IMG/VR virus record: IMGVR_UViG_3300021091_005922
Span: 1 to 34,330 of that record
Length of the DNA stretch: 34,330 nt
Direction: 5' to 3' (one strand)
From: a virus
Shown: piece by piece, positions 1-34,330 of the stretch
How the letters are laid out: each line of letters begins with the position of its first letter
Position numbering within the stretch: the first letter of the stretch is position 1
Translations under genes and position numbers: made by a program
The notes under the pieces: generated by a model
What the model saw: only the letters and a program-made list of their open reading frames with translations
Databases searched by the model: none
Told to the model about the DNA's origin: nothing

Positions 1-207
1 GATACCATCAAATTGAAAAGGAAATCCAATATTTAATGGATCGCTTGTGTTATCATCGTTTCCGCTGTCTCCGGGAGGGCCAGGTACTTGTGAAAATTTT
101 TCTTGTGGAACTTTTAGTAATCCTAAGTCATTATCAATTGACAATGTTAAAATGTAATTTTCGAACGTTCTATCAGGCGGTTGTCGCGATGATCTAGAAG
201 ATGGCAT
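1..207 (-). CDS. Virion-type protein with short collagen-like stretch (partial, 3' end outside window)
   Basis: Reading from the ATG at 207-205 gives 69 codons with no stop before the window edge, so only the N-terminus is visible. It starts MPSSRSSRQPPD, continues with a strand-like segment (FENYILTLSIDNDLGLL) and then contains GPPGDSGND, three Gly-X-Y triplets typical of the short collagen-like linkers in phage tail proteins. The visible part ends with LNIGFPFQFDGI. The start codon overlaps the stop of the upstream gene (TGATG, sharing one base), so translation is probably coupled and the gene belongs to the structural operon. A tail-fibre or baseplate role is inferred from position and the collagen-like triplets; no family is recognised. 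Confidence 0.6.
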   Translation of the reverse strand, partial: MPSSRSSRQPPDRTFENYILTLSIDNDLGLLKVPQEKFSQVPGPPGDSGNDDNTSDPLNIGFPFQFDGI

Positions 208-1109
208 CAGTAAGCTAAGCCTCCAAAAGCGATTGAATCCGTGCCTTTCGACGTGACGTCATCATAAGTCCACCCGCAAGGAGAGGAGAACTTACCTTCA
301 GGAACATACTCTTCCGTCGCAGGAGACGTGTCTAATAGTGCATCTGACATGTTACCAGGCATGCTAGTTGATAATAGTACTTTACTTTTCGCGTCATTAA
401 ACGGAATGACGTAAGTTTTATCATCGTTTACAAAAGCAACAGTCGGAATTTTTTTAACAGTCCCCATCATGTCAACTAGGTCCAACCACGGCATGATCTT
501 ATTGGGAAATTTGTCATCGACGGTGATGATTTTGCTGTTGGCAGATGTGATGTCTGCATTACCGTCCATGAGAGCACCCTTCACCGCATGAGCCTCAAAC
601 GGAACATCTATGCTAAAGAATGCAGCGACAGCTCGAATTGTGAAAGGTTCAATGACTCCATTAAAGTCGTAGTTTTCAGTCTCATCGCTGTCATTCGTTA
701 TGATAGGATACGTTGCCTTTGTTTCGTCTGCCTTCACATACTCGACAGGATCAAAGTACTCAAGATCTTGGTAGTAATCTTCTTTTAGAAAGTTTCTGTC
801 AGCACCATAGAAGTTTTTCTTCAGGACGTGACCAGGTTCTCCTGCATGAATTTTTGCACAAGACCCTGCATCAAAGTGCTTCAATCTAGTTAATTCGACG
901 CCTTGCCTATACGCATCGATCCCTGCGGTGTCCATGGATCCTGTTAACGTATAACTACCTGCAGTGCTGGCTTTGACTTTTTGGTCGGTGTCTTGGCCCA
1001 CGTTGTCATCAAAATAATTCGTGATAATCTTAGGTAAGAAACCATAGAAAAATGTCGTGTCTTTTTTAGATGACAACAACTGCAACGCTCTGCTTAATTC
1101 ATTACTCAT
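207..1109 (-). CDS. Putative baseplate/tail structural protein, 300 aa, unknown family
   Basis: A 300-residue soluble protein without signal peptide or membrane segment. The N-terminus (MSNELSRALQLLSSKKDTTFFYGFLP) is helical and the rest is mixed alpha/beta, rich in Asp and Thr, which fits a virion component. The ATG overlaps the TAA of the 1170-residue gene by one base (TAATG), and its own TGA overlaps the start of the next gene. It is therefore a middle member of the baseplate operon downstream of gp25-like, gp6-like and LamG-containing genes. T4 has gp8-gp11 near this place, but I see no motif that identifies any of them. Function unknown; the structural role is inferred from position only. 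Confidence 0.65.
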   Translation of the reverse strand: MSNELSRALQLLSSKKDTTFFYGFLPKIITNYFDDNVGQDTDQKVKASTAGSYTLTGSMDTAGIDAYRQGVELTRLKHFDAGSCAKIHAGEPGHVLKKNFYGADRNFLKEDYYQDLEYFDPVEYVKADETKATYPIITNDSDETENYDFNGVIEPFTIRAVAAFFSIDVPFEAHAVKGALMDGNADITSANSKIITVDDKFPNKIMPWLDLVDMMGTVKKIPTVAFVNDDKTYVIPFNDAKSKVLLSTSMPGNMSDALLDTSPATEEYVPEGKFSSPCGWTYDDVTSKGTDSIAFGGLAY

Positions 1110-4100
1110 TAGTACTTCCTAAGTATGCCAGCGATCTGTTGCAATAATAATACATCCTTGATTCGGTTTCTGTCCGATTCTCCAAGGTAAATCTCACTGG
1201 AATAGTATTCGTGTTTGTGCCTTTCAAGCATGTGAGATTCGATTAGAAAATTTGTTCCTTTATAGACAGTCTTACGCGGAAGCAACTGCTCTATGAAGCT
1301 GTTGATCGTTGAATCAAACCAGCTGTAAAAATCCAAGAATGCCCTGAAGTTCAGCTTGTCCTTCAAGCGATTAAAGTAAACATTCCTTAATTTTTCTAGG
1401 TCTGGATAGTCAGGTGAATAAACTAGCTCAGGATTTCCGATGTAGTTTTCCATGGACTCGAATGTTGAGAACATGTTGACAATGTCCTTGTTTAGAGCAT
1501 CTGTCAATGAAAAATCTATCGAAAATCTTACATCATCTGTTGGCGCTTCGGATCTCACTATCTCGTATACAGGTGCTCTGTTCGCCCATGGATACCGATC
1601 GATCAGCTCATCTTGTTTGTAGCCTCTGACTCTTATCTTGTCGTCTGATATAGCTTCATCAAAGTATGGAGATAATGATGAGTATCTGACTATCTCTGAG
1701 ACGATGCAATTATAGTCCGTTGGGAATCCGCTTCCAGTCAAGTGCATGCTGTTCTCGCTAAAGTCCAAGAAAATGATCTTCCCAGCGACGTCTGCTGTCC
1801 TTGTCTCTTGCTTCGCTAGGGAATCTAATCTAAGCTTCTCAAATGACCCAGACGGAGAAGTCGCGTAATTGTAGTTGGATCGTGGGTCTTCTACTCCCAA
1901 CGACTGGTAGTTTCTGAGGTGCTCTTGCCATTCTTTTAATGTCAATGCCTTCGACCAAAACCTGGTTTTCATCGCGCGGCCATCAAACCGTGTCGCTCGA
2001 GCTGAGCCGTCAGAAACTCTTGAGCTGTCATTCAAGAAGCGATATGTCGATCCGATTCCTGACGGAATCGTTTGATTAGTTCCCATGGCAAGGAACGTTC
2101 CTGATGCATTCGTGTTAGATATTGTGTCGAGCCTTCTAAACACGTTAGAATCAAGGGTCGTACCACCAGATCCAGTCAGTTCATAGAAGTAAGATGACGT
2201 TGTCGCAAGATACCTGATCTCTCCATCTGTTTGTGATCCAACTCTCAAGAAGTATGACGAAGAAACAGTCGATTCTATGGCATCGTTTCTCTCGCATCCG
2301 AAAGAGACGTTCCAAACATCCCCACCAAAGATTGCATCTTTTGGCAGATCAAGAGATAGATTCAGACATGAGGCTGTTAAGTTGTTTCCTGGGCGCAAGA
2401 ACACAGCGACGCGCGGGGTTGTTTCATCATAGTATCCGACGAGATTCGCGACAAGACCTGGATTTTCTATTCCAGATCCAGTCACACACATACGGCATAG
2501 GCTTTGAGTCGTTGAAGTCAACGGCGTCGCAACGAGATTGAATGAATAATTTGACTCGAACGTCCACGATCCAGATGTGAACAACCCATCATTTTTAGAG
2601 TTCGATATTCCATGAGGTCTGTATGTTTGCTTCTTTACAAAAGAGCCTTCAGGGGTCGGATATCCTATCTCAGTTCGAGATCCTGACAGGAATGGTGAAA
2701 CAACCAAGGACGAGCTTATGAAATTGACGATTCCTGTCACATCTGACTTATACTCTCTAGAGTTGCCTAGCTGCCTGTACGTTGGGCCGCCATATTCTCT
2801 AAATCGCATGCTTGAATCTGGATCTATTCCTATGGATCTTATGAAAGACTTGATGCTGTGCTGAGTGCCTTTCGACCTGATCACTGATGGTAGGTTGATC
2901 ATGATTCTGCGCATCAGTTCATATTGAACTTGCTTCAAGCTGAGGCTCTCATTGCTCTTTGCAAGAGGGTCTATGTTTTCTGCAGAAACGTATTGCTCAA
3001 TTGTTGAGTTGTTGAACAGCGGAGGAAGGTACAACCCATACTGTTTTGCAACGTCGAACAACAGGTCATTCGGTATGCTCTTGTTCAGGTCATAGTCTAC
3101 CGTCTTTAGGTTGCTGAACGCATCCAAGAATAGCTTTAACTCATCAAAAAACTTTGCCCAAATGTATAACATCGACAGCATCAGCTGGACGTTGTTTAGC
3201 CTTGCTTGACCTGGTATTCCTCCGCTAGCTCCGTATAGAGACCCATTGTTTTGTTCTGCAGAGTTGAATCCTTCTGTTTCTGCACCTTCAAGGAGATAGT
3301 GGCGCGGGACAAGCCTCGTTATTAAGTTTGGGTTTTCAACATCAAAGTTTGAAGCGCTGTTCAACAGCTTGACGTTCAGCGTGACGACGTCTTCGTGCGA
3401 AGGAAACAAGATAGGGCATGAATCATCACGCTCATATATCAAGTTGCTTGCAGCGTCTGCATTTGCATCTTCTCTCAAACTACTCGTAAAGTTCGTTATG
3501 TAAGAATGAAGAGCATTTCCAGAACTGTCTAAGACTATTGAGTTGACGATGTCATCAACGACAGGAGATAGAGGCGGCGGCGGCTCGTTAAACCTGTAAT
3601 ATAACTTTAAATCATCAGCTGCAAAGATGGACTTTTTTGCGTATGATGACTGTTGTTGCGGGCTTCTTACTGAATGAAATATCCTGAGTTCGTCGATCGT
3701 TCCTGACAACGTTTGTTGAGGAGCGATGCTGGAAGCTCCTAGGCTGTACGTCGATCCGCTTCCTATCAAAAGATCATTCAGGTCGATGTTTAAGTTTCCT
3801 ATGGATACGCTTGAATCCGATGTCTTCTTCAATACTTCATTGTTGTAGATCTTCAGACGATGAAACGGCTCATCCCTATCAAATATGAAGCACAGATGAT
3901 TGAACTGTCCTTTGTCAATCTCATGAAAGACTGACATGTTAAAAGAACCTGAAAAGACATCAAACTGAGTCTGGACCTTTGACACAGAACCGGTCGAGTT
4001 TAATCTTATCGTAAATCCCGTATTGTCAACATCATTTAATTTTTGAAGAATAATTTGGGTGCCTGCAGTAGGAACCTGAGGTACTTTTAACTGCAGTTCT

Positions 4101-4621
4101 ATGCTTAAAGATTTTCCATCACGAGGATTGATGATTGAAGACTTTGCGGAGGCTTCTGGATTTAACGATGGAAACAATGCGCCGGGGATGTCTTTTACTG
4201 AGATGTAAGTTCCTTTAGTAGGAGACGTCTCAGACAGTTGTGTTCCTGAAAAGTGTAACTGTCCGTGGTATTTTGGAAAGTTATCAAAGACATATTTATC
4301 GAATCCTGAAAGCTTGCTAAAAAAGCTTTCGACTTCTTTTTTTGATCCATCAAACGGATATCCGTTGATTATCTGTTCAAATGCCAAATTCACCTTGGCT
4401 TCTGCAGACATGAAGAATGTGTGATCTTCAAACCTTGACCAGTTTACGTTTAACTGTTGAGTTGACTTTAGACCTGACCCTATTGGATCATAGGCAAATG
4501 AATCTTTCTCACCCAGGTCTGTCTCTGCGACGTCTGAATACGTCATCGTTATCGATCGATTGCTCTGACCGACAGACTTAAGGAATGACGGAATGTATGG
4601 TGATGGTCTATAGTTTGCCAT
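1109..4621 (-). CDS. Large baseplate/tail protein with two LamG-like domains (1170 aa, gp7-like position)
   Basis: The largest gene in the window. Residues about 170-330 look like a LamG/concanavalin-type jelly roll, with strands such as GFTIRLN and FNHLCFIFDRD and the typical closing motif GTIDELRIFHSV. A second LamG-like unit spans about 675-905 and closes with FDGRAMKTRFWSKALTLKEW. Between them, around residues 570-610, is a segment LPSVIRSKGTQHSIKSFI followed by FREYGG, a pattern I associate with phage baseplate/tail proteins. There are many SGS and TGS turns and a PPPP run near residue 350. It lies directly downstream of gp6-like and the DNRLRE-like gene, where T4 keeps gp7 (about 1030 aa), but homology to gp7 is not established. 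The LamG units suggest glycan binding at the host surface. The start follows the upstream TGA by 6 bases, without a clear Shine-Dalgarno. Confidence 0.75.
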   Translation of the reverse strand: MANYRPSPYIPSFLKSVGQSNRSITMTYSDVAETDLGEKDSFAYDPIGSGLKSTQQLNVNWSRFEDHTFFMSAEAKVNLAFEQIINGYPFDGSKKEVESFFSKLSGFDKYVFDNFPKYHGQLHFSGTQLSETSPTKGTYISVKDIPGALFPSLNPEASAKSSIINPRDGKSLSIELQLKVPQVPTAGTQIILQKLNDVDNTGFTIRLNSTGSVSKVQTQFDVFSGSFNMSVFHEIDKGQFNHLCFIFDRDEPFHRLKIYNNEVLKKTSDSSVSIGNLNIDLNDLLIGSGSTYSLGASSIAPQQTLSGTIDELRIFHSVRSPQQQSSYAKKSIFAADDLKLYYRFNEPPPPLSPVVDDIVNSIVLDSSGNALHSYITNFTSSLREDANADAASNLIYERDDSCPILFPSHEDVVTLNVKLLNSASNFDVENPNLITRLVPRHYLLEGAETEGFNSAEQNNGSLYGASGGIPGQARLNNVQLMLSMLYIWAKFFDELKLFLDAFSNLKTVDYDLNKSIPNDLLFDVAKQYGLYLPPLFNNSTIEQYVSAENIDPLAKSNESLSLKQVQYELMRRIMINLPSVIRSKGTQHSIKSFIRSIGIDPDSSMRFREYGGPTYRQLGNSREYKSDVTGIVNFISSSLVVSPFLSGSRTEIGYPTPEGSFVKKQTYRPHGISNSKNDGLFTSGSWTFESNYSFNLVATPLTSTTQSLCRMCVTGSGIENPGLVANLVGYYDETTPRVAVFLRPGNNLTASCLNLSLDLPKDAIFGGDVWNVSFGCERNDAIESTVSSSYFLRVGSQTDGEIRYLATTSSYFYELTGSGGTTLDSNVFRRLDTISNTNASGTFLAMGTNQTIPSGIGSTYRFLNDSSRVSDGSARATRFDGRAMKTRFWSKALTLKEWQEHLRNYQSLGVEDPRSNYNYATSPSGSFEKLRLDSLAKQETRTADVAGKIIFLDFSENSMHLTGSGFPTDYNCIVSEIVRYSSLSPYFDEAISDDKIRVRGYKQDELIDRYPWANRAPVYEIVRSEAPTDDVRFSIDFSLTDALNKDIVNMFSTFESMENYIGNPELVYSPDYPDLEKLRNVYFNRLKDKLNFRAFLDFYSWFDSTINSFIEQLLPRKTVYKGTNFLIESHMLERHKHEYYSSEIYLGESDRNRIKDVLLLQQIAGILRKY

Positions 4622-4627
4622 GAAGTA

Positions 4628-6175
4628 TCACACTGGTTGAGTGTCGCTTATCTTAAATGCATTTGACACGGATTTGAATATTTTTTGAGTCCCACCGACG
4701 TTGACCATAACATCTATGGCATAGCTTCTTTCCTTAGTCAGGTTTGTCGTGTCGAGGGTGAAGTACATTCCGTCATAATCGCTACTTAGCTTACTTGAAC
4801 AGTAAGTTTCGTCAAACGGTATGACTATCTCATTTGTTTCGATATCCCTAACCTGATAGTATGCTTTTCTTACGACTATTCCTGATAGTTCTATGGGACG
4901 TTTCACAAGCTTGATGTTCGGAGATGAATAATCGAATACATTTACTCTTACAAGGACGCTTTCGTCAATCCTGTGTAACGTCTGCAGCCCAGAAGTCGTC
5001 ACAACGTAGTTCTTGAAGTCTATGACCTTATTTGCTCTCTCTGCAGCATGAACCGTCAAAGAGCTTCCAGTGAAGTATGCTACAGAGTTGTCCAACGATG
5101 TCCAAATCGGTGTGAATATGACTGATCCTGACTTGATCAACTCTTCCTTTAGGACGGAATCTGTGTCTGGCACCGTGAATGAAGCAGAGTACACGCCAGT
5201 TGAGAAGTTCAATCCATCAGAATGTTGACTTCCCGTGAAGTATAAGTCATAAGATCCTGATCCGTCAGATCGAACTGTTCTCATCCTAAGAATGATGCTG
5301 TTAGATCCAGTTATTTGAGTTGCAGATGAACCGCTTGTTATGTTTGCAGGTTCACCAAACTCATAGTTTCTCAAAAATATGCTAGATCTTGAACCAAAAC
5401 GCAGTATCTGCGAGTCATCCTGTATCGTGTCATCATATTTGACGACAAGCCGTGGGTGTTTCGCTTCATTGTATGCCGACCTTGAAGCAAATCTTTTGAC
5501 GAAGTAAGAATATTGATCATTTTCTTGTGTTGAAGATAGGGATAATCTGAATCCACTGTCTGGTAGCACACCTGCCAATGTTGCAGACACAATTTTTGTC
5601 ACGTCTATAGTTAGATCTTCTTCACCAGTTGAAAAATGTTGGGTTTTTTCGAGGTTTGTTCCTCCTAGAACGGCAGAAGAAGTTATAAAATCGCACGTCT
5701 CTTCCGCGCCGCCGCCGCGGCCGCAACCTGATAGTATCCAAGATCCGCTTCCAAAAGAAGACGTCATAAAATTTGCTGAATCAAAGTCAGAATAGTAGAC
5801 TACGTCTCTACCGGATCCTTCATCAAATGATCTTGATAGAGGAAACAATGAAACATCAAAATTAGAAGGGGTAGTTTGTCCTCCGTATACGTCAAACATT
5901 TTTAAAGAGCAATTAAAATTGGTCTTATTGGTGTTTAACTTACCTTTAGAGATCAGATCCTTCAAGGGTTGAAGATTGAAATGAATCAGCAACCTCGATA
6001 GCTCTATATTTGCTTCATCAGTGACTTGATCAGTTGATGCACCGTACAGTTTAAACAGATCCAACGATCCAGCTGATCCGACGTTGGAACCTGTGCGGAA
6101 AGACCCTGAACCAGCGATTCTAATGAATCGATTCGTGATGTATGTGTCCTTGTCTGCCTTTAGAACTCTGTACAT
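4628..6175 (-). CDS. Tail/baseplate adhesin-like protein with DNRLRE-type N-terminal domain
   Basis: 515 residues starting MYRVLKADKDTYITNRFI. The N-terminal half resembles DNRLRE/CBM96-type beta-sandwich domains of surface proteins: an early TYI strand, then GSNVGSAGSLDLFKLYG, and near residue 250 the typical closing strand AKHPRLVVKYDD. The C-terminal third is beta-rich and ends in an immunoglobulin/fibronectin-like stretch. I chose the ATG at 6175, which begins one base after the gp6-like TAA; a longer reading would need a TTG at 6196 inside the upstream gene. Around residues 150-160 a Gly-rich loop (SGCGRGGGAEE) is encoded by an unusually GC-rich patch. The sandwich domain and baseplate context suggest a structural, perhaps receptor-binding, protein; exact role unknown. 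Confidence 0.68.
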   Translation of the reverse strand: MYRVLKADKDTYITNRFIRIAGSGSFRTGSNVGSAGSLDLFKLYGASTDQVTDEANIELSRLLIHFNLQPLKDLISKGKLNTNKTNFNCSLKMFDVYGGQTTPSNFDVSLFPLSRSFDEGSGRDVVYYSDFDSANFMTSSFGSGSWILSGCGRGGGAEETCDFITSSAVLGGTNLEKTQHFSTGEEDLTIDVTKIVSATLAGVLPDSGFRLSLSSTQENDQYSYFVKRFASRSAYNEAKHPRLVVKYDDTIQDDSQILRFGSRSSIFLRNYEFGEPANITSGSSATQITGSNSIILRMRTVRSDGSGSYDLYFTGSQHSDGLNFSTGVYSASFTVPDTDSVLKEELIKSGSVIFTPIWTSLDNSVAYFTGSSLTVHAAERANKVIDFKNYVVTTSGLQTLHRIDESVLVRVNVFDYSSPNIKLVKRPIELSGIVVRKAYYQVRDIETNEIVIPFDETYCSSKLSSDYDGMYFTLDTTNLTKERSYAIDVMVNVGGTQKIFKSVSNAFKISDTQPV

Positions 6176-6176
6176 T

Positions 6177-8009
6177 TTACATCGATGTCCTTCCAATTAT
6201 GTCGCTATCAGGAAATTTAAACTCAAATATCCCTCCAGGAGGTGGGTACAATATGCCTTTTCGGATGTTGCTCTTAACGTCAAAAGTTACGTCGCTGTAT
6301 TGTCGATTGTTGACTATGCCTGAGTAGTTTCTAAACTCAAGATTGGTCACAGATAGAACGCCTTGAGTCGTGTAGATAGTGTTCTGTATGTCAGATATAA
6401 CGATAGGTTGATCGATTGAAAAATTCGTTACATCTAATTGGGTATTGAGTGCGCTCAATGCATTTTGCAACACGATTTGTCTGTTTAATGAAGGGTCAAT
6501 CACGACTTCAAAGAGCAATGAAAGATTCACGATGTAAGCATCTAGTATGTCTATCGCATCGCTGATTAGACGATACGGAGCTAGGTACTTCTTTAGGTTT
6601 TCTTTCAGCGTGTCTGCAGAGTTGATCAACGTAGAGTTAGGAGTTCTTGAAACGATGAACAATTGAGTCGACAATGGATTCGTCGGGTTTGATCTGACCG
6701 CAGCCCTAAACACCCTACCAAAGTTTGACGGTATGGAATAGACTCTTGCTAGGAGGTCTTCTCTTGTCACTATTCTCTCTTGTGCATTTCGTGCAGAAGG
6801 TATCAAGGCCTTCAATTGATCGACGGAAGGAGCATCTTCTCCACCAGACGCTTGCTTTTGATTGGAGACGGATAGCTTACTTCTTACGAATGTTATCACG
6901 TCGAATGTAGGATTTAGAGGAAACTCTATCGATAACTGGTTTATTGAATTTATTGTCTCTGGGGATGCATTGTGGTTTAATCCGCCACCGTATCGGTACG
7001 TTACAGTGACCTGAGAATTTGCGGCATATATTCCTAAAGTTCTCGTATTCAATAGTTGCAATGGGTTGATCGACGTTCTTGAAAATGTCTTTGAATAAGG
7101 AAGCGACACTGCAAAGTCTGAAGGATCAGGAACAGCGTCATTTTCAATATTAGCATCGTTTCCTGCTCCGAAAATAAGAGTCGTTGATCTAGTCGCAAGA
7201 TCATTGACGGTCACAAACCTATAAGGAGCCGGGACGACCTTCAACGCTTCAGATATTTCTTCAGAGTCTCTAGCTAGGTTCAGCACGTTCCTGTACACAA
7301 CATCATCAGTCATAGAGCTTACTTGGTAATAAGTGTTACCTTGATCGTCAATGACAGATAGAATGTCTGTGACGTTGGGCTGCGTTAATGTAAATGTCTT
7401 AAACGGCGTGAATTGACCGAAAGTAAAAGTCTCTGTTGTTTCAGTTCCTGAAACGCAAGTTCCAACAAGCGACATTATGAACGTTGCTGGTGAACCGTCT
7501 TGGTTCAAGATGCCGATCTGTATGTTTGCAGCGTACGTTCCATCTGATTTCTTTTTTGAGAAGTCTACGTCACTCAGCAGGTTGAACTTTACTCCATTCG
7601 TTGCCAAAAAAATAGAATTAGACTTGACGATAGGCAATGCGCTAGGGGATGGAACTATCGTGTTACTAATTGTGACAGCAGGTACCTCTATGTAGATGGT
7701 GACATCTGCGAGAGCTGGAGAAGCACCGACTATTTGAACGCCAGATGATCGTATAAGTTTTTCTATATTAGATGTTTCTACTGCCGTTGTTGGATCAAGC
7801 TCAGAGTATTGATGATCCAAATAGAACGACATGACATCGCCGGCATACGCTGCAAGATCTAAGAATACTCCTCCAAGAGATGTTTCAGAAAAATCTTGTA
7901 TCCTGTCCGGATAATACAAGGTAGCGTACTGCAATAACTGTGCCCGAAAGGCATCAAAATCCCTAGCCAGATATGATCTAGTCCTAAACTGTTTTAATTC
8001 TGTTGCCAT
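6177..8009 (-). CDS. gp6: Baseplate wedge protein, T4 gp6-like (baseplate J family)
   Basis: 610 residues, close to T4 gp6 (660). The N-terminus carries the family pattern: SYLARDFDAFRAQLLQYA, then FSETSLGGVFLDLAAYAGDV and MSFYLDHQYSELDPTTAV, in which a short tail protein is told to fold against its neighbours early in the chain. The C-terminal half contains LIPSARNAQERIVTREDLLA and FGRVFRAAVRSNP, typical of gp6/baseplate-J proteins. In T4 gp6 forms the dimeric ring that joins the wedges of the baseplate. A GGTGA Shine-Dalgarno-like sequence lies about 5 bases before the ATG, and the gp25-like gene is immediately upstream, the usual partner order. No truncation or missing segment is evident. 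Confidence 0.9.
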   Translation of the reverse strand: MATELKQFRTRSYLARDFDAFRAQLLQYATLYYPDRIQDFSETSLGGVFLDLAAYAGDVMSFYLDHQYSELDPTTAVETSNIEKLIRSSGVQIVGASPALADVTIYIEVPAVTISNTIVPSPSALPIVKSNSIFLATNGVKFNLLSDVDFSKKKSDGTYAANIQIGILNQDGSPATFIMSLVGTCVSGTETTETFTFGQFTPFKTFTLTQPNVTDILSVIDDQGNTYYQVSSMTDDVVYRNVLNLARDSEEISEALKVVPAPYRFVTVNDLATRSTTLIFGAGNDANIENDAVPDPSDFAVSLPYSKTFSRTSINPLQLLNTRTLGIYAANSQVTVTYRYGGGLNHNASPETINSINQLSIEFPLNPTFDVITFVRSKLSVSNQKQASGGEDAPSVDQLKALIPSARNAQERIVTREDLLARVYSIPSNFGRVFRAAVRSNPTNPLSTQLFIVSRTPNSTLINSADTLKENLKKYLAPYRLISDAIDILDAYIVNLSLLFEVVIDPSLNRQIVLQNALSALNTQLDVTNFSIDQPIVISDIQNTIYTTQGVLSVTNLEFRNYSGIVNNRQYSDVTFDVKSNIRKGILYPPPGGIFEFKFPDSDIIGRTSM

Positions 8010-8022
8010 TTGGTCACCATTA

Positions 8023-8487
8023 TCATATTACATATAGCTTTATCTGTAACGCTTTATTTTCTATGCCTAGCTGAGCGATGCTGTACGTTATCGTGATCTT
8101 GACTATTCCTGTGCTGGTGTTTCTTTCATTATCAATCTCAGAAACGAAATCGTTCAATCCGACAAACGGCATCCACTTGTTGACTGCGCTTCTAATCCTG
8201 TTGATTGCCTCTTCATCGAATGCATCGATGTTAGATAACTCAGTCGTCAATTCTTGCAGGTTTGCACCAAAGTCATACAATCCTACTCGCTCACCCCAAT
8301 TAGTCAGCAACAAGTTTCGTAAATTATCATGAACTTGGTCTGCAATGTTGAAGTGCATTGCGAAAAGATTCTTATCGTCCAATCTTAAAGGAGTACGAAT
8401 CCCGACTGGTAGAGCTGACCGGGTCAACGCTTCGATGTTTAGCTGTTGGGCATTTTTGCCTGAACTCTTGAAGTTATACGTACCCAT
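8023..8487 (-). CDS. gp25: Baseplate wedge protein, T4 gp25-like
   Basis: 154 residues. The protein matches the GPW/gp25 family: N-terminal YNFKSSGKN, then SALPVGIRTPLR, the central FAMHFNIADQVHDNLRNLLL followed by TNWGERVGLYDFGANL, and a helix-strand C-terminus. gp25 is a small wedge component that links the baseplate to the sheath in contractile tails. I start at the ATG at 8487; an upstream TTG at 8496 would add three residues but is less likely. There is no clear Shine-Dalgarno. The 57 bases upstream (8488-8544) hold no gene and no obvious terminator. It is followed 13 bases later by the gp6-like gene, which is the expected neighbour. Confidence 0.92.
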   Translation of the reverse strand: MGTYNFKSSGKNAQQLNIEALTRSALPVGIRTPLRLDDKNLFAMHFNIADQVHDNLRNLLLTNWGERVGLYDFGANLQELTTELSNIDAFDEEAINRIRSAVNKWMPFVGLNDFVSEIDNERNTSTGIVKITITYSIAQLGIENKALQIKLYVI

Positions 8488-8544
8488 GTATGACAACGTT
8501 AAATATCGTAAGAGTACGTTACAGCGACCAAAATGATGATCTTT

Positions 8545-10482
8545 TTACACGAAAGAGTATGCGTCCTTGTCTAGAACGTTCTTCATCACGATTGGAACTC
8601 CCGGGTGTCTGTCTCCGATAAATCCCTTTTCATCTGTCACGAGGCCTCTTAGTTCAGAGTTCTTAAGAATGTTAGAGTATAATTCCTGTTCGAATGTTAC
8701 TCCTCCATCTTTGCTTATTTCAATAACTGCAAAGACGATTCTTGCTAATTGTGAGTAATCGGTATGAAACATATCGTGTTGATGACCCACAAACTGGATG
8801 GGATCGCCTATTATTCCGAGCGAAGGTAATGGGTTTTTATTTCTATACCATCCATGATTTGTGGATGTGTTCTTCCAATTATATCCTGTTTTTGGATTTT
8901 TTCCTTGCAAAAACAAGCTAGTATCTAGTATCCAATCTTTTCCTTCGTTTGCGTATAAGTTTCCAGTTTTAGGCTCTGTGGCATTTCCAAATGCTCTACC
9001 GACGAATCTTTTTCCTCCACCCGTATTGTCAAATATTTCGCCTTTTCCTAATGTTAGAGCATGATTAACAACCTTGTCATAATCGAACATTCTAATTAAT
9101 CTTCCCATGGTAAGATCTTTAGGATATTCTTCTTGAGGCTGAGGTTCTATCCAAACGTCTGCTTGCGAGTTGATAATCTCAGTTAACCTGCGAGTCATTA
9201 TGTGACCGCCGTAATAGTCTGCAATATGTTGTAGATCTTTTTGATTGACGCTAACTCGTACACCTTCAATCGTCATGACTCTAGAAGAAACTTGTATTCT
9301 TGCAACTATGCTGTTTCCTATTGTAGTCTCTATTGTTGCTCTAGGCATCGCTGCTTTACCTTGCGCAACCAAAGATAGTATTTGCGCGCTTCTAATTGCT
9401 GGTTCATCGCTTAGACCTTCAAGAAGAGCAATACCTGTGTTTTTTGCTGGGTAGTATTCTAAGATTTCTTTTTCTGTTTCAGGCAATTTTGGATGAGGAG
9501 GTGCCTTATCCGCAGGAACTGCCTGCACGTGCGAGTATCCTTCTGGTTTTGTCGTGTTTTTTGTGACTCCTGTCGTTGCAGATCCCGGAGCGGAACCTAT
9601 TGTATTTGCTAGAGCATTTAACATTATGCATTCTGACGTTTTTCTAGACAGTACTATGGATGCCGCTTGTTGAGTCACAGACGTCGGTTCAATTTGACCA
9701 AACAGTCCTGAATCTCTTACTAATCCACAAATCTCACCAACTGCATCGTTTATGTTTGGAAGCTTTGCAACTATGCTGGGTATTTTTCCTATGACTTGAG
9801 CTACCAGTTTTGGAGTTCCCGTAGCTACAGAAGCGTTGATGGTAAATAAGGTAAATAACGCATTTTGAGGCGTGACTGGCGGGACTTTTGCCATGCAAGG
9901 AGACACATCTAATTTTGGTGAGACTATGCCAACAGAAGGAGGTATGATCATCTTAGGAGGAACTTGAAAGGAAGGAGGTTTTGGGACACCGATCAAATTA
10001 GGAAGCTTTGATGCTAGCTTTGGAGGCAATGTAAATTCAACTTTGCCTGCTTTTACCAAGTCTTCTGATAGTTTGGTCACCAGGTTTCCAGTAAAGTAAG
10101 GTGTAAATCCTGCTGGAAAATCTGGTGGTTCTATGTTCGCTCCTAGTTTTCCCGCTACAGCAACCGGATCTGCTATAGCAGGTAATAGGTTGAAGTTTCC
10201 TTCTGCATCTAGAGAATTTGCTATGTTTTCATACATTCCTAATATGTTTTTATGAAAATCAGCAAACTTTTTTTCATCTTCTAAGTCTTCAAGAGCTTTT
10301 GTTATCGCTTCACCTGCAGGAGGTAACGATCCCCCGCACGGAAACGAAGGTTTTTTGTCGGGAGGTAGTCCTTCGGTGCCGTATCTAAGGACGTCTTTTA
10401 CTTCTTGAATGAATTTCTTTTTTGCAGTGTCCGTCAGCTTTTTATCGCTTCCAAGGATTCCGACATGCGCCATCACTCCCAT
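8545..10482 (-). CDS. Large virion protein, Pro-rich N-terminal half and a distinct C-terminal domain
   Basis: 645 residues. Residues 1-330 are rich in Pro, Lys and Val (for example PPKLASKLPNLIGVPKPP), suggesting an extended or oligomeric structural part. Residues about 380-590 form a separate globular domain with clustered motifs: YYGGHIMTRRL near 425, HGWYRNK near 543, GHQHDMFHTDYSQLARIVF at 566-584. From memory this resembles a family of uncharacterised bacterial secreted proteins with a closing DYSHG-RLV motif, but I cannot verify this. The ATG is well supported by GAGGAG 8 bases upstream. It lies between the gp5-like spike and gp25-like wedge genes, so it is most likely in the baseplate hub region. 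Enzymatic activity is possible but unproven. Confidence 0.7.
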   Translation of the reverse strand: MGVMAHVGILGSDKKLTDTAKKKFIQEVKDVLRYGTEGLPPDKKPSFPCGGSLPPAGEAITKALEDLEDEKKFADFHKNILGMYENIANSLDAEGNFNLLPAIADPVAVAGKLGANIEPPDFPAGFTPYFTGNLVTKLSEDLVKAGKVEFTLPPKLASKLPNLIGVPKPPSFQVPPKMIIPPSVGIVSPKLDVSPCMAKVPPVTPQNALFTLFTINASVATGTPKLVAQVIGKIPSIVAKLPNINDAVGEICGLVRDSGLFGQIEPTSVTQQAASIVLSRKTSECIMLNALANTIGSAPGSATTGVTKNTTKPEGYSHVQAVPADKAPPHPKLPETEKEILEYYPAKNTGIALLEGLSDEPAIRSAQILSLVAQGKAAMPRATIETTIGNSIVARIQVSSRVMTIEGVRVSVNQKDLQHIADYYGGHIMTRRLTEIINSQADVWIEPQPQEEYPKDLTMGRLIRMFDYDKVVNHALTLGKGEIFDNTGGGKRFVGRAFGNATEPKTGNLYANEGKDWILDTSLFLQGKNPKTGYNWKNTSTNHGWYRNKNPLPSLGIIGDPIQFVGHQHDMFHTDYSQLARIVFAVIEISKDGGVTFEQELYSNILKNSELRGLVTDEKGFIGDRHPGVPIVMKNVLDKDAYSFV

Positions 10483-10490
10483 GAGTCTAT

Positions 10491-10496
10491 CTCCTC
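10491..10496 (-). promoter_or_regulatory. Ribosome binding site GAGGAG
   Basis: On the minus strand GAGGAG lies 8 bases before the ATG at 10482 and inside the last codons of the upstream spike gene. It is one of the clearest Shine-Dalgarno sites in the window and supports the start of the 645-residue virion protein. Confidence 0.8.
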
Positions 10497-11997
10497 ATTT
10501 AATGAGCACCTTGTTTGCAAACGTACCGCCAGTGGGTCCTGGAGCTGGTAGAGGTTGATTACATTCAGGAGTAGCGTTTGCAGCTCCACCAAAAACTCCT
10601 CCCATCGAAGTCAACAAGTGAGGGCCTTCTACTCCTCCATTTTTTGTTACAACTGGAAATGCTGTGCAAACTATCCCTCTGTCGGCATCATCGCCGCCTA
10701 ATCTGATGTATCCTTGATCTGAAGGTTTAAACACTATGTCACCATTAGACTTTACTGTTATTGATGCAAATTTCTTTGTGTCATCATCTCCTTCAGCGGT
10801 GTTGTTCGTAACGATGATCTGCAGGTCTGCCCTTGCGATGATTCTTACTTTGTCAGACTTAATGATGATACCCGCGTCACCTTCTGCAGAGTCATTGATA
10901 GGGTCTTTCTTCAATGCGCCGTTGTTCGTTTTTAACCCAAAGTTTTCATCTACTTTTGTCTTTTGAGAAACATAAATTCTGCTCTTATCTCTTTTAAAGC
11001 TTGGGTCTCCTTCATTTTGCTCAAGCTTCGATCCTTCTTTTGCGAGTTCTTCATTTCCTAAATCGTTGACAACAACGACTCCACCCGTAGTCGTAACTTG
11101 TCCTCGACCGGTGACTATGTCAATTGATCCGGCATTTTTAACGTTTGAAGCGTTGTCTACAACAGGTCCAACTCTATCTCTACCTAACACGATTAACGTG
11201 TTATTGCTTCCTTCAAGAGCAACATCGCCTGGACGCTTTTTAAAACGAGGGACTGATTCATAGACGCAAGCTTTCGATCCCTCAGAACCTCTCAAGATAT
11301 CTTCATACTCATTTCCTGTAGGGGCTTTTTCGTTTGCTATGAAGTAGACAGATTTTAAGTCAGGTGTTTCTTGGCTGTTGTATACGCCATTTTTAAAATG
11401 ATAGCGAGGTTTATATCCTTTACTTGCCGAAGCAGCAGATCTTCCGCCTGAAGCAACTCCTCCATTTTTTATATCACTGTTAGATTTTAAAAACTCTGCC
11501 TCATCAGATCGAGGTGTGTGACTGTGATTAACGTCTTCTACATGCCCTTCTTGAACCACAGAACATAACCAATACGCACGTTCTGATAGAACATCTCTAG
11601 ATTGATTTTCAGGCTGTAATATTTCAAACACGACCCAAACGTGCTCACCAGGGCGACAAGGCAATGCTATAGATGAAGGAAGCAAAGGGTACAAAAACAT
11701 GGGATTTTGTACTGGATTAAAACTGTTGTTTAGAGGATGAGCAACAATCGTATTTCTTGGAAGCATCCTTCCATCAAGAGATAAAAGTCTATTTCTAATC
11801 AAACCATATTTGTCTTCTAATTCTTTTAGCTTTTTTTCAGTAAATGCAAATGGGTCGAATACTGTCTCTAAAACGACCCATTGTTGTAGAATGGGTGGTA
11901 AGTTAACTTTATGCTGACTAAGCTGTGTCCTAAGGGAGCCTACCGTTCTGTGTACGCCTTCGCTTACGTGACGTATATCAAACCCCGTATTACTCAT
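10495..11997 (-). CDS. Baseplate spike/hub protein, gp5/VgrG-like, without a lysozyme domain
   Basis: 500 residues. Residues about 80-165 look like an OB-type domain (RPGEHVWVVFEIL, then AYWLCSVVQEGHVEDVNHSH) as found at the start of gp5/gpV-type spikes. From about 270 the sequence turns into repeated short strands (VRIIARADLQIIV, SITVKSNGDIVFKPSD, GYIRLGGDDADRG), consistent with the trimeric beta-helix needle. T4 gp5 has a lysozyme domain between these parts; here the intervening stretch is polar and Gly/Ser/Lys-rich with no lysozyme motif. The start follows the upstream TAA by one base, with AAGGA further upstream. The product probably punctures the outer membrane during contraction. Confident on class, less on exact homology. 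Confidence 0.72.
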   Translation of the reverse strand: MSNTGFDIRHVSEGVHRTVGSLRTQLSQHKVNLPPILQQWVVLETVFDPFAFTEKKLKELEDKYGLIRNRLLSLDGRMLPRNTIVAHPLNNSFNPVQNPMFLYPLLPSSIALPCRPGEHVWVVFEILQPENQSRDVLSERAYWLCSVVQEGHVEDVNHSHTPRSDEAEFLKSNSDIKNGGVASGGRSAASASKGYKPRYHFKNGVYNSQETPDLKSVYFIANEKAPTGNEYEDILRGSEGSKACVYESVPRFKKRPGDVALEGSNNTLIVLGRDRVGPVVDNASNVKNAGSIDIVTGRGQVTTTGGVVVVNDLGNEELAKEGSKLEQNEGDPSFKRDKSRIYVSQKTKVDENFGLKTNNGALKKDPINDSAEGDAGIIIKSDKVRIIARADLQIIVTNNTAEGDDDTKKFASITVKSNGDIVFKPSDQGYIRLGGDDADRGIVCTAFPVVTKNGGVEGPHLLTSMGGVFGGAANATPECNQPLPAPGPTGGTFANKVLIK

Positions 11998-11998
11998 C

Positions 11999-12385
11999 TT
12001 AGTTATTCCTTATCTTTTCAAACATGTCGTCAGGATCTATAGACCCAGATGCTTCTTCTGCCTTTGCAACAAGTTCAGCTAGTTTGATGAGCTGATCGTT
12101 TGCTTTGCTCATCTTTTCGATATATGAAGCGATAGTTCGACCGTGGACTGCATGTTCGGTGCTCTTGTCCTGAACGATCATAACAAGCTTAGTGAACATA
12201 ATGTAAGCATTCTGGCGATCGCATATAGCATTTTCATAGATCTCTCTCCATAGCTGCTTCTTCTTGTCGTTCATGGACTCTATTTGATTCAAGAGTCCGC
12301 TGAAATCCTTGATTCTATCTTTGATGCTCCTATCAGAAACACCAACTATCTCGATCATGTCCTCCGTCTCGGCTTCGTTTGACAT
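11999..12385 (-). CDS. Small helical acidic protein next to late sigma factor, unknown
   Basis: 128 residues from the ATG at 12385, chosen because AAGGA lies 6 bases upstream; another ATG at 12412 would add nine residues but has no Shine-Dalgarno. The protein is almost entirely helical (KDRIKDFSGLLNQIESMNDK, then long amphipathic helices), without membrane segments. It ends GSIDPDDMFEKIRNN. It sits between the gp55-like sigma factor and the spike gene. Two possibilities suggested by context are a gp33-like late-transcription coactivator, which in T4 is a small protein with a clamp-binding hydrophobic/acidic tail, or a small terminase-type protein. Neither is shown by a recognised motif, so I leave the function open. 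Confidence 0.65.
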   Translation of the reverse strand: MSNEAETEDMIEIVGVSDRSIKDRIKDFSGLLNQIESMNDKKKQLWREIYENAICDRQNAYIMFTKLVMIVQDKSTEHAVHGRTIASYIEKMSKANDQLIKLAELVAKAEEASGSIDPDDMFEKIRNN

Positions 12386-12391
12386 ACGGTT

Positions 12392-12396
12392 TCCTT
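12392..12396 (-). promoter_or_regulatory. Ribosome binding site AAGGA deciding the start at 12385
   Basis: AAGGA on the minus strand, 6 bases before the ATG at 12385. The alternative upstream ATG at 12412 has only AT-rich sequence in front of it, so this site favours the shorter protein. Confidence 0.65.
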
Positions 12397-12417
12397 CATC
12401 ATTGTTTAACATATGAA

Positions 12418-13179
12418 TTATTCGAATATATCAAACTTTTGTTCCAATTTAAGTTTATTGTAATGTTTTTTGACGGCCTGCATTGAGGTCGTAAGCTGTT
12501 TTGGACTAAGGCCTGATAATTCTCTAATGTATAGAAGGATTGCGCTCTTGTTGAGAATGTCAATATCATTAATGTTTTCAAAGATCGTTATGACAGAATT
12601 TATGCATAACAATTCATTTTCTACTTTGACTCTTGCTCTAATTTCATACATGAGCTTCAGTATGTTTGCAATGTTCTCTGAATTTTCCAAAAAAAAGTCT
12701 TGTGAAGGTATCGTTCCTCTCTCTTCAACAATCTGCAGTTCATTAGTGCTTAAGCCTTTTGGGTCATCTATGCTTACATCCCTGCGTCCACGTTGCGCTT
12801 TTTGTTTTGTCTTTATGATCAACCAGTTCTTTGCAACGACGTTAAAATAAGAGAATGCATTCGTTCCCATCGCTGGATTGAACTTGTGTATCGTCTCAAA
12901 GAGAAAGTTAACGCAATCATTTTTTAGATCTTCATACGTGTCGTGCAGCCCACTAAATTTATGAATGTTGATGAGGTTTTCTACTAGTTTTTCAAATGCC
13001 GGCATTATCTTTACAACATACAGGCTTTCTCTCACTCGCCTATCAGTCGATTTTTGAAATTCTACAATTGCATCTTGAGTTTCGCTAGTAAAGTAAAACC
13101 TAGGATTTGGTGTTGTAGACGTAGGTTCAGTCCCCTTCTGTCGGCGGCGTCTTGTTTTCTTTATTTTTTGTTCTATCAC
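12418..13179 (-). CDS. gp55: Late-transcription sigma factor, T4 gp55-like
   Basis: 253 residues, longer than T4 gp55 (185). After a basic N-terminus (KKTRRRRQKG) comes a region resembling sigma region 2: FYFTSETQDAIVEFQKS, a helical stretch to DTYEDLKNDCVNFLFETIHK, then FNPAMGTNAFSYFNVVAKNW, the conserved core that contacts RNA polymerase and reads the late -10 element. The C-terminus ends EQKFDIFE, a hydrophobic/acidic tail similar in character to the sliding-clamp-binding tail of T4 gp55. The start is GTG at 13179, overlapping the upstream stop (GTGA); no in-frame ATG lies near the N-terminus. It would direct RNA polymerase to the late promoters of the structural genes downstream. I could not find a clear TATAAATA late promoter in the window. 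Confidence 0.85.
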   Translation of the reverse strand: MIEQKIKKTRRRRQKGTEPTSTTPNPRFYFTSETQDAIVEFQKSTDRRVRESLYVVKIMPAFEKLVENLINIHKFSGLHDTYEDLKNDCVNFLFETIHKFNPAMGTNAFSYFNVVAKNWLIIKTKQKAQRGRRDVSIDDPKGLSTNELQIVEERGTIPSQDFFLENSENIANILKLMYEIRARVKVENELLCINSVITIFENINDIDILNKSAILLYIRELSGLSPKQLTTSMQAVKKHYNKLKLEQKFDIFE

Positions 13180-13490
13180 GTTTCATTTTCCTCATCTGAA
13201 TCCGCCTCATCTGGAAATGGCTCTACTGCCTTGTTGGCGATCAATAACATGGCATCTCTAGCATACTTTACATCGTTGATCATTGCGATGACGACAGGGT
13301 CATCAAATAGAACTGGGGATTCAAGGTGCCTTGAGACGCTAACATATGCGTCGTTGATCATGTCCAAAGACTCTTCTATTTGATTACTCACATCATCCAT
13401 CTTTTCGACCAATTCTAAAGACCTTCGAACTGATGCAAGAAGGCCTATTAGCGTCACGAAGTTGGTCAAGATTAAAATTGCGTAAAACAT
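13176..13490 (-). CDS. Small membrane-anchored coiled-coil protein
   Basis: 104 residues. Residues 1-20 (MFYAILILTNFVTLIGLLAS) form one hydrophobic segment, most likely an N-terminal membrane anchor with the rest in the cytoplasm. Residues 22-60 have a heptad-like pattern of Leu, Val and Ile with charged residues, and the C-terminus is very acidic (FPDEADSDEENET). The gene overlaps the sigma factor start by four bases and follows the GT4 gene by 10 bases. No family is recognised; a small membrane protein beside gp55 is a plausible conserved T4-like accessory gene but its role is unknown. Confidence 0.6.
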   Translation of the reverse strand: MFYAILILTNFVTLIGLLASVRRSLELVEKMDDVSNQIEESLDMINDAYVSVSRHLESPVLFDDPVVIAMINDVKYARDAMLLIANKAVEPFPDEADSDEENET

Positions 13491-13500
13491 ACGGTTATTA

Positions 13501-14661
13501 TCATTTCAAATATTCTGATAATTTTTCTTCATAAATCTTTGAGATAGATTCATGCGAATACATCTCAGTGATCTTCTTCGCTCCTTCAACCGCCCATTCC
13601 TTAGGAGTCGATGAACCGTTTCTGAACTTTACAACTTTTTTCTTAAAGTCAGATTCGTTTGCCTCTGCCCATTTGGCGTTTCTCATAAAAATCTTGTCAT
13701 CGATTCTGCTGGGATGTACAGGGGCTAGAGAATAGTCTACGCCAACAAACCTGGTATGCTTCATGAAATCAAGATGTCCTGACCAGTTCGTTGCAATTAC
13801 AGGCAATTCAGATGCAGCTGCTTCTAGAATCGGTAAGCCATAACCTTCCCCTCTTGTCAACGACACAAGAGCCTTGACCTTGGGATCTCTATACAGTGCT
13901 GCAACGTCTTCATCGCTCATGTCTCCATGAAGAAGGTATAACTTAGGATTTGCTGATTTTCTAACCTCTTTAGACAACGCTTCTAAGTTTTTAAAGACGA
14001 TGTTTCTGTCGATCTTGGTGTTTCTCCCGGCATTGGTTTTTATGATAATTCCAACGTCTTCATCTTTTAAAAAAGCCTCACATAACCATTTGATTGTGAA
14101 CAACAAGTTCTTTCGATCGTTATAAGGATTATTTCCAGTCGTTTGCCCAAACAGCAAGAAATTAAACGACGTTTCGACCAATGATAGATCAATCGGATTT
14201 TGCGGTTTTGTGATTGTGTCTGAGAAAGACTCGGGTATTACATGAGAAGTAACCAATAAGTTTCCTGAATTGGTAATGCTTTTTAATGCATGTGTTGATG
14301 GAAAGACGACGCATGACATTTTGTTACATGCTTCAACCCATTGTGGATTTGCTGCGTCTGTTTCTACTGCGGCGCTCACTCCGATATTGATCGGACACAG
14401 TTTAGGATCCCATTCATTAGGAAGTTGAACCTGAATCGACACATCACCTTTGTGATCTGGTGATACTGTTTTTTCCATTATTTTTCCGATAAGACCATCG
14501 CATCTAGATCTGTCTAGGATCCAAGGTGTATCGCCCCACGGCGTCAAGACAAACTTGACGTTGATGTCTTGTCTTGACAACAACCATTGTGCAACTTGAC
14601 GACTATGAACTCCATATCCTGATTGAGTTAAAGTTGGTCCTCTGAAGATGACGGTTTTCAT
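13501..14661 (-). CDS. GT4-type glycosyltransferase
   Basis: 386 residues with the GT-B fold pattern of family 4. The N-terminus has MKTVIFRGPTLTQSGYGVHSRQ, a Gly-rich loop after the first strand. The nucleotide-sugar site is RGEGYGLPILEAAASELPVI near residues 270-290, which contains the E-x7-E motif of retaining GT4 enzymes. It transfers a sugar from a nucleotide donor with retention of configuration; donor and acceptor are not predictable. It sits in a pair with the next upstream GT4 gene (416 aa), separated by 15 bases carrying a GAGAGAAG Shine-Dalgarno-like sequence. It is the last glycan gene before the sigma factor/tail block. Confidence 0.88.
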   Translation of the reverse strand: MKTVIFRGPTLTQSGYGVHSRQVAQWLLSRQDINVKFVLTPWGDTPWILDRSRCDGLIGKIMEKTVSPDHKGDVSIQVQLPNEWDPKLCPINIGVSAAVETDAANPQWVEACNKMSCVVFPSTHALKSITNSGNLLVTSHVIPESFSDTITKPQNPIDLSLVETSFNFLLFGQTTGNNPYNDRKNLLFTIKWLCEAFLKDEDVGIIIKTNAGRNTKIDRNIVFKNLEALSKEVRKSANPKLYLLHGDMSDEDVAALYRDPKVKALVSLTRGEGYGLPILEAAASELPVIATNWSGHLDFMKHTRFVGVDYSLAPVHPSRIDDKIFMRNAKWAEANESDFKKKVVKFRNGSSTPKEWAVEGAKKITEMYSHESISKIYEEKLSEYLK

Positions 14662-14676
14662 TTTGTCTTCTCTCTA

Positions 14677-15927
14677 TTATACTTTCTTTACTTCCCAAGG
14701 ACGATATGAAGTTTTCCAATCATTTAACAGTTTAGTTAGCATTTCATCCCACTTTGAGATGAGCCCTTCCATGCTGTAGTCTTTTTTGCTGTGTTCTAAT
14801 GCGCGGAGGCCGACTTGCTTTCTCTTTTCTGGTCCCCATTCATACATTTGTAAGAATGCATTTGCTAATGATTCGTGTGTGACGTAATCTTCATAAATGT
14901 ACGGAACTAGCTGGTTACCTACGAGAGATTTTGCATCTGGATCTAATCCTATTCCAAACTGTTCGCCTGTCTCAAGATCTTCAACTTGCCTAGACAAGCC
15001 GCCTGTTTTAATAGCTATGATCGGTTTTGCACACATCATAGCTTCAAGAGTTGATAATCCAAATCCTTCATTACAAGATCTGTTAACGACCGTATCAACT
15101 GCATTATATAGTTTGTTCATGTCTTGAAATTCTACTCTGTTCTTAGAGAAGAACACATGTTCCTTGATGTTCAGCATCTCAACAACATGATGCAGATTTG
15201 GGCCTTCAGGATCAAGAGGCTCCGTATGCATTATTAGGGTTGCTTTTGTGTGACCGTGTTTTGACTTTAGCTCATCAATGAACTGTTTCCAAGACACCAA
15301 AATATCGCTAGGCATCTTTCGTCTAGCATTCCTTGAAACAAATAGAGCAGTGAAATGATCTTGTCGTTGAGTTCCAAGTAGAGCAATCTTATGTTTGATT
15401 TGCTGTTCTTCAGGCAACGGATGATAAACTTCTTGAGGTACTGCATGCGGAATGTAGTTCGTCTTTTCAGGAAAACGTTCCTTTACCATTTGGTATGTCG
15501 GCCAATTGATGCAGTTTACTAAATCAGTTGACTCGTACAATACTCTGTTAAAGTCTGGCCATGGATAGTTGTCCCAAAGATGATTATATGCAATAGGACA
15601 TACTTGATGAATTTCGTCTTCCATTTCCCAGACCCAAATAAAAAATCTTGGATCGGTGAATAACAACAAAACGTCTGGTTTTTCTGAAGCTAGAACTTGT
15701 CGAAGCATGTTTCTATCTCCAAACCCATCAGTCGGTTTGATGATAAAATCTTCGTTAACAACGATCGTGCGATAATCTTCATGTTTTATCGCGCCTCCGA
15801 AACATTTAAATTTCCACTTTCCAGTGTTGATCAAACCGTTGATCAACCATCTAGCCTGTGTGCCGACTCCGCTAGAACTTAAAGGATGATCGGATAAAAG
15901 TAAGACAGTCTTTTTATTATTCGCCAC
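14677..15927 (-). CDS. GT4-type glycosyltransferase (GTG start)
   Basis: 416 residues. The N-terminus (KTVLLLSDHPLSSSGVGTQARW) shows the GT-B first strand and Gly loop, and NEGFGLSTLEAMMCAKPIIA near residue 285-304 is the donor-binding E-x7-E region of family 4. It shares overall design with the downstream GT4 but is clearly diverged, so the two probably act in successive steps. The only sensible start is GTG at 15927, since the first-strand motif begins a few codons later and no ATG precedes it. The 43 bases before the gene carry no hairpin. Confident on family, not on substrate. Confidence 0.88.
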   Translation of the reverse strand: MANNKKTVLLLSDHPLSSSGVGTQARWLINGLINTGKWKFKCFGGAIKHEDYRTIVVNEDFIIKPTDGFGDRNMLRQVLASEKPDVLLLFTDPRFFIWVWEMEDEIHQVCPIAYNHLWDNYPWPDFNRVLYESTDLVNCINWPTYQMVKERFPEKTNYIPHAVPQEVYHPLPEEQQIKHKIALLGTQRQDHFTALFVSRNARRKMPSDILVSWKQFIDELKSKHGHTKATLIMHTEPLDPEGPNLHHVVEMLNIKEHVFFSKNRVEFQDMNKLYNAVDTVVNRSCNEGFGLSTLEAMMCAKPIIAIKTGGLSRQVEDLETGEQFGIGLDPDAKSLVGNQLVPYIYEDYVTHESLANAFLQMYEWGPEKRKQVGLRALEHSKKDYSMEGLISKWDEMLTKLLNDWKTSYRPWEVKKV

Positions 15928-15970
15928 AACGTTATATTACTCACTTTCAAGAAATTGTAATAAAAAAACA

Positions 15971-16789
15971 TCAAGTGCAATGCTCGGTGCCTTTATATTC
16001 GCACCAAGTGCAAGCATCCCTATTTTTTAGCGCGATCCCTCTTTTCACGGAAGTGATCATATTGCTAACGACTTTCAACGATCGTTTGATCGGGACTTCG
16101 CCGAGAGAAACAGAAAACAACTCGCAGTGCTCTCCTGGCTTTGCTGCCTTCTTAAGAAGGACGAATCCGCAGCGGACATTCTTCATATCTACATGAGGAT
16201 TCTTTTGACACCAATAGTTCTTATAGAGAGCTAACTGGGCCTTCACCATATCGTCGCTACGTTTCTCGCGGAACCATCCTCTCGCGGTTGTTTTCCAATC
16301 AAGAATCCAGTAGATCGTCTCTCCACGCTTTCCTTTTGCCTTGATGACTCCATCGATAAAACCCTTGAAAGCATGAGGGTGGTTTTCGACTGCTTCATAT
16401 AACTGATGTTCTGCGTCGACGACTTCCCATTCTGGGAATGTATCATCTAGGAATTTAGGAACTTCAGCTAAAATTGTTTCTACTTCTTTTTTAGATTTTT
16501 CTAATGATGATGGACTAAAGTCTGGATTTCCTTCATGCTTTGTCCAAGCTTTATCCATGTGCTCAAAAGCAATTTCATGCTTCATCTCACGAGTTAAGAT
16601 GTAATGCTCACATGAAGCGTGAACAGCAGTACCAAAGTCTAACACTGGAGATGGCTTGGATAGATCTACTTTTTTAATATGAACTAAGTTATGTCTATAA
16701 GAACACTCTTTCCAGAGTTTAACTTCTGAAAATGAGACATGAGGCTTACCAGTCGGTAAGACCTGAAAAGCGGACGTTATTTGTTGCAT
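15971..16789 (-). CDS. PD-(D/E)XK nuclease with four iron-sulfur-type cysteines (Cas4/AddB-like)
   Basis: 272 residues. The fold is seen from SFSEVKLWKECSYRHNL at 19-35, FGTAVHASCEHYI with H57, GFIDGVIK with D146, ILDWKTTARGW with D164 and K166 (the D-x-K catalytic pair), and AQLALYKNY with Q185. Four cysteines, C29 near the N-terminus and C260, C263 and C271 at the C-terminus, match the 4Fe-4S arrangement of Cas4 and AddB nucleases. It probably is a single-strand or end-processing exonuclease in recombination or replication. It lies alone among glycan genes. I start at the ATG at 16789; GTG at 16792 is in frame too. The ATG lies in the loop of a perfect 14-bp inverted repeat and has no Shine-Dalgarno. 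Confidence 0.85.
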   Translation of the reverse strand: MQQITSAFQVLPTGKPHVSFSEVKLWKECSYRHNLVHIKKVDLSKPSPVLDFGTAVHASCEHYILTREMKHEIAFEHMDKAWTKHEGNPDFSPSSLEKSKKEVETILAEVPKFLDDTFPEWEVVDAEHQLYEAVENHPHAFKGFIDGVIKAKGKRGETIYWILDWKTTARGWFREKRSDDMVKAQLALYKNYWCQKNPHVDMKNVRCGFVLLKKAAKPGEHCELFSVSLGEVPIKRSLKVVSNMITSVKRGIALKNRDACTWCEYKGTEHCT

Positions 16790-16811
16790 CACTTAATAAT
16801 AACGTCCGCTT
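16768..16811 (-). promoter_or_regulatory. Perfect 14-bp inverted repeat with nuclease start codon in the loop
   Basis: Arms at 16768-16781 and 16798-16811 are exact reverse complements (AAGCGGACGTTATT and AATAACGTCCGCTT), separated by 16 bases. On the transcript the upstream arm lies between the dehydrogenase stop and the nuclease start, the ATG (16789-16787) is in the loop, and the downstream arm encodes codons 4-8. This suggests control of translation initiation or a mRNA processing site. The downstream arm is followed only by a T4 run, so it could also act as a weak terminator. No close Shine-Dalgarno is present. Confidence 0.7.
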
Positions 16812-16821
16812 CATTTTTAGT

Positions 16822-17784
16822 TCAACTGTTAGGTTTCTTAGAAATTGCTCGACCAACAAGTTTTTCCCAATCTCGTTGTGGTCTGACTTCCATATTCTTG
16901 TGCCATGCACCATTCATTACCTTCGGATCAATTCCAAGAGTTTTTGCGATGCTAATTAATGCATTAATATCCTTAACGAAACAGCTTCCTCCAAAACCAA
17001 AAGCAGGTTCACCTGTGTCATCTGCAGGCATTGGTCCAGGGACCTTCCAATGCGAGCTGCCCAACCGCTTGTCGAGTGTAGCATATTCTATGACTTTATC
17101 ATAATCAATGTTTGCCCCTTTGGAATCTAAGGCTTGGCAGATTTGATAGAACTCATTTGCTAGTGCAACCTTCACGGCAAGGTGGATGTTGGTCACATAC
17201 TTCACCATTTCAGCAGTTGTGCTTGATGTCTTGATGATTGGCACGTTTGGAAATGCAGCTTCAAAAACTTGCTTCGCCTTATTGATCCATGGTCGAGGTC
17301 CACCAAGAATGATTCTATTTTGATTTCGCATGTCATCGACAGCGTTTGCCTCCGTTAAGAACTCAGGATTGAAGATGACACGTAATCCTGTCTCAGCAAA
17401 CTTCTTGTTCCACATCTCGACAGACCCAGGCGGAACTGTTGATTTAACGACAGCAATTCTCTCTCCTGGAACTAATGAAAGTTCTGTCAATGCGCCATCG
17501 ACGATGGATAAGTCTGCAGATCCATCATCATACATTGGTGTAGGAAGGCATACAAAATAAACCTTAGAAAATCCAGGTGTTCCACCTTCCTCATTATCAT
17601 GAATTAATTCTGCGATGGATCCGGGGTATCCAGCAACTGGATCTCCATGGCTAGGTAGCGATCCTTTCGCATACTTTCCTGCCTTGTCATAAGCATAGAC
17701 GTCGAATCCACGCTCTGAAAAAACAGTCGTTAACGATCCTCCGACGAATCCTTGCCCAATAACTGCTATTGATTTCTTTTTCAT
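16822..17784 (-). CDS. UDP-glucose/GDP-mannose dehydrogenase family protein lacking the C-terminal domain
   Basis: 320 residues, against about 390-450 for the family. The N-terminal Rossmann loop is GQGFVGG at 10-16. Conserved STVPPG (115-120), FNPEFLTEANAV (138-149), K195 and N199 in AEMVKYVTNIHLA, and the catalytic cysteine C268 in GFGGSCFVKD are all present. The protein then stops after WHKNMEVRPQRDWEKLVGRA, so the C-terminal nucleotide-sugar-binding Rossmann domain is absent. Family members oxidise UDP-glucose, UDP-ManNAc or GDP-mannose to the uronic acid in two NAD-dependent steps. The shortened form may be a phage-typical variant, still active as a dimer, or may act on another substrate. 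It follows the GT2 gene by 38 bases with no strong ribosome site. Confidence 0.85.
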   Translation of the reverse strand: MKKKSIAVIGQGFVGGSLTTVFSERGFDVYAYDKAGKYAKGSLPSHGDPVAGYPGSIAELIHDNEEGGTPGFSKVYFVCLPTPMYDDGSADLSIVDGALTELSLVPGERIAVVKSTVPPGSVEMWNKKFAETGLRVIFNPEFLTEANAVDDMRNQNRIILGGPRPWINKAKQVFEAAFPNVPIIKTSSTTAEMVKYVTNIHLAVKVALANEFYQICQALDSKGANIDYDKVIEYATLDKRLGSSHWKVPGPMPADDTGEPAFGFGGSCFVKDINALISIAKTLGIDPKVMNGAWHKNMEVRPQRDWEKLVGRAISKKPNS

Positions 17785-17822
17785 AGTCTTAGATTTTAAC
17801 AGAAACTGTTCATATGTTCAGT

Positions 17823-18761
17823 TCACAATTCGACCCAATCATCTGTCGTAGCTGTCTCTGGTCTAATTGGGTTCTTTAGCCAATTGCCGTTGGAATCGAT
17901 CATTCTATCAAATCCTATAGGTTTTGCGACGACCTCGATTGAATTTGGTTTTGACAAATCATAGTCAAAAACATTGATGTACTCGTAGTACTTCCATCCA
18001 GTATCATCTTTTGCCGGCCAATACGATCCGTATCTACGATTTCCTCTTACACGACCTTGGGTCCCTCTTGGATCTGTGTAAATTGCAATTGACTGTGGAA
18101 CTGAACTCAATGCCGTGATATATTTCGGTATCTTTCCGCTGGATATCATCTGATTGACCTTGGATCTCATTTCGTTTTCGGAGTCCATTCCACCTTCATG
18201 GTTAAGATTCCTTTCATACCATGGAGCGATTTGTTCTATGACTTGCCTACTGTACAATGTGTCTGCTGCAGGTGACACTGGGTCTCTAGTTGCATCAGCA
18301 AAGAATGTATTTCTTGAGAAAGTAGGTACACGATCGTCTGGAAATCTAAAGATTCTATGAGAATCGTGGGTCATTGCTCGTTGTGCGTCTAACATGAAGC
18401 TTCCAACAATGTCTACGTTCTTATCATAGAACTGTATGACGTCATTCAACCACCCGTCAAGAACAAACTGCATGTCACCTTGTAACATGCATACATAATC
18501 ACCAGTTGCTTTAGAAATAATAGTGTTTAATCCAATTGCAAACTCATTGGATGGATTTCTTTCTGATTTTCTTATGACATTGACACCACGGATTTCTAAT
18601 TCGTTAAGATATTCGGTCGTACCAGGTTCGACAGAAGCATTGTCAATAACGAACAACTCCTTATTGTCATAATCTCGAGTTGTGTCAACGAGAGATTCGA
18701 AACAACTCTTGAGATAAAAGAGCCTGTTGCAATTCACGATTCCAAAAGTTACTTTTTTCAT
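17823..18761 (-). CDS. GT2-like glycosyltransferase (GT-A fold)
   Basis: 312 residues. The GT-A pattern is MKKVTFGIVNCNRLFYLKSC, with the first strand and helix, ELFVIDNASVEPGT for the nucleotide-binding strand, and LQGDMQFVLDGW at residues 93-104 with a D-x-x-like metal motif. The C-terminal half is longer than in simple GT2 proteins and contains several aromatic residues. The start codon overlaps the stop of the epimerase gene (ATGA), indicating translational coupling. Donor and acceptor unknown. It fits a chain-extension step in the glycan built by this cluster. Confidence 0.83.
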   Translation of the reverse strand: MKKVTFGIVNCNRLFYLKSCFESLVDTTRDYDNKELFVIDNASVEPGTTEYLNELEIRGVNVIRKSERNPSNEFAIGLNTIISKATGDYVCMLQGDMQFVLDGWLNDVIQFYDKNVDIVGSFMLDAQRAMTHDSHRIFRFPDDRVPTFSRNTFFADATRDPVSPAADTLYSRQVIEQIAPWYERNLNHEGGMDSENEMRSKVNQMISSGKIPKYITALSSVPQSIAIYTDPRGTQGRVRGNRRYGSYWPAKDDTGWKYYEYINVFDYDLSKPNSIEVVAKPIGFDRMIDSNGNWLKNPIRPETATTDDWVEL

Positions 18762-19804
18762 CTTGATGATTCTACAATTTCATTTAGAATTGTTTTTAAG
18801 TCTTTCGTCATTTTCCAATCTGGATAATGAGACTTGAATTTATTCATGTTTGAAATGTAGCAAATGTGATCACCGATCCTTGCAACATCTGACAAAGAGT
18901 GGTTTAAAACGAAACCCATTTCATTCAACTCTTGGATCACCTCAAGTATTGATGCACTGTTCTGACGACACCCTCCGATGTTGTACACTTCACCTGGTCT
19001 AGGAGCCTTTAGGAACTCATGAAATGCAGTGCACACATCATAAGAGTGAATTTGATCTCTTACTTGTTTTCCTTTATATCCGTTGATCGTATAGTGTTTG
19101 CCTTGAACTGCGCACTTTATGATGTAGTTTAAAAAACCGTGGAGTTCAACTCCTGCATGCTGAGGACCTGTCAAACATCCACCGCGGAATATGCCGATTG
19201 GCATGTCAAAATATCTTGCATATTCTTGTGCAAGAAGATCCCCTGCAGTCTTAGACACACCAAACAGTGAATGCGTCGTCTGATCAATAGACATGGATTC
19301 GTCTATGCCGTCTTCATATTCAGAAGAAGCGTAGTCGTATCTTGACTCTTTTTCTACAAGAGCTAAGCGATTTGGAGTGTCGCCGTAAACTTTATTTGTA
19401 CTTACATGAACGAACGGAGACGTAGGGCAAGATTTTCTCGCTGCTTCAAGAACGTTCAACGTTCCTGTCGCATTAGTGTGGAAATCTTTATGAGGAATCT
19501 TGGCTGCGAGATCGTGTGACGGCTGGGCTGCGGCATGAATGATGTATGCAGGTTTGTGCTCTTCAAATATCTCAGATACTCTATCAAAGTCTCTAACATC
19601 ACAATCTTTGTGGACGTAATCAACATTTTTTGATAACTCAATGGCAACAGAAGATGTATCACCCCCTGGGCCAAAAAATTCTTTTCTCATGTTGTTGTCA
19701 ATACCGACGACAGTGCATCCTAATCCTAGAAAATATCGGGATACTTCTGATCCGATCAATCCTGCAGCACCGGTTATCAACACTGTTTGACTCATATTTT
19801 TCAT
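18758..19804 (-). CDS. rfbE: CDP-paratose/tyvelose 2-epimerase-like NAD-dependent sugar-nucleotide enzyme
   Basis: 348 residues from the ATG at 19804, which overlaps the upstream TGA (ATGA); the longer reading would need a TTG at 19828. Rossmann GAAGLIGSE is at 12-20. The signature NMRKEFFGPGGDT at 38-50, RGGCLTGPQHAGVELHGF, and GKQVRDQIHSYDV followed by PRPGEVYNIGG are hallmarks of RfbE-type epimerases. The short-chain-dehydrogenase Y-x-x-x-K is here SLFGVSK, with Phe181 at the tyrosine place and Lys185; I believe this is common in one branch of the family. RfbE interconverts CDP-paratose and CDP-tyvelose, but related proteins may act on other sugars. No CDP-glucose dehydratase is visible in this window, so the actual substrate is uncertain. 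Confidence 0.85.
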   Translation of the reverse strand: MKNMSQTVLITGAAGLIGSEVSRYFLGLGCTVVGIDNNMRKEFFGPGGDTSSVAIELSKNVDYVHKDCDVRDFDRVSEIFEEHKPAYIIHAAAQPSHDLAAKIPHKDFHTNATGTLNVLEAARKSCPTSPFVHVSTNKVYGDTPNRLALVEKESRYDYASSEYEDGIDESMSIDQTTHSLFGVSKTAGDLLAQEYARYFDMPIGIFRGGCLTGPQHAGVELHGFLNYIIKCAVQGKHYTINGYKGKQVRDQIHSYDVCTAFHEFLKAPRPGEVYNIGGCRQNSASILEVIQELNEMGFVLNHSLSDVARIGDHICYISNMNKFKSHYPDWKMTKDLKTILNEIVESSR

Positions 19805-20580
19805 CAGAAGTTTTCTTTTAAATGCCAACCGTACTCACCAGCAAGTTGACGAGCCTTGTTCCAGTCTCGTTTCTTAATGTGATCGATCCAGCATTCACCG
19901 ACGACATAGACTTTACCACCGTTTTCCTTGAAGCGTAAAATCTCCATTTCTTGACCGCCCCACTTTCCGCAATCACCAGCATATTTGTGAATGTATGCCT
20001 TATCGAACTTGTCAAACTCAGCGAACAGATCTCCATCAGGATATCTAAACTTTTCGTAAAACTCCTTTGTAAAGCCAAAGAAGAATCCGCTGATGAAACC
20101 TTCCCATCCGTCACCAATAATTTCTCTTGATCTTGTAGGATCTACCCTAGTACAACCTTGAATTTTTTCAAATGGTCCATTGACTCCATTGGTCAGCGGT
20201 CCATATATCACGTTGTTTGTGTCATCATTGCTACAAATTTTTTCTATGAAACCGTTGATCGATTGATTGAACACAAGATCATCATTAGAATTCAGAATAA
20301 TGTCGCAACCTAAATCATAAGCCTGTTTTATTCCTAAATTCCAAGCGCCTGTCAGGCCTTTCTTCCATTGATCTTCAACATAATGGTAGCTAGTCGTTGG
20401 GTGTTTAAGAGGCAAATCGTTGTTCGTCAGACGTTCGTCGGATTGATTGTCTACGATGATGATGATGTTGTCGAATCTACAATGCTCTTTAAAACTAAGA
20501 TAAGCATTCAACAATAAATCTCTGCCATAAGGCCTGATTTTATTTGAACTGTGATTTGTGATGACAAGACCGACTCTCAT
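19804..20580 (-). CDS. GT2-like glycosyltransferase (GT-A fold)
   Basis: 258 residues. The first strand MRVGLVITNHSSN, the nucleotide-binding strand IIIIVDNQSDER at 39-50, and the metal-binding LNSNDDLVF at 96-104 identify a GT-A glycosyltransferase resembling family 2. The central GLTGAWNLGIKQAYDLGCD is the usual helix that places the acceptor. Pro/Trp-rich C-terminal region WGGQEMEI could contact the acceptor. It is separated from the fucosyltransferase-like gene upstream by one base and overlaps the rfbE-like gene downstream by ATGA. Substrate unknown. Confidence 0.85.
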   Translation of the reverse strand: MRVGLVITNHSSNKIRPYGRDLLLNAYLSFKEHCRFDNIIIIVDNQSDERLTNNDLPLKHPTTSYHYVEDQWKKGLTGAWNLGIKQAYDLGCDIILNSNDDLVFNQSINGFIEKICSNDDTNNVIYGPLTNGVNGPFEKIQGCTRVDPTRSREIIGDGWEGFISGFFFGFTKEFYEKFRYPDGDLFAEFDKFDKAYIHKYAGDCGKWGGQEMEILRFKENGGKVYVVGECWIDHIKKRDWNKARQLAGEYGWHLKENF

Positions 20581-20581
20581 T

Positions 20582-21484
20582 TCACACCTTGTTTATGTTA
20601 CCGTCTGTGATTCCAGATGAGCTAAATGTGACCCCTGGAAGAGGTAAAGCTTTTTTTGGCTGGACGTCATGTGGTGGCTTTTCGCTAGATATTTCTCTCA
20701 AAGATGGATGATGTACACTTATTTCTACTGTTTCAGCGGAGGTACCACCAAACCACCATTGCATTTCACTAAATGTGCATTTGGAAGTGATGTATAGCTG
20801 TTTCATCATTCCTCCTAAATACAGATCGATAAGAGCGTCTTGAAGGCCTTCTTTACATGTGTAATCTCCAAACTCTGTTCTCTTTGGAGTCACAAAGATC
20901 CTGTCTCCATATTTGTCTTTCAACTCTTTTACTGTACCTTCATGATCAGCCGTCAAGAATATTTTTTCGCTCTTTATCTTGTTCTCTATAACGTCAAAGA
21001 CTTTTTCAATCTTGAATCTCTTTCCTCTTTGATGATACTCAAGAGGAAATGACATGTAGGTTCTTAGACTTAATGTGCATGCATTAGCAGGTATCTGTGA
21101 CCTATATTCTGCTATTTTGTTCCTAACGTACTCTACTGGAACTAGGCTATCCACCAATCCTTTCATCTCTAGAAAGTAGATTGATGTTTTGATGCTAGGT
21201 TTCAAATAAGCCTCTTCAAGGCTTATGAAGTTTCCGTTATTATAATGTTTTAGTCTTGCGTCTCTTCCGTAGTATCGATGTTCTTCCGCAGGAACTTTAT
21301 CGATTATCTCAAACTTGTTTTCCCACAAATCTGAAAACTCGCACCATGCACCGCCATCTGCCTGATATGATGTAGTTGCAGGCCACATCAATAAAACATC
21401 TTCCGGTTTTGCTATTGTTAGACAAGTTAGCAGAGTCTTTATTCTATTACCGACTCCTCCTGCTGCGTTGCAGACTAGTTTCAT
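20582..21484 (-). CDS. Putative fucosyltransferase-superfamily (GT-B) enzyme
   Basis: 300 residues. The N-terminus MKLVCNAAGGVGNRIKTLL contains the Gly-x-Gly-Asn-Arg loop of the NodZ/GT11/GT23 fucosyltransferase superfamily. Near residue 138 SLRTYMSFPLEYHQRGKRF resembles the GDP-sugar motif region with its basic residues, and IFLTADHEGTVKELKDKYGD near 175-194 is the following nucleotide-fold helix. The motif is not a perfect match for any one family, so the class is probable and fucose as donor is only a guess. GDP-L-fucose and GDP-L-galactose are related; the GDP-mannose-epimerase-like gene in the same operon makes an L-sugar donor possible. The start overlaps the GNAT stop by ATGA. Confidence 0.65.
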   Translation of the reverse strand: MKLVCNAAGGVGNRIKTLLTCLTIAKPEDVLLMWPATTSYQADGGAWCEFSDLWENKFEIIDKVPAEEHRYYGRDARLKHYNNGNFISLEEAYLKPSIKTSIYFLEMKGLVDSLVPVEYVRNKIAEYRSQIPANACTLSLRTYMSFPLEYHQRGKRFKIEKVFDVIENKIKSEKIFLTADHEGTVKELKDKYGDRIFVTPKRTEFGDYTCKEGLQDALIDLYLGGMMKQLYITSKCTFSEMQWWFGGTSAETVEISVHHPSLREISSEKPPHDVQPKKALPLPGVTFSSSGITDGNINKV

Positions 21485-21942
21485 AATTCTTTCACCATCT
21501 GTATGCTATTTGTGGCCTTGTTGGTACCGCCTTGGTGAACGTCAGTTATTGATATCGTTTGAAACCCTATTTTCTTGTAAAGATTAAATGCAACTTCATT
21601 AAAGCTTAATACGCTCAAAAACACAGTGTTAACGTTCATGTCTTTTAGAAGTTGGAATAACTTAAAGTAAGCTGATTTCATCAAGCCTTTTCCACGATAG
21701 TCTTTGTGCAAATCTCCACCGACCCAACACGAATCTTGCTGCCATTCGGACGTTCTAAAGTATCCGATTCTGATGCCTTCATTCTCTATGACATAGAATT
21801 TAGGAGACGTTTTTTGAAACCATTCTTTACATTCTTCTAGCGAAAACTCAGTAGCATTGTGCAAAAAGTTCTTACATTCATTTCTTACTTCTACAAGAAA
21901 CGACAAATCGTCTGCAGTCAACTCTCTGATGGTGACGCTCAT
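21481..21942 (-). CDS. GNAT-family N-acetyltransferase, probably for an amino sugar
   Basis: 153 residues. The GNAT fold is seen in VTIRELTADDLSFLVEVRNE, the beta-4/acetyl-CoA loop DYRGKGLMKSAYFKLFQLL with the R-G-K-G pyrophosphate signature, and the beta-5 segment SVLSFNEVAFNLYKKIGFQ. The start follows the DegT aminotransferase stop by one base, and the two form a natural pair: the aminotransferase makes an amino sugar nucleotide and this enzyme acylates it, as in PseC/PseH or perosamine pathways. Exact sugar unknown. A protein-acetylating role is less likely given the context. Confidence 0.85.
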   Translation of the reverse strand: MSVTIRELTADDLSFLVEVRNECKNFLHNATEFSLEECKEWFQKTSPKFYVIENEGIRIGYFRTSEWQQDSCWVGGDLHKDYRGKGLMKSAYFKLFQLLKDMNVNTVFLSVLSFNEVAFNLYKKIGFQTISITDVHQGGTNKATNSIQMVKEL

Positions 21943-21943
21943 A

Positions 21944-23092
21944 TCACCATCCTTTCTTTATGCAATCGACGATATATTCTCGTTGTTCCTTCGTAACCCA
22001 CCACCCGACAGGTATTGATATCAATCGTTGTTCTACTTTGTCGAGGGTTGGCAATGATGTTCTAAATTCTGAAACGCAGGTGTGAGTATCGTTCCTTGCA
22101 TGAACTTGAGAAACCATGACGTTCTTTTCAGCCATGTACTTCATGAAATCTGACTTTCTGTCGACCAACATACTGTAGATCCAGAAAGAAGATTCGAACC
22201 CTGGTTCTCTTGCCAACAACGTCACGCCATTCGTTCCGGACAATTGCTGATCATAGAATGCTGCGTTTTCTTTGTGTTTGCTTATGATGTCATCAACTTT
22301 TTTTAAGTTTTCAATTCCAATCGCAGCGCAGACATCATTCATATGGAACTTGAATCCCCATTCCTTGATGTCAGCTTCGCATCTAAAGTCTTTTCTGTTA
22401 GAGTTTCTATCAATTCCGTACCAACGAATCAGCTTTCCTCTGTCATACAACTTTTGATTTGGACAAACCAGTAATCCACCATCGACTGTCGTCAAATGCT
22501 TGATCGCTTGGAAGCTAAATGTGCAAATGTTTCCGTGTGATCCAATTGGGTTTTTCTTGTATGTTGAACCAAAAGCATGAGCACAATCTTCTATGATCAT
22601 AGGTTCAAAACCGTACATGTCTTTTGTCTCACGCTGGATCTTCTTCAACTCATCTAAATCGTTAGGATACCCGCCCCAGTGGACGACCATGATCACCTTT
22701 GTCTTAGAAGTGATTTTGCGACGAAGATCGTCTAGGTCTAGATTTAACGTCGTTGGATTAACATCAACCCACTTTATCTTTAGGTTGTTTGCAGGTATCG
22801 GCCAATTTGTTGCAGTACAAGTCAATGCTGTCGTCAAGACTTCATCACCATCTTGTAGACCCGACCATTTAGAATCGTTGTCTGGTGATTTTAGTAAATG
22901 CAACGCCATGTGTTCTGCTGACGTCGCGGCATTCATTGTCAAGACATAGTCTTTTTGTAACCTACTTTTCAATAAAGATTCAAACTCTTCGACCTTTGGA
23001 CCTTGCCCAATGTACCCAGATTTTAGAGTTTCTGCGGCCGCAGTCGGCGCAGTATCTGACATGTACACTTTAAAGAGGGGTATAGTTTCCAT
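21944..23092 (-). CDS. DegT/DnrJ/EryC1/StrS-family sugar aminotransferase
   Basis: 382 residues. The protein begins METIPLFKVYMSD, then SGYIGQGPKVEEFE, typical of this fold-type I PLP family. IIEDCAHAFGSTY at 166-178 contains D169 that pairs with the PLP ring nitrogen, and SFQAIKHLTTVDGG at 193-206 contains K198, the Schiff-base lysine. Family members transfer an amino group from glutamate to a 3- or 4-keto sugar nucleotide. The GDP-mannose-epimerase-like gene is 4 bases upstream and the GNAT gene one base downstream. No 4,6-dehydratase that would supply the keto sugar is seen here, so it may lie outside the window or come from the host. Confidence 0.92.
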   Translation of the reverse strand: METIPLFKVYMSDTAPTAAAETLKSGYIGQGPKVEEFESLLKSRLQKDYVLTMNAATSAEHMALHLLKSPDNDSKWSGLQDGDEVLTTALTCTATNWPIPANNLKIKWVDVNPTTLNLDLDDLRRKITSKTKVIMVVHWGGYPNDLDELKKIQRETKDMYGFEPMIIEDCAHAFGSTYKKNPIGSHGNICTFSFQAIKHLTTVDGGLLVCPNQKLYDRGKLIRWYGIDRNSNRKDFRCEADIKEWGFKFHMNDVCAAIGIENLKKVDDIISKHKENAAFYDQQLSGTNGVTLLAREPGFESSFWIYSMLVDRKSDFMKYMAEKNVMVSQVHARNDTHTCVSEFRTSLPTLDKVEQRLISIPVGWWVTKEQREYIVDCIKKGW

Positions 23093-23096
23093 GTTG

Positions 23097-24071
23097 TTAT
23101 TTTGCTTTCTTTACTTGCTCTTCAATCCAAGCATACGTTTTTTCTATGCCTTGCCGAAGAGACAATGAAGGTTTCCATCCTAGCTTTTCTTCGATCAATC
23201 TGTTGTCTGAATTTCTTCCCATAACGCCTGCAGGTCCTTCGACGTTTTTTATCTTTAAATCCTTTGAGGAAACTTCAATGATCATTTTTGCAAATTCATT
23301 AATTGAAATCATTTCCTCGGAACCAATGTTTACAGGCCCTTCAAACGTTGAGTCCATCAATCTTCTGACGCCATCGACACATTCATCGACGTACAAAAAT
23401 GACCTAGTTTGAACTCCAGGACCCCACACTTGGATTGTGCCACCCTCTTTGGCTTCTGCGACTTTTCTGCACAATGCAGCGGGGGCTTTTTCTTTTCCTC
23501 CCTGCCACGTTCCTTCAGGACCGAATATGTTGTGAAACCTTGCGACTCTAACTTTTAGTCCATAGTTTCTTGCAAATGAAAAATAAAGTCTTTCGCTAAA
23601 AAGCTTTTCCCATCCGTATTCGCTGTCTGGAGCTGCTGGATATGCTGAGCTTTCGCTGCATAACGGATTTTCAGGATCTTCTTGGTTATATGCTGGATAG
23701 ATGCATGCAGAAGATGAATAAAAGATCTTTGGAGTAATTTTTAATTTTGAAGCAGTGTGAGCAACGTTTAGATTTATAGTCGCAGAGTTATGCATCACGT
23801 CAGCATCATGATCGCCTGTAAAAATGTACCCTGCGCCACCCATGTCTGCAGCAAGTTGATACACTTCATCAAGTCCTGACTCAAGTTGTATGACTTGATC
23901 AACGATTCTAGGATCCCTTAGATCTGCAACGACAAAATCGTCTGCACACGTTTCGCTGAATTCAGGAAGCTTTAAGTCTACGCCTCGAACCCAATATCCT
24001 TCAGATTTAAGGCGCTTTACTAGATGAGATCCTATGAAACCTCCTGCTCCGCAGACTAACGCTGTTTTCAT
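23097..24071 (-). CDS. GDP-mannose 3,5-epimerase-like enzyme
   Basis: 324 residues, near the length of the catalytic core of plant GME. Rossmann GAGGFIG is at 8-14. Family hallmarks are AADMGGAGYI, SSSACIYP with C123, EYGWEKL with Y152 and K156, HNIFGPEGTWQGGKEKAP with K195, QTRSFLYVDECVDGVRRL, and PVNIGSEEMISINEF, then GRNSDN near the C-terminus. In plant GME the corresponding Cys and Lys act as acid/base for epimerisation at C3 and C5, giving GDP-L-galactose (and some GDP-L-gulose). The match along the full length is strong. The gene starts inside the stop of the carbamoyltransferase gene (ATGA). It would supply a GDP-L-sugar to one of the transferases here. Confidence 0.9.
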   Translation of the reverse strand: MKTALVCGAGGFIGSHLVKRLKSEGYWVRGVDLKLPEFSETCADDFVVADLRDPRIVDQVIQLESGLDEVYQLAADMGGAGYIFTGDHDADVMHNSATINLNVAHTASKLKITPKIFYSSSACIYPAYNQEDPENPLCSESSAYPAAPDSEYGWEKLFSERLYFSFARNYGLKVRVARFHNIFGPEGTWQGGKEKAPAALCRKVAEAKEGGTIQVWGPGVQTRSFLYVDECVDGVRRLMDSTFEGPVNIGSEEMISINEFAKMIIEVSSKDLKIKNVEGPAGVMGRNSDNRLIEEKLGWKPSLSLRQGIEKTYAWIEEQVKKAK

Positions 24072-25744
24072 GTCTTCCTTTTTTCAACAATAACTCTATA
24101 ATCGTAAAAATACAAATAATCAATGTTTGTTTTCAAGAAACAGTTGATTGCATGTTCAGGGGTTTCGCATATTGGTTCTCTATCATTAAAGCTTGTGTTC
24201 AGCACCATCGGAACGCCTGAATATTCATTCCATTTTTTGATGAAATTGTAATACCATTTGTTCAAATCTTCAGTAACTGTTTGCAATCTACCAGAACCAT
24301 CAACATGAACGACGCCAGGAACTCTTGACTCCGATCCTTTTTTGAATTGAATGATCTTGTCCATATAAGGACTTTCAACGTCTTTTTCGAACCATTCAGA
24401 GGTGTGCTCTCTTAAAATAGATGGAGCAAAGGGGCGGAACCATGCTCGATGCTTGACTTTTTCATTAATGATATTCTTTATGTTGTGGCTCCTCGGATCT
24501 GCCAAAATGCTTCTGCATCCTAAAGCCCTACGGCCTGACTCTGACCCTCCGCCAAATACAGCTATGATCTTTTCATCACCTAAAAGATGCATCACTTCAT
24601 CATCGCTGCTTTGTCTAGAAGATATCAAATCTGATTTTTTCTGAACATCTGATAGAACTGCTTCTTTAGAAAAGACTTGTCCCAAATATGGAGACAGAAT
24701 CTTGCTGTTACGAGGATTGTCAAGCATGTGATGCCAAACGTATTGACAAGCTCCTAATGTTAATCCTCCATCGTATGGTGTCGGAGTAACATAAATGTTA
24801 TCGATATATTTTGAAAACTTGTCGTACATTTTTCCGACTGCAACAGTGTTTAGAGCGACGCCTCCTGATAAACATAGATTTCTAGACTTGGATGATTTAA
24901 GATAGTGTTCCATCACTTCAAACAAGACTTTCTCTGTTGCTAACTGCAAACCGCCTGCAACGTCGAAAGAATCTTGTTCTGACAAATCTGAAATTTGTTT
25001 TAGCTTTCTGATGTTTTCTCTAGATGATTCTTTGTTTTTTTCAAAATCTATCAATAAAGGCATCAACATCGATGCGTAGTGGTTTGCTTTATTGCTGTTT
25101 GCAAATGATGCCATGGCCATCACTGTTCCTGCCTGAGAACCTCGTGGATATCCAGTGCTGAGACCAAAGATGTTACTAACGCATAAATCCCAACACATTC
25201 CTATGTTGAGGTTATGCTGGCCTGGTTTCATTTCAATTGGATTTATCTTCGTTCCTTTTCCTTCATAGACAAAAAATGACCCACAACGATTTGCATCATT
25301 CGGCGTCGGCTCATGACCTCCGCCGTCAATCGTAAAGATTATTGCATCATCGAGTGTGCTTGAGAAGAAAGCATTAGCTGCGTGACTCGTGTGATGAGAA
25401 ACAAATATGACCTTTCTTCCTCTCGCGGCGCACAGCGACTCAACTTTATTGATACAATTTCTAAAAGCATCATCAGAAACGCCTCCGGGACAGTGCCTGT
25501 CGGTGGGAGGATTTCCGTAAGATCCAAATCTGTGTTTTGACAGAGGAGGCTGACTGACAGTGACCCAATAGTCTATAGATTCTACAATGTCTTTATGGTC
25601 TTCAAAAACATACTCAAGTGTGTTGGACATCGTTTCTTTCATTCTGTTGTAACGTTCTATTTCTGCATGGATGAGAACTTCACCATTCTTCATGATGCAA
25701 TAGGACGCGTCGTGCGATGGCCACCAAGAGCAAACTAAAGTCAT
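24068..25744 (-). CDS. NodU/CmcH-type O-carbamoyltransferase (copy 1)
   Basis: 558 residues with both domains of the family. The N-terminal Kae1-like part has HDASYC at 11-16, the metal-binding HHTSHAANAFFSS with H117 and H121, and FTIDGGG with D140; then GTVMAMASF and LCLSGGVALNTVAVGKM. The C-terminal YrdC-like part contains ESGRRALGCRSILADPR and WFRPFAPSIL. These enzymes make carbamoyl-AMP from carbamoyl phosphate and ATP and pass the carbamoyl group to a hydroxyl, usually on a sugar or antibiotic. It is clearly paralogous to the 544-residue copy at 29932-31566. It sits between the epimerase and a row of glycosyltransferases, suggesting a carbamoylated glycan. An AGGT Shine-Dalgarno-like sequence lies 8 bases before the ATG. 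Confidence 0.92.
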   Translation of the reverse strand: MTLVCSWWPSHDASYCIMKNGEVLIHAEIERYNRMKETMSNTLEYVFEDHKDIVESIDYWVTVSQPPLSKHRFGSYGNPPTDRHCPGGVSDDAFRNCINKVESLCAARGRKVIFVSHHTSHAANAFFSSTLDDAIIFTIDGGGHEPTPNDANRCGSFFVYEGKGTKINPIEMKPGQHNLNIGMCWDLCVSNIFGLSTGYPRGSQAGTVMAMASFANSNKANHYASMLMPLLIDFEKNKESSRENIRKLKQISDLSEQDSFDVAGGLQLATEKVLFEVMEHYLKSSKSRNLCLSGGVALNTVAVGKMYDKFSKYIDNIYVTPTPYDGGLTLGACQYVWHHMLDNPRNSKILSPYLGQVFSKEAVLSDVQKKSDLISSRQSSDDEVMHLLGDEKIIAVFGGGSESGRRALGCRSILADPRSHNIKNIINEKVKHRAWFRPFAPSILREHTSEWFEKDVESPYMDKIIQFKKGSESRVPGVVHVDGSGRLQTVTEDLNKWYYNFIKKWNEYSGVPMVLNTSFNDREPICETPEHAINCFLKTNIDYLYFYDYRVIVEKRKT

Positions 25745-25750
25745 ATGATT

Positions 25751-26515
25751 TTACCTAGTTCCACGAATACCAATGTCAATTCTATACTCATGAAGTAGTT
25801 TGGTTAATCTATCTCCATGATGAGATAGATTCCATTTTCCTTTTCCTACAGCGGTACAGACATACGGCCAGATCTCTGGCTCCCAGTGGTATTTACCGGT
25901 CTTTTGCGAGCCAGCATAGTAATAGGATCCTTTGATTCCGAGTTTCCTCATTCCAGCATCCCACTCAGAAGATTCCAACCAGAGATCAGACTTAACATGA
26001 TCATACAACTTGATGAAGTCTTCTTTTTTCCACAAAGTTGATTGCATCATGAATGCAAAAGAGTCAGGATCTTGAACGTGAGCATCATAGATGTTATGAG
26101 ATAACTTAATGTCTTCAAACTCTTTCATTTTTAGTTCAGGACGATGAATAGCTCCTTCTAACATGACTTTCAAAAGCCTAACGAAGCTGTAATCAGACGA
26201 ATGAAGAAACTCTTTACATCTTAGTAATTCTGTATAGTTGACTGGATTGTCTAGAAAAAAATCTTCTTGTTGGTAAATGATGTAATTTTCTTCAACATTT
26301 TTTAGACAATCCATCCACTGCTTATAATAAGGATCTGCATCGTCATAGATGATCACTTGATGTTTTTCAACGGAAAAACTGGGGACTTCGTTCGTCAAGA
26401 CATAGCTCTTGATTTGTGAAGCACATTTTTCTATTTGCCTTAAGTGAATTTTCAAAACATCATGGCACTTTGAGTTTGTGTACGTTATTATGCAAACATC
26501 TCTTAAATCTTGCAT
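25751..26515 (-). CDS. Putative GT-A-like glycosyltransferase, unassigned family
   Basis: 254 residues. The first strand VCIITYTNSKCHD, the strand VIIYDDADPYYKQW near 54-67, and YIIYQQEDFFLDNP at 78-91 give a GT-A-like order, the last perhaps standing for the metal-binding acidic motif after a hydrophobic strand. The C-terminal half contains WLESSEWDAGMRKLGI, which could hold a catalytic acidic pair. No family is firmly recognised, so the assignment depends partly on its position among five consecutive transferase-like genes between the two carbamoyltransferases. It is soluble and lacks a signal peptide. Gaps to neighbours are 6 and 4 bases. Confidence 0.6.
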   Translation of the reverse strand: MQDLRDVCIITYTNSKCHDVLKIHLRQIEKCASQIKSYVLTNEVPSFSVEKHQVIIYDDADPYYKQWMDCLKNVEENYIIYQQEDFFLDNPVNYTELLRCKEFLHSSDYSFVRLLKVMLEGAIHRPELKMKEFEDIKLSHNIYDAHVQDPDSFAFMMQSTLWKKEDFIKLYDHVKSDLWLESSEWDAGMRKLGIKGSYYYAGSQKTGKYHWEPEIWPYVCTAVGKGKWNLSHHGDRLTKLLHEYRIDIGIRGTR

Positions 26516-26519
26516 GATT

Positions 26520-27332
26520 TTACTTTGCTTTCTTTAAGAACTCAGCTGCATCGATACAGCCTTGTTTCGTTTTTGCATAACAATGATGATCAAAATATTC
26601 TTCAGAAGTCACGACCGGGACATCATGTTTATGCAATACCCAACTATATCCTGTCTGTTCGCAACAGGCAAAAATCTTTGATTTGTAGCTGGGGTCTTCT
26701 GGGAAGTGTATGACGTTTGACACATCTACTCTTGACATTTGTAGTCCGACATCAAAAGATTCTTGGACACAATCAATGTACTCTTTTGAAAATCCCAACA
26801 CCCCTATGTTGTAACCGAAAAAATTGTCTGTTCCTACCGTTTGTTCGCAGACGTATCTTTCGCTCCAGTAATATCTTCCCTCTGAAACGTTTCTTTCTTT
26901 TTTCCACAAGATCGCTCCTCTGTGATCTTGCGTCAAATCGTCAATGTTCTTCTTGCAAGTTAGATCATTATCTAGCTTTAAGAAACCTTCATCGTTTTTC
27001 TTACATTCAATCGCATGCTCTAATGAATGCATCATAGCTGGATAAAAACAATACTCATGCTCTTTCCATTCTCTTAGTTTATCGGACCAATCGACTAAAT
27101 GTAAATTCTTGGTTGAGACATCATACTTTTCAATGTATGACATTAGACCATTCACATCATCAGTATTGACGATGTATTCTTTTTCTGGATTATGATGTAA
27201 GAAAGTTGAAATAGATGCGGCTGAGTAAGTTTGTATGTAATCCTTGCTACGATATCCAGTATGACTCCACACTCTACCACTAGACTTCATTCTATCAAAA
27301 TCATAAGAAAAAACTAAGCTTACAATTCTCAT
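26520..27332 (-). CDS. Putative glycosyltransferase with DND motif, unassigned family
   Basis: 270 residues. It starts MRIVSLVFSYDFDRM and has GFLKLDNDLTCKK at 116-128, a hydrophobic strand followed by D-N-D that fits a GT-A metal-binding motif. Other conserved-looking parts are ISTFLHHNPEKEYIVNTDD at 41-59 and HCYAKTKQ near the C-terminus. The number of aromatic residues and cysteines is high. A strong AAGGAG lies 5 bases before the ATG, and the start overlaps the upstream stop by ATGA. The enzyme class is inferred from the DND motif and its neighbours; the family and the sugar are unknown. Confidence 0.6.
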   Translation of the reverse strand: MRIVSLVFSYDFDRMKSSGRVWSHTGYRSKDYIQTYSAASISTFLHHNPEKEYIVNTDDVNGLMSYIEKYDVSTKNLHLVDWSDKLREWKEHEYCFYPAMMHSLEHAIECKKNDEGFLKLDNDLTCKKNIDDLTQDHRGAILWKKERNVSEGRYYWSERYVCEQTVGTDNFFGYNIGVLGFSKEYIDCVQESFDVGLQMSRVDVSNVIHFPEDPSYKSKIFACCEQTGYSWVLHKHDVPVVTSEEYFDHHCYAKTKQGCIDAAEFLKKAK

Positions 27333-28162
27333 TTTGTCTCCTTGATAAGATGAGAAAATTTTTCTCTATTATTCAGTGCATACTTCGGAAAAGACTCATC
27401 GAATGTAACATACACTTGTTTTGGTTTGTCGTGCCTTTCAAACAAATCGATTCCTGACTCTATCACCTTCTTAATTCTGCTTCTATCTTTCACAGCTTCA
27501 TTGTCAAACTCTGCATGAGAAAAGCTTTCTATCTTTAAGGCAATTGAGTCAGCTCCACCGATGTATGAGAAGTGCCACCCGGCATTGTCGATAATGTTTT
27601 TGTTGCTAGCCTTAGTATTTCTCATGTTTTGTGCACCGGGATACCTCTTATGAAGACAGGCAGTTGTTCCCCACCAGGGTTCCGCGATGCTTCCTTTCAT
27701 GCACAATCCATTAAGATAGTAGTAATACAGACCTTGTTTAAAGGATACGATTGCATTTTCATCTTTTGAAAGTATCTCTGAAGCTTTTATGACTGACTCT
27801 GGTCGAGGTATCTCATCAACGTCAGACAAGAGTATGACATCGTCATCAGAACAAGAAACTAGCCCTCTTCCTGCACAGTCACGTTGAAACCACTCTATAT
27901 CATGCCTGTTGTGAAATGTTCCCATTCTACCTGGTCGAGGAGGAATGTCAGGTGTATCATCAACTTTAATGTGGATGATCTTGTACAAAAAGTTACTAAA
28001 CTTGTCTTTTGATTCTTCAAAGTAGTACGGCTTTTTCTTACTCGAATGCGTCAACGAAGACTCTACCAACACAAACTTGTCAACGACATCGTTTAACTCG
28101 TTTAAGCGTATCTCAAGTAAGTCTAGTTCATTGAAAAACAAAAAGCAATCGTACACAGCCAT
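27329..28162 (-). CDS. GT17-like glycosyltransferase
   Basis: 277 residues. It opens with YDCFLFFNELDLLEIRLNEL, then VDKFVLVESSLTHSSKKKPY, the signature start of the GT17 group (beta-1,4-mannosyl-glycoprotein N-acetylglucosaminyltransferase-like, PF04724). The metal motif is in VILLSDVDEIPRPE, D114-V-D116. Bacterial and phage members of this group are seen in polysaccharide clusters; GlcNAc is the donor in the animal enzyme but need not be here. The start is preceded by AAGGAG at 6 bases and by the upstream TAA plus one base. It lies in the middle of the five transferase-like genes bracketed by the carbamoyltransferases. Confidence 0.85.
   Translation of the reverse strand: MAVYDCFLFFNELDLLEIRLNELNDVVDKFVLVESSLTHSSKKKPYYFEESKDKFSNFLYKIIHIKVDDTPDIPPRPGRMGTFHNRHDIEWFQRDCAGRGLVSCSDDDVILLSDVDEIPRPESVIKASEILSKDENAIVSFKQGLYYYYLNGLCMKGSIAEPWWGTTACLHKRYPGAQNMRNTKASNKNIIDNAGWHFSYIGGADSIALKIESFSHAEFDNEAVKDRSRIKKVIESGIDLFERHDKPKQVYVTFDESFPKYALNNREKFSHLIKETK
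27338..27343 (-). promoter_or_regulatory. Ribosome binding site AAGGAG
   Basis: AAGGAG on the minus strand, 5 bases before the ATG at 27332 and inside the end of the GT17-like gene. It is a near-perfect Shine-Dalgarno and supports that start. Confidence 0.8.
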
Positions 28163-28163
28163 G

Positions 28164-28982
28164 TTAAGCTCCTTTTATTTTTTTATACTCATCGTATAGT
28201 TCATCTACGGATATCAGTATGTTGCATTCTTTTTCAGGAGGTATCTCTAGTCCTCTTGCTGAACGAGACACGGGAGTTGTCTTTATCATACCCTTATCAA
28301 GAACTCCTGTCTTTATTGAGAAACTTTCAAATTGAGTTGTAGCCCATGCTTCAAATCCTTGTAATACCTTACTGCTTTGTCCTTGCGTTTCAAGAACTGT
28401 TTCAAAAAAGCTTGTTCTCCACACACACGGTCTTGAAGTGTAATGCCAATTGTTTTTATAGAAATAGTGATTTCCTACAGAAAAAGGACCTTCCCACACT
28501 AGGCTCTTTTTTGTCACGGAGTTATAATGCCTGATTGCATCGGGATTTGTCGATTTAGAAGTCACATCCGCGTCGTATTTTCTTTTGTCATTAAAGTCAT
28601 ATGCAGGTATTCTAACGCAAGATGTATCTTGATTTTTCTCTAAGAATTCAGTTACATCCTTTAGTGCAGGGTCATACACGATAAAGTCATCGTATAAGAT
28701 GCACATGTATTCTGCACCAATGTCTCTTGCATACCACATTGTGGTGTAGAACAATGCAACGTCAAAATGGTTCTTTTTATAATGAAAATGTTTTGAAAAC
28801 AGATTTGAAGATCTTAGAGATTCTTTTACTTCATCAATCGATGAGTTGTCTACCGATATTAGTTCAACGTCATCTGACTTTAAAAATTTCAATGATGTTA
28901 AACTATCATGAAAGTCTCCTAGTCTGCTGGGAGCGTTCTTCGGAGTCACGTACGTCAAATATCCGACGACCGTCTTTTTCAT
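28164..28982 (-). CDS. Putative GT2-like glycosyltransferase (GT-A fold)
   Basis: 272 residues. ELISVDNSSIDEVKESL at 40-56 is the nucleotide-binding strand and helix of GT-A transferases, and YMCILYDDFIVYD at 92-104 the acidic metal motif. The segment NHFDVALFYTTMWYARDIGAE between them is the usual spacing. The C-terminal half has an aromatic-rich acceptor region (HYFYKNNWHYTSRPCVWR). The start overlaps the upstream GT4 stop by ATGA. Donor and acceptor unknown; a role in elongating the carbamoylated glycan is inferred from the row of genes. Confidence 0.75.
   Translation of the reverse strand: MKKTVVGYLTYVTPKNAPSRLGDFHDSLTSLKFLKSDDVELISVDNSSIDEVKESLRSSNLFSKHFHYKKNHFDVALFYTTMWYARDIGAEYMCILYDDFIVYDPALKDVTEFLEKNQDTSCVRIPAYDFNDKRKYDADVTSKSTNPDAIRHYNSVTKKSLVWEGPFSVGNHYFYKNNWHYTSRPCVWRTSFFETVLETQGQSSKVLQGFEAWATTQFESFSIKTGVLDKGMIKTTPVSRSARGLEIPPEKECNILISVDELYDEYKKIKGA
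28169..28174 (-). promoter_or_regulatory. Ribosome binding site AAGGAG
   Basis: AAGGAG on the minus strand, 6 bases before the ATG at 28162, placed across the last codons of the upstream transferase gene. It supports the GT17-like start. Confidence 0.8.
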
Positions 28983-29932
28983 TTCTTTACCTGCAGCATT
29001 GATTCAACGACGTCTAGATAAGATCTTATAGCTCTTGTTGAAGACAAAAAATCATAATCAATTTTTGACACAAGATCATCATATCTAGAGACGACTTCAT
29101 CAATAGACTTCAATAGTTCATCGCTAGAAGAGAAAGAAACTCCATGAGATTTACAGCCCTCTACGATTCCACCACCTTCTTTGTGATAGACGACTGGTAG
29201 TCCAGATGATGCTCCTTCAATGTGATGCATACCGCAAGGCTCCCACCTAGAAGCAGTCACATATACGTCATGTTTTCTTAGTTCATCGCCCAAATCTTTA
29301 CCGTGAAGAGGTTTGATGATCTTGGTCGCAGCAGGAGAATATTCTTTTGCATATCTACCGATGTATGTGAATTGATACCTCTCTGGATTTTGACTGCACA
29401 ACATGTCGAGATGTTTGTAAGCATCAAATCCCTTCATCCAGTTGTCACTCCAATGATGCGTGACAATTTTGATTGGATATTGGATGGTTTTATTTTGAAG
29501 ATTTTTTTCAGGATAAAAGTGTGATGAATCGCAACCGTTGTAGATCACACTGCTGTTCTTGTTGAGCCCTTTTGAAATGAAATAGTCCCTCAGCCATCCA
29601 CTGATAAAGACTGTTTCATCTACAATTTGATTTGATGCCAACAACAGACCGTCAATTTCATTTGTGTTCTTTCTTGCATCACACTCATTGATCCTGTGCA
29701 GGATTTTTACCCCTGGATTCCTTTGCTTGTATGCAAAGATTTCATTGATTGAAATTCCAAGATCATCATATCGCGGATCAATCATGACGATCAAATCTAT
29801 GTCATTATGTGTCAAGTCATAGACAATGTGGTGTCCATGTTGAAGCAACGAATCATGGAACGATTTGACAAAATTGTTGCCACCGCCCCATGGACCGGTA
29901 ACAATCTTTCTGTTTATGAGAATCTTAGACAT
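28979..29932 (-). CDS. GT4-like glycosyltransferase
   Basis: 317 residues, GT-B fold. N-terminal MSKILINRKIVTGPWGGGNNFV has the Gly-rich loop; ILHRINECDARKN and SSVIYNGCDSSHFYPEK (about 127-143) mark the inter-domain region typical of family 4, and VTASRWEPCGMHHIEGASSG in the C-terminal half is the donor site with its E-x7-E pair. It is shorter than the other two GT4 proteins in the window, mainly in the N-terminal domain. The ATG shares one base with the TAA of the carbamoyltransferase upstream (TAATG), so the two are probably made together. Confidence 0.85.
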   Translation of the reverse strand: MSKILINRKIVTGPWGGGNNFVKSFHDSLLQHGHHIVYDLTHNDIDLIVMIDPRYDDLGISINEIFAYKQRNPGVKILHRINECDARKNTNEIDGLLLASNQIVDETVFISGWLRDYFISKGLNKNSSVIYNGCDSSHFYPEKNLQNKTIQYPIKIVTHHWSDNWMKGFDAYKHLDMLCSQNPERYQFTYIGRYAKEYSPAATKIIKPLHGKDLGDELRKHDVYVTASRWEPCGMHHIEGASSGLPVVYHKEGGGIVEGCKSHGVSFSSSDELLKSIDEVVSRYDDLVSKIDYDFLSSTRAIRSYLDVVESMLQVKK

Positions 29933-31566
29933 TATTGTTTTCTGCTCAAGATTTTAGAGTACTCTGGGAAGTACAAATAGTCTATCTTTGTTCCGAGGAA
30001 ACATTTAATGGAATGAGAGACGTCTTCACAGATGGGTTCTCTATCATTGAAACTTGTATTGAGGATGATCGGTACTCCTGACTTCTCTTTCCACTTTGTC
30101 AAGAAGTTATGATACCACTCGTTGTCTTCTTTTCTGACGGTTTGAAGCCGAGCTGTGCCATCTTCGTGAACGACTGCAGGAACGAGATGTTTTTTCTCTT
30201 CCTTAAACTTCAGAACAAATTGCATGTATGGACTCTCTTGATAATCAATGAACCATTCATGCGCATCTTCCTCAAGGATAGAAGGCGCGAACGGACGGAA
30301 CCACTTTCTATGTTTCACCTTCTCATTGATGATATCTTTCATATCATGGCGACGAGGGTCGGTAAGGATGCTTCTGTTTCCCAATGCGCGTCTTCCAGAT
30401 TCGCTTTGACCGTTAAATACTGCAACAATTTTTCCTTCATTTAGATGACTGATCATTTCATCTAAAGAGCAATCTTCAACTTGTACAGGAAAGTTTTTCA
30501 CGACTTTCTCAAAGTGATCTTGTGACCATACCTCACCGAGATATGGAGTGAAGTTGTGCTTCCATGTAATCCTTGGATTGTCTAATACCTCGTGCCAAAC
30601 GATCTGTGCAGCACCGATAGGAAGTCCTCCATCATACGGAACAGGCGGAATGTAGATGTTTTCAATCTCGCCTGGAAACCATGATCTAATCTTTCCCATT
30701 GCTACTGAGTTGAGAGCAACCCCACCTGAAATGCACAGGTTTTTTGATTTTACCGGGCTTGAATCGATAGCATACCTGATGATTTGCTTTAGAAGATCTT
30801 CAGTGGCAAGTTGAAGTCCTGCAGCAAGGTCAAATTTATCTTGCTCAGACTTTCTTGCAATCGCAGCCCAAGGTTCAAGATACGGATGAGGTGGATCTGC
30901 ATCGCTAGTTGCACCAGGAGGTTGATTGTGAGGCTTTACACTAGACGGTATGATATCAACCGTCAACATTTTTAAAAAATCTTTATGATACTTCTGAGCA
31001 TCACCAAATGCCGCCATGGCCATGACGGTTCCTTCTTCTCCACCGAGAGGCCATCCGTTTTGAAGTTTGAAGACGTATCTAGTTATTCTTGTCCAAACTC
31101 CACCGATGTTGACTTCATAAGGTTTAAATGACTTCAACTGCTTCATTGAGCGATCTTTTGCATACCAAATCGTGCATGCAGTCTCTCCACCATTTTCATC
31201 CTCAGATCCTCCACCATCGATGGTCAATACGATTGCTTCATCTAGGTTGCTTGAGTAGAATGCATTTGCTGCATGAGCCCTGTGATGAGAAAAGAAGTGA
31301 AATTTTCCGCCATTTTTCTTCGCTACTTCTTCTGCCGTCCTGTAAGATTCCTCATACTGTTTCGTCTTTTTCATCGGATGAACAGAAGCAAAATGCATAA
31401 CTTCATTGAAGTCTAGGCATGCTCTTTCTAGCATAAACTTGACTGCATCACCGGGAGGAGATTTTTCTCGATTGTACCGTTCGTATTCTGCGTGAATCGT
31501 CGGTTCACCGTCTTTTAAAATGCAAAAAGAACAATCATGCCCAGGCCAAATGCCAGCTACTTTCAT
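29932..31566 (-). CDS. NodU/CmcH-type O-carbamoyltransferase (copy 2)
   Basis: 544 residues and full length. Metal-binding HHRAHAANAFYSS has H94 and H98, LTIDGGG has D117; GTVMAMAAF, LCISGGVALNSVAMGKI, ESGRRALGNRSILTDPR and WFRPFAPSIL follow in the order of the family. It resembles copy 1 (24068-25744) along its whole length but many positions differ, so the copies are old paralogs or separate acquisitions, not a recent duplication. Different acceptors are plausible, for example two hydroxyls of one glycan. The start overlaps the HAD phosphatase stop by ATGA. Phage members of the family have been reported to carbamoylate hydroxymethylcytosine in DNA, so a DNA substrate remains a possibility. 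Confidence 0.92.
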   Translation of the reverse strand: MKVAGIWPGHDCSFCILKDGEPTIHAEYERYNREKSPPGDAVKFMLERACLDFNEVMHFASVHPMKKTKQYEESYRTAEEVAKKNGGKFHFFSHHRAHAANAFYSSNLDEAIVLTIDGGGSEDENGGETACTIWYAKDRSMKQLKSFKPYEVNIGGVWTRITRYVFKLQNGWPLGGEEGTVMAMAAFGDAQKYHKDFLKMLTVDIIPSSVKPHNQPPGATSDADPPHPYLEPWAAIARKSEQDKFDLAAGLQLATEDLLKQIIRYAIDSSPVKSKNLCISGGVALNSVAMGKIRSWFPGEIENIYIPPVPYDGGLPIGAAQIVWHEVLDNPRITWKHNFTPYLGEVWSQDHFEKVVKNFPVQVEDCSLDEMISHLNEGKIVAVFNGQSESGRRALGNRSILTDPRRHDMKDIINEKVKHRKWFRPFAPSILEEDAHEWFIDYQESPYMQFVLKFKEEKKHLVPAVVHEDGTARLQTVRKEDNEWYHNFLTKWKEKSGVPIILNTSFNDREPICEDVSHSIKCFLGTKIDYLYFPEYSKILSRKQ

Positions 31567-32186
31567 AATAAACTCTTATAAACTATGTTTAAAATATTGT
31601 GAAGATTATTGTATGTACAATGTCGAATATTTGATATTCCTGCAGCCATAGCTGCGTTTATTCCATCAACTGTATCCTCAAAAACAATTGAATTGTTAGG
31701 ATTAACATTCATTCGTTTTATTACTTCCTGATAAACGTCAGGAAATGGTTTCATTTTTTTATTTACCATTTCTGATGTTACGATTAAATCAAATAAACTT
31801 AAACAATTGTTACTTTCTAAAAATTCAATGATTGTTGCACTTGCAGCATCTGAAGCAATGCTAATTTTTTTATTTTTTAATTTGATTAATCTCAAAAGTT
31901 TAGGAACGTTTTGTTGAATCTTTAAAGTAGATATTTCTTTTATTGTTAAAGATTGTTTTAAATTCTCAATTTTAAAAATATCAGAGTTGTGTATCAACTG
32001 CAAATTGCAAAATTCGTTTAGTTTAACTATCGTTTTTTTATTTTTTACTTTTTCATATGTAACTTCAAAATCGTTATTCCATGAATAACCGCACGATTTT
32101 AATGCATTTATTAATGAAGTTTTATGAGCTAGTGATGAATCACATAACACTCCATCAAAATCAAATATAAATGCTTCAATCAACAT
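31563..32186 (-). CDS. HAD-family phosphatase (beta-phosphoglucomutase-like)
   Basis: 207 residues. Motif I is FDFDGVLCDSS with nucleophile D9 and acid/base D11; motif II is the Ser in ISIASDAAS; the Lys of motif III is in KKMKPFPDVYQEV; motif IV is IVFEDTVDGINAAMAAGI. The helical cap after motif I places it with the beta-phosphoglucomutase/phosphonatase type, not with GmhB. It overlaps the kinase gene by 11 bases and lies beside RfaE1/RfaE2-like genes, so it may take the place of GmhB in removing the 7-phosphate of heptose-1,7-bisphosphate. That role is inferred. Codon use is more AT-rich than in genes below 31.5 kb. Confidence 0.85.
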   Translation of the reverse strand: MLIEAFIFDFDGVLCDSSLAHKTSLINALKSCGYSWNNDFEVTYEKVKNKKTIVKLNEFCNLQLIHNSDIFKIENLKQSLTIKEISTLKIQQNVPKLLRLIKLKNKKISIASDAASATIIEFLESNNCLSLFDLIVTSEMVNKKMKPFPDVYQEVIKRMNVNPNNSIVFEDTVDGINAAMAAGISNIRHCTYNNLHNILNIVYKSLL

Positions 32187-32964
32187 CTTGTTGCCTTAAA
32201 ATAAAATTTCCAAAATGAGTTACTGAAATACTAGCACATTTATTTGCAAATATAATTGATTGGTCCAGCTCCTTCGTTTGAAGGTATTTATGCGTAAGTG
32301 AAGCTAAGAAGGTATCACCGGCCCCACAAACATCATAAAGTTTTGACTTTGCCGTAGGATAATGTTTATCTTTCCATTCTGCGCCATTTTCTCCTAACGT
32401 CACTATTAATTCAAATTTTTCTGGAAGAGATTGAACTTTTTGTTTTTCATATTTGTTAATTTTTATAATACAGTTAGAAAAGCAAGATAAATCTTGTTTT
32501 TTACTATCAACAAAAATTGGAATTGAACAATTAACAATTTGTACGATCTCTTTACAGGATTTAGGATTTAAAAATCCTTTATTGTAGTCAGATATAACTA
32601 ACGCATCGTACGTACTTTTTTGTAATGCTGATTTTACTTCGTCGATATTAATTTGCTTTACATCTGATGATTCTTCATCTACTCTTAAAAGATGAACAAA
32701 TCTTTTTTCTTCTACGTATCGATGTTTTATTATTTTTTCTTGTTGCGTAATTGTGTCAACAACCGACCCCAACCCTTCAAGATTTTTTGCAACGTTTAAA
32801 CACATCCCCGGTTTAGTTTCGGTTTTTGTTAATTTTAGAATTGGGATAGGTGCTTCTGGGCTGAGTCTTTCGCAAATTCCATAATGATAAACGTCTTGAC
32901 AACTATCACCTATCACCAAAATTCGAAACTGACTTTTTAATGATGTTTGTTGTAGAGTATCCAT
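32176..32964 (-). CDS. rfaE1: Heptose-7-phosphate kinase, RfaE1/HldE N-domain-like (PfkB family)
   Basis: 262 residues from the ATG at 32964. Family signature is FRILVIGDSCQDVYHYG, then RLSPEAPIPILKL, ALVISDYNKGFLNP, LIVTLGENGAEW and the anion-hole DVCGAGDTFLASL with the catalytic Asp. RfaE1 phosphorylates D-glycero-D-manno-heptose-7-phosphate at O1. It is a little shorter than the kinase half of E. coli HldE (about 318). A TTG at 32976 could add four residues, but the first strand lies just inside the chosen start. The gene begins 59 bases inside the RfaE2-like gene in a different frame, so the conserved VIGD motif overlaps the end of the adenylyltransferase. Confidence 0.88.
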   Translation of the reverse strand: MDTLQQTSLKSQFRILVIGDSCQDVYHYGICERLSPEAPIPILKLTKTETKPGMCLNVAKNLEGLGSVVDTITQQEKIIKHRYVEEKRFVHLLRVDEESSDVKQINIDEVKSALQKSTYDALVISDYNKGFLNPKSCKEIVQIVNCSIPIFVDSKKQDLSCFSNCIIKINKYEKQKVQSLPEKFELIVTLGENGAEWKDKHYPTAKSKLYDVCGAGDTFLASLTHKYLQTKELDQSIIFANKCASISVTHFGNFILRQQDVD

Positions 32965-33319
32965 CGACGTACTCAAATATTACAACCCGTTTTGCATATT
33001 GTTTTCCTACTATTTTTTCAAGCGTATAATCTCCTCCTTTGACCAAGATATCTGGTTTTAAATGAGATAATAAAACTTCAGGTGTATCTTCTTCAAAAAT
33101 GATGACTTCGTCTACAAACTTGATAGATTCTAAAACAACCTTTCTAGATTGTTGATCATTTATTGGTCTTGTTTTCCCTTTTAGCCTTTTTACGCTTTTA
33201 TCACTATTCAAACCCACTACTACTCGTCCATTTTTAGATATTTTTTTACATTCTTCAAGAAGTTTAATATGTCCTAAATGAATGATATCAAAACATCCAT
33301 TTGTAAAAACAGTAATCAT
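32906..33319 (-). CDS. rfaE2: Heptose-1-phosphate adenylyltransferase, RfaE2/HldE C-domain-like
   Basis: 137 residues from the ATG at 33319, whose ATGA overlaps the stop of the GT9 gene; a TTG at 33340 would be less likely. The nucleotidyltransferase signature is TNGCFDIIHLGHIKLLEE with the HxGH motif, GLNSDKSVKRLKGKTRP follows, and LKPDILVKGGDYTLEKI with KGGDY is the RfaE2-type substrate region. In E. coli the equivalent domain is fused C-terminally to the kinase; here it is a free protein encoded upstream of the kinase. It would activate heptose-1-phosphate to ADP-heptose. A cytidylyltransferase function on another polyol phosphate is the alternative. Confidence 0.88.
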   Translation of the reverse strand: MITVFTNGCFDIIHLGHIKLLEECKKISKNGRVVVGLNSDKSVKRLKGKTRPINDQQSRKVVLESIKFVDEVIIFEEDTPEVLLSHLKPDILVKGGDYTLEKIVGKQYAKRVVIFEYVDGYSTTNIIKKSVSNFGDR

Positions 33320-34161
33320 AATAAAAATTTCTTTGCGCAATCAACAATTTCTTTTTCATCATGATTGTTAACTGCATTCCAACAATCTTGACATCTAATT
33401 TTATTTCCACATGGACCATGATTTTCATGAATCCAAAAATTAAAATTTGATGGATAAGCAACCATGTCAGGATGTTGATAACCTGTAATTAAAACTATGG
33501 ATTTCGTTTTCATGGCTTGAGAAGCATGAGTTAATCCACCTTCTGTAGAAAGAAATAGTTGAGAAGATTCTATTATTCCTGCGCAAGTTCTAAATGTTGT
33601 TTTTGAAGTAATGTCAATGACATTTTTTAAAATATTTTTTGATTGACCTACTTGAACTACTGTTGTGTAATTACATAACTCATCAACAATTTTTTGCCAT
33701 TTTTCAAATGGATACTCTCTATTACACGTATATTCATTATTTGAATGAGGCTCTATAGCAATAAATTTTCTATCGCCTATTTGATCTTTAATTAAAGAAT
33801 TTACTTCTTTTTTTTCTTCTTCTGTCAAATAAATTCTACATTGTAGATCTTTTATGCTTTTTTGGATTCCATAAAATTCTAAAATTTGACATATGATATG
33901 TTTATCGTATCTATGCTTTGCAAATTTAGGTGTATCAATTTTACAATAGTTTGTTTCTTTTCTATTTAACGGAATGATTATGTAATCACCTTCATGAGAT
34001 TCTTCGATAACGTTAACGATTGAAGGATTATTGTAAAATATAGGACTGGATATCAATTTTGCATGTTGACCATGCATCTCTACAGGAAGTATTTTTTTTC
34101 CTGTAATTGAATGAATCTCATGAAACGCGGCGGTCCATGTCAAATATCCACCTAAGCCCAT
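33316..34161 (-). CDS. GT9-type glycosyltransferase (heptosyltransferase-like)
   Basis: 281 residues. The start MGLGGYLTWTAAFHEIHSIT fits the first helix and Gly loop of family GT9, FIAIEPHSNNEYTC at 133-146 is the start of the C-terminal donor domain, and FLSTEGGLTHASQAM at 203-217 the E/D-GG-x-x-H donor motif. A C-terminal cluster of cysteines (GPCGNKIRCQDCWN) is unusual for classical WaaC/WaaF. With ADP-heptose-type genes downstream, a heptosyl transfer is a reasonable inference. The start shares one base with the stop of the cupin gene (TAATG). Confidence 0.85.
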   Translation of the reverse strand: MGLGGYLTWTAAFHEIHSITGKKILPVEMHGQHAKLISSPIFYNNPSIVNVIEESHEGDYIIIPLNRKETNYCKIDTPKFAKHRYDKHIICQILEFYGIQKSIKDLQCRIYLTEEEKKEVNSLIKDQIGDRKFIAIEPHSNNEYTCNREYPFEKWQKIVDELCNYTTVVQVGQSKNILKNVIDITSKTTFRTCAGIIESSQLFLSTEGGLTHASQAMKTKSIVLITGYQHPDMVAYPSNFNFWIHENHGPCGNKIRCQDCWNAVNNHDEKEIVDCAKKFLL

Positions 34162-34330
34162 TAGTCACCTTTTTGTAATCTATAACTGTCTTCATCAAAA
34201 TGTTGCGTTGAAAACTCAAACATAACAGTATCTTCGATTGCTTCCATTTGATGAACCAAACCAGGATGTATTTCTTTAACATCACCAGGAGACAACACTA
34301 CGTTTTCTGTTTTATCACCATCTATGAACG
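34161..34330 (-). CDS. Cupin-fold protein, partial (5' end outside window)
   Basis: Reading into the window from the right edge gives 55 residues and the stop TAA at 34163-34161. The end of the protein contains VVLSPGDVKEIHPGLVHQME and MFEFSTQHFDEDSYRL, a small beta-barrel pattern with the spaced His and Glu residues of cupins such as sugar-nucleotide epimerases/isomerases and WbuC-like proteins. Only the C-terminus is visible, so the reaction cannot be named. It is translationally coupled to the GT9 gene and thus belongs to the glycan cluster. Confidence 0.7.
   Translation of the reverse strand, partial: FIDGDKTENVVLSPGDVKEIHPGLVHQMEAIEDTVMFEFSTQHFDEDSYRLQKGD

What the first reader, a model, noticed from the sequence alone, without database searches (positions are those of the whole stretch)
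16768..16811. Start codon of a nuclease gene presented in the loop of a perfect 14-bp inverted repeat
Arms 16768-16781 and 16798-16811 are exact reverse complements, loop 16 bases, with the ATG at 16789-16787 in the loop, no Shine-Dalgarno, and the downstream arm inside coding codons. It is the strongest inverted repeat I saw in the window and sits exactly at a function change inside the glycan island, in front of the only nuclease gene. It could regulate translation, be an RNase site or act as a protein-binding operator.
Basis: partly seen in the sequence, partly recalled or inferred. Interest (0 to 1): 0.75.

Follow-up and report, generated by a model that had tools for sequence, protein, structure and literature searches.

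The report
Start-codon hairpin over phage nuclease promoter
In a family of freshwater T4-like phages, the start of a DNA-cutting enzyme gene lies on its own promoter and inside a hairpin that can form only in longer RNAs reading in from upstream genes, so the enzyme is probably made only from its own promoter; this resembles a known phage T4 trick, apparently with a 'leaderless' message.

Summary
The inverted repeat is real (14/14 bp, loop 16). It is the longest perfect repeat of its kind in the window, and the sense RNA folds far better than shuffles (z -5.2). The gene encodes a RecB/Cas4-like PD-(D/E)XK nuclease with four invariant cysteines.

About 50 homologues exist in viral contigs. In 38 distinct start regions:
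- A promoter, NTGAAC-N18-TAnnnT, usually ends 6 nt before the ATG, and only one has a Shine-Dalgarno. This predicts a leaderless mRNA starting at about the ATG.
- A co-directional ORF always ends just upstream, so read-through is possible.
- Folding is excessive (18 sequence clusters, mean z -2.1, p = 2e-5), with compensatory changes in close relatives. In distant relatives arm sequence and dyad centre differ completely.

Best reading: the hairpin forms only in read-through mRNA and blocks initiation there, while the promoter's own transcript lacks the 5' arm. This is the T4 gene e / 49 / I-TevI logic. It differs in being leaderless, in using a promoter unlike the phage's late class, and in its fast-drifting arms.

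RNA action, transcription start and timing are inferred. A DNA role is not excluded, but a fixed operator is unlikely. Start-hairpins on other leaderless DNA-metabolism genes are suggestive only. New variant of a known kind.

The parts
16768..16781 (-). 3' arm of the hairpin, inside the first codons of the nuclease gene
   Evidence: exact inverted repeat; conserved pairing in relatives
16782..16797 (-). loop, 16 nt, holds the ATG and the in-frame GTG before it
16798..16811 (-). 5' arm of the hairpin, non-coding, lies in the promoter spacer and -10
   Evidence: compensatory changes
16820..16825 (-). -35 element TTGAAC (TTGAACTAA invariant in 13 close relatives; overlaps the TGA stop of the upstream gene)
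16796..16801 (-). -10 element TATTAT, 6 nt before the ATG
16787..16789 (-). start codon ATG and predicted transcription start (leaderless; inferred)
   Evidence: position 6 nt after the -10; no Shine-Dalgarno
15971..16789 (-). PD-(D/E)XK nuclease gene (RecB/Cas4-like; invariant D146, D164-x-K166, Q185xxxY189 and C29, C260, C263, C271)
   Evidence: (PF12705 E 5.9e-17; phrog_1218, phrog_69 exonuclease)
16822..17784 (-). upstream co-directional gene, UDP-glucose/GDP-mannose dehydrogenase family; source of read-through RNA

Best explanation
The gene's own promoter (TTGAAC-N18-TATTAT) lies between the end of the upstream gene and the ATG and starts transcription at about the A of the ATG, giving a leaderless mRNA that lacks the 5' arm and has an open start. 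RNA that reads through from the upstream glycan genes carries both arms and folds into a stable hairpin around the start codon, so ribosomes cannot begin there. The hairpin uncouples the nuclease from operon read-through and puts it under its own promoter alone. Shown: the hairpin, its conservation as structure, the promoter elements, the read-through geometry. Inferred: the transcription start, leaderless translation, repression in vivo, timing.
For: The promoter is conserved: 33 of 38 distinct homologue starts have at least 5 of 6 of TTGAAC and 36 of 38 have TAnnnT, usually 6 nt before the ATG; only 1 of 38 has a Shine-Dalgarno. All 38 have a co-directional ORF ending 32-165 nt upstream, of several different kinds, and the promoter stays when the upstream gene changes. 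Excess folding: 38 starts mean z -2.82 against -0.08 for 400 other gene starts; by 18 sequence clusters mean -2.12, p = 2e-5. Compensatory changes. Opening -15..+15 in read-through RNA costs 12.5 kcal/mol against 8.7 for 1132 other starts, and opening the first 15 nt of the leaderless RNA costs 1.7 (the two regions differ in length). The one homologue with a Shine-Dalgarno, L042, lacks the strong start hairpin. The same logic is reviewed for T4 e, soc, 49 and I-TevI (PMC3014915; PMC2988022).
Against: No transcript or protein data. Wobble does not prove RNA action: within fixed-register arms G-T 8 against A-C 4, and sense and antisense strands fold equally well over 38 homologues (p 0.90). In some homologues (L015, L017, L024, L025) the whole hairpin lies upstream of the ATG, so it would act by crowding, not by sequestering. 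In the window the ATG is in the loop, unpaired. The window's own opening cost is only in the top 13% of control starts. A few homologues (L002, L014, L026, L028, L041, L044) show little or no excess.
Confidence: 0.62

Rival explanations
1. Terminator: the hairpin ends the upstream transcript just before the nuclease promoter's own transcript begins, insulating the gene at the level of transcription.
For: It follows an upstream stop codon in every homologue, and its 5' arm is missing from the promoter's own transcript, so it would not stop that one. The window has TTTT at the end of the stem.
Against: No T run follows the 3' arm in most homologues (e.g. L001, L015, L021, L024, L025, L027, L035); the scan does not call it a terminator (which allows only loops of 3-8 nt); a 16-nt loop is long for one.
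Confidence: 0.15
2. DNA operator: a dimeric protein binds the inverted repeat across the -10 element and represses or activates the promoter.
For: The repeat overlaps the -10 and start region; pairing evidence does not separate RNA from DNA; T4 I-TevI autorepresses at a site over its promoter (PMC2988022).
Against: Arm sequence, spacing and dyad centre differ between phages (from about -16 to about +1 relative to the ATG), and other genes of one phage that carry such repeats have other arms (L055, L126 and L129, all from G006). A fixed recognition site would not drift so.
Confidence: 0.13
3. RNase processing site: the stem is cut (RNase III-like) to separate glycan and nuclease messages.
For: A 14-bp stem between two genes of one operon is a plausible substrate (general knowledge).
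Against: It lies on the start codon with its own promoter; cutting would not be needed for the leaderless message; stems in many homologues are only 6-10 bp.
Confidence: 0.06
4. Chance or by-product of promoter and codon composition.
For: Some homologues show no excess.
Against: Excess over dinucleotide shuffles in 15 of 18 clusters at z < -1 and covariation above all 500 shuffles and all slides.
Confidence: 0.04

Closest known systems
T4 gene e / soc / 49 / I-TevI start hairpins with an internal late promoter
   Same: A stem over the start region forms only in longer upstream transcripts; a promoter at the 5' arm gives RNA without it; several controlled genes are nucleases (49, I-TevI, SegB, Aeh1 MobE). 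From PMC3014915 and PMC2988022.
   Different: Here the start is apparently leaderless with no Shine-Dalgarno to hide; the promoter has -35 and -10 boxes and is unlike the ATANTTAT motif found before this phage group's tail genes; the hairpin sequence and register drift strongly between relatives.
Leaderless mRNAs with a -10 element next to the ORF (e.g. Deinococcus-Thermus PMC12340547, mycobacteria PMC4633059; titles and abstracts only)
   Same: -10 element adjacent to the start codon, no leader.
   Different: The abstracts as listed do not describe a hairpin built from promoter DNA and the first codons; the papers were not read in full.
Cas4/AddB/RecB-type PD-(D/E)XK nucleases
   Same: Motifs D, DxK, QxxxY and four invariant cysteines, C29 and C260/C263/C271.
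   Different: A free-standing phage gene between glycan genes; no meaningful solved-structure match by sequence.

Membership tests
T4-type hairpin plus internal promoter translation switch | Stable stem overlapping the start region of a gene | tested here: met
T4-type hairpin plus internal promoter translation switch | Promoter placed so that its transcript lacks the 5' arm | tested here: met
   Promoter elements and position only; start site not mapped. In L015, L017, L024 and L025 both arms would be missing.
T4-type hairpin plus internal promoter translation switch | Gene can be reached by read-through from upstream | tested here: met
   co-directional ORF upstream in all 38
T4-type hairpin plus internal promoter translation switch | Internal promoter is a late (gp55-type) promoter | tested here: not met
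   TTGAAC/TAnnnT, not the ATANTTAT motif of the tail genes; that the latter is the late class is inferred
[quoted passage not shown]
   no Shine-Dalgarno; at least one ATG base paired in 20 of 38 predicted folds, ATG in the loop in the window
T4-type hairpin plus internal promoter translation switch | Repression of translation from long transcripts | not testable with these tools
   needs expression data
Intrinsic terminator | G+C-rich stem followed by a T run | tested here: not met
   no T run in most homologues
Rfam families | Score above a gathering cut-off | tested here: not met
   only two sub-threshold hits
Fixed DNA operator | Same half-sites in related phages | tested here: not met
   arms and centre differ

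The most novel reading that the evidence does not exclude
These T4-like freshwater phages use a general device: leaderless NTGAAC/TAnnnT promoters on DNA-metabolism genes, each with its own start-codon hairpin built partly from promoter DNA, which keeps these genes silent in read-through mRNA. Because the promoter is not of the tail-gene (late) type, the timing may be the reverse of T4: the nuclease is made early or middle and late read-through is silenced.
Probability: 0.15. Interest if true: 0.7.

Novelty: new variant of a known kind. Interest (0 to 1): 0.5.

Why it matters
If true, the T4 hairpin-plus-promoter switch is wider than T4 late genes and works with leaderless messages, where there is no ribosome-binding site to hide. 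It gives a clear, testable rule for finding promoter-only genes inside long phage operons, and a case where RNA structure is kept while its sequence and register turn over fast.

Tried and rejected
Nucleotide search of phage records: no match. Protein search found only distant relatives at about 26% identity, in Flavobacterium phage immuto and Microcystis phage Mel-JY01. Genome contigs: none. Actinobacterial host via WhiB: no hit in 9 contigs, so the host stays unknown. Wobble asymmetry as proof of RNA action: inconclusive. A perfect-repeat score alone was weak for many homologues (16 of 38 at p <= 0.05); the energy test is stronger. Regulon test: SbcCD starts show no real excess (mean z -0.40), primase slight (-0.73, but the same without the promoter), FEN with the promoter few (n = 7, mean -1.34; without it +0.25), so a general device is not established; single cases are striking (L126 FEN 13-bp stem, -29.4). 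Literature searches for leaderless plus hairpin switches in phages gave nothing specific.

Full report
What is there. The inverted repeat is exact (16768-16781 with 16798-16811, 16-nt loop), and the minus-strand RNA folds at z -5.2. The window is a 34,330-base virus record. The gene (15971-16789, minus strand) is a PD-(D/E)XK nuclease. Across 19 homologues the invariant residues include D146, D164-x-K166, Q185xxxY189 and C29/C260/C263/C271, the pattern of RecB/Cas4-like enzymes (the class is from general knowledge). Upstream is a UDP-glucose/GDP-mannose dehydrogenase family gene, downstream a glycosyltransferase. A weak late-sigma match lies at 12418-13179.

Relatives. A scan of viral contigs gave 51 loci. 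Printing the sequence around the start showed two things at once: a conserved TTGAAC-N18-TAnnnT ending 6 nt before the ATG, and a hairpin whose letters differ from phage to phage. Of 38 distinct starts, 33 match TTGAAC at 5 or more of 6 places, 36 have TAnnnT, and 1 has a Shine-Dalgarno. By the usual distance from -10 to the start of transcription (general knowledge) the mRNA would begin at about the ATG. In 13 close relatives TTGAACTAA is invariant. It is kept when the upstream gene is another one. In the window this is the only exact match to the pattern.

Structure. Against dinucleotide shuffles the 38 starts have mean z -2.82; 400 other gene starts of related phages have -0.08. Grouped into 18 sequence clusters the mean is -2.12, 15 of 18 below -1, p = 2e-5. 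In the close clade 4 of 14 pairs show changes on both sides, covariation 0.181 against 0.107 +/- 0.016 shuffled, 0 of 500 as high, and the slid controls are far lower. In distant relatives the dyad centre moves from about -16 to about +1 and the arms are unrelated: for example ATAAGGTAAT/ATTACCTTAT in L015, TGCATTGTATG/CATACAATGCA in L027, TCTTGCATTAT/ATAATGCAAGA in L021. This is structure kept without sequence.

Mechanism. All homologues have a co-directional ORF ending 32-165 nt upstream, so read-through RNA is expected. Opening -15..+15 in such RNA costs 12.5 kcal/mol on average (other starts 8.7), while opening the first 15 nt of a leaderless RNA costs 1.7; the regions differ in length, so the two costs are not strictly comparable. 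The logic matches T4 e, soc, 49 and I-TevI (PMC3014915; PMC2988022). The promoter differs from the ATANTTAT motif enriched upstream of genes and found before tail sheath, tail tube and structural genes, so it is probably not the late class; timing is open and may be the reverse of T4.

Limits. RNA against DNA action is not decided: wobble pairs 8 against 4, and sense and antisense folds are equal. A fixed operator is unlikely because the sequence drifts and because other genes of one phage with such repeats carry other arms. A terminator lacks T runs in most homologues. In L015, L017, L024 and L025 the hairpin is wholly upstream of the ATG. Host unknown.

Beyond the nuclease. NTGAAC/TAnnnT promoters next to the start also occur at SbcD-SbcC fusion, FEN-like exonuclease, primase and GapR-like genes. 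Single starts there have strong hairpins (L126, L129, L059, L309), but as groups the excess is weak or absent. This is recorded as a lead, not a result.

Noticed in passing
L083-L151 (relatives G001, G003-G006), upstream of many ORFs: Enriched motif ATANTTAT (ATACTTAT, ATATTTAT, ATAGTTAT) before tail sheath, tail tube and structural genes, likely the late promoter of this phage group.
   Followed up: partly
L088 3281-12697: Three consecutive genes of about 1,000-1,040 aa all match tail sheath families: three tail sheath paralogues in tandem in one phage.
   Followed up: no
L100 8489-11647: SbcD-like and SbcC-like parts fused in one 1052-aa protein.
   Followed up: no
L126 9514-10485 minus: FEN-like 5'-3' exonuclease whose start codon lies in the 3' arm of a 13-bp perfect stem, -29.4 kcal/mol, with a TTGTAC/TAATTT promoter 6 nt before the ATG.
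   Followed up: partly
L006, L019, L027, L046 upstream of the nuclease: A cysteine-rich ORF (CKGC...KQKYC), possibly an HNH-type homing endonuclease, sits directly upstream of the nuclease gene; family not tested.
   Followed up: no
L013 upstream of the nuclease: The upstream ORF looks like an intein end (VVHNCFPKDV) joined to the dehydrogenase tail; not tested.
   Followed up: no
window 24068-25744 and 29932-31566: Two Nol-like carbamoyltransferase genes in one glycan island.
   Followed up: no

Follow-up and report, generated by a model that had tools for sequence, protein, structure and literature searches.

A phage gene cassette for predicted ADP-heptose synthesis, with a cupin as candidate sedoheptulose-7-phosphate isomerase

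The viral record analyzed here, 34330 bases long and referred to in its full length as the window, ends in a run of genes that very probably constitutes an ADP-heptose operon. This nucleotide sugar serves as the precursor for LPS inner cores, and animal ALPK1 senses it as a bacterial signal. No gene for GmhA, to which the first step of the pathway normally belongs, was found in the window, in agreement with a sequence-only reading of this DNA, and this absence had left the phage pathway looking incomplete. The new point is a cupin of a family of about 110 residues, with its C-terminal end encoded at the window edge, which from phylogenomic comparison is likely to be a sedoheptulose-7-phosphate isomerase and a non-orthologous replacement for GmhA. 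As an explanation of the whole locus, a phage ADP-heptose operon with the cupin acting as isomerase appears distinctly probable.

Gene organization at the window edge

Four co-directional genes with overlapping ends occupy positions 31563–34161 on the minus strand as open reading frames, and all four passed the Pfam gathering scores of their models (GT9, CTP_transf_like, PfkB and HAD_2), bearing out the earlier grouping of a glycosyltransferase, a nucleotidyltransferase, a kinase and a HAD protein at this place. Next to them, at 34161..34328 on the same strand, lie the C-terminal 55 residues of the cupin, the putative isomerase, in a frame that is open to the edge; the remainder of the gene falls beyond the window. 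The glycosyltransferase (33316..34161, minus strand) resembles the GT9 heptosyltransferase family (PF01075, 26.7 bits, cut-off 22) and has orthologues at the same position in five related loci, L002–L006. Its stop codon is overlapped by the ATG (33319) of a predicted HldC/RfaE2-like heptose-1-phosphate adenylyltransferase (32906..33319, minus strand), which has HxGH and STTNIIKK motifs. The gene for a predicted HldA/RfaE1-like heptose-7-phosphate kinase (32176..32964, minus strand) starts at 32964, inside the 3' part of the nucleotidyltransferase gene, and the gene for a HAD subclass IA phosphatase (31563..32186, minus strand; PF13419, 88.7 bits) begins within the last part of the kinase gene. 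The next gene of the same run encodes a NodU/Nol-like carbamoyltransferase (29932..31566, minus strand; PF16861, 208 bits; phrog_1601), with an ATG at 31566 that overlaps the HAD stop.

To the left of the cassette there are further glycosyltransferases, an aminotransferase, UDP-sugar dehydrogenase and epimerase genes, and baseplate genes. This is therefore a tailed phage, and its glycan region is large. Its baseplate protein has its nearest relatives, about 30% identical, in Flavobacterium and Microcystis phages; the lineage differs from that of the cyanophages. No tRNA genes were found in the window.

The cassette had also been described as AT-rich and apparently acquired. The first part is plain from the G+C content, which is 0.26–0.32 in the cassette and 0.403 ± 0.020 in the other 28 genes of the window (z scores of −4.3 to −7.3). 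The second part rests, for the window, on this low G+C content and a mosaic junction, where the final ≈200 bases have 97% DNA identity to L004 and the adjoining GT9 protein is only 49% identical; in L003, L004 and L006 the cassettes are not consistently G+C-poorer than their flanks.

The nucleotidyltransferase, kinase and HAD families

The nucleotidyltransferase scored 165.6 bits against HldE domain II (TIGR02199, cut-off 181.5), its best model, 110 bits over TagD; against the glycerol-3-phosphate cytidylyltransferase model TIGR01518 it scored 55.4 bits, under the cut-off of 165.4. When 93 nucleotidyltransferase domains were placed in a tree, the TagD sequences split off with 100/100 support, leaving the window protein on the HldE/HldC side, where it grouped with L002–L006 (100/100) among HldE/HldC sequences of viral and cellular origin. 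The kinase scored 149.3 bits against RfaE domain I (TIGR02198), the best of all models, without reaching the cut-off of 345, and 51.5 bits against the ribokinase model. Relative to HldA it is short by about 50 residues, and its NxxE and GAGD motifs are invariant. An AF2 model of the kinase (pLDDT 90.7) gave Burkholderia HldA (4e84) as its best match, with a VIA Z score of 28.4 and 28% identity; four HldA entries topped the structural ranking, and the next family followed at 24.4. We therefore describe the kinase as HldA-like, with a predicted HldA-like fold and PfkB motifs, and, as it falls below the TIGR02198 cut-off, do not assign it full membership of the HldA family. By profiles, tree and predicted structure, the two enzymes belong with the heptose enzymes and not with TagD or ribokinase. 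The sequence-only reading had taken these genes for an ADP-heptose activation module and had named the opposite outcome, a phylogeny with both proteins among non-heptose sugar kinases and glycerol-phosphate cytidylyltransferases; no such phylogeny was obtained, and the module reading is upheld on the nucleotidyltransferase and the kinase side alike.

The genes around these two enzymes were compared in the nearest relatives. L003, L004 and L006 share the order cupin–GT9–HldD-type epimerase–nucleotidyltransferase–kinase–HAD. The L003 epimerase scored 318.9 bits against the HldD equivalog TIGR02197, passing its cut-off of 274.6, and thereby ties the operon to ADP-heptose. No HldD gene lies beside the cassette in the window or in L005, where GT9 leads directly into the nucleotidyltransferase. 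This absence, together with the shortened kinase and the scores of both enzymes under the NCBIfam equivalog cut-offs, might be taken to mean that they act on another sugar phosphate and yield a different ADP- or CDP-linked product. We consider this very unlikely, given the large score margins over other families, the tree, HldA as the best structural match, and the true HldD that near relatives have in this operon.

The HAD protein had been called unlike GmhB, and its class agrees: GmhB belongs to HAD subclass IIIA (the histidinol-phosphatase type), while the window protein is of subclass IA and so is not GmhB-class. It scored 96.5 bits against the beta-PGM-like subfamily TIGR02009, below that model's cut-off, and is 40–44% identical to the HAD proteins occupying the same slot in L003, L004 and L006. 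From its position and family, we propose that it may be a substitute for GmhB.

The cupin and the isomerase step

In a search of 36 viral records, including seven complete cyanophage genomes, no match to GmhA (TIGR00441, SIS fold) exceeded the cut-off; the search returned a weak SIS match of 56 bits in G010. We then counted genes around 58 viral nucleotidyltransferase loci with 2.5 kb on both sides: a kinase was present in 57, a cupin in 54, and a SIS/GmhA protein in none. The sequence-only reading had suggested that the host could supply GmhA, in which case the cupin would be unrelated to the isomerase step. The ADP-heptose pathway is indeed common in Gram-negative hosts, the HldE kinase domain being present in 31 of 40 Pseudomonadota genomes, and some phages keep a partial set, such as L024, L026 and L052, which have the kinase and lack the cupin. 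A bystander, however, would neither accompany nearly all of the viral cassettes nor alternate with GmhA in cellular operons, as described below, and we regard a host-supplied GmhA as unlikely; the evidence favors as isomerase the phage-encoded cupin, the C-terminus of which lies at the window edge.

The window's own cupin has 55 residues within the record, 54 of which are identical to the L004 cupin, and shows only the last His and Glu of the active-site set; the fold and active site were examined in relatives. The model of the L004 cupin, which lies at 5910–6245 of that locus, had a pLDDT of 97.8 and gave D-lyxose isomerase as the top Foldseek match (E = 1.3e-8). By VIA, CapF ranked first (Z = 15.8) and D-lyxose isomerase scored Z = 14.9 with the highest identity, 30%. 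Since CapF ranks above D-lyxose isomerase in VIA, the fold alone cannot choose a function. The cupin fold differs from the SIS fold, which argues against membership of the GmhA family and not against GmhA's function.

The Thermofilum D-lyxose isomerase (TsLI) holds its sugar by K62, H75, H77, K86, E88, H143, E156 and D163 (PMC8378251). In a profile alignment to the B. subtilis D-lyxose isomerase, the lysine, HxH, KxE, His and Glu were in register with the cupin, and the counterparts of the sugar-contact residues, K24, H37, H39, K42, E44, H82 and E94 in L004 numbering, were invariant in 39 cupins. TsLI Asp163 aligned to a variable acidic site beside an invariant Asp, making its counterpart less certain (D101 or D103). 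The full-length cupins of the relatives thus have the features of a D-lyxose isomerase-type enzyme: a cupin barrel, the metal ligands HxH, E and H, and the catalytic-type Lys and Glu. Enzymes of this class interconvert xylulose and lyxose, and fructose and mannose. Conversion of sedoheptulose-7-phosphate to D-glycero-D-manno-heptose-7-phosphate is the same C1/C2 change, and since the class makes manno/lyxo aldoses from ketoses, its stereochemistry fits GmhA's step.

Searching genomes with the viral cupin sequences revealed archaea and bacteria with a cupin–HldD–kinase–GmhB–HldC operon. We then surveyed one DPANN phylum (148 genomes) and a Patescibacteria phylum (192 genomes), seeding on HldD without use of the cupin and reading neighborhoods of up to 13 kb. 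The 24 operons counted all had a domain of the kinase or of the nucleotidyltransferase; 16 of them had only GmhA, six had only the cupin, none had both and two had neither. Gene order was the same, with the cupin in GmhA's slot. The exclusivity had a Fisher p of 2e-4, uncorrected for relatedness and drawn mostly from MAGs of unknown completeness that are not phylogenetically independent. On an HldD tree, which includes loci found through the cupin, there were about nine switches between cupin and GmhA, seven of them on well-supported branches, so relatedness does not explain the alternation away. L222, with GmhA, and L224, with the cupin, are sisters on this tree with identical gene order.

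Genome-wide searches gave the same picture. In all six cupin genomes, there was either no GmhA match or only matches below 32 bits in ORFs of 326–644 residues, which are GlmS-like sizes, while the six GmhA genomes checked scored 199–229 bits. Conversely, the cupin profile scored 123–160 bits in cupin genomes; in the 16 GmhA genomes, 13 were without a match at 1e-6 and three scored 35–45 bits. Only one of 31 HldE-bearing Pseudomonadota exceeded 100 bits with this profile. The cupin is fused to HldD in L150 and to the kinase in L146, L148, L229 and L251. In some cupin genomes, a SIS protein is also encoded, away from the operon (G051, G052 and G043, 92–124 bits; G532, G519, G542 and G538, 196–233 bits).

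Many cellular cupins are not linked to heptose genes (48 of 80 loci). In 42 genomes the cupin was not near HldE; 30 of these had HldC/HldE, 22 of the 30 being without a SIS match at 1e-10, and in the other 12 no HldC was found. Clustering of the neighbors of unlinked cupins gave no widely shared partner, and the cupin tree did not separate heptose-linked from unlinked members. In light of the unlinked loci and the genomes without HldC, the cupin family may have other sugar substrates. One might go further and regard the cupin as a general phosphomannose-type or tailoring enzyme, such as a mannose-6-phosphate isomerase or a nucleotide-sugar epimerase, that is inherited along with genes for surface glycans; weak matches to the MannoseP_isomer, GMP_PMI and WbuC models, fold matches of CapF and the Thermococcus phosphomannose isomerase to the L004 cupin at Z scores of 15–16, the many unlinked members, and a fusion to a sugar-phosphate nucleotidyltransferase in L133 all point that way. 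Such an enzyme would not be expected to sit in GmhA's slot, exclude GmhA and be fused to HldD and the heptose kinase, nor does it agree with the 22 genomes that have HldC and the cupin and no SIS match; we judge it improbable. The isomerase reading of the cupin would cover many phages, DPANN archaea, Patescibacteria and possibly Planctomycetota, and we think it likely that it completes pathways there that seem to be without a first step.

A literature search, mostly outside subscription journals, for cupins together with sedoheptulose-7-phosphate isomerase, phosphoheptose isomerase or GmhA returned only one unrelated paper.

Proposed pathway and known systems

In the pathway we propose, the cupin would convert sedoheptulose-7-phosphate to D-glycero-D-manno-heptose-7-phosphate, the HldA-like kinase would phosphorylate the heptose at C1, the HAD protein would strip the C7 phosphate in place of GmhB, and the HldC-like enzyme would add AMP to give ADP-D-glycero-D-manno-heptose. 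Near relatives would epimerize this product with HldD, and the window phage, with no HldD beside its cassette, would use the D,D form. The GT9-like enzyme could transfer the heptose onto host LPS or another surface acceptor, and the neighboring transferases and carbamoyltransferases may complete the glycan. As to the benefit for the phage, the obvious guess is a change of host LPS. If the cupin is the isomerase, a second, unrelated enzyme would fill a gap in phages and in lineages with a seemingly partial pathway, and phages could start from a central metabolite and make the nucleotide sugar independently of host GmhA.

Earlier papers describe rfaE and heptose genes in phages (PMC7029224, PMC7378029). 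Cyanophages commonly carry the same kinase/nucleotidyltransferase pair, together with a cupin, a small HAD protein, an HldD-like epimerase and a carbamoyltransferase, and in many of them carbamoyltransferases adjoin the heptose cassette. Phage heptose cassettes are therefore already known, from cyanophages and pelagimyophages, and the module in the window is not unusual for phages. Two annotations in cyanophage records were considered and rejected. The "phosphoheptose isomerase" is not GmhA, being in the records examined a HAD protein some 110 residues long; those of P-SSM2 and Sf-FS3 begin with the HAD motif DIDGTIC, and the sole model match of the Sf-FS3 protein was a capsule phosphatase, below the cut-off. 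The P-TIM68 "transketolase", a possible source of sedoheptulose, best matched pyruvate-dehydrogenase E1. Should the cupin be the isomerase, labels in the cyanophage records examined would need correction, both for this small HAD and for the cupin, labeled "cysteine dioxygenase".

The cassette of Kyanoviridae (for example P-SSM2, S-SSM7 and S-CAM1) resembles that of the window in combining the nucleotidyltransferase and kinase with a cupin, a HAD protein, an HldD-like epimerase and a carbamoyltransferase. The window differs in having GT9 within the run, another HAD class, another gene order and another phage lineage. With the bacterial ADP-heptose pathway (GmhA, HldE or HldA plus HldC, GmhB, HldD) it shares the kinase, the adenylyltransferase, the phosphatase role and GT9, and its near relatives also share HldD, which is not beside the window cassette. 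It departs from that pathway in the cupin where GmhA would be, in the shortened kinase, and in the HAD class, which is IA in the window and a small capsule-phosphatase-like type in cyanophages, in place of GmhB.

The archaeal cupin phosphomannose isomerase (7ZVM, 7ZVY) is like the cupin in size and fold, with a lower identity of 20–23%, and we know of no heptose role for it. The D-lyxose/D-mannose isomerases (7NZO, 2Y0O) share the cupin barrel, the HxH...E...H metal site and the catalytic-type Lys and Glu in register. Their known members act on free sugars and have about 170–250 residues, whereas the cupin family described here has about 110 and is linked to phosphorylated heptose metabolism.

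Shortened kinase and the edge of the cassette

The viral heptose kinase family, represented in the window by the product of 32176–32964, lacks about 50 residues of HldA, and this shortened family is predicted to retain both the HldA fold and the active-site motifs. The last ≈200 bases of the window (34130–34330) are 97% identical at the DNA level to the viral relative L004 and 91% identical to a second relative, L006, whereas the GT9 protein that starts within this segment shows just 46–49% identity. This marks a sharp mosaic junction within the beginning of GT9.

Annotation of related loci

In the cyanophage locus L083 (8734–9078) and other cyanophage loci (T4-GC 306 and 307), the small HAD protein and the cupin are mislabelled: the "phosphoheptose isomerase" is a small HAD protein, and the "cysteine dioxygenase" is a cupin. 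The P-TIM68 gene adjoining the heptose kinase (L086:6847–7992), labelled transketolase, encodes a short single protein that matches both the alpha and beta parts of pyruvate dehydrogenase E1. A Pacearchaeota contig (L133:6983–8020) encodes a fusion of the cupin with a sugar-phosphate nucleotidyltransferase; by eye, this nucleotidyltransferase appears HddC-like, which hints at a GDP-heptose version.

Carbamoyltransferases and phage lineage

A second carbamoyltransferase of 558 aa (24068–25744) is clearly related to that at 29932–31566. Kyanoviridae were not closest to the baseplate wedge protein (6177–8009), which most resembled those of Flavobacterium phage immuto and Microcystis phage Mel-JY01, at ≈30% identity.
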